DNA of 64,000 nucleotides from Sphingomonadales bacterium. GTDB lineage: Bacteria; Pseudomonadota; Alphaproteobacteria; Sphingomonadales; Sphingomonadaceae. Under the pieces are notes generated by a model. The model worked only from the letters and a program-made list of their open reading frames with translations, did no database searches and was not told the DNA's origin. Location of the stretch: the NCBI GenBank assembly GCA_025362295.1, contig JANYGX010000029.1:1-64000 (forward strand), in the 5' to 3' direction. Every line of letters begins with the position of its first letter. Positions within the stretch are counted from its first letter, which is position 1. Both the position numbers and the translations under genes were made by a program. Positions 1-64,000 of the stretch are shown in pieces.

Positions 1-2271
1 AGTTGTTTTAAATGTCACATTATCGGCAATAACATTTTTCTTGCCAGTTTTAGGATCGGTTGAGACTATAATTGTTCCATTTACTATTACATCACCTGTC
101 CATTTAACATCCTTAAGTGTTATAATATTTTTTTCTTCATCTTTTTCGTCTTTTTTAATTGTAATGGTTCCGCCTCGCAATGGTTTAACCGCATCATATT
201 CTAAAAGATCCAGTCGTGTTACGGCATCGCTTATTGTCGCGCCAACGGCGCTCAGCACTTGGCCGCTAGCTTTGTCAATGGTTTGTTGCCTAGTTCCTGC
301 TTTTTTTACCGGTGACAGCTCAGAAGAGTTTATTGCATAACGGCCTAGTGTGCGTGTTGAGGGTAAATTATTTGCCTCCGAAACATTATCACCTAATACT
401 TTATCACTTAATACTTCAGCATTTCCTTCTCCATCATGGTAATTTATTATTTGACCAAATAAATTTGAACCAACACTATTAAGATTGGTTAAGCCAGCAC
501 CATGTCCAGCTCCATTAAAGTTGATAATCTTAGATTTTGGATTGCTGTACAAAACGCTACCTTTATCAGGTTTGCATTGTTTACCATCTTCGCAACCCAA
601 TTCATTTCCTGGCGTAATAACATCTGCCGTACCATTGAAAAAATAAGTTGGGGAATATGATATACCGCGAAGAGTCACTGGTTTAGTTTTGCCTGGCACA
701 TAAACATCAAGGCCAACAATATTCTCACCCATTCCAGAACCCATAGCTTCGTCCAATGTGAAAGGTCCAAGTTTTTCACTTGACCTGAATTCAGTTATTT
801 TACTATTTAATTCTTCTTGCCTTTTCTGAGGTGAACTATCTGGATTGTAATCTTGGGGATATCCTGCACTTACCAATACAGCAGTCATCTTATTAAAATA
901 TTTAGGATCTTTAGTACGCTCGTCATTTTTTTCATTTGAAGGGTCTGTGGTTTTTTCAGATTCCTCTATTAACCTATCCAATGGTTTTTCATCACCTTTT
1001 TCGTATGCGTATAAAGCCGCACGTATGTCTCTTGTTACTGTATTGCCTCCATTTCCATTTGATAAAACATTATAAAGCTGAGCAACCCGCTTATTTACAG
1101 TGACCGTTTTTCCTCCAGCATCAGTATATGTTATCGTTGGCGGATTTTTTTCATTTCTCATTTTGTTCACAGTATTTCTCAACTGGACTTCAAATGTCTC
1201 TTTAAATTTCCCTTTATTAACGGGGTCATCATCAATTTTTTTATAAATGGATTTTAATGATTCAGTATCATGATTTAATGCTGTTGCATCAGCACCACCA
1301 ACTTGATAAGCGCCATCGTAAATTTTTGATTTAATTTTAATAATATCACCGTTGGCTAGCTTGTTACTGTTTGGCCCATCACTGGATTGCGGATGTTCCA
1401 ACCTGTCTACTAATGTCTGGCCAAGGTAAGTGCCATAACTTACGCCATAATAATGGAAGCTGCCGATATTAGCTTGTTTCAAAACACCAATTATGTCACC
1501 AACGGTATTTTCAGTGCTGTAAAATTGGCCTTTAGCTTTAGCATCTTCTGTATTAAGGCAAGCTTTAACTTTATTTAAAGGATACCCCTGTGCATTCTGC
1601 AATGCAGAACACTCTGGAGATGTTGATTTTAAAGATGTTGATTTTCCAGTGCCACGACTATCAATTAACAAAATACCGTGGGTGGCTCTAGCTTTATCAG
1701 CTAAATCAAGAAATCCTTTTCTGGCTCCGGTGCTGCTGTATCCAGGACCGCCATTTTCCATCAGTATTGGCGCAGCCTTTGCTGTACCGTCGGATGGTGG
1801 ATAATATTCAAATTGAATATTAACATTATTTCCGCTAGTTATTCCCTTAGTAGGATCTAGGGGGCGATTAATGGAACCTTCAAATCTTGTTCCCGTTGAT
1901 TTATCGGTCGTACTTTTAACAGTAATGGTGCCAAGTTTGATTGCGATATTTTGATTTTTCCCATTAATTAGACCTTCAGAAGTTATAGTTAAATCGCCAA
2001 GTTTTCCTGTATATAAACGAGTTTTATAGTCATATTTTAATTCAACTGCTTTTACTTTTCCGTCTACTTCGTATGCATACGATATATTTTTATGTTGTTT
2101 ATTTCCAGAAGATTCTAGTGCCATCTTCTCAAGACGTCTTGAACCTGTGTTGTCGTTAGGCACATCTGTCGTTTTTGCCTCAGTGTTCTCTTCACTGGTT
2201 AGGGGATTAGTATCATTCAACGGTGGAGTATACGCCAAATACGAAGATGACACTGGTGATATTCCAGACAT
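1..2271 (-). CDS. Large S33-family alpha/beta hydrolase with beta-rich C-terminal extension (partial)
   Basis: The reading frame is open from an ATG at 2271 to the window edge, so the C-terminus is missing; 757 codons are visible. A GGGAG ribosome site lies just upstream. The protein has the marks of the tripeptidyl/prolyl aminopeptidase-like alpha/beta hydrolases: an oxyanion segment NGGPGYS near residue 173, LIDSRGTGKS after it, the nucleophile elbow GVSYG (Ser278), GTADVITP (Asp550) and GAGHG (His590). The catalytic triad therefore looks complete. The family usually has about 450-550 residues; here the triad is spread by a roughly 270-residue Lys/Asp/Asn-rich segment, and at least 165 residues follow the His. 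That tail looks like short beta-strand repeats (for example DVIVNGTIIVS), as in surface beta-helix or autotransporter passengers. No signal peptide is visible at the Ser/Thr-rich N-terminus. The substrate is unknown; peptidase or esterase action is inferred from the family. Confidence 0.75.
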   Translation of the reverse strand, partial: MSGISPVSSSYLAYTPPLNDTNPLTSEENTEAKTTDVPNDNTGSRRLEKMALESSGNKQHKNISYAYEVDGKVKAVELKYDYKTRLYTGKLGDLTITSEGLINGKNQNIAIKLGTITVKSTTDKSTGTRFEGSINRPLDPTKGITSGNNVNIQFEYYPPSDGTAKAAPILMENGGPGYSSTGARKGFLDLADKARATHGILLIDSRGTGKSTSLKSTSPECSALQNAQGYPLNKVKACLNTEDAKAKGQFYSTENTVGDIIGVLKQANIGSFHYYGVSYGTYLGQTLVDRLEHPQSSDGPNSNKLANGDIIKIKSKIYDGAYQVGGADATALNHDTESLKSIYKKIDDDPVNKGKFKETFEVQLRNTVNKMRNEKNPPTITYTDAGGKTVTVNKRVAQLYNVLSNGNGGNTVTRDIRAALYAYEKGDEKPLDRLIEESEKTTDPSNEKNDERTKDPKYFNKMTAVLVSAGYPQDYNPDSSPQKRQEELNSKITEFRSSEKLGPFTLDEAMGSGMGENIVGLDVYVPGKTKPVTLRGISYSPTYFFNGTADVITPGNELGCEDGKQCKPDKGSVLYSNPKSKIINFNGAGHGAGLTNLNSVGSNLFGQIINYHDGEGNAEVLSDKVLGDNVSEANNLPSTRTLGRYAINSSELSPVKKAGTRQQTIDKASGQVLSAVGATISDAVTRLDLLEYDAVKPLRGGTITIKKDEKDEEKNIITLKDVKWTGDVIVNGTIIVSTDPKTGKKNVIADNVTFKTT

Positions 2272-2366
2272 AAATTCTCCCAAGTTAAATATTATTGAGT
2301 CATAATGTCCTGAATTTATCTCCTCTACAATACCAGATTAATACCCATGTTTACCTATGCGCGTGT

Positions 2367-3242
2367 TTAAGCCATTAGGTCAGCGGGCAGGGCATTTACG
2401 GCGTCTTCGAGCTCGTTAAAGCTGGGGGCATAGAGTGTTGGGGCGGCGCGTCTGCCAATTTCTATGGCGACTTGGGGGGCCTGGCCCTGCAGGTGGGAGA
2501 CCAGCACTGTGCGCACGAGGCTTATAAACCGGCCCTCACCCTCAATAATCTGATTTAGTCGCGAGGCGATTGGGGCAATAATGCAATAAGCGAGCAACAC
2601 GCCAAGAAACGTGCCCACGAGTGCGGAGCCGATCAATCCGCCCAGAATGGCCACCGGTTGGTCAATTGAGCCCATGGTCGTGATAATGCCAAGCACTGCG
2701 GCGACGATGCCGATGGCGGGCAAGCCCTCTGACAGGCTTTGCAAGGCATGGTGGGCGGCATGGTCTTCGGCATGAATCTTGTCGAGGTCGTTTTCCATGG
2801 CATCAGCCATCTGGTAAGCATCCTCGAAGTTCATGGTCATCATCCGCAAATAATCACAAATAAATTCGATAATATGATGATCCTCGGCGATGCGCGGATA
2901 GTTATTGAACAAGCGAGAGTCTTCCGGATGCTCGATATGCGATTCTATCGCCACCACGCCCTTGGCGCGTATGGTTTTAACCAGCATATACATAAGACAC
3001 AAAAGATCATTATAATCTTGCTTGTCCCAGCGTTCGCCACGCACCACACGGCCAAAGCTTTGCACAATCCTTTTCAGCACTGCGCCGGAATTGCCGATGA
3101 CCACCGCGCCGATGCCAGCGCCTATAATCGTCACCATTTCGTGTGGCGCAGCGTGGCCCAGAATCTCGAAGCGACCGCCGCCCATCAGAAAACCACCGGC
3201 AATTGCCGCAAACACCAAAGCCAAACCGACAAATATAAACAT
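2367..3242 (-). CDS. motA: Flagellar motor stator protein MotA
   Basis: This 291-residue protein matches MotA, the stator subunit that with MotB conducts ions across the inner membrane and drives flagellar rotation. Four membrane segments are visible (about residues 1-22, 35-55, 172-193 and 199-226). The large cytoplasmic loop has the charged residues that contact the rotor protein FliG (around R92 and E100 in TIRAKGVVAIESH), and the two conserved prolines are at about 175 (EGLPAIGIV) and 224 (IIAP). The length is normal for the alphaproteobacterial type. It is an orphan here: motB is usually next to it, but no motB or other flagellar gene is in the window. It lies between two unusual AT-rich genes. 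Confidence 0.93.
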   Translation of the reverse strand: MFIFVGLALVFAAIAGGFLMGGGRFEILGHAAPHEMVTIIGAGIGAVVIGNSGAVLKRIVQSFGRVVRGERWDKQDYNDLLCLMYMLVKTIRAKGVVAIESHIEHPEDSRLFNNYPRIAEDHHIIEFICDYLRMMTMNFEDAYQMADAMENDLDKIHAEDHAAHHALQSLSEGLPAIGIVAAVLGIITTMGSIDQPVAILGGLIGSALVGTFLGVLLAYCIIAPIASRLNQIIEGEGRFISLVRTVLVSHLQGQAPQVAIEIGRRAAPTLYAPSFNELEDAVNALPADLMA

Positions 3243-3555
3243 ACAGCGTCATCAAATCCAAAGGGACAGTATTATACGATGCATTATGTGGTGATTAAGG
3301 TTAATAAGAGGTTTAGACCAACCTATGTATTAAAAAATTTATACACATTAGCATATGATTAAGCTAAGGTTTAGGTTTAATGTTAATCGCAACATATGGG
3401 CAAAATTGAAAATCCAAACACGACATAGGCAGAAGGCCGGGGACTTACCATTTTGCAGAACTATGTTCACGATTGCCAAGACCAAACATCTGATGCCTGT
3501 GCAGGCAAAAACTTCAAATCAAATGCTTACAATAAATTTTAGATTCGTCATAAAT

Positions 3556-3584
3556 TTGATATTTCCGAAATGTAGGTGTATATT
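3556..3584 (+). promoter_or_regulatory. Sigma70-like promoter for the acyltransferase/ACP gene
   Basis: TTGATA at 3556-3561 and TATATT at 3579-3584 are separated by 17 bases, close to the consensus for housekeeping sigma factor. Initiation near 3591 would give a short leader to the ATG at 3613. The rest of the 370-base gap between motA and that gene (3243-3612) is AT-rich; I see no credible gene in it. Confidence 0.5.
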
Positions 3585-3612
3585 ATACTGAATTTATAGG
3601 ATTATTATACCA

Positions 3613-5178
3613 ATGGCAAAAAGCATACTTGGACTGATTAAAAAACCCGTGGCCCAATTTTTGAGCATCGCTGCAAAAGTTTACTATAATAAAATCTGGG
3701 GTATGCACATTGGCCATGGAGTGAAGATTTCAAGAAGTGCTAAATTGGATACCACCAACCCTAAAGGTGTATATGTTGGTGACTATACAGCAATATCATT
3801 TGGTGCATCCGTAATCTCGCACGACTTTGTAAATCGCGTTCACCTTGATACCAGAATAGGATCTTGTTGCTTGATTGGTGCGCGAGCCATTGTGCTTGCA
3901 GGTGTTACTGTTGGTGATCATTCTATTGTTGGAGCCGGCAGTGTGGTTATGCAGGATGTGCCACCAAACTCAGTTGTCACAGGCAATCCTGCACGCATAT
4001 CTGAACGAGGAATAATCACCAGTAAATGGGGTATTCGAGAACCGAGTTTTGTCGCTGCGAATGGAGATGATAGTGAACTCAGGCGTATTCAGCAAGCTTT
4101 ACGCAACACTAATATGCCGAATAATAATAGCAATCAAGGCAAAAGATATCTACCTGCCCTCAAAGACATTCTACATTTAACGCCCGCTGAAAATCAGGCA
4201 CCACTTCAATCTTTTGGCTTTGATAGCTTTGGAACCGTCTCTTTGCGCGCCGAAATAGAAACGCTATATGATATTGTAATAACCGATGAAGTCTGGATGC
4301 GTGTAAAGTCAGTGTCTGATGTTATTGCACTGATACCCAATAAAGATAAAATAATTCAACCTAACTCACATGCATCAAATGCTAAACTTCGGCGTGAGCG
4401 AGAAATTGGAATGCCGCAGATGGCTATGTCCTGCTTGTCAGAATCGTGGTTGTTAAAAGAGCTAGGAGACATGCATTGGGAAGTGTTGACATCTTCGCTC
4501 GGTGTAGCTTCACGCAATATAGCTGATGAAGCCGGAGATCGCTTGTATGCAACATTTACATGTATAAAATTGAAATTTAACCAATCTCTATCTCATTTTA
4601 AAGAAAATGATCAATTAACAATGGATTTAGAAACAACACGTTTTGGTGGCGGATTATTTTTTAGCAATGTTGCTATATCAACCACTAAATGCAGTGGCTA
4701 TGCCGAAATCATGTCGAGTTTTTCAAAATTTGGCGAGACTGGTTCTAATACGTCACTGGTTAAAGGCCAGCCAGTTATACCACCCGATTTTCCTGTCAGA
4801 ACAATCAGCGAAGCTCCAAGCATAGTATCTGAATATAGGATTGCTCGATCAATTGATTTGTCAGAAATTATTTTTGAAACAGAATATGAAATTATTCCTC
4901 AACACGATATTAATGGGGTTGGTTTATTATATTTTGCGGCATATCCTATAATAAATGATATTGCGATTGCACGGTTTCCTGGTGCTATATTTTCCATCAA
5001 TACTTCCACTATTGAGAGATAAATTTATTATTTTTCAAATAGCGGTCCGGATGATAGTTTAATTGTACGTATCCACTCAATAGAAGAAAAGACAGCACAA
5101 AAAAAGCTTTTGACTTCAATCATTCGAAAAAGTGATCAAAAAGTTATGTCAATTATTCAAACTTCATATGTATGTTGA
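3613..5178 (+). pseudogene. LbH acyltransferase / ACP / LnmK-like hotdog fusion, interrupted by in-frame TAA
   Basis: Three domains are read in one frame. Residues 30-135 are a left-handed beta-helix acyltransferase with hexapeptide repeats and a candidate catalytic His (ISHDF, His70). Residues about 178-245 are an acyl carrier protein: GFDSFGTVSL supplies the phosphopantetheine Ser205. From about residue 263 (GMPQMAMSCLSESWLLKELG) the sequence resembles the LnmK / Pnap_2097 double-hotdog family; LnmK is the bifunctional acyltransferase/decarboxylase that makes propionyl-ACP in leinamycin synthesis. The frame stops at a TAA (5020-5022) after residue 469, but the same frame then continues for 51 codons (starting IYYFSNSGPDDSLIVRIHS) to a TGA at 5176-5178. 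That stretch looks like the normal end of the hotdog domain, so the TAA is probably a nonsense change, perhaps from GAA. The truncated protein might still act. No other PKS, NRPS or fatty-acid gene is adjacent. The domain order is certain from motifs; the product is unknown. Confidence 0.7.
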
Positions 5179-5232
5179 ATAAGTATATATTAAATGTTTA
5201 TATCATATTAAGGTATAGTAATATAATTATAA

Positions 5233-6834
5233 TTAAGGCGTGCTAATTTTATAGTTATTCCATTTTGACGTGATGACGTTTGCTATAAAACCAGCTATAG
5301 GTAGCGGTATGACTAGCTGACCTGTTCTGTTTGCAGTCAAACTGTCTACCACATTCTTAACAGTAGTCGCTTGAGTGATTGTTGATGATAAATAATCATT
5401 AAATAATGAAGGAAGCGTTGGCTGATTTGGAGGATAATGATCGGTAACATTTTTACCAGCTGGCTTAAGATTTGAAGCATTCGCAAAATTACCTTCATAA
5501 TATAGGTTATCCGAAACATTCTGTGTAAAGGTTACATTGTTTGTCGTGGGCTGGGTAGGAACAACACGATCGCCTCCTAATGCTATATTTACGTAATATA
5601 TCGATGATTGGTCTGGAGCACTTTGAGGAGTTTGGCGTATAACTGTATTCGAAATAACAGTAGAATTCGCCAGATTAGTTAGTGTTATTCCACTTGCTAA
5701 ATATTGGAATATAAGATTATTTTTTATGGTAAAGTTGTCCATGTACGATGGTATTAAAGGATAGTTTGCAGGGGCAACATATCCTGGTGGTAATGAACTT
5801 GCTAAACAAGCGTTACAATTGTAATTTGCAAAAAATACCTTGTTCACCGATTCCGTGGTTACTTTTGATCATTAAATTATCTTTAATAATCACATGATCA
5901 TGTCGCGGAAGTTGCGTAGTCACAGTTATAGAACCATCTAAATTTTTAATAGTAACTGGAGATGGATCAAACTGTATATTATCAGGATGAAGTGGTTGGT
6001 TTGCAATTGTATCAAAGTCATGAAAAAGATTGCCTGATATTACAAGCGTACTAACGCCAGCTATTTGTATACCATTGCCGGACATATGAACAAACTCATT
6101 ATCTTTTATTGTTACACCGTTGGTTGAATTTACATATATCGGGTTAGTGAGAAGGATTGGTGTACTAATTACGTTTAATGAGTTTTGCATATTATGAAAT
6201 TTATTATTCATTATAAATATATTTTTGCTACTATTTATGTTCATTCCCTGCGCTAATGTACTGTCATCAGTGTTTCCCGTACTGATCGCGCAATCAGCAG
6301 CACTAGCTAGCGATTGTGCAGTATTAGTAATGTCACTATTTGTTACTGTAACGCCTAAACTATTTGTAAGATTTACAGCTACAGTTAAAACTAGTCTATT
6401 TAAAGGAGCTGCAGGAAATATAGCAGGGTTTTTTGTATTATAGATTACGCGTGTATCGTTAAATTTTAGGTTATCAAGAATTAAGCCTGCAATAGGAGCC
6501 GTTGGTGTTCCAGCATCGTCCGTGAAAGATACGGCGTAAATACTACTGAATTCAGCTTTATTAGTTTTATTCACGGATGTAATAGTCACGCCGCGAGCTA
6601 TGCATATTTGCTGGGCTGAAGGATTTACATTACAAGCTGTTGAATTTCCATTTTTATCAATTTTACTTCGAATTCGATAATCGCCATATTTTCCCGGTGA
6701 TAGGATTAATATATCACCGGGTAGTGCAACAGCTACTTGCGTTTCAAAACTGGTTTTATCTGTAACAACAAGAGTTGCAGCATTAACTGTATATGACGTA
6801 CTAATTAGTAAAATATGATTGATTTAATCGACAT
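5233..6834 (-). pseudogene. Secreted right-handed parallel beta-helix protein, two frameshifts
   Basis: Two leftward frames (about 5813-6589 and 5233-5847) form one protein of roughly 530 residues broken by indels. In the T6 run (5830-5835 on the plus strand) removing one base joins GIGEQGIF to ANYNCNACLAS. Near the start, adding one T to a T4 run joins ATG at 6834 (MSIKSIIF) to LLISTSYTVNAATLVVTD, restoring a signal peptide; a GGAA ribosome site precedes that ATG. The mature protein begins with a segment found in beta-helix lyases and surface proteins (VAVALPGDILILSPGKYGDY) and continues with Asn-rich strand repeats such as VTIKDNEFVHMSGNGIQIAG. Such proteins are often polysaccharide lyases or surface adhesins; I see no motif that fixes an activity. 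Both indels lie in homopolymers, so sequencing error is a real alternative to decay. Confidence 0.7.
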
Positions 6835-7060
6835 TACGGTTCCTACATGTTAAATTAAAACTTAAAATTAATGATTAGTAACTTAAATTACATTAACGTA
6901 AAATGTATGAAAAATATAAATATTATTAAATTGTCAATTAAATTAAATGAAAAGTTTTAAGAGCTATCATTGTGATTTGGACTGTGATCTTAATTAAAGT
7001 AACGACACCACTTAGTAATTTGTAATAATATATTATACGCAATGAATAATTTATTCAATA

Positions 7061-7090
7061 TTGACAACACCTCTAAGAAAGTGTTGTAAT
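7061..7090 (+). promoter_or_regulatory. TonB-receptor promoter overlapped by an inverted repeat
   Basis: TTGACA (7061-7066) and TGTAAT (7085-7090) are 18 bases apart and form a strong sigma70-like promoter. A perfect 7-base inverted repeat, ACAACAC (7064-7070) and GTGTTGT (7081-7087), overlaps both elements with a 10-base spacer, as a repressor operator would. A TTGGTAT half-site at 7090-7096 repeats the arm of the palindrome upstream of nagX. The rest of the 6835-7158 gap is AT-rich and shows no gene. Confidence 0.55.
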
Positions 7091-7158
7091 TGGTATTAAA
7101 GTTATATGTTATAGGTAATTCTATTTATTGGTGCCTCAATTTAAAAAAGGATATCGCC

Positions 7159-9903
7159 TTGCAGAATACAATACTGAGAAAACAGTTAACATCATGCACA
7201 AAAACGCTTTTTTTGGCTTATTTGATTAGTAATGGCTCCGTTATTGCAGCCGAATCCGTTCCCGTTGCAAAGGTAATAGGGGAAACCACCTTGGAAGAAA
7301 TAGTTGTCACAGCTTCCAAGCGTGAAACCAAATTGCTCAAAACACCAATTGCCATAACGGCTTTAAGTCAAGCTGCACTTGAGGCCAAAGGCATCCAGAC
7401 GGCGCGCGACTTAGGCAGCAATGTACCCAATCTGCAAATTGGCGCAACACCTGACTCGGGTGCCTTTTTTAGCTTGCGCGGGATATCGTCAACGGATTCG
7501 ACCGAAGTCGCCGAAGCTTCAGTTGCCTTGCACCTTGATGGTTTTTATTCGCCGCGTCCACAAAGTGCACTTGCTCTCATTTACGATGTAGAGCGGGTTG
7601 AAGTGCTGCGTGGACCACAAGGCACTTTGTTTGGCCAGAATTCTCCTGGCGGCACGATAAATATCATTCCCGCAAAACCAGTATTCGGCGAATATTCCGG
7701 CAAGGCTGAAATTCAGTTTGGAAATTACAATACCAAGCAGGTGCGCGCAGCTATAAATCTTGGAATAACAAGTCGGCTTGCCGTTCGTATATCAGGTTTT
7801 CTTGATCGCCATGATGGATTTCTCAATCAGGTGCAGGATTTTACCGATGCATTTTACACACCGCCTGCCAAACTTCTGTCTGAGGTAGGGCCGGACGGGC
7901 CGCTGCCGAATGTTGTTACTATAGTCAAAGATGGCATTCCTGATGTTGATCAGAGACGCAACAAACCCGTCAAGCGCAAGAACTGGTATAACAACGCGCA
8001 AAATGGTGGTGCCCGCGCCATTATCCGGTGGAATCCGATTGATGCGATTGAAACCAGTGTCCTCATATCTCACTTTCAGGATAATGGTGCCGGTGATGTG
8101 AGCCTGACCGATTGCGGACAGGCGGCGGGTACAGTCAATGCTTGCGATCATCCACTGCGGTACGCAAAAATAAATGTACCAGGCGATTTGCACCTGAAAA
8201 TTGAAACTTATCAGCTGAAATTAATTGGTCACCTCAACGATCATATGGTAATTGAATATCGCGGCGGCATTCAAGAGGAGCGACGATCACAACGCTCAGA
8301 TCTTGATGCCGGTGCTCATCCATCTGCTGCGTGGTCTTCAATTGGCAATCCTGGTCCACTTAACTTTGCCGACGGTTCGTTAAACCCTGCTGCTGTAACT
8401 AACTATTATGTTGTTGCAGACGACAGTTCATACACGCGCTCCAGTCGGTATTTCAGCCATACACAAGAACTCCAACTTAAATCGACTGGCAGTGGCTCTT
8501 TTCAGTATGTGTTTGGTGCTTTTTTACTACATGAGGCCAAGCGCATACAGTATGATGTGGATTCGATTGAAAGCAAATCCTACGGCATTACGGCCGCTGG
8601 TTTACTTCAGCCTGATGGCCTGCCTTATGCCCAGCGATACGATCAGCAAAACCGCACAACAACATCGCACGCCCTTTTTGCGCAAGCTGATTGGCGCATA
8701 CTACCAAAACTTGGGTTAACTGCAGGCTACCGCCATAACTGGGATAAAAAAGGGGATTATAACGGCTATACATATTTAACGGCGGATGATCGCAACCAGT
8801 GGTATAATGGGCTTTACACACCAGTTGCCGGTGCAATACGCGCGCATCAATCCAATGATTTATTAAACTTACCCAACCTGGGTACGGATGCACCGCTAGG
8901 CACAACAGTGCCATTGGTGCCATCACCTGGCAACCCAACGCATGACACGAAAAAATGGTCAAGCGGCACATTCCGGCTGGGTGCACAATATTACGCAAAT
9001 GACGCAACAATGCTTTATGCATCTGTATCAACCGGTTATAAAATGGGTGGATTTTTTGAACAAGCCGATGTGTGTAATCATGGCTGCTATGAACCGCTTG
9101 TTTACAACCCGGAATTTGTGACATCGTATGAATTGGGCTATAAAGGCAAGTTATTCAATAATAAGTTACAATTCACACTGGCCGCTTTTTATGCAAACTA
9201 TCGTGACATCCAACAGTCCGGTGATTTTGTGGTTGGGTCTCAAACATTCAAAACGAATCTTGATGGCACTCCAAATGCCAATTTCGGCAAACCGGTCACA
9301 GCTTACACGACGGTTAATCTGGCAAAAGCAAAAATAAAAGGCGTAGAATTCGAGTTTACGGCTATACCATGGGAGCATGGCACACTTTCAGGCTTTGCAA
9401 CGTATCTGAATGCTAAGGTCAGTGGAAGCGGTGCTTATACAGATGCCTATGCCAGAGACGCGCGCCTGATTTACGGTCAAACGCCTCTCGACATTACAGA
9501 TGACTCTGGTGCTGTTACTAAAGCTTTTGGAACAACCTCTCTTGTCGGCAAAAAACTTCCCTATGCACCTGATTTCTCAATATCCTTAAACTATCGACAC
9601 GATTTTGATATTCCAGGTGATATAAAAATATCGCCGTATATATCTGGTAAATATCAAAGCAAAATGTGGCTCGATATCTTGAATTACGATGGACCGCACC
9701 TGGCACAATATCAAAAAGCCTATGCTAAACTGGATGCCAACCTGCGTATTTCAACGCATAACGATAAATATTTTGCTGAATTCTACGTCGAAAATTTGAC
9801 CGATATTGCCACCAAAGGTTTTGATTCATACACCTATGGCAGTGTGAGTGCTTATTACGACCAGCCACGCACCTGGGGCTTGCGGCTAGGGGGTGAGTTT
9901 TAA
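7159..9903 (+). CDS. TonB-dependent outer-membrane receptor, probably for chitin oligosaccharides or GlcNAc
   Basis: This is a 914-residue TonB-dependent receptor. I choose the TTG at 7159, preceded by AAGGA, because the longer frame starts inside the likely -10 box. A signal peptide of about 31 residues ends at IAA-ES. A TonB box region (TLEEIVVTASKRE) leads into the plug domain, with RVEVLRGPQGTLFGQNSPGG typical of the plug core. The rest is a 22-strand barrel ending in an aromatic C-terminal residue (LRLGGEF), the outer-membrane assembly signal. It would move a large substrate into the periplasm using energy from TonB-ExbBD. Its place beside a GH18 gene and the nag operon suggests chitin-derived sugar; that substrate is inferred from context, not from the sequence. 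Confidence 0.9.
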   Translation: MQNTILRKQLTSCTKTLFLAYLISNGSVIAAESVPVAKVIGETTLEEIVVTASKRETKLLKTPIAITALSQAALEAKGIQTARDLGSNVPNLQIGATPDSGAFFSLRGISSTDSTEVAEASVALHLDGFYSPRPQSALALIYDVERVEVLRGPQGTLFGQNSPGGTINIIPAKPVFGEYSGKAEIQFGNYNTKQVRAAINLGITSRLAVRISGFLDRHDGFLNQVQDFTDAFYTPPAKLLSEVGPDGPLPNVVTIVKDGIPDVDQRRNKPVKRKNWYNNAQNGGARAIIRWNPIDAIETSVLISHFQDNGAGDVSLTDCGQAAGTVNACDHPLRYAKINVPGDLHLKIETYQLKLIGHLNDHMVIEYRGGIQEERRSQRSDLDAGAHPSAAWSSIGNPGPLNFADGSLNPAAVTNYYVVADDSSYTRSSRYFSHTQELQLKSTGSGSFQYVFGAFLLHEAKRIQYDVDSIESKSYGITAAGLLQPDGLPYAQRYDQQNRTTTSHALFAQADWRILPKLGLTAGYRHNWDKKGDYNGYTYLTADDRNQWYNGLYTPVAGAIRAHQSNDLLNLPNLGTDAPLGTTVPLVPSPGNPTHDTKKWSSGTFRLGAQYYANDATMLYASVSTGYKMGGFFEQADVCNHGCYEPLVYNPEFVTSYELGYKGKLFNNKLQFTLAAFYANYRDIQQSGDFVVGSQTFKTNLDGTPNANFGKPVTAYTTVNLAKAKIKGVEFEFTAIPWEHGTLSGFATYLNAKVSGSGAYTDAYARDARLIYGQTPLDITDDSGAVTKAFGTTSLVGKKLPYAPDFSISLNYRHDFDIPGDIKISPYISGKYQSKMWLDILNYDGPHLAQYQKAYAKLDANLRISTHNDKYFAEFYVENLTDIATKGFDSYTYGSVSAYYDQPRTWGLRLGGEF

Positions 9904-9973
9904 TAATTCAAGTCATTAAACTTTCACATTTTTAAATCATTATTTAATTTATAGATCAATCGAGGAATTGCAG

Positions 9974-10996
9974 ATGAAGCCGCTAAAATTTGTTTTGCTT
10001 ACAAGCTTGTTGTCAACAGCGTGTCATGCGGATCCGGCACGTTTGGGATACTATATGGATGCCACATCATTTTCATCGCTGAAAGCCCAATCAACCTCGC
10101 TATCGGTAGTGGCTGTTGATGTTTTTACTATAGACAAGAACGGAATTGTAATAGGCACAATACCTGTCTCTGTACGTAAACTTATAGCTGCAAATCACAT
10201 CGCGTTCTATCCAGTTGTCGCAAACTTTAACGTTACCGACTTTGATCCAGCAATAGCAAAAGCCATTTCTAGGCCAGGCTCAGCGCAAGATAATGCTATC
10301 GCGAATATTATTAAACTTGCTTCAAAAGATGTCGCCGGCATCAACATTGATATTGAAGCGGTACCACCAACATCACGTGCACAATTCACAGCTTTTATAA
10401 CACGCATTGCGACCGTTCTGCACTCGACCGGTCATAAATTAATTGTCTCCGCTCCAGCTAAAACTACGGACGACCCTACTGATTCATGGAGTGGTGCTTT
10501 TGATTATGTGGCGTTGGCTGGCCTTGTTGATACGCTACAAATTATGACATACGATCAACATGGCCCATGAAGTGAACCGGGCTCGGTTGCTGGTCTTGAT
10601 TGGGTAACGCAGTGCGCAAATTATGCATTGAAAACAGTGCCAAAAACTAAAATCAGCCTTGGCCTGTCTGCCTATGGTTATGATTGGGATGTGACGCATC
10701 ATAAAGGTGATACATTGGCTTGGAATGCAACGCCTGCATTGATCTCCCGCACCCATGCAACACCTAAATGGGATAGTGCTACATCAAGTCCGTATTTTAA
10801 TTACAAGGCAACTGACGGCTCATCCCATGTAGTGTGGTATGAAAATGACCATAGCGTAGGGTTAAAAGCAGGTTTGGCAAAAACGAAAGATTTTGCAAGC
10901 GTATCTGTTTGGGCACTTGGGCTGGATAATCCATCATATTGGGATGCAATCACTACAGGCTTTTCAGCAAAAACCCAAAAGCTGCATAAACGTTAG
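9974..10996 (+). pseudogene. GH18 chitinase-like glycosidase with in-frame TGA at a Trp position
   Basis: The ATG at 9974 follows GAGGAA. A signal peptide of about 19 residues ends at CHA-DP. The protein is a short GH18 enzyme of the YaaH type: the strand-4 motif GINIDIEAV carries the catalytic acid Glu128, and LQIMTYDQHGP is the usual strand-6 motif. Directly after it codon 199 is TGA (10568-10570); family members have Trp here (HGPWS), and the frame continues normally (SEPGSVAGLDWVTQ to the stop at 10994-10996). A single TGG-to-TGA change explains this. Truncation at residue 198 would remove strands 7-8 and should inactivate the enzyme. If intact it would hydrolyse chitin or peptidoglycan-type glycans outside the cytoplasm and feed the GlcNAc genes next door. 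Confidence 0.85.
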
Positions 10997-11011
10997 ATTT
11001 ATTTTAATGGC

Positions 11012-11749
11012 TCACACATCGTTGAGCTCAGCCACCAGGTCGTAGGCATCACCGCGATAATAAGACTGTGTAAATTCGGCAGTGCGGCCATCAGCGAGGA
11101 AGCCACGCCGCTCGATAAACAATCCAGCATCCCGTACATTAATACCAAGTATGTCAGCTTGTTCTGAATTAAATAATACCGCCCGTAAGCGTTGTAGCGC
11201 GCGAACTGGCCGGTTTCCCGTGTGCTCAAGTGCTGCATAAAGTGACTCCTGAACAGCATCCAATGATTTCAGGCAGTATGAAGGAATCGTGGAATATTCC
11301 AGTGCCATGGTGAGGTCATTCGCATAACGAATACGCTGAAATCGGTAAACCAAGGTGCCTGGTGATAGTGACAGCGACAATGCCTCCTCCGGCGTCACGC
11401 TGCCCTCTGACTTGCTAAGCCATTTAGAGTGCGGTCTTAAACCACGTGATATCATATCCTCAGTGAATGAGGATAGTTTGGAAAAACTTTTTTCAACACG
11501 GTTGGCAATGAATGTTCCGGCCCCACGCCTGCGCGTGAGCAAACCTTCAGCAACCAGCCCATCAATGGCCTTGCGAATAGTCAGGCGCGAGACATTCATT
11601 TCTGTCGCAAGCTCACGCTCGGCCGGTATTGCATCGTCAGTTTCAAAAGCACGGTTCGTTATAGCTTCTCGAACACGCTTCTTGATTTGCATATAAAGTG
11701 GTGCCGGGTCAGTCTTATCCAGACTACCGACCGCCTGAAAAAATGACAT
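11012..11749 (-). CDS. nagR: GntR/HutC-family regulator, probable GlcNAc repressor
   Basis: The 245-residue protein has an N-terminal winged helix of the GntR type (about residues 14-78, including IPAERELATEMNVSRLTIRK) and a C-terminal UTRA ligand domain (about 95-240), so it belongs to the HutC subgroup with NagR, DasR and YvoA. Those bind GlcNAc-6-phosphate or glucosamine-6-phosphate and control GlcNAc genes. It starts at 11749 after a clear AAGGAG and is the last gene of the leftward nag operon. Upstream, ACTGGTCT at 11776-11783 equals one half of the operator known for DasR-type regulators, but no second half is visible. The gene symbol rests on context plus family. Confidence 0.8.
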   Translation of the reverse strand: MSFFQAVGSLDKTDPAPLYMQIKKRVREAITNRAFETDDAIPAERELATEMNVSRLTIRKAIDGLVAEGLLTRRRGAGTFIANRVEKSFSKLSSFTEDMISRGLRPHSKWLSKSEGSVTPEEALSLSLSPGTLVYRFQRIRYANDLTMALEYSTIPSYCLKSLDAVQESLYAALEHTGNRPVRALQRLRAVLFNSEQADILGINVRDAGLFIERRGFLADGRTAEFTQSYYRGDAYDLVAELNDV

Positions 11750-11787
11750 AACCTGCTCCTTACTTTTAGTACTATACTGGTCTTTTC

Positions 11788-14370
11788 CTACTGAGCGGCT
11801 TCGCCGTCAAGTATAATTGATCTTCCGGGTCGGCCATTACTGGTTTTTGCCAGTAACTCAACATGGCCTTTAACTCTAACAGGGGTTGTATACGTTGACC
11901 ATGCGCCACTATTAACGCGATAATTTATAGTGAGCGCTCCATAAGGTAGGTTGGCTAGTAAAAAACCATTTCGAATGCTTGCCCCAACCGGTGGCACTCG
12001 GTATTTAACACCTGCTTTGTCTAACCATGGTAAATGCACTGCCAGCCGCTCCTTAAAATTCTGATAATCTCTGCCAAAAGCAAGCGTATCAATTTGCCCA
12101 TCATTCAATGTGTAGCTTTGGTTCGGTTTAGACGGCAGCTCCCACGCGCCGACATGCCATGCCCTTTCTGCCAGCGCTTGCAAGCGAGGATAAATCATAT
12201 AATCGACCTGGGAGTCACTGCGCACGGTTTCGCTAAATAACTGCGCTTGCATTCCAATAACGTCATGACCAGGGAGAATGGGGTTATTATTTTTCACAAC
12301 AACAGCATGGTTTGTAATATCTGTATACAATATAGCATTTGCCGATAAATTTTGTGGCATAAAGCTGAACACTTTATCTAAATCTGTTCCCCTTGAAGCC
12401 CAATCGTAGCCTGGCTCTTTTTGGTTTGCTGTATAAGGCATATCAAAATACAAAGCGTCTGGTGTTGAAAGCACCACATCAAGACCCTGATTGATTTGTG
12501 CATGTATTTCTGGAATACCTTCGACAAACAACCGTTGCCAACTGTTGGATTGCAGGTGTGACGGAATTTTAGCAGCATCAATTTGAAGAACACCATCGCT
12601 CCACCCGGCAGCACCAATGCCCCGATCTACTAGGCTTTTTGCCACCCGCGTTATAAAATATCCACCAAGTTTATTTGTAGCGATCCCGTGCACCTTAGTA
12701 AATGTTTGACAAGTTGGAGACTTGATCCACGCACCAGCCGTTTCATCGCCACCGATATGATAATGTTTAAGAGGGACACCCGCGGCTGCGTGTATTTGAA
12801 AAACGGTATCAATAATTTTGTCGATAAAATGGTACGTGGAAGGCAAACACACATTGAGAGTGTTATCATTGTAATTTTGCACACTGCGATAGATTGTTTT
12901 ATCCTCAGGCTCAGTCAAACGGTATTCTGCCGCTGCAGCCATTCGGCCCTGCATTTTAAGCCGTTTGTAACGCGCTTCCATGGAGCGAATGGCTGCACGC
13001 GAATGGCCCGGCATATCAAATGAGGGGATAACCTCAATCTGCCTCGCCTCGGCTGCATGAAGAATATCGATATAATCTAGTCGTGAAAAGTAACCATTGA
13101 TAGCACTAGCGCCATCAGGGCCTGCACCCAACTGTGGTAAAAGGCAGCGCGTTTCAGAAATATTATGGCATCGAACAGAACCGACTTCCGTAAGTTCTGG
13201 CAGCCCTGCTATCTCAAGTCGCCAACCCTCATCGTCGCCCATATGAAGATGCAGACGATTAAGTTTATAGAGGCCCATATTTTCAATCAATTTCAGTATT
13301 TCAGCTTTTGAATGAAAATTACGTGCGACATCAATGAACATCCCGCGAAATTTAAAACGTGGTGTGTCTGTTATGTTCAGTGGTTGCAGAACGCCTTTTT
13401 CATAGGCGATTTGCTGTGCAAGCGAGCGTAAAGCATAGCTTACGCCTGCAACATCTTTGGCCTGAATATGAACGCCCAAGTCAGCTGTTGCTGTAATGGT
13501 ATAACTTTCTGAAGTGATTTTAGTATTTTCAGCAACATCAATATGTAACTTTGGTCCACGATCTAAACGTGGGACCCCCATAGTCTGTAAATATGCCAAA
13601 GCAGGTGAAACATATGTTTGATCGATTCCGTTCAATTCAAGCGTGGCACCCGATCTAAAATCGAGAGCAGGCCCCTGCAAATGCCGTGCCTCGAGAGGTT
13701 GCGGTATAATGATAAAATCAGGTTTACTTTGTTGAACACTGAGTGCAGCATTGTGCATGTAATCTCGTTCAGGCGTTGACCAGCGTGTGATATCTTTGAG
13801 AGAATTTACGGCTTGATGTTTTTCATCTGTCATAGGCGTGACAAATGGCAGCTGTTCAAGCCCTGTTTGTGTATCAATTACAGCTTGGGAAGCTGCAATA
13901 GTTTCAGGTTTCAATCCACGCATGGTAATAAAAGCGTTTGGCATCGGGAAATATTCTGAGAAGAAATGCCCAGCTGATCGCATTTTAACGGAGTATGTTT
14001 TTCCAGCAACAAGACGCACGCCTGCTTTGGTTTCAAGTTTGTATAAGTCACCGTTAATATGTTTTAAACTGAAGATCGCTGTATTTACCTCTTTCAACTG
14101 TTCGACAAAACTGAAGTAAATTGACCATTGGTCCTCAATAGTACGGGATGGCATCTTCAAATCTAACTGTGCAGTAAAACACTCTTCGCTATGGGGGCAC
14201 AACGCTCCAGATTGATTTTGAATGATGGTAAAGCGATATCCAAGCTGATGTGCAAATGAGTTTAAGTTTTCCTGATTAAATGTGGCTGCAAATGCAGTTT
14301 TATTCATTAATATAGAGAACAATGAAAAAATCAGCAGCATCAGTCTTGAATTAAAAATACTTTTTACCAT
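11788..14370 (-). CDS. Beta-N-acetylhexosaminidase, GH20
   Basis: This secreted glycosidase removes terminal beta-linked GlcNAc from chitin oligomers or glycoconjugates. The GH20 catalytic pair is in HIGGDETAGAW (Asp542-Glu543 from the start used here); the upstream RGMFIDVARNFHSKAEI and LHLHMGDDEGWRLEI segments are also typical. The fold is an N-terminal domain (to about residue 330), a TIM barrel, and a C-terminal beta domain. I prefer ATG 14370 (GGAAAAAG upstream) over the GTG at 14400, since it starts a cleaner signal peptide ending near AFA-ATF. At about 860 residues it is in the chitobiase size range. It lies between nagK and nagR, 47 bases after the kinase stop, which fits processing of imported oligomers in the periplasm. 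Confidence 0.92.
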   Translation of the reverse strand: MVKSIFNSRLMLLIFSLFSILMNKTAFAATFNQENLNSFAHQLGYRFTIIQNQSGALCPHSEECFTAQLDLKMPSRTIEDQWSIYFSFVEQLKEVNTAIFSLKHINGDLYKLETKAGVRLVAGKTYSVKMRSAGHFFSEYFPMPNAFITMRGLKPETIAASQAVIDTQTGLEQLPFVTPMTDEKHQAVNSLKDITRWSTPERDYMHNAALSVQQSKPDFIIIPQPLEARHLQGPALDFRSGATLELNGIDQTYVSPALAYLQTMGVPRLDRGPKLHIDVAENTKITSESYTITATADLGVHIQAKDVAGVSYALRSLAQQIAYEKGVLQPLNITDTPRFKFRGMFIDVARNFHSKAEILKLIENMGLYKLNRLHLHMGDDEGWRLEIAGLPELTEVGSVRCHNISETRCLLPQLGAGPDGASAINGYFSRLDYIDILHAAEARQIEVIPSFDMPGHSRAAIRSMEARYKRLKMQGRMAAAAEYRLTEPEDKTIYRSVQNYNDNTLNVCLPSTYHFIDKIIDTVFQIHAAAGVPLKHYHIGGDETAGAWIKSPTCQTFTKVHGIATNKLGGYFITRVAKSLVDRGIGAAGWSDGVLQIDAAKIPSHLQSNSWQRLFVEGIPEIHAQINQGLDVVLSTPDALYFDMPYTANQKEPGYDWASRGTDLDKVFSFMPQNLSANAILYTDITNHAVVVKNNNPILPGHDVIGMQAQLFSETVRSDSQVDYMIYPRLQALAERAWHVGAWELPSKPNQSYTLNDGQIDTLAFGRDYQNFKERLAVHLPWLDKAGVKYRVPPVGASIRNGFLLANLPYGALTINYRVNSGAWSTYTTPVRVKGHVELLAKTSNGRPGRSIILDGEAAQ

Positions 14371-14417
14371 TAACTTTTTCCAAACATTTTTATGCTTCAC
14401 TTACATTTACGCTGTGG

Positions 14418-15341
14418 TTAACTTTCAAGGTCTGCAGTGTGTGAAAGTTTTGCTTGAACATTTAGCATGTCAGCAGGCATGCCAGCCATCAGTAAAGCGC
14501 CATCACTAGGGTCATACTGCGGCTCAATCAGCACAGCTTGGGTTACAAGACTTAGCCATTTGTATATGGGTTTAGACATGCCACCAATCAGGCAAATACG
14601 CGGCGCACCAATATTATTAAGCCGAGCGACGTACTGGTCTATTTGAGTCGCGCACTGCTGTACAAGGGCAATGGCAACTGCGTCACCAGAGTCTGCAAAT
14701 TTCATCGCAATGGGTGCCAAAGAGCCATAATGACTTGGCTTTGCGGAATTGACCCAGCTTACTATATTGGCTGGATGACCATTAAAATGATTGATAATTT
14801 CACGTGTAAAATCGGTTTCTGTTGCGAGGCCATCATAGCCTCGCAATGCTGCTCTGATAGAATCTCTACCGAGTGACGCTGCAGAGCCATCATCACAGAC
14901 TTCAAAACCCCAACCGCCAATAGTACGTGCAACGCCGTCAACCAACGCATAGCCGATGCTGCCGGTGCCGCTAATTAAAATCGCACCATTATCTCCGCTG
15001 AATGCACCCAGACAGGCAATATGGGCATCAGATACAACAATAGATTTACCAAAACGCGGCCCGGCCTCAAGCGCAAGAATGCAATTTTTTTCAGTCGTGA
15101 TACCAGCTAAGCCTAAGCAAATAGAGGTATTTAATAAATCCTTGCCGTCTAGGCCAGCCTTCAATAACGCCTTATCTATTGCACCGCCTATATTTTGCCA
15201 TATCAAAGACAAGCCCAACCGTATGTTGGCTGGACCACCTAAACTTTCAGCAAGTGTGGTGCCGTTCATATCTTTAAGTCGCACACGACACTTCGTGCCA
15301 CCCCCGTCAACTCCCATATAGTATTTGATATGCGAAACCAT
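14418..15341 (-). CDS. nagK: N-acetylglucosamine kinase, BadF/BcrA ATPase family
   Basis: The protein phosphorylates GlcNAc to GlcNAc-6-phosphate in the cytoplasm. It shows the actin-fold phosphate-1 loop MGVDGGGTKCRV near the N-terminus, a SDAHIACLGAF segment, the phosphate-2 loop ISGTGSIGYAL, GGWGFEVCDDGSAASLGR, and a C-terminal adenosine motif CLIGGMSKP. All are as in eukaryotic-type GlcNAc kinases of the BadF/BadG family. I start it at ATG 15341 (MVSHIKYYMG), four bases after the transporter stop; the longer frame would run into the transporter gene. Length is then about 307 residues, normal for the family. Transport followed by phosphorylation is the usual route when no PTS is used. Confidence 0.88.
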   Translation of the reverse strand: MVSHIKYYMGVDGGGTKCRVRLKDMNGTTLAESLGGPANIRLGLSLIWQNIGGAIDKALLKAGLDGKDLLNTSICLGLAGITTEKNCILALEAGPRFGKSIVVSDAHIACLGAFSGDNGAILISGTGSIGYALVDGVARTIGGWGFEVCDDGSAASLGRDSIRAALRGYDGLATETDFTREIINHFNGHPANIVSWVNSAKPSHYGSLAPIAMKFADSGDAVAIALVQQCATQIDQYVARLNNIGAPRICLIGGMSKPIYKWLSLVTQAVLIEPQYDPSDGALLMAGMPADMLNVQAKLSHTADLES

Positions 15342-15345
15342 TGTT

Positions 15346-16671
15346 TTAAAATTCGTGAGACGTGTTAAGTTGAGATGCAGGTAATGATGCGGCAGTTTCA
15401 CGTCCACAAAAAACCGCAAAAAGTAAAATGTAAAGATAAGCTGGCACTGTTACCCATAAAAATACTAACTGAAAATTATGGGTAGCCTTGAGATGGGCAA
15501 AAATTTGTGGAAGCACTGCGCCGCCGGCAATGCCCATAATCATAATAGCAGAACCGGCTTCCGTATGACGACCAAGCCCCTTGATGCCTAGCGGAAATAT
15601 TGCAGGCCACATCATGGCATTGGCAAAACCTAGGGCTGCTATACACCCAACGGAAAGATAGCCTGTAGTCATATACGCAGTTATGCTAATAAATATCGCA
15701 AGAACGGCTGATAAAGCCAGATAACGCTCTTGAGACATAAAACGTGGAATAACCAACAGGCCAGCCACGTAGCCAACCAGCATGGCACCAAGCGTAAATG
15801 ATGTGAAAAAGGCAGTCATCTGTAACGGCAAACCAAAACTGCGACCATAGGTGCCAATAGCATCACCCGCCATTACTTCTACACCAACGTAAAAAAAAAG
15901 AGCAATCACACCAAGCCAAAGTTGTCGCTGACTAAAAAGCGATGTTGTATCAGCATCAGTCCGATCAACGCTGTTTGCGCTATCGTGAATATTCGGTAGG
16001 GAAGATTTTGCTACGAACATTGCCAGTAATGCCAGCAAAGCTGCCATCGCTAAATATGGCATGTGTATCTTGCTTGCAAAACCATTAAGTAGTGCTTCCC
16101 GCTGACTCATGTTAGACGTGGATTTTATTTGTGCGTCAAGTGCACCAATGCCATCCATAACCAAATAACCAAAAACAAAAGGCGCCAGAAATCCAGCAAC
16201 TTTATTGCAAATACCCATGACAGCAATACGCGATGCGGCACTCTCGATAGGGCCAACAATAGAAATGTAAGGGTTTGAGGCTGTTTGCAAAATTGCGAGC
16301 CCTGCACCAATAATAAACAAGCCTGTCAACGCGCCAGGAAACACGCGCATGGTTGCAAATTGACCAAAGGTAGCAGCCCCAACAGCCATAATCAGCAAAC
16401 CCAATGCCATACCGTTTTTCATGCCGGTGCGTTTGAGTATCCAGGCCGACGGAAGTGCCAGAAAGAAATACGACATATAAAACGCCATCGGTACCAAAAA
16501 TGCACTTAAATCATCTAGCGTGAAAGCCAGGCGTACAAAGGTTATAAGCGGACCGTTGAGCCAAGTGACAAAACCAAATATAAAAAACATACCGCCAAGA
16601 ATTAACAACGGCCCTATTTGAGGAACAGGCTTATGTGCTAAAGCGATTTCAGAATCTATTTGTCGCGCCAT
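15346..16671 (-). CDS. nagP: Inner-membrane GlcNAc/sugar permease, MFS (FucP/NagP type)
   Basis: This 441-residue protein has about 12 membrane segments and the features of the FucP/GluP/NagP branch of the major facilitator superfamily: an N-terminal GGMFFIFGFVTWLNGPLI helix, ILKRTGMKNGM in the cytoplasmic loop between helices 2 and 3, and LQTASNPYISIVG in helix 4. NagP members import free GlcNAc by proton symport. The gene is 58 bases downstream of nagX and almost abuts nagK. The GlcNAc assignment rests on this operon; the sequence alone would only say hexose/fucose-type permease. Confidence 0.88.
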   Translation of the reverse strand: MARQIDSEIALAHKPVPQIGPLLILGGMFFIFGFVTWLNGPLITFVRLAFTLDDLSAFLVPMAFYMSYFFLALPSAWILKRTGMKNGMALGLLIMAVGAATFGQFATMRVFPGALTGLFIIGAGLAILQTASNPYISIVGPIESAASRIAVMGICNKVAGFLAPFVFGYLVMDGIGALDAQIKSTSNMSQREALLNGFASKIHMPYLAMAALLALLAMFVAKSSLPNIHDSANSVDRTDADTTSLFSQRQLWLGVIALFFYVGVEVMAGDAIGTYGRSFGLPLQMTAFFTSFTLGAMLVGYVAGLLVIPRFMSQERYLALSAVLAIFISITAYMTTGYLSVGCIAALGFANAMMWPAIFPLGIKGLGRHTEAGSAIMIMGIAGGAVLPQIFAHLKATHNFQLVFLWVTVPAYLYILLFAVFCGRETAASLPASQLNTSHEF

Positions 16672-16729
16672 ATAAATTTGACCTTTTCAATCAACGAAAG
16701 TTTGATGAATCTGAATATTGATAATCAAC

Positions 16730-17848
16730 TTAAATTTTTAAAATCCATTTCTTTCGCTGCATGAATTGCAAAGGAATAGAAATACAAAGAATAAATAAAA
16801 TAACTGGTAATAAGACAGCCCAAGCTTCCCCGATATAGGGTCTTGTCCAATAATAAGGGAATGTAATTATATCAGCCACTGCTCCATCAGCAAATATATC
16901 GTGAAGAATATATGCAGCAATTGCATTCACTCCAAACGCCAGACAAAAGTTAATAAGGAAGTTTTCTCGGTTTTCACCGTCTAGCACATAATGCAAACCA
17001 GCGAGCACAACTGTTGTAAAGCCACACGTTACCAATACAAAACTACTTGACCATATATCTTTAACTATTGGAAAAATAACTCCCCAAGCAAGACCGACAA
17101 AAAACATTGCCAGCCCGGTCAAAGCAAGTGTTTTGGAAATATTTTTATTTTGATTGCGTAAAAAATATTCGCCTATGGCAACACCAATAAGGGCGTGAGC
17201 AATACAGGGCAGAGTGCCCAAGAACCCCTCAGGATCATAGCCATCAGGCCCATCGATATAGTTATGATGTCCGGCACCCAGAATGATCCGGTCAAAAGAA
17301 GCTATAAAATTGTGCCCCCTAATCCAAATATCACTCGGTTGATGGTCGAGTGTGGGGAGCAAGGCCATTGGCCAATAGAGTAATAGTATAATTACAAGAA
17401 TAATGATGCGGGTGCGCGGCGTGCATTTGAAAAATAATACAGCGCATATGCCATATACCAATCCAATGCGTTGTAAGACACCAAACAATCGCCAGGTTGC
17501 AGAACTAAAATGGGCAAACCAGCCAAGATTTGTTAATATAAACCCCAAAGCAATCAGGCGAAAAGCGCGCCAGAAAATACGCTTTGATTGAATTGTATTT
17601 AAACCATATTGAGCTTTGGTTTTAGCCAGTGCCATTGGAATGGATATACCAAGCATCATCAAAAATGCTGGAAACACCAAATCTGCAATATGTATGCCTT
17701 GCCAGCGCTCATGCTCTAATATTTCGAATGTTTTCGTATGAAGTGTGCCTGTAACGCCAGACAGTGTATTGACAAAAATCATACCAATAACTGTAATGCC
17801 ACGTAGAATATCAAGTGATATCAATCGGTTTTGAGGATTAGTAATCAT
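16730..17848 (-). CDS. nagX: NagX-type membrane protein (DUF5009/HGSNAT-like)
   Basis: The 372-residue integral membrane protein has about ten hydrophobic helices and begins with RLISLDILRGITVIGMI, the signature of the DUF5009 / heparan-alpha-glucosaminide N-acetyltransferase-like family. Bacterial members are repeatedly encoded with GlcNAc genes and are called NagX. Their reaction is not settled; transfer of an acetyl group to glucosamine across the inner membrane is suggested by homology to HGSNAT. The ATG at 17848 follows AGGGA at a good distance. It is the first gene of the leftward nag operon. Confidence 0.82.
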   Translation of the reverse strand: MITNPQNRLISLDILRGITVIGMIFVNTLSGVTGTLHTKTFEILEHERWQGIHIADLVFPAFLMMLGISIPMALAKTKAQYGLNTIQSKRIFWRAFRLIALGFILTNLGWFAHFSSATWRLFGVLQRIGLVYGICAVLFFKCTPRTRIIILVIILLLYWPMALLPTLDHQPSDIWIRGHNFIASFDRIILGAGHHNYIDGPDGYDPEGFLGTLPCIAHALIGVAIGEYFLRNQNKNISKTLALTGLAMFFVGLAWGVIFPIVKDIWSSSFVLVTCGFTTVVLAGLHYVLDGENRENFLINFCLAFGVNAIAAYILHDIFADGAVADIITFPYYWTRPYIGEAWAVLLPVILFILCISIPLQFMQRKKWILKI

Positions 17849-17904
17849 CAATCAATCCCTATAATGTGTACATTTAAGAGTGTAATTGATTTTATGGCTC
17901 CTGC

Positions 17905-17926
17905 ATACCAAAAAGAGAATTGGTAT
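17905..17926. promoter_or_regulatory. Palindromic operator candidate upstream of nagX
   Basis: ATACCAA (17905-17911) and TTGGTAT (17920-17926) form a perfect 7-base inverted repeat with an 8-base spacer, about 57 bases upstream of the nagX start and just before the 3' end of gpmA. The same TTGGTAT occurs at 7090-7096 beside the TonB-receptor promoter. A GlcNAc regulator such as the nearby GntR protein is the obvious candidate to bind it, but the match to a known NagR site is not exact. Confidence 0.45.
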
Positions 17927-17944
17927 TGTATTGATTTATGGTTG

Positions 17945-18631
17945 TTATGCTTCGTTCAGATAATAATGCCTAATTGGCTTCAGCAGCACATTCAGTTCAT
18001 AAACCAATGGTTGGCCAGTTGGGATTTCAAGATCTGCGATATCGATATCCGATATTTGATTAAGATGTTTGACGAGCGCACGCAGGCTGTTGCCATGGGC
18101 TGCAACGATCACTTGTTTGCCAGCCAGAAGGGCAGGCGCGATACTCTCGCTCCAGCAAGGTAGGGCGCGGGCAATTGTATCTTTAAGGCTTTCGGTGGCT
18201 GGCACCTTTATGGCGCGATATCTGGGGTCAGAACTCACATCATAGGCACTGCCTAATTCGAGAGGCGGAGGCTGCACATCAAACGATCGCCGCCAGATGT
18301 GCACCTGTTCCGCACCAACCTTGGCGGTCATTTCGGCTTTGTTGAGGCCTGTTAACGCACCATAATGGCGTTCATTCAATCGCCAGTCTTTGTGCACCGG
18401 CACCCACAGCTGATCCATTTCCTCAAGCACAAGATTGAGCGTTTTGATGGCGCGTGTTTGCAAAGATGTAAACGCCGCATCAAAAATAAAACCCCTAGCT
18501 TTTAAATCACGGCCAGCTTTTTGTGCCTCCTCAGCACCTTTGTCTGTGATGTTAACATCCCACCAGCCGGTAAAACGGTTTTCAAGATTCCACGCACTTT
18601 GACCGTGGCGAATGAGGATAAGTGTTGGCAT
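17945..18631 (-). CDS. gpmA: 2,3-bisphosphoglycerate-dependent phosphoglycerate mutase
   Basis: The enzyme interconverts 3- and 2-phosphoglycerate in glycolysis and gluconeogenesis in the cytoplasm. The phosphohistidine motif [10 protein letters not shown] (His9) is at the N-terminus, followed by [12 protein letters not shown], the active-site [14 protein letters not shown], and the second histidine motif [13 protein letters not shown]. The 228-residue length fits the dimeric cofactor-dependent type. It is the last of four closely spaced leftward genes, 16 bases after the FAD reductase. Confidence 0.95.
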
Positions 18632-18647
18632 TATAACTCCGTATTGT

Positions 18648-19880
18648 TCAGGCTGACATTATATCCTTAAGCGCCAATTTAACATCCGCCAGACGCGCAG
18701 GGTCCGGCTTAACTTTGGCCACAATAAGAGATTTTGCTGCCACAAAATCCTTTATGCTGTTGATGGCATCAATGGCTATCATCTGGCCATTTTTGAGATA
18801 AATGACAGAGAAAGCTGACATGCCGACATCGCCACGCAGAACAATGCTATCATGCCCGTTTTGCAAGCCAGCCGTCTGCAATTTTATATCATACTGATCA
18901 GACCAGAACCATGGCAGGTCGGAATATATTTTATCTTTGCCCATGATTGCACCAGCAACAATTTTTGCCTGATCAACGGCATTTTGCACAGACTCAAGCC
19001 TGATTAAGTCGCTCCCTGCGTATATACTTGGGTGGTTTGCACAATCGCCGATGGCAAAGATATCTGGATTGGATGTGCGACACTGTGCATCAACCAGCAC
19101 ACCATTTTTACAGGCAATGCCGGTTCGTTCCAGTACCTCGGTATTTGGCACGATGCCGATACCCACGATGATCATATCGGCAGGCACCACAGTGCCGTCT
19201 GTCAGTATGACACCCGTCACATGGGTGCTGCCCCTAATGTCTGCAACGCCAAAGCCCAATTTGACGTCAACACCTTCAGCCCGGTGTCTGGCTTCCATAA
19301 AACGTGACACAGTTTCGGATGTCACACGCGCCAGCACGCGTGGCAGAGCCTCAATTACAGTCACGGCATGACCAAGCTTGCGGGCGCTAGCTGCCACTTC
19401 AAGGCCAATGTAGCCGCCGCCAATCACAACGATTTTGCTCGTGGTGGCAAGTGATGCTTTTATGGCTGCGACATCGGCAAGTGTGCGCAGATAAAAAACA
19501 CCGGGCAAAGCGCTCCCGGTGATGGTTAGTTTTCTAACGCGACCGCCGGTTGCCCAGATCAGTGACGTATATTCAAAGCTACGGCCGTCACACAAATCAA
19601 TTTCATTGCGTTCAGGACTAAGCTTTACGACTTCGCGCTTACTAATAAGCGTAATGTCATGCTCGCTCCAGTAACTTTGTTTTCTAAGATACAAACGTTC
19701 ATGCTGAAGCTCATTCCTTAAATAGGCCTTGGAAAGGGCAGGGCGTTCATAGGGCGGATCGCTCTCCTCACCCACAATTGTGACTGACCCGTCAAAACCT
19801 GCCTGCCGCAACGCAATGGCGGCCATGCCGCCAGCATGACCAGCCCCAGCAATCAGAACTTTGCACTTCATATTCGACAT
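18648..19880 (-). CDS. FAD/NAD(P)-dependent ferredoxin-type reductase
   Basis: The 410-residue flavoprotein has the two-dinucleotide layout of rubredoxin/ferredoxin reductases of oxygenase systems: an N-terminal FAD motif ([19 protein letters not shown]), [11 protein letters not shown], an NAD(P)H motif ([19 protein letters not shown]), and the second FAD motif [10 protein letters not shown], then a C-terminal reductase domain with [12 protein letters not shown]. It should pass electrons from NAD(P)H to a small iron-sulfur partner. No ferredoxin or oxygenase is adjacent, so the partner is unknown. It sits 3 bases after the carboxypeptidase gene and is probably co-transcribed with it and gpmA. 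Confidence 0.85.
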
Positions 19881-19883
19881 TTT

Positions 19884-21020
19884 TTACCTTAAACTATCAA
19901 TTATGCTATACAGTGCATCAAGGCAGGCATGGCCAAGTTTTTTTGCCCGTTCAGGTGACCATCCATGCACCGGATCAGGGTTTTCAGTAGCGTCTTTAAA
20001 CGGCATCTCCAGTGTCATTGCAAGACACTTAAAACGCTCTGCCAACGCGTTGGTGCTCATACTTAGGTTAGCCATGCCCGCTTGGGCTAGCGCATAGCCG
20101 ACGCGTGTCTGAAAGTCTGGCGACAGGCGTTCAAGCGAAGCTTTATACTGATTGAGTAAGTCAATCTGCTTTTTTGTTAACGACGGAATGCCTTCAAATC
20201 CAGCTATGAAATTATGTGGCAAGTCTTCATCACCGTGCACGTCCAGATTGAAATCGCAACCCGTTTCAATCATTTTGTTCAGCACACATAAAACTTCCGG
20301 ACTGCGATCGAGTGAAGGTGCCGCCCATTCCCGATTGAGGTTGACTCCAGCAGCGTTGGTGCGCAGGTGGCCACGCCGCGAACCATCAGGATTCATATTG
20401 GGCACAACGTAAATAATGGCCTTTTCGCACAGCCGTTTTATGACAGGATCACTGAGGTCGGCCAGTCGCTCCAATGCACCTTCCATCCACCATTCCGCCA
20501 TGCACTCGCCGGGGTGCTGGCGCGCAATCAGCCATATCTTGTGGGCATCGGCATTGCTCTGATTGCCGAAGCTTAGCATATCGATATCCTGACCATCAAG
20601 GCTTTTGCCCAGCACTTGCTGACGAACACCAGGGGCTGCTGCAATCCGTGCCACCATGTCATGGTGGCGGTCCATTGAGTATGGAGCGAAATAGGCGAAA
20701 TAAACACTATCTGTTTGCGGCGTCACGCGGATGGTCAGTACACCGGCATGATACTCCGTTTCAGCCTGCGTCCATATCTTACGGTCCGTTGACATGCGCG
20801 CCTTGTAATTCACCCAACCACCGGGGTAGGCCGAGCCGCTGCAATTGATGATGCGCAGTGTGCAAGTAGCGTCTCGCGCGCCAGTCAAGCGGAAGTGGAA
20901 CCACTGATAGAATTCAGATTGCTCATCCTTGCGGATTGCCAGATCAAATTCTCCACTGCCGTTCTGTGATACGATCTGTATGTTGCCGCTGTCGAAAGCA
21001 GATGAAATGCTGATGGTCAT
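19884..21020 (-). CDS. M14 zinc carboxypeptidase, cytosolic carboxypeptidase-like
   Basis: The 378-residue protein has an N-terminal beta domain of the M14_N type (about residues 1-120) and a zinc peptidase domain. The zinc ligands are in RQHPGECMAEW (His and Glu) and LDVHGDEDLPHN (His); NPDGSRRGHLRTNAAGVNLNR is the substrate-binding region, and the catalytic Glu lies in LTLEMPFKD. This arrangement is that of the AGBL/CCP-like bacterial carboxypeptidases, which remove C-terminal residues. No signal peptide is seen, so it is cytoplasmic. The bacterial substrate is not known. It follows the DUF4136 gene by only 5 bases. Confidence 0.88.
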   Translation of the reverse strand: MTISISSAFDSGNIQIVSQNGSGEFDLAIRKDEQSEFYQWFHFRLTGARDATCTLRIINCSGSAYPGGWVNYKARMSTDRKIWTQAETEYHAGVLTIRVTPQTDSVYFAYFAPYSMDRHHDMVARIAAAPGVRQQVLGKSLDGQDIDMLSFGNQSNADAHKIWLIARQHPGECMAEWWMEGALERLADLSDPVIKRLCEKAIIYVVPNMNPDGSRRGHLRTNAAGVNLNREWAAPSLDRSPEVLCVLNKMIETGCDFNLDVHGDEDLPHNFIAGFEGIPSLTKKQIDLLNQYKASLERLSPDFQTRVGYALAQAGMANLSMSTNALAERFKCLAMTLEMPFKDATENPDPVHGWSPERAKKLGHACLDALYSIIDSLR

Positions 21021-21025
21021 AAATA

Positions 21026-21664
21026 TTATTTCTTGGTGGGCGTTGGTTTGTATTGGGTTGTTTTGCCAGACTCGCCGGGAAACCCATCCAGCAGGGCATC
21101 GAGCAGTTTGGGCATAGCAGCTGAAAGCGTATATTCAGCAGCTCCAGACGCCCCTTGGCTGGTTGCGCGGCCCTCCCAGACAGTAACCGGTGAGGCTCCA
21201 GCCTTTTTGAGCCGCAAGGTGACGGTTGATACTCTCGTCAGATTGTCGCGTTGCTGGCTGTTTCCGACAGGAAAGTTGACGCTGCCGCCTAGTCCGAAAT
21301 TGCCTTCACCACCGCCAACGCCAATACCAATGTTGATTGGCGAGCGCTTGCGTTCCTGCAGGCCGGAAATACTTGTCTGGGTATACCCAAACTCAGCAAT
21401 GATTGTGGCCTGTGTGCCTGGCGTTGCCGGTTTGTAACCAAGTTTACCCAACCGGTCTCCCAGCTGATTGGCATAAGCAGCGAATTCCAGACTCTGGCCA
21501 AGGCCCGGGTCTGTTGCGACGATGCTGATAATATCCGTCTGCGGCACATAATTTTGATGAAATCGGGTCACGTCCGCTTCGAATCCAGCCGATGCGCAGC
21601 CTGAAACAAGCAGGATGGCGACTGCGGCAAGACATGGTCGTGTTGGTATGATGGCTAAAAACAT
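21026..21664 (-). CDS. DUF4136 lipoprotein
   Basis: The N-terminus has a signal peptide with a lipobox (LLVSGC), so a lipidated envelope protein of about 190 mature residues is expected. The remainder resembles DUF4136, a small alpha/beta domain common in Gram-negative lipoproteins, here with a Gly-rich segment (NIGIGVGGGEGNFGLGGS). No function is established for the family. It heads the leftward run DUF4136, M14 peptidase, FAD reductase, gpmA with gaps of 3-16 bases. Confidence 0.8.
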   Translation of the reverse strand: MFLAIIPTRPCLAAVAILLVSGCASAGFEADVTRFHQNYVPQTDIISIVATDPGLGQSLEFAAYANQLGDRLGKLGYKPATPGTQATIIAEFGYTQTSISGLQERKRSPINIGIGVGGGEGNFGLGGSVNFPVGNSQQRDNLTRVSTVTLRLKKAGASPVTVWEGRATSQGASGAAEYTLSAAMPKLLDALLDGFPGESGKTTQYKPTPTKK

Positions 21665-21794
21665 AAAGTCTCCTTGCTGGAATATAATTGCTTGTAATCC
21701 CTGAAAGTCAGACTGTGCAATAGCGACCAGAATAGCTATAGAAAATTATGTCGCAACTGCGTTATGTGTCTGTAATCTTTAGAAAGCCTCAAAA

Positions 21795-23591
21795 ATGAGC
21801 GTAACAAGCATGATTTTGCCAGCAGACGCCACAAATCTGGTGCAGCTTTTTTTCATGCAGGCGCAAAAACACAATGCCGCGCCGCTGCTGTGGGCCAAGC
21901 ATCAGGGCAGCTGGCAGTCATCATCATGGGCAGAAACCGCTGATAAAATTGCTCGCTTTGCAATGGCTCTCAAAGACATCGGCATCATACCGGGTGACCG
22001 GGTGATGCTGGTGTCAGAAAACCGGCCTGAATGGTTTATTGCTGACTTTGCTATCATGACTGTGGGTGCTGTGACTGTGCCAGCATACACTACTAACACC
22101 GAGCGCGACCATTTGCATATTTTACAGAACTCGGGCGCTGCGGCTGTGATTGTCTCCACACCAAAACTTGCCAAAGCGGTGCTGCCATCGGTCTATCAAT
22201 CCGGCGTGTGCAAAACTGTAATTGGCATCGAACCACTCAAGATTGGTCAGGCCGGTCTGGTGGACTTGCATGACATGGCGACTTTGATTGAGAATGGCAA
22301 AGCAGAGGTTCCGGATTGCGACGCGAAACCGGACGATCTTGCTTGCATCATTTACACCTCAGGCACGGGCGGCGCTCCACGTGGAGTGCAGTTGCATCAC
22401 GCGGCCATGATGCACAATATAATTTCTGCCGAAATTATTATTCGGGAAGATTTTCCGGCTGTGCCTGATGTGTTTTTATCCTTTCTGCCGCTCAGCCATG
22501 CCTATGAACATACCATGAGCCAAATGTGGGCAGTGTATCTGGGTGCGCAAATTTACTACGCTGAGTCAATCGATAAACTGGCGACTAACCTCGATGAGGT
22601 GAGGCCCACTATCATGGTTGTAGTGCCGCGTCTTTTTGAAGTGCTGCGGCAGAAAATTACCAAAGCGATTGAAAAACAGGGGCGCATAGCAGGGATTTTA
22701 TTTAATATTGCACTCAAGCTTGGAAGAAAAGTGTATGAGGGCGATCCATTAAACTTGTGGGAAAAAATGGTTGATCCTTTACTCACCCGCACAGTGCGCA
22801 AAAAAGTTCAGGAACGTTTTGGTGGTCGCATCAAAGCGCTGGTGGCCGGTGGTGCGCCACTGAATGCCGATATTGGCATATTTTTTCAGGCTCTTGGCAT
22901 TACGTTGTTACAGGGTTACGGCCAGACTGAGGCTGGACCGCTGATTTCCTGCAACCGGCCGAGCCGCAAGATCAAGATGCACACGGTGGGGCCGCCGGTG
23001 CCTAATACCGAGGTGCGCATTGCTGAAGACGGTGAAATATGCGTGCGCGGTACAAACGTGATGCACGGTTACTGGAATGCACCGGAAGAAACGGCGCGCG
23101 TGCTGGTGGACGGCTGGTTGCTCACCGGCGATATCGGCACCATCGATGCTGACGGCCATATTGTGATTACAGACCGCAAGAAAGATATTATCGTCAACGA
23201 CAAGGGGGACAATGTTTCGCCTCAGCGTGTAGAAGCGATGATGACATTGGAGCCTGAAATTTTTCAAGCAATGATTTACGGTGACAGGCGGCCTTATATG
23301 GTGGCGCTCGTCGTGCCAGATGCTGACTGGCTTGTCAGCTGGGCACACGCACACAACAAACGGGCTGATCTCGCTACGCTGAACCAGGAACCTGCCTTTA
23401 TCAGTGCATTGCAAGCGGTAATCGACAAAGTGAATGCACGGTTGAACGTGATTGAAAAAATTCGCCGTATTGCTGTAGCGCATGAAGCTTTTACAACAGA
23501 TAACCAGCAAATGACACCAACGTTGAAAATTCGCCGTCATGTGATCAAGCAGAATTATGCAGCTTTGCTTGATATGCTCTATGCGGTGTGA
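21795..23591 (+). CDS. Long-chain acyl-CoA synthetase (AMP-forming)
   Basis: The 598-residue protein activates fatty acids with ATP and CoA through an acyl-adenylate. The phosphate-binding loop is IIYTSGTGGAPRGVQLHH; FLPLSHAYEHTM, LLQGYGQTEAGPLISCNRP and WLLTGDIGTIDADGHIVITDRKKD are the usual adenylation motifs, the last with the hinge and ATP-binding Asp. Its length and layout fit the FadD15/FAA-type long-chain synthetases. It stands alone on the plus strand, divergent from the DUF4136 operon and convergent with ychF. Confidence 0.9.
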   Translation: MSVTSMILPADATNLVQLFFMQAQKHNAAPLLWAKHQGSWQSSSWAETADKIARFAMALKDIGIIPGDRVMLVSENRPEWFIADFAIMTVGAVTVPAYTTNTERDHLHILQNSGAAAVIVSTPKLAKAVLPSVYQSGVCKTVIGIEPLKIGQAGLVDLHDMATLIENGKAEVPDCDAKPDDLACIIYTSGTGGAPRGVQLHHAAMMHNIISAEIIIREDFPAVPDVFLSFLPLSHAYEHTMSQMWAVYLGAQIYYAESIDKLATNLDEVRPTIMVVVPRLFEVLRQKITKAIEKQGRIAGILFNIALKLGRKVYEGDPLNLWEKMVDPLLTRTVRKKVQERFGGRIKALVAGGAPLNADIGIFFQALGITLLQGYGQTEAGPLISCNRPSRKIKMHTVGPPVPNTEVRIAEDGEICVRGTNVMHGYWNAPEETARVLVDGWLLTGDIGTIDADGHIVITDRKKDIIVNDKGDNVSPQRVEAMMTLEPEIFQAMIYGDRRPYMVALVVPDADWLVSWAHAHNKRADLATLNQEPAFISALQAVIDKVNARLNVIEKIRRIAVAHEAFTTDNQQMTPTLKIRRHVIKQNYAALLDMLYAV

Positions 23592-23672
23592 GGAAGTCGG
23601 TTACAGAAAAATCGTAAATTTTTTAGCCGACATCTCGACCATTGTTCATGAGTATTCAAAATAGCTTTGTCG

Positions 23673-23697
23673 TCATTCCGGCTCAAGACCAGAATGA
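23673..23697. repeat. REP-like palindrome between convergent genes
   Basis: TCATTCCGG (23673-23681) and CCAGAATGA (23689-23697) pair with one mismatch around a 7-base loop. The GTCATTCCGG form is typical of dispersed REP elements. It lies in the 189-base gap between two convergent genes and may also act as a transcription end for either. I see nothing else in the gap. Confidence 0.5.
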
Positions 23698-23780
23698 TGA
23701 TGAAAGCATGAGTCCGTCACCTAAAATTTTTCTGTTTTACACAGCATGACAAAGATGCTTCAGTTTATATATCTTCATCC

Positions 23781-24881
23781 TCAAACATTAAACCGGAACA
23801 GCATCATGTCGCCGTCGTGTACAACATAATCCTTGCCTTCCAGTCGCATTTTGCCGGCTTCCTTTGCACCCTGCTCACCTTTGCAGGCTACAAAATCCGC
23901 GTAGGCGATCGTCTCGGCGCGGATGAATCCTTTTTCAAAATCTGTATGAATAACACCGGCGGCTTCCGGCGCTTTTGCACCGCGCCGCACTGTCCAGGCG
24001 CGAGCTTCTTTCGGGCCAGCAGTAAAGTAGGTGATAAGATCGAGCAGTGTGTAACCCGCTTTTATCACACGCGCCAATCCGGTTTCATGCAAACCGAGGT
24101 CAGCTAGAAAATCTGCGCGGTCAGCCGCCGGAAGCTGTGCCACCTCGGCTTCAATGGCGGCGGATATCACGACAGCCTGTGCATTTTCAGTCTTGGCTTT
24201 GGCAAACACCTTGGCGGATAATGCGTTGCCATCGGCTGCTGCACTTTCTTCGACATTGCAAACATACAACACAGGCTTTGCTGTCAGCAGTTGCGCCTGT
24301 TTGAACACGCGCACTTCGTCATCATCCTTAGGTTCAGTGAGCCGAGCTGGCTTGCCTTGTTGTAGCAAAGCCAAGGCCTGCCCCAGTACGGATTCAGCAA
24401 TTTTCGCATCTTTGTCGCCAGTTTTGGCTTTTTTGGCAAAGCCTGCAACACGCTTTTCAAGGCTCTCCATATCCGCAAGCATCAGCTCTGTTTCAACCGT
24501 TTCGGCATCCGAAAGTGGATCGATTTTTCCATCGACATGGGTGATATCATCATCGATAAAACAGCGCAGTACGTGCACAATCGCATCGCACTCGCGGATG
24601 TTGGCGAGAAACTGATTGCCAAGACCTTCGCCTTTCGATGCCCCGCGCACAAGGCCAGCAATGTCAACAAACGCCAGTTGCGTTTCAATAATCTGTGCGG
24701 ATTTTGCAAATGCGGCAATATCTTTTAAGCGTGAATCGGGCACGGGTACGCGGCCGATATTTGGCTCAATCGTGCAAAACGGATAATTTGCAGCAGCCGC
24801 AGAGGCAGTTTCTGTTAGTGCATTGAAAAGTGTTGATTTTCCAACGTTTGGCAATCCAACAATACCGCATTGAAAACCCAT
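23781..24881 (-). CDS. ychF: Redox-regulated ATPase YchF
   Basis: The 366-residue protein is the universally conserved Obg-family nucleotide hydrolase YchF/OLA1, which prefers ATP and binds ribosomes. Motifs: G1 GLPNVGKSTLFNAL, the switch region PNIGRVPVPD, DIAGLVRGASKGEGLGN (G3), a coiled-coil insertion at about 130-200, and a C-terminal TGS domain with LLDLITYFTAGPKEARAW. It is the third gene of the leftward rplY-pth-ychF unit and starts 2 bases after pth. Confidence 0.96.
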   Translation of the reverse strand: MGFQCGIVGLPNVGKSTLFNALTETASAAAANYPFCTIEPNIGRVPVPDSRLKDIAAFAKSAQIIETQLAFVDIAGLVRGASKGEGLGNQFLANIRECDAIVHVLRCFIDDDITHVDGKIDPLSDAETVETELMLADMESLEKRVAGFAKKAKTGDKDAKIAESVLGQALALLQQGKPARLTEPKDDDEVRVFKQAQLLTAKPVLYVCNVEESAAADGNALSAKVFAKAKTENAQAVVISAAIEAEVAQLPAADRADFLADLGLHETGLARVIKAGYTLLDLITYFTAGPKEARAWTVRRGAKAPEAAGVIHTDFEKGFIRAETIAYADFVACKGEQGAKEAGKMRLEGKDYVVHDGDMMLFRFNV

Positions 24882-24883
24882 GT

Positions 24884-25459
24884 TCAGTCCTTTTGTTTTA
24901 ACTGTTCGGCAATAGCTGTTGCAAAACGCGCGTCATCACCTTCAGCAAGCCAGGCAACGCTGTGAGTCACTGCATCAAGCAGTGGCATAAGCCAATCCTT
25001 ATCTGCCTTGGCAAAATTACCCAGCACATGGTTGGTTACCAGATCTTTATGGCCAGGGTGGCCAATGCCCAACCGCACCCGCCGATATTCATTGCCAATG
25101 TGTGCATCAATCGAGCGAATGCCGTTGTGGCCAGCTGCACCACCGCCAATTTTCACCCGTACCTTGCCTTGTATCAGATCAAGCTCATCGTAGAACACAA
25201 TGATATCAGCCAGAGCGACTTTATAAAACTGTGCAGCCGCCGAAACGGCAACACCAGACTCATTCATATACGTTTGCGGTTTGAGTAAAATAATTTTGTC
25301 ATTCCCTAAACGACCCTCTGCCACCAGTGACTTGTATTTCGATTTCCAGGGGCCGAACGTATGCGCTGCGGCTATTGCATCCACCATAAGAAAGCCAATG
25401 TTATGCCGGTGTCTTGCATATTCAGGGCCGGGATTGCCAAGGCCAACGAAGAGTTGCAT
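24884..25459 (-). CDS. pth: Peptidyl-tRNA hydrolase
   Basis: The enzyme frees tRNA from prematurely released peptidyl-tRNA. The start [20 protein letters not shown] (ATG 25459) matches the conserved N-terminus with its catalytic His in RHNIGF; the extra eight codons upstream are not family sequence. [38 protein letters not shown] and RLGIGHPG are the other signatures. At 191 residues the size is normal. It is sandwiched between rplY and ychF, a common alphaproteobacterial order. Confidence 0.96.
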
Positions 25460-25492
25460 GGGGTCCAAGCCTTTCCATGACATGCCGGCATT

Positions 25493-25518
25493 GTCACCCC
25501 ACCTTTCGCTGGGATAAC
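25493..25518. repeat. REP-like hairpin between rplY and pth
   Basis: On the minus strand GTTATCCCA and TGGGGTGAC pair over 9 positions (two G-U pairs) around an 8-base loop. This is the GTCATCCCAGCGAAAGCTGGGATGAC class of short dispersed palindromes. It lies in the 78-base gap inside the operon and could shield the upstream mRNA or lower read-through into pth. Confidence 0.5.
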
Positions 25519-25537
25519 AATACCGAAATGAAACCTC

Positions 25538-26203
25538 TTACTTCTTCGCTGCGGGCTTGGCCGCGGCTGCCGCTGCTGGCGCGGCTGCTGCGGCGGCCGG
25601 TGCCGCCGTTGCAGCTGCAGCATCATCAGATTTAAGGCTTGATGGCGCCACAATTGTTGCAATCGTAAAGTCACGGTCCCGAATGGTGGTTTTAACGCCT
25701 TCTGGCAAATCGATAGCAGACATGTGAATGCTGTCGCCCACATCTGTGCCTTTGAGCGAAATAATAAACTCAGCCGGAATTTTATCTGCCGGGCAAGTCA
25801 CTTCAATTTCATGACGGACAATATTGAGCACGGCACCACGCTTCAGGCCAGGGCTTTCGACTTCGTCGCGGAAGTGCACCGGAATTTCGACTGTCACCTT
25901 GCTGTCTTTGCCAACGCGCATGAAATCCACGTGCAGCGGCCGGTCGGTGACCGGGTGCAGCTGAATATCGCGCATCAAGGTACGGGTGGGTTTACCAGCG
26001 ACATCGACTTCAATAATGGCGGTGTGAAACTTGCCAGTATTGATAACCTTCATGAGGCCCTTGGGATCAAGGCTGATGGTCTCGGTAGGCTGCTTGTCGC
26101 CGTATACAACCGCTGGTACCATGCCTTCGCGTCGTATTGCCCGTGAGGCTCCCTTGCCTGCTTTGGGCCGCGCCACAGCTTTCAGTGAAAGTGCTTCGCT
26201 CAT
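25538..26203 (-). CDS. rplY: Large-subunit ribosomal protein L25 (CTC form)
   Basis: The protein binds 5S rRNA. I start at ATG 26203 (MSEALSLKAVARPKAGKG), which has GGAG at the proper distance; the longer frame reads through the leader hairpin. Residues 1-95 are the L25 domain (RAIRREGMVPAVVYG) and residues 100-190 the CTC/TL5 beta domain. The last 30 residues are almost only Ala, Pro and Lys, a common low-complexity tail in alphaproteobacterial L25. It is the first gene of the rplY-pth-ychF unit. Confidence 0.95.
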   Translation of the reverse strand: MSEALSLKAVARPKAGKGASRAIRREGMVPAVVYGDKQPTETISLDPKGLMKVINTGKFHTAIIEVDVAGKPTRTLMRDIQLHPVTDRPLHVDFMRVGKDSKVTVEIPVHFRDEVESPGLKRGAVLNIVRHEIEVTCPADKIPAEFIISLKGTDVGDSIHMSAIDLPEGVKTTIRDRDFTIATIVAPSSLKSDDAAAATAAPAAAAAAPAAAAAAKPAAKK

Positions 26204-26220
26204 TATAGTCTCCATTAGAT

Positions 26221-26259
26221 TTAAAACAAAAAGCCGTCGACCTCCAGGGGTGCCGACGG
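26221..26259 (-). terminator. Intrinsic terminator-like hairpin in the rplY leader (possible attenuator)
   Basis: Read leftward, CCGTCG (26259-26254) pairs with CGACGG (26239-26234), the stem extends by three more pairs past a 2-base bulge, and CTTTTTGTTTT follows. It lies only about 20 bases upstream of the rplY ATG, after the promoter region shared with the divergent oxidoreductase gene, so any transcript of rplY must pass it. Confidence 0.6.
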
Positions 26260-26337
26260 ATAAAAATCCTATAGGCGGCTCACTATTAAAATGCAACTGT
26301 AGCACAATATAGTTCCTGAATTAAGGAGTGAGTCGTT

Positions 26338-28416
26338 ATGGCTACTGTTCACGCACGCACCTGCCACCTGTGCGAAGCCGCCTGCGGGCTGCTGATCACG
26401 TTAGACGCGGGCACAGTGATAAAAATCGTTGCTGACCCGGACGATCCACTCAGCCGTGGTCATATTTGCCCAAAAGGTACAGCCCTGCAGGATATTCAAG
26501 ACGACCCCGATCGTCTGCGGACGCCGAAAAAGCGGGTAAAGGATGCATGGTATGATATTGGTTGGGAGCAGGCTTTTCAGGAAATCGCGGTTCGCACCCG
26601 TTCACTTGTAGAGGCTTATGGGCCAAACACTGTGGCCATCTATCGGGGCAACCCTAGTGTACACAACCTTGGTTTAGCCACGCACGGATCGTTTATTAGC
26701 AAGGCACTTAAAACAAAGAATAACTTTTCAGCGACAACGCTTGACCAAATTCCGCATCATCTGGTCGGATTGTGGATGTATGGCCATTCCTTAATGATTC
26801 CAGTGCCCGATATTGATCGTTCCAGTTATTTTTTAGTGCTTGGTGCTAACCCTATGGCTTCAAACGGTTCTTTGTGGACCGTGCCGGGTATAAAGGGGCG
26901 TATAGAAGCGCTAAAAAAGCGCGGTGGCAAGCTTGTGGTGGTCGATCCGCGCCGGACAGAAACTGCTGCGCTAGGCTCTGAGCATATTGCCCTGCGACCT
27001 GGCCATGATGCGGCTTTTCTAATTGGCATTCTACTTTCGCTAAAAGCGCAAGGGCTTCTCAACAGCCGTCATCTGGAACCGCTGTTGGTTGGCTTTGATA
27101 AGGTTTGGGCAGCACTTAAACCTTTCAGCATTGAGTGGGTAGCAAAAATTACAGGACTTGATAGTCATAAAATCAATAGTTTGGCACGTGATTTAGGCAC
27201 GGCATCTCATCCAGTTGTGTATGGTCGCATGGGCGTCTCGGTGCAAAGCTATGGCACTCTGTGCCAATGGCTTATTCAACTGATCAACATTGCCATTGGT
27301 AGCCTCGATCATGAAGGTGGCATGATGTTCACAACGCCTGCTGTTGATTTGGTGGCCATCACCGGCAAGGGCAGTGTTGGGCGCCATGTGAGCCGCGTTA
27401 GCCATAAACCGGAGGTGCTGGGTGAATTTCCAGCAGCTGTTCTCGCCGAGGAAATTCTGACGCCCGGTGATGGGCAGGTGCGTGCTCTGTTCACCTTTGC
27501 GGGCAACCCTGTACTCTCATCTCCCAATGGCCGCCAGCTCGACATGGCTCTGGAGCAGTTGGAACTAATGGTATCGGTTGATATTTATATGACTGAGACC
27601 GCGCGCCATGCGGATTACATTTTGCCGCCGGTCGGGCCGCTGCAACGCTCGCACTATCCATCTGTGTTCTTCGCGCTCGGCGTGCACAACAGCAGCAAAT
27701 ACAGCCCGCCGCTTTTGCCAGTGCAGAACGACGAGCGGCACGACTGGCAGATTGCCGACCGGCTGGCGCGCGATATTTCGGCATGGTCCGGCCATGGTAT
27801 CGCACAGGAATTTTCACCTGACCAAGCGCTGGAAATGATGCTGGCTGGCTCCGGCAGCGGGATTACGCTTGATGCATTGAAAGCCAATCCTCATGGAATT
27901 AATCTCGGTCCGTTAAAACCATGTTTGCCCGAAAAACTGCGCACATCTGATAAGAAAATACATTGTGCGCCAGAAGCACTGCTGGCCGATTTGAAACGGC
28001 TATTTGCGGATGACACCATGAACGGGCAAGGCCTGCGCATGATCGGTCGACGCCATGTGCGCTCCAACAACAGCTGGATGCACAATAGCCAGCGTCTCAT
28101 CAAGGGCCCCAACCGCTGCACCATGATGATCAATCCAGCGGATGCGGATGCGCGTGGGCTGAGCGAGGGCAGCACGGCACGGGTGACATCCCGGGTAGGA
28201 ACCATTGAACTTCCTGCCGAAATCACCGAAAATATAATGCCAGGCGTTATTTCCATACCGCACGGCTTTGGGCACGATCGGGACGGTGTGGGCTGGCAAA
28301 CGGCCAAGGCTCACGCTGGCGTAAGCATTAACGATCTGACAGACGAGCTGGAAAGCGATCCGGTTTCTGGCAATGCCGTGTTAAACGGCACGCCGGTTCA
28401 AGTAGTCGCTGTCTGA
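26338..28416 (+). CDS. Molybdopterin-dependent oxidoreductase (formate dehydrogenase-like)
   Basis: The 692-residue protein has an N-terminal [4Fe-4S] motif with Cys9, Cys12, Cys16 and Cys44 (CHLCEAAC and HICPKG), the molybdopterin domains, and a C-terminal dinucleotide-binding domain (GLRMIGRRHVRSNNSWMHN onward). This is the architecture of the DMSO-reductase superfamily. There is no twin-arginine leader, so it is cytoplasmic. Around the usual metal-ligand position the sequence is NNFSATTLDQIPHH, and I see neither Cys nor selenocysteine there. The substrate is therefore open. The gene stands alone with an AAGGAG site; no maturation or electron-transfer partner is adjacent. Confidence 0.85.
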   Translation: MATVHARTCHLCEAACGLLITLDAGTVIKIVADPDDPLSRGHICPKGTALQDIQDDPDRLRTPKKRVKDAWYDIGWEQAFQEIAVRTRSLVEAYGPNTVAIYRGNPSVHNLGLATHGSFISKALKTKNNFSATTLDQIPHHLVGLWMYGHSLMIPVPDIDRSSYFLVLGANPMASNGSLWTVPGIKGRIEALKKRGGKLVVVDPRRTETAALGSEHIALRPGHDAAFLIGILLSLKAQGLLNSRHLEPLLVGFDKVWAALKPFSIEWVAKITGLDSHKINSLARDLGTASHPVVYGRMGVSVQSYGTLCQWLIQLINIAIGSLDHEGGMMFTTPAVDLVAITGKGSVGRHVSRVSHKPEVLGEFPAAVLAEEILTPGDGQVRALFTFAGNPVLSSPNGRQLDMALEQLELMVSVDIYMTETARHADYILPPVGPLQRSHYPSVFFALGVHNSSKYSPPLLPVQNDERHDWQIADRLARDISAWSGHGIAQEFSPDQALEMMLAGSGSGITLDALKANPHGINLGPLKPCLPEKLRTSDKKIHCAPEALLADLKRLFADDTMNGQGLRMIGRRHVRSNNSWMHNSQRLIKGPNRCTMMINPADADARGLSEGSTARVTSRVGTIELPAEITENIMPGVISIPHGFGHDRDGVGWQTAKAHAGVSINDLTDELESDPVSGNAVLNGTPVQVVAV

Positions 28417-28463
28417 ACTCTGAGCGCAGAAAATAACTGGACCGCATCAGGCTTCACAGCTAA

Positions 28464-30305
28464 ATGTTGTGCATGGGTTCGATAAACAGACAACAGGATG
28501 TGCCGTTGTGCGATGTTTTGCGCGATGTGTTTGGTTACGACAGTTTTCGCGGCGATCAGGAAGCCATTATAAAATCTGTTATTGATGGCGACAGCGGTCT
28601 TGTCGTTATGCCGACCGGTGCTGGCAAGTCCTTATGTTACCAGCTGCCAGCCTTGCTGAATCCTGGTGTTGCCGTTGTGGTATCACCATTGATTGCACTG
28701 ATGGCGGATCAGGTTACAGCTCTCAAAGCACTGGGTGTGTCGGCTGCAGCGTATAATTCTATGCTGACACCGCGCGAACGTAACGCTGTTGAAGCAGATT
28801 TAAGAGCCGGGCAGCTTGACCTTATCTATGTGGCCCCAGAGCGCCTGATGATGGACGATTGCCTGCGGCTGTTTGATGAGGTGCCGATATCGCTCTTTGC
28901 CATTGATGAAGCACATTGTTTATCAGAATGGGGGCATGATTTCAGGCCGGATTACCTAACCCTTGGCAGGCTCGCACAAATATTTCCGGATGTACCGCGC
29001 TTGGCCCTCACCGCAACGGCCGATGCAAAAACCCGCTCGGTCATTCTTGACAAATTGCGTATTCCCGACAAACAGCAATGGCTTGGTGGTTTTGACCGGC
29101 CTAATATACTTTATAAAGTTGCCGACAAGGTAAAATCGTTCGACCAGTTGATGGCGTTCTTGTCAACCCAGCCACGTGGCGCCGCTGGCATTGTGTATTG
29201 CCAAAGCCGTAACCGCGTCGAGCGTGTTACGGAAAAACTGAATGCTGCTGGAGTCAAGGCATTGCCGTATCACGCCGGCCTTGATGATGATGTGCGTGCG
29301 AGAAATCAGACTCGTTTTTTGCGCGATGACAGTCTGGTGATGGTAGCGACCATTGCTTTCGGTATGGGCATTAACAAGCCGGACATCCGCTTTGTAGTGC
29401 ACCATGATTTGCCAAAATCCATCGAGGCCTATTATCAGGAAACCGGTAGGGCAGGGCGGGATGGACTGTCGGCACAAGCCTTGCTTTTGTATGGTGCTGG
29501 TGATGTGATGCTGCAACGGCGCTGGATCGCTGAGTCTACCGCAGACGATGCACACAAACATGTTAACCGTGGACGACTGGATGCGTTAATCAATTTTTGT
29601 GAGGCTACGACTTGCCGCCGGAATATATTACTAGGCTATTTTGATGATCAGCGAGACCAACCCTGCGGACATTGCGATATTTGTCTGACACCAAATAGCC
29701 TGACGGATATGCGGGTGATGGCACAAAAACTTTTGTCAGCGGTTATCAAGACAGGCCAAAGTTTCGGCATAACACATATTGTTGATGTGCTGGCGGGTCG
29801 AAAAAAAGAAAAAATTGAACGTTTCGAGCATGATAAACTCAGTGTTTTTGGCATCGGTAAGGATCAACCCGACACCTTGTGGCGCGCATTGACGCGGCAT
29901 CTTGTTGCCCATAATCAATTGGTTGTTGATGAGCAGCGCTATAATGCCCTGCGGTTTACCGAACATTCTCGCACAGTTATGCGCGGTGAGGTGCCGGTTC
30001 TATTGCGCAGCAGCGTTACGGAACACATACGCCGACACTCCCGCAACGAAAGTAAAGGCGACAGTAACAGCGAAAATTCACCGCCTTATAACGATGATGT
30101 GTTCCAGCATCTGCGCGCTCTCAGAAAACAGCTGGCATCGCAGGATGACGTGCCGGCATTTGTGATTTTTGCTGATATAACACTGATTGAGATGGCAACA
30201 CATATACCCAAAACATTGGAAGAGATGGCCACAATAAAAGGCGTTGGCACGCAAAAACTAAAGCGCTTTGGAGCCGTTTTTCTTAACGCAATGCAAGAGT
30301 ATTGA
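28464..30305 (+). CDS. recQ: ATP-dependent DNA helicase RecQ
   Basis: The 3'-5' helicase acts in recombination and repair. Motif I is MPTGAGKSLCYQLPAL, motif II FAIDEAHCLSEWGHDFRPDY, motif III ALTATAD, and motif VI YYQETGRAGRDG. The RecQ-C zinc site is visible (CEATTCRR and PCGHCDIC), followed by a winged helix, and the HRDC domain ends the protein (MATHIPKTLEEMATIKGVG). At 613 residues it has the full E. coli-like layout. The first ATG is used; a second ATG nine bases on is possible, and no strong ribosome site is seen. Confidence 0.95.
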   Translation: MLCMGSINRQQDVPLCDVLRDVFGYDSFRGDQEAIIKSVIDGDSGLVVMPTGAGKSLCYQLPALLNPGVAVVVSPLIALMADQVTALKALGVSAAAYNSMLTPRERNAVEADLRAGQLDLIYVAPERLMMDDCLRLFDEVPISLFAIDEAHCLSEWGHDFRPDYLTLGRLAQIFPDVPRLALTATADAKTRSVILDKLRIPDKQQWLGGFDRPNILYKVADKVKSFDQLMAFLSTQPRGAAGIVYCQSRNRVERVTEKLNAAGVKALPYHAGLDDDVRARNQTRFLRDDSLVMVATIAFGMGINKPDIRFVVHHDLPKSIEAYYQETGRAGRDGLSAQALLLYGAGDVMLQRRWIAESTADDAHKHVNRGRLDALINFCEATTCRRNILLGYFDDQRDQPCGHCDICLTPNSLTDMRVMAQKLLSAVIKTGQSFGITHIVDVLAGRKKEKIERFEHDKLSVFGIGKDQPDTLWRALTRHLVAHNQLVVDEQRYNALRFTEHSRTVMRGEVPVLLRSSVTEHIRRHSRNESKGDSNSENSPPYNDDVFQHLRALRKQLASQDDVPAFVIFADITLIEMATHIPKTLEEMATIKGVGTQKLKRFGAVFLNAMQEY

Positions 30306-30362
30306 TTTTTATTTTTCTGATATATTCAAGACAGAATAATCGAATTGGGCAATAAACATGTG

Positions 30363-31091
30363 TCAGCCTTTGAAGCTGTCTTTTGCTATCCGCCGTGCTG
30401 CAAATTCATCCACATTCTTTGCCAGCAAAAACGGATTGGTGGCGCGCTCTAATGCCATTGTGGTTGGTATAGTCGCTATATTGCTGACACGCTTGGCCAC
30501 CACTTCCGCCATGCGCTCTATCAATGCCTGATTACCACCATCCACATGCAAGGCAAACTTACCATTCGAGAGTGTGTATTCGTGTGCGCAATACACCTGT
30601 GTGTCATCCGGTAATGATGATAATTTTGCCAGTGATTGCCACATCTCCGTAGCTGTGCCTTCGAACAATCGACCGCACCCCATGGCAAACAGAGTGTCAC
30701 CGCAAAACAGTGCACAATTATCTGCAAAATAATAGGCGTTGTGCCCAGCCGTGTGGCCAGGTACGTCAATGACCCGCGCGGTTACCTTACCAAGCTCTAC
30801 AATGTCCCCATCAATAACGGTTTCATCTATGGCTGTTATTTTATCATGCTCAGCCAGTGGCCCAATAATATGACAGCCAGTGGCGGCTTTGATAGCAGCG
30901 TTGCCGCCAACATGATCCGGGTGCCAATGAGTATTCAAAATATGAGTGATATGCCACCCATGGATTTGAGCTGCTTCTAGCACAGGTTCGGCAAGCGCTG
31001 GATCGATCACAGCAGTCGCGCCACTTATCGGTTCATTGACGAGCCAAATATAATTATCCTGCAAAACAGGAATACGTAAAATATTGAGCAT
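30363..31091 (-). CDS. gloB: Hydroxyacylglutathione hydrolase (glyoxalase II)
   Basis: The enzyme hydrolyses S-D-lactoylglutathione to lactate and glutathione, the second step of methylglyoxal detoxification. It is a metallo-beta-lactamase-fold protein with the metal motif THWHPDHVGG, DVPGHTAGHNAYY, LFCGDTLFAMGCGRLFEGT and CAHEYTLSN. The 242-residue length fits, including the C-terminal glutathione-binding helix. It is 40 bases downstream of gloA, so both steps of the pathway are adjacent. Confidence 0.95.
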   Translation of the reverse strand: MLNILRIPVLQDNYIWLVNEPISGATAVIDPALAEPVLEAAQIHGWHITHILNTHWHPDHVGGNAAIKAATGCHIIGPLAEHDKITAIDETVIDGDIVELGKVTARVIDVPGHTAGHNAYYFADNCALFCGDTLFAMGCGRLFEGTATEMWQSLAKLSSLPDDTQVYCAHEYTLSNGKFALHVDGGNQALIERMAEVVAKRVSNIATIPTTMALERATNPFLLAKNVDEFAARRIAKDSFKG

Positions 31092-31131
31092 TAAAGCAGC
31101 TCCACCATTTAAAAAATATCACTGCCGCGCA

Positions 31132-31551
31132 TCACCACACGCCAGTGTTGGGCATGGAGGCCCACGGTTCAGCTGGTGCAAGACTGCCACCATCTTGCAA
31201 CAATTCGATGGAAATACCATCTGGTGAGCGCACGAACGCCATGTGACCATCGCGCGGCGGCCTGTTGATGATAACGCCACCATCCATCAATACTTGGCAT
31301 GCGGCATATATATTAGTCACACGGTAGGCGAGATGACCAAAGTTGCGACCGCCCCCATAGCCTTTTTCATCCCAATTGTGTGTAAGTTCAACCTGCGCGC
31401 TGGTGTCTCCCGGCACGCCAAGGAACACCAGTGTAAAGCGACCCTTTTCATTATTATGTCGACCTTGTTCTTCAAGGCCAAGCAGCTTGCAATAAAAGTG
31501 AAGTGAAGTCTCAAGGTCCGATACACGAACCATTGTGTGCAAATATTTCAT
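31132..31551 (-). CDS. gloA: Lactoylglutathione lyase (glyoxalase I)
   Basis: The 139-residue protein has the two beta-alpha-beta-beta-beta modules of glyoxalase I. It begins with the metal-ligand His in YLHTMVRVSDLETSLHFYCKLLG; the second metal His and a Glu are seen in FGHLAYRV and GISIELLQ. It converts the methylglyoxal-glutathione hemithioacetal to lactoylglutathione. A GGAG site precedes the ATG. It lies in a leftward run with a thioesterase upstream and gloB downstream. Confidence 0.93.
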   Translation of the reverse strand: MKYLHTMVRVSDLETSLHFYCKLLGLEEQGRHNNEKGRFTLVFLGVPGDTSAQVELTHNWDEKGYGGGRNFGHLAYRVTNIYAACQVLMDGGVIINRPPRDGHMAFVRSPDGISIELLQDGGSLAPAEPWASMPNTGVW

Positions 31552-31563
31552 TATAGTCTCCAG

Positions 31564-32001
31564 TTAATCGGCACGCAGTGCGCGGCTCTCATACCGCTCA
31601 AAGGCATCAACAATATGTTGAGGCAATGGTTCCGGTCGACCACTCTCAAGCCCGACGTGCACATTGATAATTTCACCGTAGGCGCGCAAATCATTCCTGC
31701 CCTCACCATGAAATTCAAAAAAAGTTGTCATGCTGGAGCGGCCTATTCTGTTGACACGTATACAAAGATCAATAACTTCTTCAAGTCTGATTGGGGCTTT
31801 GTATTCAATCACCGCCTTTGCAACATTAAACTCCAAAGCATTTTTTGCAGGGCTGAGTGCAATGCCGACAGCGCGCCAATACTCCGTGATGCCAATATCA
31901 GCGTATTCAAGATAGCGCGCATTAAAAACAATCATTTGCCCATCAATTTCTGCGTACCGTATACGTTTGGGGAAAGAAAACCTAAAATCATCGCGAGACA
32001 T
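31564..32001 (-). CDS. Hotdog-fold acyl-CoA thioesterase (4HBT family)
   Basis: The 145-residue protein has the 4-hydroxybenzoyl-CoA thioesterase signature: RYAEIDGQMIVFNARYLEYADIG, where Asp in the first helix-strand region is the usual catalytic residue, then IRLEEVIDLCIRVNRIGRSS. It should hydrolyse an acyl-CoA, but the acyl group cannot be told. It lies 18 bases after the S9 peptidase gene and 12 before gloA. Family members also include YbgC of the Tol-Pal locus, but no tol gene is near. Confidence 0.85.
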   Translation of the reverse strand: MSRDDFRFSFPKRIRYAEIDGQMIVFNARYLEYADIGITEYWRAVGIALSPAKNALEFNVAKAVIEYKAPIRLEEVIDLCIRVNRIGRSSMTTFFEFHGEGRNDLRAYGEIINVHVGLESGRPEPLPQHIVDAFERYESRALRAD

Positions 32002-32019
32002 GGCTTGCTTTCATAAGAC

Positions 32020-34050
32020 TCAGTTGCCAATATTGGCTTTGAGAAAGCGTTCCAGCGCAACGAGATAAGTAATGCGTGACGCCTCAGTTTCAAGAAAATG
32101 TTCGCCTTTTTCTATTTCGATATATTCAACTGGTTTACCAGCGGCTTTTAGTTTATCGCGCATCCGGGTGGATTGATGAATGTCGACCCGTAAATCATCC
32201 CTGGCATGAATGAGCTGAATGGGAATATTGATTTTACTAATATTGTTGATGGCAGAATTATCTTCAAGCCTTGTCTTGTCTTTTGATTTATCGCCAATCC
32301 GTTTGATCTGATATTCTTCTTTATAATATCCTGTATCGTTGGTCATCATCGAAATAATATCGGAGACACCTGCCAGAGAAGAGGCACATTTAAATAAATC
32401 GGGGGTTTTCACGGCCCCCATGAGCGCTGCGTAACCTCCATAAGAACCACCGGCAATACAAATGCGTTTGGAGTCAGCAATACCTTCACTGATCATCCAT
32501 TTGGTGCCATCGGTTATATCATCCTGCATGGCCAGACCCCACTGACCATCACCGGCATTCAAAAACTTTTCGCCGTAGCCCGTTGAACCACGAAAATTTG
32601 GTTGCAGAACAGCGTAGCCACGGTTGGCAAGAAACTGTGACCACCAGTCGTAAAGTCCACTATCATAAGACCAGGGTCCGCCGTGTGGCAGAATGACCGT
32701 CGGTAAATTCTTTACATCTTTGCCTCGTGGTGTTGTAAGAAACGCCTCAATCGTTAAACCGTCGCGGGCCTTGTAGGTGATGGCACGCTTTGGGGCTGCG
32801 TTGTCTGGGCCAAGTGCGAGATATTCATACTGGTAAAGCTTAAGTGTTTTTTGAACAGCATCATAGATATAATACAAACCGGGTTCATCAGCACTTTCCG
32901 CTTTGACAATTATCTTGTGGCCATCTCTGCTAATGGATGAAATTGTCAGGTAGTAACCTGGAAGAACTTTTTTAAGCCCCTTGATGCGCCCTGCCCACTT
33001 ATCGTCAAAGTAAACCCATGGATCGTGTTCACGATTAAATTTTACAGCAAACAGATTTGAATTTTCGTCGTAGAGTTGAGAGTCATGCTTATTTTCAAGG
33101 CCATAAAGGTTATCATGCACAAGAACCTCAGACTGGGTTTGTGTGCGCATATCCCACTTTATCAATGAGCTTTGGCCATTGATGTCCGTCTTTACATAAG
33201 CAAAACGTGGATCAGGTGTAAAACCAAGGAAGTTCGTCTCAAGATTCAGAAAAGCTGACTTCCTTATCGTAACCCATTTATCGTTATCAGGGTTCCTATA
33301 TGTTATAAATGGTACTATCAAACCGCCTTCAATACGGCTGCCATAGCCCAGTCGTACGATGCCATCCAAATCAGCCTCGTATGCATAAATATCTGATTGG
33401 CCACCAGCGACGGTTGTAAATTCACCTGTGGCCGCATTAATTCTTCGCACACGGGCACCACCCCGACTGGTGTAATCGTCATTTATCGACAATAAAAAAT
33501 AACCTGAGTTTTTTGGATCGGTATAAATAACATCATCTTGATTTACGGCAGTCGATTCCATTCGTGATATACCAATCAGCGAGCCTGTTATGGCCTGTTT
33601 TATCGGCTTCACAGCATTAAAGGCTGATTTACCATCGACGGATACAGAAATAAGCCGCGTCTCCCGCGTGCGTTTGTTAAAAGTGATCCAGCCATCTGTG
33701 CCACGATCAACAGATTTGCCAATACTAATCAAAAGTCGGGTGTTGCTGGCCCACGTAACATGGCGATATTCCCAGCCAATCTTAGCGTCGGCCGGAAAAA
33801 TCAGTGGCTGTGCTTCCGGATCATCAGTCAACCTGATAGCAATATTCCACCGACCATTCACAGATATCAGATGCGCAACTTTGCTACCATCGGGGGAGAG
33901 TTCAGGGCGCGAAAACTGGCCAAGTTGGGCGAAAGACTGCACAGGTAAAAGTGGCGCTATAACTGGTGTCGTGGTTTCGGCTACTGAATGAACTGCTGTA
34001 AACATTTGCAGAAATGCAACCCATATGATCAAAGCCATAAAATATATCAT
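32020..34050 (-). CDS. Exported S9 prolyl-oligopeptidase family peptidase
   Basis: A 25-residue signal peptide (MIYFMALIIWVAFLQMFTAV...) is followed by a seven-bladed beta-propeller region (about 40-400) and an alpha/beta hydrolase domain. The nucleophile is in AGGSYGGYAALMG (Ser536), the Asp in IHARDDLRVD and the His in EKGEHFLE, the complete triad of the dipeptidyl/acylaminoacyl peptidase group. It would cleave short peptides in the periplasm. It is the first gene of the leftward unit that continues with the thioesterase and glyoxalase genes; the 145-base gap to rbfA shows no clear terminator. Confidence 0.9.
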   Translation of the reverse strand: MIYFMALIIWVAFLQMFTAVHSVAETTTPVIAPLLPVQSFAQLGQFSRPELSPDGSKVAHLISVNGRWNIAIRLTDDPEAQPLIFPADAKIGWEYRHVTWASNTRLLISIGKSVDRGTDGWITFNKRTRETRLISVSVDGKSAFNAVKPIKQAITGSLIGISRMESTAVNQDDVIYTDPKNSGYFLLSINDDYTSRGGARVRRINAATGEFTTVAGGQSDIYAYEADLDGIVRLGYGSRIEGGLIVPFITYRNPDNDKWVTIRKSAFLNLETNFLGFTPDPRFAYVKTDINGQSSLIKWDMRTQTQSEVLVHDNLYGLENKHDSQLYDENSNLFAVKFNREHDPWVYFDDKWAGRIKGLKKVLPGYYLTISSISRDGHKIIVKAESADEPGLYYIYDAVQKTLKLYQYEYLALGPDNAAPKRAITYKARDGLTIEAFLTTPRGKDVKNLPTVILPHGGPWSYDSGLYDWWSQFLANRGYAVLQPNFRGSTGYGEKFLNAGDGQWGLAMQDDITDGTKWMISEGIADSKRICIAGGSYGGYAALMGAVKTPDLFKCASSLAGVSDIISMMTNDTGYYKEEYQIKRIGDKSKDKTRLEDNSAINNISKINIPIQLIHARDDLRVDIHQSTRMRDKLKAAGKPVEYIEIEKGEHFLETEASRITYLVALERFLKANIGN

Positions 34051-34195
34051 TAAATTCCCCCTTTAATATACTATATTCAAATAAAGTTAAATCAGCGCAA
34101 AAATGCAATACAAACTTTTGTGGAGATATCTTTTTATCGGCAAGCTGCACATACAATTTTTTATCAAAGCAAGCTTGGAATAGCAATTATAGAAT

Positions 34196-34585
34196 TTAGA
34201 GCTCCAAATCTTGTGAAACCTTCGGATTGCGCAGCAGATCGTCGATGTGCTTGGCCTGGTTGAAGCTTTCATCGAGCAGGAATTTGAGCTCCGGGGTGTA
34301 TTTGGTACTAAGGCGATGGCCGACCTCGCCTTTCAGATATTTGGCATGGTGTTTGAGCGCTTCTAGCACCGGTTTCTGATCAATGCCGCCTAGCGGTTGA
34401 ATAAACACGGTTGCGTGGCGAATGTCTGGCGACACGCGCACCTCGCTCACAGTAATTGGGTGCGCGGCAATCACTTCATCATGTACCTGGCCGCGCGCTA
34501 GAATTTCGGCAATCACATGGCGGATTTGTTCACCCACTCGCAAAAGACGCACAGATTTGCCTTTTTTATCTTCTGTATAGCGCAT
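34196..34585 (-). CDS. rbfA: Ribosome-binding factor A
   Basis: RbfA binds the 30S precursor and helps 16S rRNA 5'-end maturation. The 129-residue protein has the KH-like fold and the family signatures [14 protein letters not shown] near the start, [19 protein letters not shown] in the middle, and [20 protein letters not shown] at the end. It is the last gene of the rimP-nusA-ylxR-infB-rbfA operon, 13 bases after infB. Confidence 0.95.
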
Positions 34586-34598
34586 CGTTCATCCACCC

Positions 34599-37208
34599 TT
34601 AAAGAGTGCGCTCCTGACTGCTGATTTCGTAAGCTTCAATAACATCACCGGCCTTAATATCGATGAAGTTTTCCAGACTCATGCCACATTCGAGGCCAAC
34701 CTTGACTTCCGGAACATCGTCTTTGAAACGGCGTAGTGACGTGAGCTTGCCGGTGTAAACCACATTATTATCGCGCAACAACCGCACATTCGAATTGCGT
34801 TTAACCAAACCTGTCGAGACATAACAACCGGCAGCCTTGCCACTCTTACCAGCCTGAAACACGTCTTTGACTGTGGCTTGGCCGATAACAGTTTCGATCA
34901 TTTGTGGACCAAGCTGACCAATCATTCCGGCCTTCATGTCATCGATAAGGTTGTAAATGATGGTATAATTCTTGATTTCAACTTTATCGCGGTCCGCAGC
35001 TTCACGGGCATTCGGGTTTGGCCGCACGTTAAAGGCAATAATCGGGGCATTGGAAGCCTTTGCCAATGTCACATCTGATTCTGTAATCGCCCCCACACCG
35101 GCGTGCAGCACGCGCACTGTGATATCGGCATTTGAAAGTTTTGTAACAGCCTGAGTGATAGCCTCAACCGAACCTTGCACATCCGCTTTCAACACTAGAT
35201 TAAATTCTGATTTTTTGGCAGCATTAAGATTGGCAAAAGCATCCGCTGCCAAGACAGGCTCTGATGTTGTGCGAAGGCGGGTGGCAAGATTGCTACGATA
35301 GCTTGCAACTTCACGAGCCCTTGCTTCATTTTCAACTACGAAAAATTCATCACCAGCGCCCGGCACGCCTGAAATGCCGAGAATTTCTACAGGCTGTGAT
35401 GGTTCTGCAATTTTGACCTGCTTGCCCTGATCATTGACCAATGCGCGCACCTTGCCCCACTCAGCCCCGATGACAAAAATGTCGCCAACCTTAAGTGTGC
35501 CACGCCGCACTAGAACTGTCGCAACGGGCCCGCGTCCTTTATCCAGCTTGGCCTCAATCACTGTGCCTTCCGCTGGCCGGTTTGGGTTGGTTTTGAGTTC
35601 CAAAATTTCTGCCTGCAAGGCGATCTTGCCCAACAGGTCATCTAGGCCAGTTTTTTTCAGGGCCGATATTTCCACATCCTGCACATCTCCAGACATCGCC
35701 TCCACAATAACGTTGTGTTGCAACAGGGCTTGACGAATTTTAGCCGGATCTGCACCCGGCCTGTCCATTTTATTAATGGCAACGATCATCGGTACGCCAG
35801 CCGCTTTAGTGTGATTAATCGCTTCGATGGTTTGTGGCATCAGGCCATCGTCTGCAGCTACAACGATAATCACAATATCCGTCACATTTGCTCCGCGCGC
35901 CCGCATTTGGGTGAATGCCTCGTGGCCAGGTGTGTCAAGAAATGTAATCTTGCTACCATCTGATTGCGTCACCTGATAAGCGCCGATATGCTGGGTAATG
36001 CCACCCGCTTCACCAGATACGACGTTTGATTTGCGTAAGGCATCGAGCAGCGATGTTTTACCGTGATCGACATGACCCATTATTGTTACAATTGGTGGAC
36101 GCAGGGATAGGTTTGCCGGGTCATCCTCAATCCCGCCAAGCCCTATTTCCACATCGGAATCAGCAACACGTTTGATAACATGGCCAAAATCTGTGACCAA
36201 CAATTCAGCGGTATCCTGGTCGATAACCTGATCAGCATCAGCCTCCACGCCCATTTTACCCAGGGCCCGGATCAAATCATTCGTGCGCTCGGCCATACGG
36301 TTGGCAAGCTCGGCAACAGTAATACCTTCCGGCACCACCACATCGCGAGACTGCTTAGCAGACGGGCCTTGCAGCATATGAGCGCGACGTTCTTTCTCGC
36401 GCGCGCGGCGAAGTGCAGCCAGTGAACGGACCTTGACAGCATCATCATCCGATAAGGCTTTGGTAACAGTGAGCTTGCCGGATTGGCGTCGTTCATCGGT
36501 GCGTGTCCGTGCCGGTTTGGCCGGTGCCAGCTTGGCTTTCGATGGATTACCCTTGCGGCTATCATCGTCATCATCGACAGCGCGAGCTGTTGGTACCAAT
36601 GGTTTGCGACCATCACGGCCGCTGCGCAACTCTTCCGCGCCTTTGGGTGGCACGGGCAAATCCGGCACAAAATTCTGCACTGGAGCACCGGATTGCGATT
36701 TGTTAGAGCGCGGTTTTGGTTGCGCAGATATTGGGGCGGATATGCCATCTTGTGAAGCCGCTGTTTGCGTTGCTTCCTCGGTCTCAATTCTGGTTGATCG
36801 TGCGTCTCGTACAGCATCCCTTGCGGTTTCGCGTTCAGCGTCCTGGCGTTTGCGAGCCTCTTCTGCAGCAACCCGGCGCTCTTCTTCGCCGCGACGCAGC
36901 GCGGCCTGCAAGGCTTCCTGACGTGTCAGTCGATCATTGCTGCCCATACCGTCTTCAGAAGGTCGCTGAGGTTTGCGCGGTGTCGGTGGCGGTGCTGCAA
37001 CCTTGACTTCGATAACCGGGGCAAGAGGTGCAACCTGCACGTCTTCTACAGTATCAACTTTACCAATAATTTTGCGCTTTTTAACCTCTACCACAACAGA
37101 TTTAGAGCGGCCATGACTGAAACTCTGGCGCACTTTGCCAGCCTCAACAGTTTTTTTCATTCCAAGTGGCGCACGCGCGCCTAAAGTCAGTTTTTTCTCG
37201 TCGCTCAT
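34599..37208 (-). CDS. infB: Translation initiation factor IF-2
   Basis: IF-2 is the GTPase that places initiator tRNA on the 30S subunit. The 869-residue protein has a long charged, low-complexity N-terminal part (about 1-290), an IF2_N-like segment, and the G domain beginning with [14 protein letters not shown] at residue 378, with [15 protein letters not shown] (G3) and NKMD (G4). Domains II-IV follow to the tRNA-binding C-terminus. Start context ([20 protein letters not shown]) is typical of alphaproteobacteria. It is fourth in the operon. Confidence 0.97.
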
Positions 37209-37247
37209 TATTACAACCTACTTATCCGGTACGAAATGTACTGGAGC

Positions 37248-37877
37248 CTAATGTGTTTTGTGTCCGGCATACGCCACCCACCGATTAATGTCGATCATGA
37301 TCCGCTGGGCGGCCTGACGCACTGGCACAGCCATATGTACCACATGACCGCGCCCGAGCGCCATGCTTAAGGCATCTCTCCCAACCGGTAAAATAATTTC
37401 CCGGCCTCTTGTGAACAGCTTTCGGATACCATCCGGAGCCGCATCACCAGCATGAATGGTCAAGGCATCGGGCAAACGATCGAGAAGTTGAGATATACTG
37501 TCGCTGCCCATCACAACGTTGCCAGACTTTAATTCCAGCCCCAATCTATTCAGTGCTCGCTGCTGCAATCCCGCATCAATCATATCAACCAGATTATCTG
37601 GAACATCTAGGGTTTTCTTGCCGGTTTTAAAGCTATGTGCCAAAGCACCTTTAAGTTTATTAGCCACTATAGCGTTAATAAGGCGCTGTTTATCCAAGCC
37701 TATCCATGCGCCCCGTCCAGGCAATTTGGCTGCATAATCTGGCCCAACGCGGTCCCCTGGCCCTAACGCCAGGCGCAATAATGTTTCTGGCGTACCCGCT
37801 ATGCGTGTTAGAATACACGTGCGTTCCGGTATGTCGGGCTCGTCATTTTGCGTTGATCTATCTGGGCTTGGTTTCAT
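37248..37877 (-). CDS. YlxR / L7Ae-like RNA-binding protein
   Basis: The N-terminal part (about residues 15-95) is the YlxR (DUF448) domain, with ERTCILTR and LPGRGAWIG; the C-terminal part (about 105-205) looks like an L7Ae-type RNA-binding domain. This fusion is standard between nusA and infB in alphaproteobacteria. The exact role is unclear; YlxR has been tied to RNA binding and to RNase P. It lies 21 bases after nusA. Confidence 0.9.
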   Translation of the reverse strand: MKPSPDRSTQNDEPDIPERTCILTRIAGTPETLLRLALGPGDRVGPDYAAKLPGRGAWIGLDKQRLINAIVANKLKGALAHSFKTGKKTLDVPDNLVDMIDAGLQQRALNRLGLELKSGNVVMGSDSISQLLDRLPDALTIHAGDAAPDGIRKLFTRGREIILPVGRDALSMALGRGHVVHMAVPVRQAAQRIMIDINRWVAYAGHKTH

Positions 37878-37898
37878 TGTGTATGACTGTGGCCCCCA

Positions 37899-39413
37899 TC
37901 ACTCAAACCAGTGCTTGCGCGCGGCCATGATAATGGCATTGCCTTCATCCATACTGAGGCCGTATTCTTTCAGTACACCTTCTTTTTTGTGCACCAGCTC
38001 ATCCGTTGCAAGGTCGCCTAAATCATCGAGCGTTTTAATGCCATTTTTACCAAGCGTTACCAGCATGGGCTCGGTTAACCCTTCAATAGCCGCAACGTCA
38101 TCGGTCACGCCAAGTGCTTTACGCTCAGTTCGTGCAGCTTCAATGCGGCGCTCAAGCGCTTCTGAAGCGCGGTTTTGTAATTCCTCAGCCAAGCTTTCGT
38201 CAAACCCTTCTATTTTAGCAAGCTCTTCAACCTCCGAGAATGCCACTTCTTCAATTTCACTATAGCCTTCAGCCACCATAAGCTGGGCCAGCGTTTCGTC
38301 GACATCAAGTTCTTTCATGAACAGCTCAGAACGTTCAATAAATTCGGCCTGACGACGCTCACTGTCTTGCGTTTCCGTGACAATATCAATTTGCCAGCGG
38401 GTGAGTTGGCTCGCTAATCGCACATTCTGGCCACGCCGCCCAATCGCCAACGATAGCTGATCATCCGGTACCACAACTTCAATGCGGCCCTCTTCCTCAT
38501 CAAGCACGACTTTCGCAACTTCCGCCGGCTGCAAAGCATTAACTATAAAGGTAGCAGGGTCTGGCGACCATGGAATAATATCAACCTTTTCGCCCTGTAA
38601 CTCCTGCACAACGGCTTGCACACGGCTGCCGCGCATACCGACACAGGCTCCAATTGGATCTATCGAACTATCATTTGACAACACGCCAATTTTGGCGCGT
38701 GAGCCAGGATCGCGCGCGACTGACTTGATTTCAATCACGCCATCATACACTTCCGGCACTTCTTGCGCGAAAAGCTTTGCCATAAAATCAGGATGTGCAC
38801 GGCTTAAGAAAATTTGCGGACCACGATTTTCGCGACGCACATCCATAATGTAAGCTCGCACTCGGTCATTCAACCTATACTGCTCGCGCGGAATCAGCTG
38901 GTCGCGGCGAATAATGCCTTCAGCTTTTCCAAGGTCGAGCACTACATGGCCAAATTCCGAGCGCTTGACAACACCAGTGATGATCTCGCCTTTGCGGTCC
39001 TTGAATTCATCGAACTGCTTATCACGTTCGGCCTCACGAACTTTTTGCACAATAACCTGCTTGGCGGTTTGCGAGGCGATGCGCCCAAAATCCATTGGTG
39101 GCAGCGGGTCAATCACATAATCGCCAATTAAAGCGCCTTTTTTATGCGATTGCGCATCGGCAGGCGTGATCTGCTTAAAGCTGTCTTCAACTCGCTCAAC
39201 CACTTCCAGCACTCGCCACAAGCGTAGATCACCAGATTTAGGATCGATCTTGGCGCGTATGTCATTTTCAAGACCATATCGCGCCCGTGCGGCTTTCTGA
39301 ATTGCCTCTTCCATAGCCTCTATAACAATGGTGCGATCAATATTTTTTTCGCGTGCCACAGCATCGGCAATTGCGATAAGTTCCATTTTGTTGGCACTAA
39401 CAGCTGAAGCCAT
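37899..39413 (-). CDS. nusA: Transcription termination/antitermination factor NusA
   Basis: NusA binds RNA polymerase and nascent RNA and affects pausing, termination and antitermination. The 504-residue protein has the N-terminal polymerase-binding domain (about 1-130), an S1 domain (EIITGVVKRSEFGHVVLDLG), two KH domains (IGACVGMRGSRVQAVVQEL and LSLAIGRRGQNVRLASQL), and an acidic C-terminal helical region with two repeats. AAGGA precedes the ATG by 8 bases. It is second in the operon. Confidence 0.97.
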   Translation of the reverse strand: MASAVSANKMELIAIADAVAREKNIDRTIVIEAMEEAIQKAARARYGLENDIRAKIDPKSGDLRLWRVLEVVERVEDSFKQITPADAQSHKKGALIGDYVIDPLPPMDFGRIASQTAKQVIVQKVREAERDKQFDEFKDRKGEIITGVVKRSEFGHVVLDLGKAEGIIRRDQLIPREQYRLNDRVRAYIMDVRRENRGPQIFLSRAHPDFMAKLFAQEVPEVYDGVIEIKSVARDPGSRAKIGVLSNDSSIDPIGACVGMRGSRVQAVVQELQGEKVDIIPWSPDPATFIVNALQPAEVAKVVLDEEEGRIEVVVPDDQLSLAIGRRGQNVRLASQLTRWQIDIVTETQDSERRQAEFIERSELFMKELDVDETLAQLMVAEGYSEIEEVAFSEVEELAKIEGFDESLAEELQNRASEALERRIEAARTERKALGVTDDVAAIEGLTEPMLVTLGKNGIKTLDDLGDLATDELVHKKEGVLKEYGLSMDEGNAIIMAARKHWFE

Positions 39414-39430
39414 AAATTTGTCCTTTTCTC

Positions 39431-39961
39431 TTATTGTAAAACTGGAATAGCATTGCCGCTAGTATCAATATCCATAACCTGTGGCTTCGTCGCCTCCAGT
39501 AAATCATTTGTGATAACAAGTTTGGCAGTATCGACCATGGAAAACGGCAGTGCATAATGTGTGCCTGTGTTGCCGATAATCGTAATAATATCGTGTTCAA
39601 TGCCTCCGAGCCGCCCCTGAAAGCGCTTGCGGCCTTCGATCAACTCCTTAACCGCAATCTTGGCCTCAAAGCCTGCCCATTTGATAAAATCTTGCGAACG
39701 GGTGAGTGGCCTATCAATGCCAGGTGAGGACACTTCTAACCTATATGGCTCAATAATGGGATCTTCTACGTCCAACATATCGGATAAAGCCCGCGAAATC
39801 GCTGCACATTCATCAATATGAAGTTGGCCATCAAGCGGGCGCTCAGCCATTACCTGAAGCGTCAAATCTTTATTGCCGCTTAATTGCACGCGCACCAATT
39901 CAAAGCCTAGGTCACGTACAACGGGCTCAATTAAAGTCATCAGTTTGACGTCATCTATCAA
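39431..39961 (-). CDS. rimP: Ribosome maturation factor RimP
   Basis: RimP is needed for 30S subunit assembly. The 176-residue protein has the two-domain fold with FELVRVQLSG, the DECAAISRALSDMLD helix, and the strongest signature YRLEVSSPGIDRPL. The TTG at 39961 has GGAG upstream and is used; ATG 39940 is an alternative start. It is the first gene of the leftward operon; the 40-base region before it is AT-rich and I cannot fix a promoter. Confidence 0.93.
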   Translation of the reverse strand: MIDDVKLMTLIEPVVRDLGFELVRVQLSGNKDLTLQVMAERPLDGQLHIDECAAISRALSDMLDVEDPIIEPYRLEVSSPGIDRPLTRSQDFIKWAGFEAKIAVKELIEGRKRFQGRLGGIEHDIITIIGNTGTHYALPFSMVDTAKLVITNDLLEATKPQVMDIDTSGNAIPVLQ

Positions 39962-40227
39962 GAATGCGCTCCTAAAATAACCAAAAGTCTGTTAAAGCCG
40001 CTTCATTTCTGAAACGTCATGAATTAATTCACAATTACGGTATGAAATATCTATATGCTAATACAGCTACAGGCGCAAGAGACTTATAATCTGATGGCAA
40101 TTTATTAACAAAAGAATTTTTTATTTTTAATTTACGATGCAAAGCATTTTACGCTACGGAAAGAACAGTCTTCAGAATAGTTATAAAAATTTATTCAATA
40201 TATGCTTTTATGATACATTAACTACGC

Positions 40228-40380
40228 TTGACATAATAGTTAATGACGTCAATATTATTTAAGTTATATTAATGAAGTTACTTAACTCATTGAGATAACT
40301 AATAAATATGAATTTTGCATATTAAGCAAGACGTAGAACGCATTTTATATCAGGGGTCGCCAAGTGCGACCCCATTTTAC
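40228..40380 (+). ncRNA. Candidate small RNA or attenuated leader upstream of a TPR gene
   Basis: In the 510-base gap between rimP and the TPR gene, an exact TTGACA (40228-40233) is followed after 17 bases by AATATT, or after 19 by TATTAT. About 90 bases later a perfect 8-base-pair hairpin occurs: GGGGTCGC (40353-40360), loop CAAGT, GCGACCCC (40366-40373), then ATTTTA. A transcript of roughly 110 bases would fit between them. The U tract is short, so termination may be weak and the RNA may instead be the leader of the downstream gene. No known RNA family was recognised. The remainder of the gap (39962-40227) shows nothing. Confidence 0.35.
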
Positions 40381-40471
40381 GGTATAGTGCTTCAATATTT
40401 TGATGTATTTTTTTTCCAAAATATGCTATAAATTTCTTGTTATATATATCAACCACGTAATGGAGGTTTGT

Positions 40472-41044
40472 ATGTTGCTAAAATTCAACTTGAATCTTTG
40501 TATATTAAGTTGTGTTAGTGTTTTGGCTTTAACGAATTCTGCTATTGCTGCAATAAGTGTGATTGGCAACAGTGTCGCCCATGCATGCTATGAAGATGCA
40601 AAGCAGGCTGCCCCAAAGCACACCGATATGTCCAATTGTAACCGTGCACTTGAAGAAGAAACGTTGGATACCAGAGACCGGGCTGCCACCATGGTTAATC
40701 GCGGTATACTGAGAATGTTTGCCGCCAATGATAATGGCGCACTTGACGATTATAACGGTGCCATAGAGTTGCAGCCCAAAATGGGCGACGCTTATCTCAA
40801 TCGAGGAATTTTGTATTTGCGTACAGAAAAAGATGCAAATGCAATTGCTGATCTTACCAAGGGCCTCTCGCTTGGCAGCACGAAACCAGAAGCGGGTTAT
40901 TACAGCCGAGCGGTCGCCTATGAACTCACAGGTGATGTGAAATCAGCATATCTTGATTATCGCAAGGCATTGGAGCTGGCACCAACCTGGGCTTTGCCAC
41001 AGGAGCAATTGACGCGTTTTCAGGTTAAGATTAAAAATAACTAA
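40472..41044 (+). CDS. Exported TPR-repeat protein
   Basis: I use the ATG at 40472, which follows GGAGG at 5 bases; longer frames lack a ribosome site. A signal peptide of about 27 residues ends at AIAA. The mature protein has a Cys pair (HACYEDAKQ and MSNCNRALEE) and about three tetratricopeptide repeats (for example MGDAYLNRGILYLRTEKDANAIADLTKGL and the matching AGYYSRAVAYELTGD unit). Such repeats mediate protein contacts, here in the periplasm. The partner is unknown. It runs toward shc, with 6 bases between the two stops. Confidence 0.82.
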   Translation: MLLKFNLNLCILSCVSVLALTNSAIAAISVIGNSVAHACYEDAKQAAPKHTDMSNCNRALEEETLDTRDRAATMVNRGILRMFAANDNGALDDYNGAIELQPKMGDAYLNRGILYLRTEKDANAIADLTKGLSLGSTKPEAGYYSRAVAYELTGDVKSAYLDYRKALELAPTWALPQEQLTRFQVKIKNN

Positions 41045-41050
41045 GATATA

Positions 41051-42973
41051 TTACATGCCAAAGGCGACGGATTTATCGTTGCTGCGTATCAGATTGCGAT
41101 AGCGTGCCAGTGCCCATAAGGGAAAAAATGCGCTGTAACCGTGGTAGCGCAAATAGAATATTTTTGGGAAGCCGACAGCCGTATACCAAGGCTCAACCCA
41201 CCGTCCGTTTTTTTCGCGCGGGTGTGATGCAAGGTAGCGCACCCCGCGTTCAACGACGGGATCAATAACTTTGCCGGCTGCCATAAGGCCTAGTAACGCC
41301 CAAGCCGTTTGAGACGGTGTAGATTCCTTGCAAAGGCCGCGCTGTGTTGCATCGTAGGTTGCACCGTCCTCACCCCATCCTCCGTCTTTATTCTGCGCTT
41401 TAAGTAAATAATCAGTGGCGCATGTCATCATATCACTATCCCGCTCAACGCCAGCGGCATTGAGTGCGCACAAAACCGACCAGGTGCCGTAGATATAATT
41501 GGTGCCCCAGCGGCCATACCAGCTGCCATCCTGTTCTTGCTCAGCGGCCAGATAGGCAAGCCCGCGTGCCACTACCGGATCATCATGCCTGCGACCAAGC
41601 TGTGCCAGAAATGAGATACAACGGGCAGTGACATCGGCAGTTGGCGGGTCAAGCAGCGCACCGTGGTCAGCAAATGGAATATAATTTAAATATTCATCAT
41701 TATTATCAATATCAAACGCACCCCAGCCACCGTTGCTCGATTGCATGCCGACAACCCATTGTTCGGCACGACGAATGCTTTCATCATAGCGTGGATCATG
41801 TGTACGGTGTAAAGCCATCGCAACCACGGCAGTGTCATCCACATCCGGATAGTGTGGATTCTCATATTGGAAAGCCCAGCCGCCAGGTTCAAGATTTGGC
41901 GCATGAACAGCCCAATCCCCTTTGATATCGAGAATTTGTTTAGATTGAAGCCAGCCGCCAGCCCCGGCAATGCTTCTATCTGCCAGTGCTTCACCAGTTT
42001 CCAGCATAGCGTGCATGGAGAGGGATGTATCCCATACCGGAGACTGGCACGGCTGAATAAAAACTTCACCATCGCTGCGACTGATCAGCTGCCGGATGGA
42101 TTTCTTCGCCGTTACCAAGCGCGCATCATCTTTGGCAAAGGCCAGGGCATGCATTGCCATTACAGCATTGGCCATGGCGGGGAAAATTGCCCCAAGACCA
42201 TCTTCGCCGTTCAGTCGCGGCAGAAAATAATCAAGTGCCGCTTGTAGAGATTTCTTACGCAACAATTTTGGAAAATAAGGTTCAACCAGGCGTAAAAATT
42301 TATCCAGATGTATAAACGCTGCCCCTTGCCATTTACCGGTTGTATTTTTGTGCCATGAGCGAATGGTTTCTGGATCAACGACGAATAATTCCCGAATGCT
42401 GGTACCCGTCGGGTTGATAGCCATAGGTTTAAGCATGGCAAGCACCAGCAGTGGTGAAATTACTGCGCGCGACCAGTAGGAAAAGCGCCAGATATTGATC
42501 GGAAACCATCGCGGCATTAACATCAACTCAATGGGCATAACGGGCACAGCCCGCCACGGCACATGGCCAAACAATGCCATGGCATAGCGCGTGAACACAT
42601 TGCACTTTTCAGCACCACCAGCCGCCAATATTGCCTTTCGCGCACGTATCATGTGCGGCGCATTCATATTATCACCAGCAGTTTTCAGTGCCCAATAAGC
42701 TTTTACAGATGCAGAAATATCCAGCGCACCTTTGTGGAACAAAGGCCATCCGCCGTGGCTTCCTTGGATAGATCGAATGTAGCTCGCAAGTTCTTCTTCA
42801 AGTTCAGGTTCACGTTCGTCAAGATAATGGCCCAGAAAAATATATTCAGCTGGAATTGTCGCATCCGCCTCCAAGTCAAACACCCAGTGACCATCTGATT
42901 GTTGCTGTGACTTGAGTGCAGCGACGCTTTCTGTAATTGCAGAATCTATATCGTGCATAAAATTTGTGTTCAT
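41051..42973 (-). CDS. shc: Squalene-hopene cyclase
   Basis: The enzyme folds squalene into hopene/hopanol at the inner membrane. The catalytic DxDD motif is DVDD at residues 377-380, and several QW repeats are present (GSWYGRWGTNYIYGTW, NGGWGAFDIDNN, DGGWGEDG). The 640-residue length is normal for the family. Its start overlaps the end of hpnE by ATGA, and it is the last gene of the leftward mlaA-hpnC-hpnB-hpnD-hpnE-shc operon. Confidence 0.97.
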   Translation of the reverse strand: MNTNFMHDIDSAITESVAALKSQQQSDGHWVFDLEADATIPAEYIFLGHYLDEREPELEEELASYIRSIQGSHGGWPLFHKGALDISASVKAYWALKTAGDNMNAPHMIRARKAILAAGGAEKCNVFTRYAMALFGHVPWRAVPVMPIELMLMPRWFPINIWRFSYWSRAVISPLLVLAMLKPMAINPTGTSIRELFVVDPETIRSWHKNTTGKWQGAAFIHLDKFLRLVEPYFPKLLRKKSLQAALDYFLPRLNGEDGLGAIFPAMANAVMAMHALAFAKDDARLVTAKKSIRQLISRSDGEVFIQPCQSPVWDTSLSMHAMLETGEALADRSIAGAGGWLQSKQILDIKGDWAVHAPNLEPGGWAFQYENPHYPDVDDTAVVAMALHRTHDPRYDESIRRAEQWVVGMQSSNGGWGAFDIDNNDEYLNYIPFADHGALLDPPTADVTARCISFLAQLGRRHDDPVVARGLAYLAAEQEQDGSWYGRWGTNYIYGTWSVLCALNAAGVERDSDMMTCATDYLLKAQNKDGGWGEDGATYDATQRGLCKESTPSQTAWALLGLMAAGKVIDPVVERGVRYLASHPREKNGRWVEPWYTAVGFPKIFYLRYHGYSAFFPLWALARYRNLIRSNDKSVAFGM

Positions 42974-44220
42974 ACAGCCAACACTCTTTCCGCTGCGCTA
43001 AAACCAGAACGAATAGCGCCCTCAATAGTAGCCGGCAATCCTGTCGCAGTATAATCACCAGCCAACCATAAATTTTTGTAGGCGGTTGTGGCATTTGGGC
43101 GACGGTGCAAAAATGCCGGGCACTGATCAAAAGTGGCACGCCGTTCTTTGATTAAACGATATGTTGGCATTGTATCTATGTTCATTTTGACAATCGCTGC
43201 AATATCACGCCAGCATGCGTTGGCAATAGCTTCGGCTGTCTCATCAAGCAAATGGTCTGCTGCGCTTATTGTGACAGAGGCTAGTCTTTCGCGCACAAAC
43301 AACCACTGTGCCGTAGACCCAACAAGCCCGGTCACTGACATTTGCTCTGCTGCGGGTAGTTTAAAATGCACGTTAATAATAGATTGTCCTGCTGGCGGTG
43401 GCTCAATGCTCGGCACCAGTTTGTTCACAGACCAAGCAGGCACGGCAAGCACAACACGGTCACCAGGCAACACTTCAATCTGCTGATGTGGCATATTAAT
43501 TGTCGTGATACGCTCACCAGAAAAGTTAAAGCCACTGATGCGAGATCTGGTGCTAACTATGCCCCCGTTTGATTCAATATAATGTATTGCAGGTTCAACA
43601 AATGTATCAGCCAGACTGGACCTTGCAATCATGGGCCGCGTTGCTTCACTGCCGCGCATGAAGGTTTCACGCATTACGGACGCCATTAAACTTGCAGCGG
43701 CGCGATCCATCGGTTCATTAATAGCTGCAACAACCAGCGGCTCCCAGAACTTTTCTACAACGTTGCCTGACGTGCCAAGGCAATCCGCCACTATGAGTGT
43801 CGGGTTTTTTTTGAATAATCCAAGAGCTGGCTTGTAATCCATAATCGTGGTGCCCGGTGCCCGTGCAGATTTATCAAGTAGCCACCACGGGATTTTTCCT
43901 TTGCTGGGTTTTATCTCCCAACGCTCACCGGATCGCACATCAACAAACGGATAGGATGCTGTTGGCGGGCCCACAAGCCGATCAAGTGTGCCGATGGTTT
44001 TGAGGTACGCCATAACCGAATAATTACCACTCATCACCAGATGATTGCCGTTATCAATGATTATATCTAGCTGTGGATCGTGATATGACCGGCATCGACC
44101 GCCCGCGTGTGGCGAGGCTTCAAACAACTTCACCTGCCGACCAGCATTTGCAAACTTAACTGCTGCAGCTAGTCCGGCGAGCCCTGCACCAATAATATAG
44201 ATTGTGCCGCGTAAATTCAT
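42970..44220 (-). CDS. hpnE: Hydroxysqualene dehydroxylase / squalene-forming flavoprotein HpnE
   Basis: HpnE is the FAD-dependent amine-oxidase-type enzyme that reduces hydroxysqualene to squalene, the third step after HpnD and HpnC. The dinucleotide motif is IYIIGAGLAGLAAAVKFANAG; GGRCRSYHD follows, and the C-terminal FAD segment is NLWLAGDYTATGLPATIEGA. I start at ATG 44220 because it overlaps the hpnD stop as ATGA; the frame itself opens at 44229 with GTG. About 416 residues. Confidence 0.95.
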   Translation of the reverse strand: MNLRGTIYIIGAGLAGLAAAVKFANAGRQVKLFEASPHAGGRCRSYHDPQLDIIIDNGNHLVMSGNYSVMAYLKTIGTLDRLVGPPTASYPFVDVRSGERWEIKPSKGKIPWWLLDKSARAPGTTIMDYKPALGLFKKNPTLIVADCLGTSGNVVEKFWEPLVVAAINEPMDRAAASLMASVMRETFMRGSEATRPMIARSSLADTFVEPAIHYIESNGGIVSTRSRISGFNFSGERITTINMPHQQIEVLPGDRVVLAVPAWSVNKLVPSIEPPPAGQSIINVHFKLPAAEQMSVTGLVGSTAQWLFVRERLASVTISAADHLLDETAEAIANACWRDIAAIVKMNIDTMPTYRLIKERRATFDQCPAFLHRRPNATTAYKNLWLAGDYTATGLPATIEGAIRSGFSAAERVLAV

Positions 44221-45056
44221 GCAAGCCACCCATACCGCAGGGCAATCGCAAGTTTAGCTATTTTGTCAGCGACATGTGCCAGACCGCGACGCTTTGGCAA
44301 AGCCTGCCAGCTGCCATTCCGCAGCTGCCGCCATAGTCTGCGATACACCATCATCATAACGTGCGCAGGCCGGACAGCACGGCGGTTGCAACGTTCCATG
44401 GCACCGGCAGCCTGTTCAAAATGCGTATCGGCCAAAATACCCAGCATAGCACGTGCCTTGTTTAAACTGTCATGCTTGACAATAGTGAGGGGATCGACTG
44501 ATTTTATACCAGCTGCCAACAAATACTCCTGCGGTACATAAAGCCTACCCATGGCAGCATCTTCCTCAATATCGCGTGCAATGTTGGTGAGCTGCAAGGC
44601 ACGACCGAGATGGTGAGCCAAAACCTGGCCATGCGAGGAAACCTCACCAAAAACCGGCATACACAAACGACCCACAGCGGATGCCACGCGATCACAATAT
44701 AAATCAAGCTGCAAAAGTGTTGGTGCTATTATTGGCCCTTTGGCATCCATTTCCATACCATCAACAACGGAATGTAAATCAACTGCCGACAACTCAAAAC
44801 TGATTCCTGCTTGAGCAAGCGCCATACATAAAGTATCCGTCTTTGCTATATGTAAGTTATCGATGCGGTCATGCCATCTTGCAAGTTCAGCAAGTTTATC
44901 CGCCTTGTTTCTGGAGCCATCATCAGCAATATCATCAACCATACGACAGAATGCATAGATGGCATAAAGTGCAGTACGTCGCTCCGTGGGAAGCAAACGC
45001 ATAGCCCAGTAAAACGATGAGCCACTTTTGGCCACTTGTGTTTCAAGCGATGTCAT
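44217..45056 (-). CDS. hpnD: Presqualene diphosphate synthase HpnD
   Basis: HpnD joins two farnesyl diphosphates to presqualene diphosphate. The 279-residue protein is all-helical with the two Asp-rich motifs MVDDIADD and NIARDIEEDAAMGR, and the N-terminal SSFYWAMRLLPTERR typical of squalene/phytoene synthases. It lies between hpnB and hpnE with a 31-base gap before it and an ATGA junction after it. Confidence 0.95.
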   Translation of the reverse strand: MTSLETQVAKSGSSFYWAMRLLPTERRTALYAIYAFCRMVDDIADDGSRNKADKLAELARWHDRIDNLHIAKTDTLCMALAQAGISFELSAVDLHSVVDGMEMDAKGPIIAPTLLQLDLYCDRVASAVGRLCMPVFGEVSSHGQVLAHHLGRALQLTNIARDIEEDAAMGRLYVPQEYLLAAGIKSVDPLTIVKHDSLNKARAMLGILADTHFEQAAGAMERCNRRAVRPAHVMMMVYRRLWRQLRNGSWQALPKRRGLAHVADKIAKLAIALRYGWLA

Positions 45057-45087
45057 GTGCCAGCTGTCATCGCTTCAACTACAAAAA

Positions 45088-46200
45088 TCAAGGTTTTGAG
45101 CGCACATAGGCACGCCCTTTCCAGTTACTACCGCGCCCGAACCAGTGGGCAATCGCCGAATCTAATGTCATTAGCATATAAAATATTGCCGTTATTGGTA
45201 AAAATACGGAGAGCATGGCGGATTGCTGATACCGCTTCAAAGTCGGTATATAAGTGATAATCATAAGCAACCATGATGCAGCAGCCAGCAGAGCAATAAA
45301 TTTTTGAGCATGCCACTGGCTGATCAGCAGGGCAGGAGCCACCAAGAAAGTAAGGATAAGCCCGAACACTGTGCCTAGCAACAGCATTGGATTATAACGA
45401 AGTTGTGTAAACGCTGTGCGTTTTATCATGTTCCAGAGTGGTGCAAGCGTGTTAGCTTGCCTTAAAGACAAGCTCATATCTGAGAGTCCCAGCCATAGGT
45501 TGCCACCGCTAACTTTAACGCGTTTGGCCAGCGCGCAATCATCAATCAAAGTATTATGGTAACTCTCAATTCCACCTATTCGCTCTAGTGCATCGCGTCG
45601 CAAAAGGATGCTGCCACCTGCAGCGCCCGCCAATTTTGAGGCTGGATTGTTCACTGCAGGAAACGGATATAACAGTGTAAAAAAATAAATAAATCCAGGC
45701 ACTAACAGACGTTCCCAAAATGACAAGCAGCGAAGCTGTACCATGACAGAAACCAGTGCTTTATTTTCGATTTGTGCCACCATAGCCGACAGTGTGCCTG
45801 CTTTATGAATGATATCAGCATCCGTAAACCAAAAAAGCTCTGATGATTGAGATTGCAAAACACCGTTATGCAATGCCCATAATTTGCCGCTCCAGCCTAG
45901 CGGCAAAGCCGGTGTATGAATAACCGTTGCTCCGGCACTTTGGGCCAATTGGCCAGTGCCATCTGTACTGGAATCATCGACAACCATGATATGAAAACTA
46001 CCTTGGTAATTTTGTGCCGCAAGATGCTTCACAACCGTAGCAATCGTTTTAACCTCGTTCCGTGCAGGCACAATGATAGCAACGGATGGTGCATAAACTG
46101 TCGTTTTTTGTGGTAGTATTTGGTTGGAGCGCCAAAACCCATGCCAGAAAAATGTCAGGCAAATCCAAATGAGAAGATTTAGCAGAGCCAAATAAATCAT
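45088..46200 (-). CDS. hpnB: Hopanoid-associated glycosyltransferase HpnB
   Basis: A GT2-type glycosyltransferase: residues about 40-240 hold AIIVPARNEVKTIATVVKHL, MVVDDSSTDGT and the metal motif FTDADI, followed by several membrane helices to residue 370. The N-terminal helix is a membrane anchor. HpnB is a regular member of hopanoid operons; its acceptor and sugar are not firmly known. ATG 46200 overlaps the hpnC stop by ATGA, so I prefer it to the longer frame. Confidence 0.9.
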   Translation of the reverse strand: MIYLALLNLLIWICLTFFWHGFWRSNQILPQKTTVYAPSVAIIVPARNEVKTIATVVKHLAAQNYQGSFHIMVVDDSSTDGTGQLAQSAGATVIHTPALPLGWSGKLWALHNGVLQSQSSELFWFTDADIIHKAGTLSAMVAQIENKALVSVMVQLRCLSFWERLLVPGFIYFFTLLYPFPAVNNPASKLAGAAGGSILLRRDALERIGGIESYHNTLIDDCALAKRVKVSGGNLWLGLSDMSLSLRQANTLAPLWNMIKRTAFTQLRYNPMLLLGTVFGLILTFLVAPALLISQWHAQKFIALLAAASWLLMIITYIPTLKRYQQSAMLSVFLPITAIFYMLMTLDSAIAHWFGRGSNWKGRAYVRSKP

Positions 46201-47024
46201 AATGTGCGCAACAAGCCACGACCTGCACATATCAAACTGGAAAACTTGGTCAGTTTTACCCGCTTTGCAATCGGATCTTCCTGTCGCAGTTTTTCTACCA
46301 GCTTTTCAGCTATTGCAACAATTACACTCGCCTCAGCTGAAAGCCGTTTACTCTTCAATGCCATCGGCAACTTGCGTGCAAGCTGAAGCAGCAATTCAGT
46401 CGCATCAAGACAGCGATCGAGTACAACTCTTAAGGCAGCAGTCAGGTGGGTGCCCCCAATATCCTCTATTAAAGCGCCAGCTTCATTAAGCCAGTCGGTT
46501 GGAACATAAACACGGTTCAAGGTGTGCTTGTCATCAGCCATATCCTGGCAGTGGTTTATCACCTGCAAGGCATTGCAGAGTGCGTCGGACAATGAATAAT
46601 GTGCTGGGTCTTCGCCATGCAAGTCCAGTAAATAACGACCAACCGGTGAAGCTGAGCGATTGCAATATGTAATCAATTCGTTCCAGTTGGCATAACGATT
46701 TTTGATGGCATCTTGTTTAAAGGCGCTAATGAGATTATGCCCGTGAACATGGCTAATACCGCACTCACGCAACGATTGATGCAAGCGGGTCGCTGATAGA
46801 TACAGCGGATTTTCATTGCCATCATCCAAAGCTCGAGAAAAACTATCGAGCTGGCCTATCTTGTCTTCGGCTGCAAGCGTTGCACTGTCGGCAATATCAT
46901 CAATAGTACGGGCAAACGCATAAAATATAGCCACATGTGGTCGTAAATTTGCAGGCAATAACCATGATCCAACCGGAAAGTTTTCTGTTTCTGCAGATTT
47001 TATGAAGGCTGCTGGTGTTGTCAT
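46197..47024 (-). CDS. hpnC: Hydroxysqualene synthase HpnC
   Basis: HpnC converts presqualene diphosphate to hydroxysqualene, between HpnD and HpnE. It is a 275-residue squalene-synthase-like protein with FARTIDDIADSA and the second motif NHCQDMADDKHTLNRVYVP, plus FPVGSWLLP near the N-terminus. The start overlaps mlaA and the end overlaps hpnB, each by ATGA, which points to coupled translation. Confidence 0.94.
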   Translation of the reverse strand: MTTPAAFIKSAETENFPVGSWLLPANLRPHVAIFYAFARTIDDIADSATLAAEDKIGQLDSFSRALDDGNENPLYLSATRLHQSLRECGISHVHGHNLISAFKQDAIKNRYANWNELITYCNRSASPVGRYLLDLHGEDPAHYSLSDALCNALQVINHCQDMADDKHTLNRVYVPTDWLNEAGALIEDIGGTHLTAALRVVLDRCLDATELLLQLARKLPMALKSKRLSAEASVIVAIAEKLVEKLRQEDPIAKRVKLTKFSSLICAGRGLLRTL

Positions 47025-47836
47025 GGCTTTTGCAGTGGTATCGGTTTGTCCAGCTCATCCCCAAGCGGATCATCTTGCTTCTGTTGTGGAGGGCCACCGT
47101 TGCGCACATCATTTTCGCGCGACTGTCGCCAAGTTTCACGCAGCGCCACATAGGGGTCAACGGTTTTTTGCAATTCTTGCAGCTCATCAAAAAAAGCATC
47201 AGTTTGCGTTACAAAACCCAGTGTGGTTTGTGCATTGCTGAGTGTTTGCCTGGCATTGGCGCTGCGAATAATCTCATTGTTGGCTCCACGAAAAATCCAG
47301 AACAATGGATCAGATATCACGTCAACGGCCTTTCCAAACGCGTCTCTTGCCGATGATGGCCCCAACAACGGTATCATTAAATAAGGCCCTTGTGACACAC
47401 CCCATACGCCTAATGTCTGGCCAAAATCTTCTTCAACCGGGGTAATGCCAGCTCGCTTGGCAGGGTCAAATAAACCGCCAATACCAAGGGTTGAGTTTAT
47501 GACTAGCCTTGCCAAAGACTTCAGCATGGCTTTGGGATGCCCCTGCAGCAGTTGATTGGCCGCTGTCACGGGTGTGTTTAAATTGCCAGTGAGGTTGATC
47601 AAACCGCGACGCACTGGGTGCGGCATAATTGTTCTGTAAACAACAAGAGCTGGTTTTACAGCATTTTTGTTTACAATGCTATTAACCTTGAATGTCGCAC
47701 GGTTTAACGGCTCTAGAGGGTCGTAGCTTGTGTGTACGCCACTTGATGCGCATGAACTTATGGCTAACATTGCCAACGTCGTGACAAACCAATTAATTGC
47801 TATGATCTGCCCCACTTTAATTTTATAAATTTGCAT
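47021..47836 (-). CDS. mlaA: Outer-membrane lipid-transport lipoprotein MlaA (VacJ)
   Basis: MlaA is an outer-membrane lipoprotein that takes phospholipid from the outer leaflet for retrograde transport. The lipobox is AISSC near residue 29; then DPLEPLNRATFKVNSIV, the RRGLINLTGNL segment and DFGQTLGVWGVSQGPYLMIP are family marks. It is the first gene of the leftward hopanoid operon and overlaps hpnC by ATGA. TATAAT on the minus strand at 47863-47858 is a candidate -10 box. No good ribosome site is visible, so the start is uncertain. Confidence 0.93.
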   Translation of the reverse strand: MQIYKIKVGQIIAINWFVTTLAMLAISSCASSGVHTSYDPLEPLNRATFKVNSIVNKNAVKPALVVYRTIMPHPVRRGLINLTGNLNTPVTAANQLLQGHPKAMLKSLARLVINSTLGIGGLFDPAKRAGITPVEEDFGQTLGVWGVSQGPYLMIPLLGPSSARDAFGKAVDVISDPLFWIFRGANNEIIRSANARQTLSNAQTTLGFVTQTDAFFDELQELQKTVDPYVALRETWRQSRENDVRNGGPPQQKQDDPLGDELDKPIPLQKP

Positions 47837-47976
47837 CTGTATTTAATCTTGGTTGAAATTATACATTCTATAAACAGTATCTGATCCAGTATCCAGTCCG
47901 ATTTGCAAGACTTTTCATTGCATAAGATTGCCTGGCAAGCTATGCGAGGCCAATATTCAAATTAGGGAGTACGGCT

Positions 47977-49122
47977 GTGGCGGACGCTAACCGACAGATA
48001 GTTCCACCCATCAGGATCGATTTTTCGACCGATGACAAGAAATGGATTGCTGAAAAAATCACAGATGTTTTAACGTCCGGACGGTTGACACTTGGTGTTT
48101 ACGGCGAAGAATTTGAAGCTGAATTCGCTGCTATGCACGGTGTAAAATACGCGGTCGCTGTTAACAGCGGCACATGCTCTCTGGAAATAATTTATCGTGC
48201 TTTGGATGTAAAAGGCCGCGATGTGCTGGTGCCTGCAGATACATTTTTTGCAACGGCGGCCACAGTGATAGCGGCTGGTGGAAACCCTGTACTGATGGAT
48301 ACGGATATCGAAACTCTTTCGACCACCGCATTAGAAGTCGAAAAGCGCCTGACAGATAACACGGCAGCCATCACAATTGTACATTGCGCTGGCCTTATGA
48401 CCAGTGAAATGCCCGCGATTGTTGCACTCTGCAAGGCACGAGGCATTCCACTTGTTGAAGATGCAGCTCATGCGCATGCATCCACATTAAACGGACAGTA
48501 TGCAGGCAGCTTTGGTATTGCAGGATCTTTCAGCTTTTATCCAACCAAAGTCATGACATCGGCAGAAGGCGGCATGATCACTACAGATGACGAGCGCATA
48601 GCCACTGAAGCGCGCATATACCGTGATCAGGGCAAAGCGAGTTTTCATCAAAATAGCCACATTCGGCTTGGCTATAACTGGCGGATGAGTGAGCCATGTG
48701 CCATTATTGGCTTACGACATTTACAGCATCTGAAAGAAATGGTCGCCGGGCGCAAGCGCGCAGCGGCTCTCTATTTTGATGCGCTGACCGCTGAAAATTG
48801 TGGCCTCAGACTTATCCATGAACCCAAGGGTAACAGTGCTAATTTTTACAAATTTGCAGCTTATTTACCGGATGGCTGTGATCGTGCGCACCTCAAAGCA
48901 TGGATGAAAGAAGAGCACGGCGTTATTTTTGCCGGAGAGGCTTATGAATTTGCCTTGCAGCAGCATCCGGTTTTTCAGCATCTTGATACTGGCGATTTGC
49001 CAGACTCACTCTATGCTTGCGGGAGACAAGTTTGTTTGCCCATGTTTGCCAGCATGACAGACACAGAAATAAACCGCGTGGTTGATGGCCTCAAGGCCGC
49101 CAAAATTGCAGGAGTGCTATAA
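47977..49122 (+). CDS. DegT/DnrJ/EryC1-family sugar aminotransferase
   Basis: A PLP-dependent enzyme of the sugar-aminotransferase family, 381 residues, starting at GTG 47977 after GGGAG. The fold-type I motifs are VNSGTCSLEIIYRAL, VEDAAHAHAS, and the Schiff-base Lys191 in FYPTKVMTSAEGGMITT. Members transfer an amino group to keto sugars bound to a nucleotide. It forms a two-gene unit with the epimerase that follows directly, placed between the two arms of the hopanoid locus and divergent from mlaA. The sugar is unknown. Confidence 0.9.
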   Translation: MADANRQIVPPIRIDFSTDDKKWIAEKITDVLTSGRLTLGVYGEEFEAEFAAMHGVKYAVAVNSGTCSLEIIYRALDVKGRDVLVPADTFFATAATVIAAGGNPVLMDTDIETLSTTALEVEKRLTDNTAAITIVHCAGLMTSEMPAIVALCKARGIPLVEDAAHAHASTLNGQYAGSFGIAGSFSFYPTKVMTSAEGGMITTDDERIATEARIYRDQGKASFHQNSHIRLGYNWRMSEPCAIIGLRHLQHLKEMVAGRKRAAALYFDALTAENCGLRLIHEPKGNSANFYKFAAYLPDGCDRAHLKAWMKEEHGVIFAGEAYEFALQQHPVFQHLDTGDLPDSLYACGRQVCLPMFASMTDTEINRVVDGLKAAKIAGVL

Positions 49123-50076
49123 ATGGCCGTTGTTTTAGTCACAGGGGGGGCTGGTTTTATTGGTAGCCATACAGTTGATATATTGATGGAAAATGGTCAC
49201 TGTGTAATTGTTCTGGACGATCTTAGTAGCGGCTCGATGAAAAATCTGCAGCGGTGGGATTCCCATGAGCGTTTATTTTTTGTCAAGGCATCTGTGGTGG
49301 ATGACCTAGTGCCGACACTTCAGCATGCAGTTGCAAAAGTGGGGAAAATTGAGCGTATTATACATTTTGCAGCTCAAACAGCTGTGCCTTTGTCTGTCGA
49401 TAATCCGCTGAATGATATTTCCATAAATCTCGGTGGTATTGTTCGGGTACTAGAATATGCACGGCATGACAGTGTTGAAAAAGTAGTTTTTTCCTCATCC
49501 TCCGCTGTTTACGACGATGCCGCCCCCATGCCAGTGAGTGAAAAAACGCTGGCACGACCATCCTCACCCTACGGCATCAACAAACTCTCCAGCGAATTTT
49601 ACCTTGATTATTATGCACGATTACACGGTGTGAATTTCACAGGTTTGCGATTTATGAATGTTTATGGTCCGCGGCAAGACCCCAACAGCTATTACTCCGG
49701 AGTCATTTCAATATTTCTGGATCGCGCTGCTAAACACCAACCCATTCATATTTATGACGACGGCGAGCAAACACGAGATTTTGTTTATGTCAGTGATGTA
49801 GCAAGCGCTGTGTGCGCCGTCTGTTTTGAGGCGTCAAGCGATAGGGCAATCATAAATATCGGTACGGGCATTGAAGTCTCTATAAATATGTTGGCTGAAA
49901 ACATTATAAGTTTATCAGGATCGCATTCCACAATCGCGTATTTACCAGCTCGATTGGGGGATATTCGCCGCTCTGTTACAACGCTTGATAGAGCAAAAGA
50001 GACATTTGGTTTTTCACCTAAAATGACTCTGGAAAATGGCTTAAAGGCGACATGCGACTGGATGATGAACTGTTAA
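49123..50076 (+). CDS. NAD-dependent sugar epimerase/dehydratase (extended SDR)
   Basis: The 317-residue protein has the NAD motif VTGGAGFIGSHTVDIL, HFAAQTAVPLSVDNPLND, and the catalytic YGINK after the Ser-rich FSSSSAVYDD. This is the UDP-glucose 4-epimerase/WbpP type. It begins at the base after the aminotransferase stop, so the two are surely co-transcribed. Together they could turn a nucleotide sugar into an epimerised or aminated form. It is not the shorter, differently patterned HpnA family. Confidence 0.9.
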   Translation: MAVVLVTGGAGFIGSHTVDILMENGHCVIVLDDLSSGSMKNLQRWDSHERLFFVKASVVDDLVPTLQHAVAKVGKIERIIHFAAQTAVPLSVDNPLNDISINLGGIVRVLEYARHDSVEKVVFSSSSAVYDDAAPMPVSEKTLARPSSPYGINKLSSEFYLDYYARLHGVNFTGLRFMNVYGPRQDPNSYYSGVISIFLDRAAKHQPIHIYDDGEQTRDFVYVSDVASAVCAVCFEASSDRAIINIGTGIEVSINMLAENIISLSGSHSTIAYLPARLGDIRRSVTTLDRAKETFGFSPKMTLENGLKATCDWMMNC

Positions 50077-50101
50077 TTTATTCTTTGAGAACGGTAGAGT
50101 A

Positions 50102-51076
50102 TCAAGTTGCGCCGTCTTCCTTTTTTGGTTGGGTCCATCCAAGTTTACCGCCAATCACGACCCCTATAATTGCCCATACCAGTTCTCGCACACGTCTGAA
50201 TAGCGCACACGCCAAACCTAAGGCAGTGTTATGCGTGAAGGCAGAAAATGCGAAAGTCGTAGCAGCATCTTGTGCACCCAGATGACCAGGTATAAAAAAT
50301 GTAGCGCTGCGCACAAGTGTGACAAGTGTTTCTATAGCCCAAGCATCTTTAAAACTTATAGGCATTCCCAGTACCCAGCACATGGCCCACAACTCAACCC
50401 CAAAGAGCAGCCAGTTAACGGCTGTCGCCAGAAAACCAAGACAAAAACTTGTTTTGCCCTCACGCATCAATTCGCCCAGCAAATGCTGAACACGCGTGAT
50501 AGATTCAAGATGCTTGTAAAAAAACTTCGGCACTAAAGTTGCAACCCACTGCTGATGCAAGGCCATCATAATGAAGATCAAAAATAATATTATTATAGCA
50601 AAAAATAAGAGTAAAAATACCTCAAGTCGTGGCGATACTATATGTCTCTGTAATGTAATAATTAGTCCACCCAGTACAAATGGCACTTGGCTAACGGTTA
50701 GTAGCACTTGCATAGCAAGCAAAGATGCAACGCTATCTGCCATACGAATGTTATAGCGCTTGTGAAGCAATAAGGCTTTTACGGGTTCACCGGCAAACGA
50801 GCCAAATGGTGTAAGCACTTGCATGGCGTCCGCAACAATCAGCAATTGCCATAATCGTATAAGCCAGGTTTTGCAAAATGCAGCGCCTTTCAAAACCAGA
50901 TTCCATGCCAGTGCATCAAAGCCAACGGCGACAGGAAATACTAGGGCAAAAGGCACAGTACGTGACCAGGATATCTTTGAATATAACTCGCTGATATCTT
51001 TAATATCTATAGATCGGAGCAGCCATACTAAACAAACTAAACCAGCAGCACATGCAGCAGCGCGCCAGTAGGTCAC
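50102..51076 (-). CDS. hpnL: Hopanoid-associated membrane protein HpnL
   Basis: The 324-residue protein has about seven to eight membrane helices and belongs to the lysylphosphatidylglycerol-synthase membrane-region (UPF0104-like) family, with LTPFGSFAGEPVKALLLHKR as the clearest conserved stretch. HpnL members occur in hopanoid loci and are thought to help place hopanoids in membranes; the mechanism is unknown. It overlaps hpnI by ATGA and is convergent with the epimerase gene. Confidence 0.85.
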   Translation of the reverse strand: MTYWRAAACAAGLVCLVWLLRSIDIKDISELYSKISWSRTVPFALVFPVAVGFDALAWNLVLKGAAFCKTWLIRLWQLLIVADAMQVLTPFGSFAGEPVKALLLHKRYNIRMADSVASLLAMQVLLTVSQVPFVLGGLIITLQRHIVSPRLEVFLLLFFAIIILFLIFIMMALHQQWVATLVPKFFYKHLESITRVQHLLGELMREGKTSFCLGFLATAVNWLLFGVELWAMCWVLGMPISFKDAWAIETLVTLVRSATFFIPGHLGAQDAATTFAFSAFTHNTALGLACALFRRVRELVWAIIGVVIGGKLGWTQPKKEDGAT

Positions 51077-52257
51077 GTTGATGTATCCGCACCAAGAGCA
51101 GCAGCATCACAACCGTTTCGAGGAATAATAGTGCCGTCCGCTCGAAGCCTGAATTTTATGCCCCGCCAGATATAGTTGCGGCGCAAAAGCGCTGTGCACC
51201 ATGTCAACAAACCCAAACAGTCCCTGAAAGGTAGCAACCACAAATAACGAATATCCAAATCACCAAGCTTAAGCATAACCATTTGTGCGCAGACACTTCT
51301 GATCAAAACCGTTGTTCCCAGCATGATCGTTGCAGCAGGATCAGCGTCGCGCACTGTGGCCAATATCAAAGCAAACGGCACAGCACGCGTCAACACGCTT
51401 GCAACAAAACCCATATAATTTGCAGCTTTAGTATTCATATCCCAATAGACTTGATGTTGCCACCAATCTCTAAAATGTTTTAATGTAATGCGCATATCGA
51501 CCACATGCGGCACTAGCACGGCGCGCTTGCCGAGAGCTGTGATGCGTTTGCCGATCTCATAATCTTCAACCAGATAAGGCAGCATAGCCGTCATCCCGCC
51601 CACAGCATTGAGGTCGGATTTTCGAAACGCCATGGAAGCGCCAAGGCAAAATGGCGCTGCTTTGCTCCAGCTGGCAAACAACACCTGCGCCATAAAATCA
51701 GCGTTAAAAGACAAGGCTTCTAGCTTTTCAGCAAATGTATCCGCATTGACGATTTTATACAGCGAACATGCGTATCCCGTCGTGTCGCTTCTGAACGATT
51801 CCATCATCAAGCTGGTATAGTCTTCATTCACGCGCACATCGCTATCGGTGATAATGATGTGATCATATTGAGCGTACGCTATGCCGCCGATCATATTCTG
51901 CACCTTGCCGTTCACTACAGGAGGACTTGGCGTTATAACAACAGTTACAAGGTCAGAATATTCCTGAGCCAGACTGTGCAACAATGGTAAGGCAGTATCA
52001 TTCTCTCTTTGTACGCACAGAATGATCTGGATGGGCCCACCATAGCGTTGGCTACAAAAGCTGCGGAGGTTGGCCTCAAGACCAGTATCGAGTCCGTAAC
52101 ATGGCTTCAGATGCGTCACACCAATATTATTGGGTGACACCATCATGGCCGGCTCGCTCATTATTTTTTTAGCAGCAGCAACACTCAGGAACGACAAAAG
52201 ACTTCCTGCTATCATGGGTAGGCCAAGTAAGAATTCGGTAAAAAGAAGCAAGTTCAT
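51073..52257 (-). CDS. hpnI: Hopanoid glycosyltransferase HpnI
   Basis: A ceramide-glucosyltransferase-like GT2 protein of 394 residues: an N-terminal membrane helix, KPCYGLDTGLEANLRSFCSQ, IILCVQRENDTA, ITDSDVRVN as the metal site, and YLVEDYEIGKR, then C-terminal membrane helices. In characterised pathways HpnI adds N-acetylglucosamine to bacteriohopanetetrol; HpnK then deacetylates it and HpnJ contracts the ring. HpnJ and HpnK are absent from this window. It is co-transcribed with hpnL. Confidence 0.9.
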   Translation of the reverse strand: MNLLLFTEFLLGLPMIAGSLLSFLSVAAAKKIMSEPAMMVSPNNIGVTHLKPCYGLDTGLEANLRSFCSQRYGGPIQIILCVQRENDTALPLLHSLAQEYSDLVTVVITPSPPVVNGKVQNMIGGIAYAQYDHIIITDSDVRVNEDYTSLMMESFRSDTTGYACSLYKIVNADTFAEKLEALSFNADFMAQVLFASWSKAAPFCLGASMAFRKSDLNAVGGMTAMLPYLVEDYEIGKRITALGKRAVLVPHVVDMRITLKHFRDWWQHQVYWDMNTKAANYMGFVASVLTRAVPFALILATVRDADPAATIMLGTTVLIRSVCAQMVMLKLGDLDIRYLWLLPFRDCLGLLTWCTALLRRNYIWRGIKFRLRADGTIIPRNGCDAAALGADTST

Positions 52258-52335
52258 ATTATCTCATTTTTGACGCTATCAGAATCTATTCAGTGTGTAA
52301 GGTAATCTATTTTATAAATCGAGAGGAATGAATTC

Positions 52336-52998
52336 GTGAGTATTATTAAAGCTTTAATTGTCTCAATGGGCTTGAGCTCAATAATGCTGGATTTATCAGG
52401 GCAAGTCGTTGCCGCGACACTTGAGGCCAAGGATATTTCCGCAGCGGCCAAACCTGTGGTTGATAAATTTTACGCAAGTTTGTTGGCAACTATGAAAGAG
52501 GGCGATAAACTTGGCTTTGAAGGCCGTAAAGCCAAACTTGAGCCTGTTGTAAAGGGCAGTTTTGATTTGCCACTTATGTCGCGTGCAGTGGTCGGGCCAA
52601 CCTGGTATAAACTAAAGTCAGAAGATCAATCTGCAATCACCGGTGCATTCAGCGATTGGGCGGTTGCGACATACGCCAACAGATTTACCAGTTTTAACGG
52701 CGAACAATTTACCGTGGGAGAAACATCGGATGGTGGTCGTGGCACGGTCCAGGTAAAATCAACCATCAAGCCTAAATCTCAAGATGCTGTCGTGCTCAGC
52801 TACAGGCTCAGAAATGATGGCAAAATATGGCGTATTGTTGATGTTTATTACAATGGCACAATCAGCCAGCTGAGTAACTGGCGCGCTGAATTTGCCAGCA
52901 TAGTACAAAAGCCCGAGAGCGCACCTGGATTGCATGGTGCAGGCGGATTGGTAACGCGGTTAAAGCAACTCAGCGCGGAGCTGGCAAAGGCTAAATGA
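52336..52998 (+). CDS. hpnM: Hopanoid-associated MlaC-like periplasmic protein HpnM
   Basis: The start is GTG at 52336, after GAGGA. A signal peptide of about 27 residues ends at VAA-TLEA. The rest is an MlaC/Ttg2D domain, a periplasmic lipid carrier, with WYKLKSEDQSAITGAFSDW and IWRIVDVYYNGTISQLSNWRAEFASI as conserved parts. HpnM is expected to carry lipid between membranes, perhaps hopanoid. The end overlaps hpnG by ATGA. Confidence 0.9.
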   Translation: MSIIKALIVSMGLSSIMLDLSGQVVAATLEAKDISAAAKPVVDKFYASLLATMKEGDKLGFEGRKAKLEPVVKGSFDLPLMSRAVVGPTWYKLKSEDQSAITGAFSDWAVATYANRFTSFNGEQFTVGETSDGGRGTVQVKSTIKPKSQDAVVLSYRLRNDGKIWRIVDVYYNGTISQLSNWRAEFASIVQKPESAPGLHGAGGLVTRLKQLSAELAKAK

Positions 52999-53657
52999 CA
53001 TTTGGTGTTGTAACCGGATTGCCGAGCGAAGCAAAGCTTTGGCGGAAACTCCTTCCCAATGTAGAGGTGGCCTGCTTTGGTATGGGACCTGACGCTGCGT
53101 CGTGCGCGGCAGAACACCTGATACTTAAGGGTGTAACAACTTTGATTAGCTCAGGTATAGCAGGGGGCTTGTCCCCGCAAGCAAGCACTGGCACCGTTAT
53201 TATCGCAAATAGAGCCACGAACGACGATGGATTGATATTAGAGTGTGATTCAGTTTTATGTGCCAAGTGGCAAGAGCTTCTGCCATATGCGATGATGGGC
53301 ACTATACTTACAACACATAGTGTTATTGCAACCATCAATGATAAAAGTCGTTTGTATGAGCATAACAATGCAACAGCCGTGGATATGGAAAGTTTTGCAG
53401 TAGGTCAGGTGGCCTTGAAGAGCAATCTACCATTTGCCGTTCTGAGAGTGATTGCCGACCCCTATAATCAAACTATTGCTTCAGCCTTTTTGGAAGCTTT
53501 GCGGGAAGACGGCACACTAGACACAAAATTAATTGTTAAAGCTTTACTGGCTAGACCTAAACTGGCTTTTAATGGGGTAAGTTTAGCTTGGCAATCTCAC
53601 ATAGCCCACAATCAACTGCGTATGGCAATTCGTGCTTTGTCTAAATTTACAATGTAA
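52995..53657 (+). CDS. hpnG: Hopanoid-associated nucleoside phosphorylase HpnG
   Basis: HpnG removes adenine from adenosylhopane, giving a phosphoribosyl-hopane on the way to bacteriohopanetetrol. The 220-residue protein has the MTA/SAH-nucleosidase-like fold with GVVTGLPSEAKLW at the start, LISSGIAGGLSP, and VDMESFAVGQVALKSNLPFAVLRVIAD. HpnH, which makes adenosylhopane, is not in the window. The gene ends 11 bases inside the end of the convergent MAPEG gene. Confidence 0.92.
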   Translation: MTFGVVTGLPSEAKLWRKLLPNVEVACFGMGPDAASCAAEHLILKGVTTLISSGIAGGLSPQASTGTVIIANRATNDDGLILECDSVLCAKWQELLPYAMMGTILTTHSVIATINDKSRLYEHNNATAVDMESFAVGQVALKSNLPFAVLRVIADPYNQTIASAFLEALREDGTLDTKLIVKALLARPKLAFNGVSLAWQSHIAHNQLRMAIRALSKFTM

Positions 53658-54090
53658 CGCGGAGTGCATTGACGGCGAGAGCAATCAGACAGAGTGTAGA
53701 AAACAAAAACAATGCAAAACGTACAGGAATTGTATTCACCAAAGATTGCCAGAGGCTGTGCGCAATGCGTAATCCAACATAGGCCCATGCCAAAGTCGTG
53801 TTGACACCGGCGCCGGCACCAGCAAGAGCCAATATGGCAACAACCGCATAAAAAAGTGTCGGTTGTTCCATCAGATGAGCGTAATTGTGAGATTTCCAGG
53901 CAACACTTGGTGCTACATTCGGGTCTATATCCGCACCGCGCCCACCAGGCTTCGCTGTAGCCAAGTTCATGCCCATTTTAGACATTGCTGGTAGCCTTGT
54001 AATGACTAACCATAACAACATAAGCAATGACCAGGCAACAAGAATAGCGGCTGGTGCAAGTATGGAATTGTTCACTGTAGGATCTCCCAA
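53647..54090 (-). CDS. MAPEG-family membrane protein
   Basis: A small integral membrane protein of 147 residues with four helices, of the MAPEG (eicosanoid/glutathione metabolism) family; the conserved core is APSVAWKSHNYAHLMEQPTLFYAVVA. Eukaryotic relatives are glutathione transferases or isomerases; bacterial members are mostly uncharacterised. It converges on hpnG with an 11-base overlap. Confidence 0.85.
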   Translation of the reverse strand: MGDPTVNNSILAPAAILVAWSLLMLLWLVITRLPAMSKMGMNLATAKPGGRGADIDPNVAPSVAWKSHNYAHLMEQPTLFYAVVAILALAGAGAGVNTTLAWAYVGLRIAHSLWQSLVNTIPVRFALFLFSTLCLIALAVNALRVTL

Positions 54091-54192
54091 TATTTTTTTA
54101 TCGTAATACTCTACAAATTTCGCAGTGTGTCAAGCAACTGAAATTTTCATGCAAATCATTTTTTCGGCAGTATGCTTCGCACAACATGCAAT

Positions 54193-55260
54193 CTAATAAC
54201 CAAATATCATGTGGCTGCGTTTACCAAAAGCTTGTTTTGTCAAAAATAGCATGAGCGATGTGCATAATAACGTAGCAAAAAGTGTGAAAGAATAGCCCGA
54301 CAAACTTACCAATGGCTCAGTATGCCTCAAGCCTGAACCGGACGTTGTAAAGGCACCTTGCCAAGCAAAACGTACCCCTGCCAGAATAAAGCCGTGTAAA
54401 AAATACAATCCAAAACTGGCATCAGCAAGCCAGTTGACGATTGGATTTATAACTTTAATTTTTGATCGAAAATAGCTAATATAGCAAAGTACAAAACTCA
54501 ATTTTGCAATCATATGCAATCCATCTGACTGACTTTGACCAAGTATCTTTATCGGTAAGTGTATGGTCATCGCATAGACGCAAAAAACCATCAAGAACGA
54601 ACTTATTAAGATTATCTCCTTATCCCAATTCTTTATACGGTTTTCATACCTGTTGTAAAACATACCCATAAGATAAGCCGGCAGAAGATAAAGTGCTTTA
54701 TTGATGGGCCCATAATGTCCATTTCTACCATATACAACAGACAGGCAAAGGGCCGGAATTATGAGCCAGTAAAGCCAGTTTTTGCGATCTCCATGAATAA
54801 ATATCGGAGATAAAATATAGAAAATTGTTATTGTTGGAATAAACCAGAATGGAGCCATTTGCTTACCCGTAACCAGAAACATAATAATCTGTTGCCACAA
54901 GGGTATAGTGTAAAACCACGACCATAAATCTGTCCGGTGCGTGACTATGGTATAGATGTAAATGGGACAAGCAGATAAAAGAATATATGGCAGGATAACT
55001 GAAGAAAATTTGCGTTTGAGATAAGTTGAATACTTAAACTTTATTGCAAGCTGCTGAAAAAGATATCCGGATATAAAGAAGAAAATAACGGAACCTTGGT
55101 TAATCGTGGAATCCACTATGTGAAACAATAAGCTTTGATGATTCCAGTTAAACAAAAACAAACAGTGCGTCGCGATTACCAAACATATAGCTATAGCCCG
55201 AAGGACATGTATTTCATTGCGAAAAGTAGGTGATTTTGTAATGAACGGTGCTTTAAGCAT
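54193..55260 (-). CDS. Acyltransferase-3 family O-acyltransferase
   Basis: The 355-residue membrane protein has about ten helices and starts with the family signature NEIHVLRAIAICLVIATHCLFLFNW, whose His is catalytic in OafA-type enzymes, and has FFFISGYLFQQLA in the next helices. Members move acyl groups onto exported sugars such as O-antigen or capsule. I start at ATG 55260, where GGA precedes by 9 bases. The gene is AT-richer than its neighbours, as acyltransferase-3 genes carried in variable polysaccharide regions often are. The substrate is unknown. Confidence 0.87.
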   Translation of the reverse strand: MLKAPFITKSPTFRNEIHVLRAIAICLVIATHCLFLFNWNHQSLLFHIVDSTINQGSVIFFFISGYLFQQLAIKFKYSTYLKRKFSSVILPYILLSACPIYIYTIVTHRTDLWSWFYTIPLWQQIIMFLVTGKQMAPFWFIPTITIFYILSPIFIHGDRKNWLYWLIIPALCLSVVYGRNGHYGPINKALYLLPAYLMGMFYNRYENRIKNWDKEIILISSFLMVFCVYAMTIHLPIKILGQSQSDGLHMIAKLSFVLCYISYFRSKIKVINPIVNWLADASFGLYFLHGFILAGVRFAWQGAFTTSGSGLRHTEPLVSLSGYSFTLFATLLCTSLMLFLTKQAFGKRSHMIFGY

Positions 55261-55390
55261 GATAAGTTTCCAATTCAGAATATAATAATAGAAACCCTCC
55301 CACACGTTTCATATTTATTGCATTAAATGTAGATTAACCAACATGAACGCAAGATTAACTGAATGTATTAAGTATGTCAAAAAAAATAGA

Positions 55391-56272
55391 TTATTTGCTG
55401 GTAGCAGCCATTACCCACTGCACAAAATCTTGTACCTTTTTTTGTCGCCACTGCGGCTCCGGTGCAGTTAAATAATAACTTGATTGAGCAGCATTTTCTA
55501 TTTTTCCGAATAATTGCAAAAGACGGCCAGAAGCCAATTCACCACTTGCTAAATGCTTGCAAACAAGAGAAATACCTAAATTTTCCAAAGTGGCTTCAAT
55601 TACAAAATGACCTGCGTTAAAATACAGTCCAGCGTTTGGGCTTGAGCTTTTAAGGTTATTATCGTTAAACCAGTTTTGCCATGTATAAGAAATACTATTG
55701 TTGTGAATTAATGAAATTTTTTCAATATCTTCTAGTTTTTTTACCAATTGACCAATTTTTGGTGATGCAACAATAATAAGTTCTTCGTCCATCAGTTTTT
55801 GGGAGCGCAGCTGGGTACGATTTTCAAAGTCTTGCGTTATCGCCAAGTCTATATTTTCTTGTGCAAAATCAGCAGGTTTATCAGAGTTAACTATTCTAAG
55901 CTGCATATGTTTTCGTGCGTTATAAAAAGATGGTAAACGCGGCATGAGCCATTTTGATACAAATGAATCTGACACCATAATGGTTAAAACGGATGATGCC
56001 TGGCCAGATTGCATGAGGTGTACAGCGTCTTCGAATTTTTCAAAGCCCTGACGTAATGATGATAGTGCGCTTTCGGCTTCCGTTGTCAACACGAGTGCAC
56101 GCGCTGTGCGTTTGAAAAGAATAAGGCCCAGCACATCTTCAAGCGCTCGTATATGCTGGCCTACGGCTGCTGGCGTTACGGCAAGCTCATCAGCCGCACG
56201 CGTGAATGATAAGTGACGTGCTGCGGCTTCAAACACGCGTAGGGCATTGAGAGGTAAATGGGTGCGTTTCAT
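55391..56272 (-). CDS. LysR-family transcriptional regulator (GcvA-like)
   Basis: The 293-residue protein has the N-terminal winged helix (about 1-65; LNALRVFEAAARHLSFTRAADELAVTPAAVGQHIRALE) of the GcvA subgroup and a periplasmic-binding-like effector domain. It is divergent from a small frame and queC, but LysR regulators often act on distant genes too, so its target is unknown. The 150-base region upstream (56273-56422) shows no clear gene. Confidence 0.9.
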   Translation of the reverse strand: MKRTHLPLNALRVFEAAARHLSFTRAADELAVTPAAVGQHIRALEDVLGLILFKRTARALVLTTEAESALSSLRQGFEKFEDAVHLMQSGQASSVLTIMVSDSFVSKWLMPRLPSFYNARKHMQLRIVNSDKPADFAQENIDLAITQDFENRTQLRSQKLMDEELIIVASPKIGQLVKKLEDIEKISLIHNNSISYTWQNWFNDNNLKSSSPNAGLYFNAGHFVIEATLENLGISLVCKHLASGELASGRLLQLFGKIENAAQSSYYLTAPEPQWRQKKVQDFVQWVMAATSK

Positions 56273-56422
56273 AACTGTGACTTAACGGAGTGGTCAATCG
56301 TTCACAATATTATAGTCGAAATATTTGACACAAAGCGATAATAACCAAGCGATATTAACTGTTTTAAGCTTTGATCTGCACCCCTTCGCCTTCATTGGCG
56401 CAAGAGTTGCTTTTCAAGCGAC

Positions 56423-56629
56423 ATGCGCACAACAGCAACCCTTGCAAACCATCTGGCACTGTCTTTGATTCACAAATCAGGCCGAGCATCATTTCGCATA
56501 GTTGAAGCGTCGGCCAGAGCCCAGCATATTATCGATGACCCTGAAAAAACCAAACTTATGGCTGTTGTTGCCGATCAACTGAGGTATCTGTTGCCACAGA
56601 AGGGTGGCACGATCAATATTCTCGTATAG
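56423..56629 (+). CDS. Small hypothetical protein upstream of queC
   Basis: A 68-codon frame ([20 protein letters not shown]...) lies between the LysR gene and queC and ends 49 bases before the queC start. Its composition (Ala, Arg, Leu, Ile; mostly helix-forming) is protein-like and it contains no low-complexity tract, but no ribosome site precedes it and I recognise no family. It may be an unknown small protein or a chance frame. Confidence 0.3.
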
Positions 56630-56678
56630 CTTTGATGACGCATTCGCTATAACTCAGTTATACAAGGAGTTTCTTATA

Positions 56679-57362
56679 ATGAAAAAAGCAGTCGTGCTTT
56701 TAAGCGGTGGCATTGACTCAGCTACTGCAGCGGCTATGGCCAAGCACACTGGCTATGCGCTTTATGCGCTGACCATTGATTACAACCAGCGCCACAGGGC
56801 TGAACTGGCTGCGGCGAAAAGAGTGGCCCAATTTTTGGCAGTTGAGCAACACATTGAACAGAAGCTCGATTTACGTGCCTTTGGTGGATCGGCATTAACA
56901 TCTGATATCGCTGTGCCCAAAGACCGCACGGGTGCCGCGATGGCTATTGGCATACCCATCACTTATGTACCGGCCCGAAATACTATTTTCCTGTCACTGG
57001 CTTTGGGCTGGGCGGAAGTGCTGGGCGGGGCTGACATCATCATCGGCGTCAATGCGCTAGATTATTCTGGCTATCCGGATTGTCGGCCAGATTTTATAGC
57101 AGCGTTTAAAGCTATGGCCATGCAGGCGACTAAAGCAGGCGTTGAAGGCACCTGGGCCTTAAATATCCAGACGCCACTAATTGCGCTGACCAAAGCCGAA
57201 ATTATTGCGACAGGCACAAAACTCGGTGTTGATTACAGTATGACCGTGAGCTGCTATGATCCAACCCCTGATGGCACTGCGTGCGGCCACTGCGACAGTT
57301 GTATGCTCCGACGCAAAGGCTTTAATGAGGCCGGTGTGCCGGACCCGACGATTTATGTATAG
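56679..57362 (+). CDS. queC: 7-cyano-7-deazaguanine synthase
   Basis: QueC converts carboxydeazaguanine to preQ0 in queuosine synthesis, using ATP and ammonia. The start at 56679 has a clean AAGGAG. The PP-loop is [15 protein letters not shown] and the zinc site is [17 protein letters not shown]. At 227 residues it matches the family. It overlaps queE by 8 bases; queD is not adjacent. Confidence 0.96.
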
Positions 57363-57984
57363 CATCAAAGAAATATTCCTGACTTTGCAAGGCGAAGGTG
57401 CCCACACCGGCAGACGAGCCGTGTTCTGCCGCTTCAGCGGCTGCAACCTGTGGAGCGGTCAGGAGCGTGACCGCAGCAAAGCTATCTGCCAGTTTTGCGA
57501 CACGGATTTTGTCGGGACAGACGGCAGTGGCGGCGGTAAATATGCAACCGCAGAAAAACTTGCAGAGGCGGTTGCCGCGTGTTGGGGAGAGGCCACTGAC
57601 CACAGATATGTGGTGTGCACTGGCGGCGAGCCTTTGTTGCAATTGGATACGGCGCTGATCGATGCACTGCACGCACAAGATTTTAGCATCGCTATTGAAA
57701 CCAACGGCACAATTGCCGTGCCAGACGGCATTGATTGGGTCTGTGTCAGTCCAAAAGCGGGATCAGAAACGATCGTGTGCAAAGGCAACGAGCTGAAACT
57801 GGTCTACCCGCAACCCGGCGCAGACCCTCAGCGCTTTATGGCCTGGCAGTTCAAGTATTTTTACCTCCAACCAATGGACGGCCCCGCCAAAGCAGACAAC
57901 ATCCAAGCCGCAATAGACTATTGCCTGACACATCAACAATGGCGGTTAAGTGTGCAAACACACAAGCTGATTGGCTTGCCGTGA
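57355..57984 (+). CDS. queE: 7-carboxy-7-deazaguanine synthase (radical SAM)
   Basis: QueE forms the carboxydeazaguanine substrate of QueC from carboxytetrahydropterin. The iron-sulfur motif is the QueE-specific CX14CX2C: SGCNLW, then ICQFCDTDF with exactly 14 residues between the first two Cys. [15 protein letters not shown] and the Gly-rich [11 protein letters not shown] (SAM binding) also fit. I start at ATG 57355 (MYSIKEIFL), inside the end of queC; the longer frame is out-of-frame queC sequence. About 209 residues. Confidence 0.95.
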
Positions 57985-58116
57985 GGCTTGAGATGAAGTG
58001 GACCCAACGGTGGAACCACATTTGCTTCATACCACGCATGTTTGCTATACTATCAAGGTAATCTTGGCGTAAACTTCCTAGAGCGCAATGAGATGACAAT
58101 GGATCGTCACCCGAGT

Positions 58117-59757
58117 CTACGTCTGATCTGACAGCCTGTCTGCAGGTTTTGCTCCACCCGGCAGCGCGTCCGTATGACTGCGCAAGGTCGACTCAAATGC
58201 GCCGATGCTTTGGGCACGCGATGTGTCGGCGCTGGTGTTTGGCGCGACTATCATTGACTGTTTGTCGGCAAAGTCGTGCAGTGCCGCGAACAAGGCATCG
58301 GCGCTGCCTTCTGCGCCAGCGATGGTGCCGATGATGCGCGGCGTGTCTTGACCGAAAGCCACGGTTTCAATATCCGCAGCCCAAATTGTCACTGCTAGAT
58401 TTTCAACATTGATCAGTGTTTTCTGGGTTGAAAAGCGGCTGGTCATCTGGTTGCCAACCTGGGCTGAAGCATTTTGGTAAGTGCCGGTCATTTCCAGCCA
58501 GAATAATGTCGAGCGAAAGTCAAAGCGCCCCCACAGAATATGAGCAGCGCGGTAGGAGGAAAGGGCAGCGACGGCTGTCACGGCCAGCCACGCCAAAATA
58601 CGCACTCGGTCTTCCGGTACTTGCACGCTAGTCGCAGCCATATAAGCCAGTATCGCTGCAGCAAATGTGAACAACAGCGCCATGCCGCTCAGCACCATCA
58701 GCCACAATTGTCGGCCCACCGCGCTATCCGGCGCGAATGGTTGCGGTTGGGTTTCTTCCATCATGTCGATGCGAAGCTGTCCGGTCTCTGCTGCTTTGCC
58801 GAGTTGTAGCGGCGTGTAGATATAGCGCCGGTTGGGCAAGCCATCAGCAGCAAAAGTGCGCAATTGCCGCTCGAACTCACCGAGAAATTCCGATGGATTG
58901 AAATTCACCGTCGCAGTGGTGCGGCGCATGGCTGGTGGCGTGTTAATGCCCCGGTAAAGCTGGCTCCGCAGCGCAAGCAAGAATAACACATGCACCGTCA
59001 GCAACAAAACCAATATGAGGGCGACATGACAATTGATCGCATAGGTTTGTAAGGTCGAGAGCTTCTTACCATAGAATAGAAATAGTGCTGGGATGAACAC
59101 CGACAGCACGACAATCAATATGAGCGGTCGACTTTCCAGATTGACTGCCTCGCCGGTCCGCAAATTCTTGACCAGCCAGTAGAAAACTAGCAGGCCATAA
59201 ATGGCCCCCAGCCAGTTGGCAAAATCTGTCGAGCCCATCAAGAACCAGCAAAAGGCAAAACTGAGCGCGATGATCACCGTCGCCATGAAGTTGCGGAATT
59301 GGAAGCGGGCAATATGCTGCAATTGCAGCGGTGCATAAACGATGTTGCGCACCAAAGCATAAAGCAGATTGCTGATCGGGTCTTTCGGCGCAACATAATC
59401 GATGCTGTTCTTGCGGATTTGATTTTTTAGATGTTCAGCGGGTTCGGATGTAGCGCTCAAACCGTCCGGGATGAGTTGGGCGAGCGGCCGCGGATGATCG
59501 ACATCAAAAATCAGCCGCAACAGGCTCATCATCCGCACCGTCAACCCGACACCTAAACCGAGCAAGGTTACCGCGAGGCCGAGCGGGCCTATCAGTCCCC
59601 GCGCCTTGTCAGGATCAAAACCATTGCGCGCATGAATGAGTATGGCGATGCCGGTGCCAAAACAGATCAGCGCCATCATCGCCAGAATGATATTTTCAAA
59701 TCGATAGGGATTGGGCCAAGACCGAATACGAGCCTGCGACTCGACCTGAATACTCAT
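58117..59757 (-). CDS. Unknown multi-spanning membrane protein
   Basis: A 546-residue protein with about eight hydrophobic segments in three groups (roughly 25-75, 160-265 and 350-415), separated by soluble regions, and a soluble C-terminal part of about 130 residues with ESTLRSHTDALPGGAKPADR at the end. Composition and codon use resemble chromosomal genes. I recognise no family. Its GGGAG ribosome site and start codon overlap the end of a transposase remnant, so its present 5' end may have been created or moved by that insertion. Confidence 0.7.
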   Translation of the reverse strand: MSIQVESQARIRSWPNPYRFENIILAMMALICFGTGIAILIHARNGFDPDKARGLIGPLGLAVTLLGLGVGLTVRMMSLLRLIFDVDHPRPLAQLIPDGLSATSEPAEHLKNQIRKNSIDYVAPKDPISNLLYALVRNIVYAPLQLQHIARFQFRNFMATVIIALSFAFCWFLMGSTDFANWLGAIYGLLVFYWLVKNLRTGEAVNLESRPLILIVVLSVFIPALFLFYGKKLSTLQTYAINCHVALILVLLLTVHVLFLLALRSQLYRGINTPPAMRRTTATVNFNPSEFLGEFERQLRTFAADGLPNRRYIYTPLQLGKAAETGQLRIDMMEETQPQPFAPDSAVGRQLWLMVLSGMALLFTFAAAILAYMAATSVQVPEDRVRILAWLAVTAVAALSSYRAAHILWGRFDFRSTLFWLEMTGTYQNASAQVGNQMTSRFSTQKTLINVENLAVTIWAADIETVAFGQDTPRIIGTIAGAEGSADALFAALHDFADKQSMIVAPNTSADTSRAQSIGAFESTLRSHTDALPGGAKPADRLSDQT

Positions 59758-59960
59758 ACCCGCTGCTCCCTGTTTGCGAAGTAAGAGACTATGCGGCTAA
59801 CACGGGACTGTAAAGGCCCGTTGGTGCTACTGTTGCAGTAGATAGAGGCGAGTTGCCAGAACTGGTCGGGGTTGCCTCTTGATTTGAGAGTAACCGCGTA
59901 GGCTGTCGGCATGAGGTAGCCTAATGCCGAATGCGGGCGTGTTTTGTTATAATCTTCGAT
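59754..59960 (-). pseudogene. C-terminal remnant of an IS3-family transposase
   Basis: Read leftward from a TAG at 59961-59963 the frame gives IEDYNKTRPHSALGYLMPTA and further on RGNPDQFWQL, ending TGA at 59754. DYNxxRPHSALGYLTP and a later NPDQL are marks of the last part of IS3-family OrfB. The N-terminal DDE region, OrfA and any second end are missing, so this is a fragment of about 69 codons. The rest of the gap to pdhA (59964-60083) shows nothing. Confidence 0.65.
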
Positions 59961-60083
59961 CTAAGCGCTAATTTTTCCCTGGCACACATCATTTTCCCGC
60001 TGGTATCATAAATGTGGCTGTCTTATAGTCATCCCAAGGAATATTATATATCCAATCGTTCGATTTATTATTCGGGGTTAATC

Positions 60084-61121
60084 ATGGCAAAAGCAGCGAC
60101 AAAAGATGTTCAGACCACCCGCATCGCAGGGCCGGACTTTCCCAAGCCCTATAAGGCGAATATAGACGAATTGAAGGAATTTTACCGCCAGATGTTGCTT
60201 ATTCGCCGCTTTGAGGAACGCGCTGGCCAACTCTATGGCTTGGGCGCAATTGGCGGATTTTGCCATCTGTATATCGGTCAGGAGGCCGTGGTTGTTGGGC
60301 TGCAATCAGCGCTTAAAAAGGGCGATTCAGTTATTACTGGCTACCGCGATCACGGCCATATGTTGAGCCTTGGCATTGACCCCAAGGTGGTGATGGCTGA
60401 ACTCACTGGCAGAGCTGCTGGCATTTCCAAAGGCAAAGGCGGCTCCATGCACATGTTTTCATCGGAATTTGGTTTTTACGGCGGCCACGGTATCGTTGGG
60501 GCGCAAGTTTCGTTGGGCGCTGGCCTCGCCTTCGCACATAAATATAACGGCAACGACAATGTAGCACTGGCGTACTTTGGCGACGGTGCGGCCAACCAAG
60601 GTCAGGTGTATGAGACCTTCAACATGGCGGAACTCTGGAAGCTGCCAATCATTTTTGTCATCGAGAACAATCAGTATGCCATGGGCACGTCGGTGAACCG
60701 CGCATCAGCAGAAGATCAGCTGTTTCGGCGCGGCGAGAGTTTTCGCATCCCTGGTTTGCAGATTAATGGTATGGATGTGCTTGAAGTGCGCGGTGCTGCT
60801 GAAACAGCGCTTGAATGGGTGCGGGCAGGGAAGGGGCCATTGCTGCTTGAGTTGAAAACGTATCGCTACCGTGGCCATTCGATGTCGGATCCGGCAAAGT
60901 ATCGAAGTAAAGAAGAAGTTGAGCAAATTCGTGAGCATTCTGACTGCATTGAACACTGCAAGGCGCTGTTGCTGGCTAGCGGTAAAGTCACAGAAGACGA
61001 TCTGAAAGCGCTCGACAAGCAGGTGCGCGCTATTGTGGTGGATGCTGCAGAATTTGCTCAAAGCACGCCAGAGCCTGATCCGCTCGAGCTCTATACGGAC
61101 ATTTTGAAAGGGGCATACTGA
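60084..61121 (+). CDS. pdhA: Pyruvate dehydrogenase E1 component, alpha subunit
   Basis: With PdhB it decarboxylates pyruvate and acetylates the lipoyl group of E2. I start at ATG 60084 ([10 protein letters not shown]), after GGGG; the longer frame is intergenic. The thiamine-diphosphate motif is [19 protein letters not shown] to [10 protein letters not shown], and the phosphorylation-loop region [18 protein letters not shown] is present. 345 residues. It is 2 bases upstream of pdhB, its TGA being a true stop. Confidence 0.96.
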
Positions 61122-61123
61122 TC

Positions 61124-62491
61124 ATGGTCACAGAAATTTTCCTACCCGCTATGTCGCCAACGATGGAAGAGGGTACGATTGCAAAATGGCTTGTAACAGA
61201 GGGCGATACAGTGAAGCCGGGCCAGGTGATTGCCGAGATTGAAACGGATAAAGCGACCATGGAGCTGGAAAGCGATGACGGCGGCGTGGTGGCGAAGCTT
61301 ATGGTCGCTGCAGGTGTCGAGGGTGTAAAAGTGGGCACACCGATTGCCCTGATTGCTGAGGTTGGTGAGGACATACAACCTAAATCCTCCCCCTTTAAGG
61401 GTGAGGGTGCAAGACTTAATGAACCCCTTGAGGCGAATTTAGTTGCAGCGGGAAAGGAGCCTCCTCTTGTGGCTCACCCCTCTCCCGCCCTTGCGGATCA
61501 CCCTTTCCAGCAAGGGGCGAGTATTACTTTGCGCGAAGCTCTTCGCGACGCGATGGCCGAGGAAATGCGGCTTGATTCGCGTGTGTTTGTCATGGGCGAA
61601 GAGGTTGCAGAATATCAGGGGGCCTATAAAGTTACCCAAGGGTTGCTGCAAGAATTCGGCCCAGCGCGCGTGATCGACACGCCGATCACCGAGCATGGTT
61701 TCGCCGGCATCGGTGTTGGGGCGGCCTTTGGTGGTCTGCGGCCGATTATCGAGTTCATGACCTTTAATTTTGCCATGCAGGCCATAGATCATCTCATCAA
61801 CTCAGCAGCCAAAACCAACTATATGTCCGGTGGTCAGATGGGCTGCCCGATTGTGTTTCGCGGGCCAAATGGTGCCGCCTCACGCGTTGGAGCCCAGCAT
61901 TCGCAAAACTACGGGCCATGGTACGCCAGTGTACCGGGGCTGATTGTGATTGCGCCGTACGATGCAGCGGACGCAAAAGGCTTGCTGAAGGCCGCCATCC
62001 GCTCGCCCGACCCGGTGGTGTTTCTGGAGAACGAGCTGCTGTATGGCAAAACGTTTGAGGTGCCGGAGGGCGATGTGGTCGTCCCCATTGGCAAGGCGCG
62101 CATCATGCGGGAAGGTAGCGACGTGACGCTGGTGAGCTATTCGATTGGTGTGGCTTTGTCTTTGGAGGCAGCGGACAAACTCGCTGCTGAGGGCATTTCT
62201 GCCGAAGTGGTTGATCTGCGCACGCTGCGGCCACTTGACCGCGATACAGTGCTGGCGTCCCTCAAAAAAACCAACCGCATGGTGGTGGTGGAGGAAGGCT
62301 GGCCGCAATGTTCGATTGCATCAGAGATTACAGCGCTGGTGATGGAACACGGCTTTGATGATCTCGATGCGCCGGTACTGCGCGTGACAAACAAGGACGT
62401 GCCGCTGCCCTATGCGAAAAATCTAGAGACGTTGGCATTGGTGAAAACAGATGATGTGATCGCAGCTGTCAAACACGTTATGTACAGGTAA
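61124..62491 (+). CDS. pdhB: Pyruvate dehydrogenase E1 component, beta subunit with lipoyl domain
   Basis: The 455-residue protein starts with a lipoyl domain (1-80; lipoyl Lys43 in [10 protein letters not shown]), as is usual in alphaproteobacteria, and the E1-beta transketolase domain runs from about residue 133 ([16 protein letters not shown]) to the end. Between them residues 87-131 are not a normal Ala/Pro linker but the translation of a palindromic repeat (positions 61382-61516; [20 protein letters not shown] and so on). A related segment sits at the same place in PdhC. The frame is intact, so the complex is likely functional. Confidence 0.95.
61382..61516 (+). repeat. Palindromic element inserted in frame in the pdhB linker
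   Basis: About 135 bases of GC-rich sequence with inverted repeats; GCGGGAAAGG (61448-61457) and CCTTTCCAGC (61502-61511) pair over 9 of 10 positions. It aligns along its length with the segment at 62761-62907 in pdhC. The pdhB copy is more degenerate. Confidence 0.6.
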
Positions 62492-62499
62492 GGAACTCT

Positions 62500-63801
62500 A
62501 TGCCCATCAACATCCTCATGCCCGCCCTCTCGCCAACCATGGAAAAAGGCACGCTTGCCAAGTGGCTGATAAAAGCTGGCGACGTTGTAAAATCAGGCCA
62601 GGTGATGGCCGAGATTGAAACTGACAAAGCCACGATGGAATATGAGGCGGTCGATGAGGGGACAATAGGCGCTATCCTGATTGCGGAAGGCAGCGAAGAT
62701 GTGGCAGTGGGCGCAGCGATTGCGACATTGTTGGAAGACGGCGAGACTGCCGCTTCAACTAAACCCTCCCCTCCTGCCGGGGCGGGCGCGAGACTTAGCG
62801 AGCCATCTTCGGCAAGATTAGTCGCAGCGGGAGAGGGGACTCTGCCTCTTGCCGCTCACCCCTCTCACGCCCCGGCGGGGCACCCTCTCCCGCAAGGCGA
62901 GAAGGGAAGGATAGTAGCCTCCCCTCTCGCCAAACGTATTGCGTCCCAATCAAATATTAATCTTGCCAGCGTTAAAGGTTCTGGACCCAACGGCCGTATC
63001 GTCAAGGCTGATCTCGCTGATGCACCAAAGCAAGCCGCACCCGCAAAACAAGGGGCGCCAAAGCCCGTGCTGGTTACAGCACATGTACCCACAACACCTA
63101 CTGATGGCACCACGCCGTTCACGGAGGTCAAGCTCTCCGGCATGCGCAAGGTCATTGCGCGGCGGCTAACGGAATCGAAACAGCAGGTACCGCACATTTA
63201 TCTCAGCGTGGATATCCGGCTGGATGCGCTGCTGAAACTGCGCAGCGAACTCAACGCAGCTCTTGCAACGCGCCAGATCAAGCTCAGTGTCAACGACATG
63301 CTGATCAAGGCGCTGGGCCTCGCGCTGGTGCAGGTGCCTGTTTGCAACGTCTCGTTCATGGGCGACACAATGCTGCAATATACGCGTGCTGACATCTCGG
63401 TGGCCGTGAGCATTCCCGGCGGCTTGATCACGCCGATTGTTGTCGATGCTGGCCACAAATCACTCGCCACTGTTGCAACGGAAATGACCACACTTGCTGA
63501 AAAGGCCAAAGCCGGCAAACTGCAACCACACGAATACCAAGGCGGCACGGCAAGCCTCAGCAACATGGGCATGATGGGCATCAAGCAGTTCGAGGCGGTG
63601 ATCAACCCACCGCAGGGCATGATCATGGCCATCGGTGCCGGCGAGCAGCGGCCCTATGTGATTGATGGCATCCTGGCCGTGGCAACAGTGATGACCGCAA
63701 CTGGCAGCTTCGACCACCGCGCCATTGATGGCGCGGATGGGGCAATGCTGATGAAGGCATTCAAGGAGCTGGTGGAAATGCCGCTAGGGTTGGTGGCTTG
63801 A
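62500..63801 (+). CDS. pdhC: Dihydrolipoamide acetyltransferase (pyruvate dehydrogenase E2)
   Basis: E2 core of the complex. Residues 1-80 are the lipoyl domain (Lys43), about 139-175 the E1/E3-binding domain ([20 protein letters not shown]), and about 205-433 the catalytic acetyltransferase domain with the C-terminal [12 protein letters not shown]. One lipoyl domain is present. Residues 88-136 are the translation of a repeat element (positions 62761-62907; [19 protein letters not shown] and so on). It is 8 bases after pdhB. No lpd follows within the window. Confidence 0.96.
62761..62907 (+). repeat. Palindromic element inserted in frame in the pdhC linker
   Basis: About 147 bases, GC-rich. 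GCGGGAGAGGG (62827-62837) and CCCTCTCCCGC (62883-62893) form a perfect 11-base inverted repeat, with GCCCC/GGGGC inside it. CGAGACTTAGCGAGCC and AGTCGCAGCGGGAGAGGG match the pdhB copy closely. The reading frame is kept through it. Confidence 0.65.
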
Positions 63802-63820
63802 TCGAATACTCTCATTTCAA

Positions 63821-63918
63821 CCCCTCTCCCGAAGTGAGAAAGGGGCTTAAGATTTTCCCTCTCCCCATGAGGGAGAGGGAGGGGCCCGCGTGCGCTTGCG
63901 CGCGGGAGGGTGAGGGCA
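63821..63918 (+). repeat. Palindromic repeat downstream of pdhC
   Basis: CCCTCTCCC (63857-63865) and GGGAGAGGG (63871-63879) make a 9-base stem with a 5-base loop; CCCGCG (63885-63890) and CGCGGG (63901-63906) make a second stem. Its end, GAGGGTGAGGG, supplies the likely ribosome site of the DUF559 gene. The core matches the stem of the element inside pdhC. Confidence 0.6.
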
Positions 63919-63919
63919 C

Positions 63920-64000
63920 GTGACAGGTTACAGCAAAATTACCCTTAACCGCGCCAGAACTTTGCGCCATGTATTGACTGATGCCGAAGTAAAATTGTGG
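63920..64000 (+). CDS. DUF559 protein, Vsr-like nuclease fold (partial, 5' end)
   Basis: From GTG 63920 the frame stays open to the window edge: 27 codons containing NRARTLRHVLTDAEVKLW. This matches the N-terminal signature of DUF559 proteins (R-x-LR-x-x-x-T-x-AE-x-x-LW), which are related in fold to very-short-patch-repair endonucleases. The catalytic part lies outside the window. The ribosome site is formed by the end of the preceding palindromic repeat. Confidence 0.55.
   Translation, partial: MTGYSKITLNRARTLRHVLTDAEVKLW

What the first reader, a model, noticed from the sequence alone, without database searches (positions are those of the whole stretch)
47977..50076. Aminotransferase/epimerase pair inside the hopanoid locus
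A DegT-type aminotransferase and a UDP-sugar epimerase, abutting each other, lie between the hpnC-mlaA and hpnI-hpnL arms, where characterised clusters have hpnJ and hpnK. They could build an amino sugar donor for HpnI or HpnB, giving a hopanoid head group other than the cyclitol ether.
Basis: inference. Interest (0 to 1): 0.5.

Follow-up and report, generated by a model that had tools for sequence, protein, structure and literature searches.

The report
Sugar-making gene pair for bacterial hopanoids
Two sugar-modifying genes inside a hopanoid (bacterial "sterol-like" lipid) gene cluster turn out to travel, in several bacterial phyla, with an unusual form of the enzyme that attaches sugars to hopanoids, which points to an undescribed type of hopanoid head group.

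Summary
Confirmed: a DegT-type aminotransferase (AT, 47977-49122 +) and a GalE-like SDR epimerase (49123-50076 +), abutting, lie between hpnC-mlaA and hpnL-hpnI. The setting is not chance. AT relatives of 51-64% identity form one clade; 34 of its 35 members (window included) have HpnI on the locus or elsewhere in the genome. HpnI of AT loci is itself a separate clade (28 AT loci against 30 no-AT loci, one split, support 100). Its HxxRW motif reads HxxYW in 28 of 28; the Arg is kept in 30 of 30 ordinary HpnI. HpnI of Burkholderia and two other named genera groups with the ordinary one. In 12 of 13 other HpnI-2 loci with the SDR, HpnJ is there too. This genome lacks HpnJ but has HpnK and HpnH elsewhere, so the pair does not replace hpnJ/hpnK. 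Best reading: AT and SDR make an amino-sugar nucleotide for a divergent HpnI ("HpnI-2"), and without HpnJ the product stays an aminoglycosyl hopanoid instead of a cyclitol ether. Linkage and motif switch are shown; substrate, product and keto-sugar source are inferred. New variant of a known kind.

The parts
47977..49122 (+). DegT/DnrJ/EryC1/StrS aminotransferase (AT), hopanoid-linked clade; catalytic Lys in SFYPTK
   Evidence: PF01041 311 bits; K191 invariant in 27 aligned sequences; AF2 model pLDDT 91.9, best structural match GDP-perosamine synthase Z 47.8, rmsd 2.4, 364 aligned
49123..50076 (+). Extended SDR, UDP-hexose(NAc) 4-epimerase type; SSSSAVY and YGINK motifs, Ser in GDIRRS
   Evidence: PF01370 190 bits; closest solved chains 4zrm (named UDP-glucose 4-epimerase) and 6wjb
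51073..52257 (-). Divergent HpnI glycosyltransferase (HpnI-2), HxxYW instead of HxxRW
   Evidence: TIGR03472 258.6 bits, cut-off 310; clade and motif
50102..51076 (-). HpnL-like flippase-type membrane protein
   Evidence: PF03706 84.5 bits; TIGR03476 109 bits, cut-off 195.65
52336..52998 (+). HpnM (MlaC-like)
   Evidence: TIGR03481 167 bits, over cut-off
52995..53657 (+). HpnG-like phosphorylase
   Evidence: TIGR03468 150.5 bits, cut-off 187.1
47021..47836 (-). MlaA lipoprotein
   Evidence: PF04333 212.7 bits
46197..47024 (-). HpnC
   Evidence: TIGR03464 269.8 bits, over cut-off
45088..46230 (-). HpnB glycosyltransferase
   Evidence: TIGR03469 462 bits, over cut-off
44217..45056 (-). HpnD
   Evidence: TIGR03465 275.7 bits, just under the cut-off of 278.6
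42970..44229 (-). HpnE
   Evidence: TIGR03467 384 bits, over cut-off
41051..42973 (-). Squalene-hopene cyclase
   Evidence: TIGR01507 747 bits, over cut-off

Best explanation
The pair are two enzymes of a branch of hopanoid head-group synthesis built around a divergent HpnI ("HpnI-2", a working name). The AT, a PLP-dependent nucleotide-sugar aminotransferase (probably at C4), and the SDR, an NAD-dependent UDP-hexose or UDP-HexNAc 4-epimerase type enzyme, prepare an amino-sugar nucleotide. HpnI-2 (51073-52257) transfers this sugar to bacteriohopanetetrol. HpnK, on another contig, removes an acyl group. As HpnJ is missing, the product stays an aminoglycosyl hopanoid and is not rearranged to the cyclitol ether. 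SHOWN by sequence: gene presence; linkage of AT and HpnI-2 across phyla; a separate HpnI clade with HxxYW; HpnJ not found, HpnK and HpnH present in the genome; fold classes. INFERRED: that the AT product is HpnI-2's donor, which position is aminated, the epimerase's substrate, and the final lipid. NOT EXPLAINED: which enzyme supplies the keto-sugar, since the usual AT partner (SDR2) is missing from this genome. RmlB of an rmlBDCA operon (contig C35) is one possible source.
For: AT clade of 35 rows including the window, SH-aLRT 99: 26 with HpnI on the locus, and HpnI found in 8 of the 9 remaining genomes, so 34 of 35. HpnI tree: 28 AT loci and 30 no-AT loci are two sides of one branch, SH-aLRT 100, 1 change. 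Motif: position 271 Tyr 28/28 in HpnI-2, Arg 30/30 in ordinary HpnI; position 275 Asn 28/28, Thr 30/30. Class sample of 385 genomes: HpnI in 34; AT in 4, three of them HpnI genomes; SDR in 2, both in the HpnI locus. AT is in 3 of 3 HpnI-2 genomes and in 0 of 31 other HpnI genomes, Fisher p 1.7e-4; 2 of 2 if the query genome is left out. Among 43 no-HpnI AT rows, 37 have SDR2 on the locus and 15 a glycosyltransferase of one of two clusters, as expected of a sugar-donor module. AT model closest to GDP-perosamine synthase and ArnB. HpnJ not found; HpnK and HpnH present. In cellulose synthases the Arg of the motif contacts the donor diphosphate and Arg-to-Ala kills activity (PMC10592267, passages).
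Against: No chemistry or expression data. The keto-sugar source is unidentified: the SDR lacks the Glu of dehydratases/decarboxylases (role of the Glu recalled), and SDR2 is absent (best hits at most 37% identity) from this genome and from 7 of 7 related genomes tested. One AT-clade genome (L016/G594) has hpn genes but no HpnI match. C3 aminotransferases follow close behind in the structural ranking (WbpE Z 46.4, QdtB 46.2, against 47.8). In BcsA an Arg-to-Phe change at the motif keeps about 16% activity, so an aromatic residue need not mean a new donor; it could also reflect the acceptor or a weaker enzyme. In the Nitrospirota and Acidobacteriota loci the hopanoid link rests on HpnI, HpnK and in some loci HpnJ; no other hpn gene was detected on those stretches and squalene-hopene cyclase was not searched in those genomes. 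HpnK was seen on 18 of 27 other HpnI-2 loci, not in the window's nearest group. Most relatives are MAGs, and AT loci were found by similarity to the window's AT. In none of the other HpnI loci listed do AT and this SDR abut as in the window; there they lie kilobases apart or with SDR2 between.
Confidence: 0.55

Rival explanations
1. The AT acts on the hopanoid itself, not on a nucleotide sugar: it aminates an aldehyde or ketone of the side chain or of the attached sugar (in the manner of HpnO), and HpnI-2 changed because its acceptor changed.
For: The keto-sugar source is missing in the window's genome; in the window's nearest group the AT lies beside hpnC rather than beside hpnI; one genome has the AT in an hpn locus without an HpnI match.
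Against: The fold is that of nucleotide-sugar aminotransferases; 37 of 43 no-HpnI AT rows have SDR2 on the locus and 15 a glycosyltransferase.
Confidence: 0.2
2. Only the SDR feeds HpnI-2, by turning UDP-GlcNAc into UDP-GalNAc (giving BHT galactosamine), while the AT makes an unrelated decoration.
For: The SDR is closest to 4-epimerases, with Ser at the position where 6wjb also has Ser; in the L013-type loci it is next to HpnI, and in G394 one gene away; a later-eluting BHT glucosamine isomer of unknown structure is in print (PMC12583986 section 19).
Against: 14 of the 27 other HpnI-2 loci lack the SDR but have the AT; the HpnI split follows the AT.
Confidence: 0.17
3. LPS or exopolysaccharide sugar genes that landed in the hpn locus by chance.
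For: AT and SDR superfamilies are common in polysaccharide loci (general knowledge); 43 of 77 AT rows had no HpnI on the fetched locus, three of them members of the hopanoid clade whose stretch is cut short.
Against: 34 of 35 members of the AT clade have HpnI in the genome; AT at E<=1e-60 in only 4 of 385 class genomes, 3 of which have HpnI-2.
Confidence: 0.05
4. AT and SDR are functional replacements of HpnJ and HpnK.
For: HpnJ was not found in this genome.
Against: HpnK is present; AT, SDR and HpnJ occur together in 12 of 27 other HpnI-2 loci.
Confidence: 0.03

Closest known systems
HpnI-HpnK-HpnJ pathway to bacteriohopanetetrol cyclitol ether (Schmerk et al. 2015, as described in PMC12583986)
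   Same: HpnI-family glycosyltransferase, HpnK deacetylase, HpnL, hpn locus
   Different: HpnI is a separate clade with HxxYW; HpnJ not found; AT and SDR added. Neither was found in the 30 ordinary HpnI loci examined, up to about 9 kb each side, 7 of them cut by contig ends
GDP-perosamine synthase and ArnB (DegT C4 aminotransferases)
   Same: Fold and 26-30% identity; Z 47.8 and 46.2
   Different: No dehydratase or ArnA-type partner seen in the locus; NCBIfam cut-offs not reached
GalE-type 4-epimerases (4zrm, named UDP-glucose 4-epimerase; 6wjb, which I recall as PelX, a UDP-GlcNAc 4-epimerase)
   Same: 239 and 205 bits; SSxxVY, YxxxK, Ser in the GD-x-R-x-S stretch
   Different: Below the GalE cut-off (186 of 262.3 bits); in the class sample found only in two genomes, both in the HpnI locus
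HpnO (aminotransferase to 35-aminobacteriohopanetriol)
   Same: Aminotransferase serving hopanoids
   Different: HpnO is described as close to ArgD-type aminotransferases (PMC5462960, passage); this one is DegT type

Membership tests
HpnI (TIGR03472 equivalog) | Score over the curated cut-off of 310 bits | tested here: not met
   Window protein 258.6 bits; relatives L013 (329) and L030 (332) are over it
HpnI / GT21 [QR]xxRW signature | Arg before the Trp of the motif | tested here: not met
   Tyr in window and in 28/28 HpnI-2; Arg in 30/30 ordinary HpnI, which read HExRW; Burkholderia arboris, Paraburkholderia graminis (hpnJ-adjacent copy) and Methylobacterium bullatum have HELRW
HpnI-HpnK-HpnJ cyclitol ether pathway | HpnJ in the genome | tested here: not met
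   Best hit 22 bits in a 474-aa frame, cut-off 577.6; radical-SAM matches of the genome listed
HpnI-HpnK-HpnJ cyclitol ether pathway | HpnK in the genome | tested here: met
   C3:91992-92774, 309.8 bits, cut-off 232.6
DegT/DnrJ/EryC1/StrS aminotransferases | PF01041 domain and catalytic Lys | tested here: met
   311 bits; K191 invariant in 27 aligned sequences
C4 nucleotide-sugar aminotransferase (ArnB/PerA type) | Amination at C4 of an NDP-4-keto-sugar | tested here: inconclusive
   Nearest fold GDP-perosamine synthase, but C3 enzymes lie within Z 1.6
UDP-hexose/HexNAc 4-epimerase | SDR Ser-Tyr-Lys residues and no dehydratase Glu | tested here: met
   SSSSAVY, YGINK; the role of the Glu is recalled, not tested
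UDP-hexose/HexNAc 4-epimerase | Epimerase activity | not testable with these tools
   Needs an enzyme assay
HpnO | ArgD-like aminotransferase | tested here: not met
   The window AT matches PF01041; whether HpnO is elsewhere in the genome was not searched

The most novel reading that the evidence does not exclude
A second, unrecognised branch of hopanoid head-group synthesis exists in at least four phyla (Pseudomonadota, Myxococcota, Nitrospirota, Acidobacteriota, by the labels of the MAGs). A divergent HpnI with an altered donor-binding motif and a dedicated aminotransferase (plus SDR or SDR2) puts an amino sugar not yet known to hopanoid chemistry on bacteriohopanetetrol. Where HpnJ is also present, it turns that sugar into a new amino-cyclitol ether.
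Probability: 0.45. Interest if true: 0.75.

Novelty: new variant of a known kind. Interest (0 to 1): 0.6.

Why it matters
Several hopanoid head groups have no assigned genes. A 2025 survey of Alphaproteobacteria reports isomers of BHT glucosamine and cyclitol ether of unknown structure, and no obvious candidate genes near hpn clusters beyond hpnA, B, L and M (PMC12583986, sections 19 and 26). This locus supplies named candidates and a simple genomic marker (HxxYW HpnI plus AT) for choosing strains to analyse, and bears on how hopanoid fossils are assigned to producers.

Tried and rejected
Replacement of hpnJ/hpnK by the pair: rejected, see rivals. HpnB as the recipient of the sugar: not favoured. 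SDR2 as a UDP-glucuronate decarboxylase making a 4-keto-pentose (Arn-like route): its closest solved chain is UXS1, but L030 and the SDR2 sequences for which my pattern printed that stretch read S-[ST]-x-W-V-Y where UXS1 has a Glu, so I do not claim it. The D/E change at position 231 (Asp 30/30 against Glu 28/28) is dropped as a marker, because Burkholderia and P. graminis HpnI also have Glu (LAED). HpnJ-SDR co-occurrence (12 both, 0 HpnJ only, 1 SDR only, 14 neither; the window, SDR only, not counted) is clustered on the tree: 3 independent pairs on well-supported branches, sign test p 0.5, so it is a pattern and not a tested association. The second P. graminis HpnI (L180) did not match my motif pattern and sat on a long branch nearest ordinary HpnI; left unresolved. 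A plasmid search with the AT found no carrier of the clade (7 records, best 41%). Literature: the listings (open-licence PMC papers only) showed no account of a DegT aminotransferase or of two HpnI types in hopanoid loci. Papers seen: PMC12583986 (abstract, passages, sections 19, 26, 30, 32), PMC5462960, PMC7231039, PMC7185993 and PMC10592267 (passages). PMC7231039 reports hpnIJ in Leptospirillum but not in Nitrospira marina; I did not test which HpnI type Leptospirillum has.

Row choices: AT loci were found by similarity to the window's AT, so their HpnI are not a random sample; the class survey is the check. L129 was dropped as the same contig as L024 (judged from equal contig length and mirrored hits). 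L130 (G256) was examined for neighbours but left out of the tree as a partial HpnI; G509 (HpnI with an in-frame stop) and the second HpnI copies of G455, G486 and G534 were not fetched. Six AT rows with hpn genes but no full HpnI on the fetched stretch were labelled apart. L035's SDR2, cut by the contig end, was counted with a lower threshold.

Full report
OBSERVATION. The window holds a hopanoid locus: squalene-hopene cyclase, hpnE, hpnD, hpnB, hpnC and mlaA on the - strand (41051-47836), then two + strand genes, then hpnL and hpnI on the - strand (50102-52257), then hpnM and hpnG. Neither reaches any NCBIfam cut-off.

THE REST OF THE GENOME. The assembly (G000, 2.59 Mb, 37 contigs, completeness 100) has HpnK on contig C3 (309.8 bits, cut-off 232.6) in a second hpn group with hpnA, a PhyH-domain gene and hpnN, and HpnH on C7 at 150 kb (534.9 bits). 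HpnJ was not found: the best TIGR03471 hit scores 22 bits, and one search lists 11 radical-SAM matches, one of them HpnH. So hpnJ is missing from the locus and from the genome, but hpnK is not. According to PMC12583986 (passages and section 30) a strain that lacks only hpnJ of hpnI, hpnK and hpnJ had BHT glucosamine as its sole bacteriohopanepolyol derivative.

IS THE AT LINKED TO HOPANOIDS? A scan of genome contigs with the AT gave 75 loci. tblastn with the window's hpn proteins showed that the closest relatives sit with HpnI: Rhodospirillaceae and 'Marinimicrobia'-labelled MAGs (hpnC next to AT, then hpnL, SDR, hpnI and in five loci hpnJ), Nitrospirota, Acidobacteriota, Myxococcota ('Deltaproteobacteria') and one gammaproteobacterium. 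On an AT tree of 77 rows a clade of 35 rows, the window included (SH-aLRT 99; 51-64% identity to the window's AT), holds 26 rows with HpnI on the locus; for the other nine, HpnI was found in eight genomes (263-329 bits, the range of HpnI-2, but these eight were not placed on the HpnI tree). The exception is L016/G594, which has hpn genes but no HpnI match. Of the 43 rows without HpnI on the locus, 37 have another SDR (SDR2) there and 15 a glycosyltransferase of one of two clusters, named from one representative each.

UNBIASED CHECK. In 385 genomes drawn over the class, HpnI occurs in 34 (E<=1e-60), the AT at E<=1e-60 in 4 (own, G394, G427, and G275 at only 38% and without an HpnI match), and the SDR at E<=1e-70 in 2 (own and G394). 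AT is present in 3 of 3 genomes with the divergent HpnI and in 0 of 31 other HpnI genomes (Fisher p 1.7e-4; without the query genome 2 of 2). Of those 31, 29 HpnI were placed on the tree, G256 was partial and G509 was not fetched. The 29 plus G011 from the family make the 30 no-AT loci: HpnJ near HpnI in 28, HpnK in 21, SDR in 0, SDR2 in 0. They reach up to about 9 kb each side of HpnI; seven are cut shorter by contig ends. In the order, the AT was found in 1 of 196 genomes, the window's own.

A DIVERGENT HpnI. The HpnI proteins split into two groups with SH-aLRT 100: 28 from AT loci and 30 from no-AT loci. Residues fixed on each side include Tyr271 (28/28) against Arg (30/30) and Asn275 (28/28) against Thr (30/30), in the motif HxxYWDQN against HExRWxRT. 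This corresponds to the [QR]xxRW motif that marks GT21 and its relatives and coordinates donor and acceptor (PMC7185993, passages). In cellulose synthases its Arg contacts the donor's diphosphate; Arg to Ala abolishes activity, while Arg to Phe in BcsA keeps about 16% (PMC10592267, passages). The DxD motif (DSD) is kept. HpnI of Burkholderia arboris, of Paraburkholderia graminis (hpnJ-adjacent copy) and of Methylobacterium bullatum group with the ordinary HpnI and have HELRW, so the lineage studied in Burkholderia is probably the ordinary one; B. cenocepacia itself was not placed. I call the AT-linked group HpnI-2. Its predicted structure (pLDDT 85.7) is nearest hyaluronan synthase (Z 24.4, rmsd 3.4, 349 aligned).

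THE TWO SDRs. The window's SDR is nearest 4-epimerases (4zrm 239 bits, 6wjb 205 bits), has SSSSAVY and YGINK, and a Ser in GDIRRS where 6wjb (recalled as PelX) also has Ser. I take it as a UDP-hexose or UDP-HexNAc 4-epimerase; the gatekeeper rule is recalled. SDR2 is on 18 of the 27 other HpnI-2 loci but is absent (best hits at most 37% identity) from the window's genome and from seven relatives of its group. Among those 27 loci the window-type SDR goes with HpnJ: 12 both, 0 HpnJ alone, 1 SDR alone (L022), 14 neither; the window itself is SDR alone. The tree offers too few independent cases for a test.

MECHANISM. The AT model (pLDDT 91.9) is closest to GDP-perosamine synthase (Z 47.8, rmsd 2.4, 364 aligned) and ArnB, with C3 aminotransferases close behind. 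The simplest account is that AT, with an SDR, prepares an amino-sugar nucleotide for HpnI-2, HpnK deacylates, and HpnJ, where present, rearranges. In this genome the last step is missing. The weak point is the keto-sugar: the window's SDR lacks the Glu of dehydratases and SDR2 is absent here. The rmlBDCA operon on C35 could supply dTDP-4-keto-6-deoxyglucose, which is a guess. A second weak point is that in Nitrospirota and Acidobacteriota the hopanoid link rests on HpnI, HpnK and in some loci HpnJ (L030 HpnI 332 and HpnK 371 bits, over cut-off), not on a demonstrated cyclase.

NOVELTY. The listings (open-licence papers) showed no description of a DegT aminotransferase or of two HpnI types in hopanoid loci. 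A 2025 survey of Alphaproteobacteria states that no obvious candidate genes beyond hpnA, B, L and M were evident near hpn clusters (PMC12583986, section 26). I rate this a new variant of the HpnI pathway, well supported as a genetic association and open as to chemistry.

Noticed in passing
G000 contig C3, locus L088:9853-10704 (+): A PhyH-type (Fe/2-oxoglutarate) dioxygenase gene (PF05721, 57 bits) lies between hpnK and hpnN. The genes that make bacteriohopanepentol/hexol are unknown (PMC12583986 section 32), so it is a candidate side-chain hydroxylase. tblastn at E 1e-8 found no relative in the other loci searched.
   Followed up: partly
window 54193-55305 (-): A membrane acyltransferase (PF01757, 113 bits) lies downstream of hpnG; it could acylate a hopanoid sugar or be unrelated.
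   Followed up: no
L021:4966-6894 (-), clustered with ORFs of L013, L014, L015, L018, L019, L022, L023, L039: A DXS (1-deoxyxylulose-5-phosphate synthase) gene lies beside hpnB in nine relatives of the locus (Pfam on L021 only, the others by clustering), but not in the window.
   Followed up: partly
L024, L026-L031, L033-L035, L037, L042, L045, L080, L084: Fifteen of the 27 other HpnI-2 loci have small EamA-type membrane proteins near HpnI/AT, and none of the fifteen has an HpnL hit of 100 bits or more: possibly the flippase of that branch (Pfam on L030 only).
   Followed up: partly
L016 (G594): AT kept beside hpnC while no HpnI match is found in the genome: either an incomplete MAG or a role of the AT without HpnI.
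   Followed up: partly
window 58117-59757 (-): A 546-aa ORF without a Pfam or NCBIfam match at the thresholds used.
   Followed up: no
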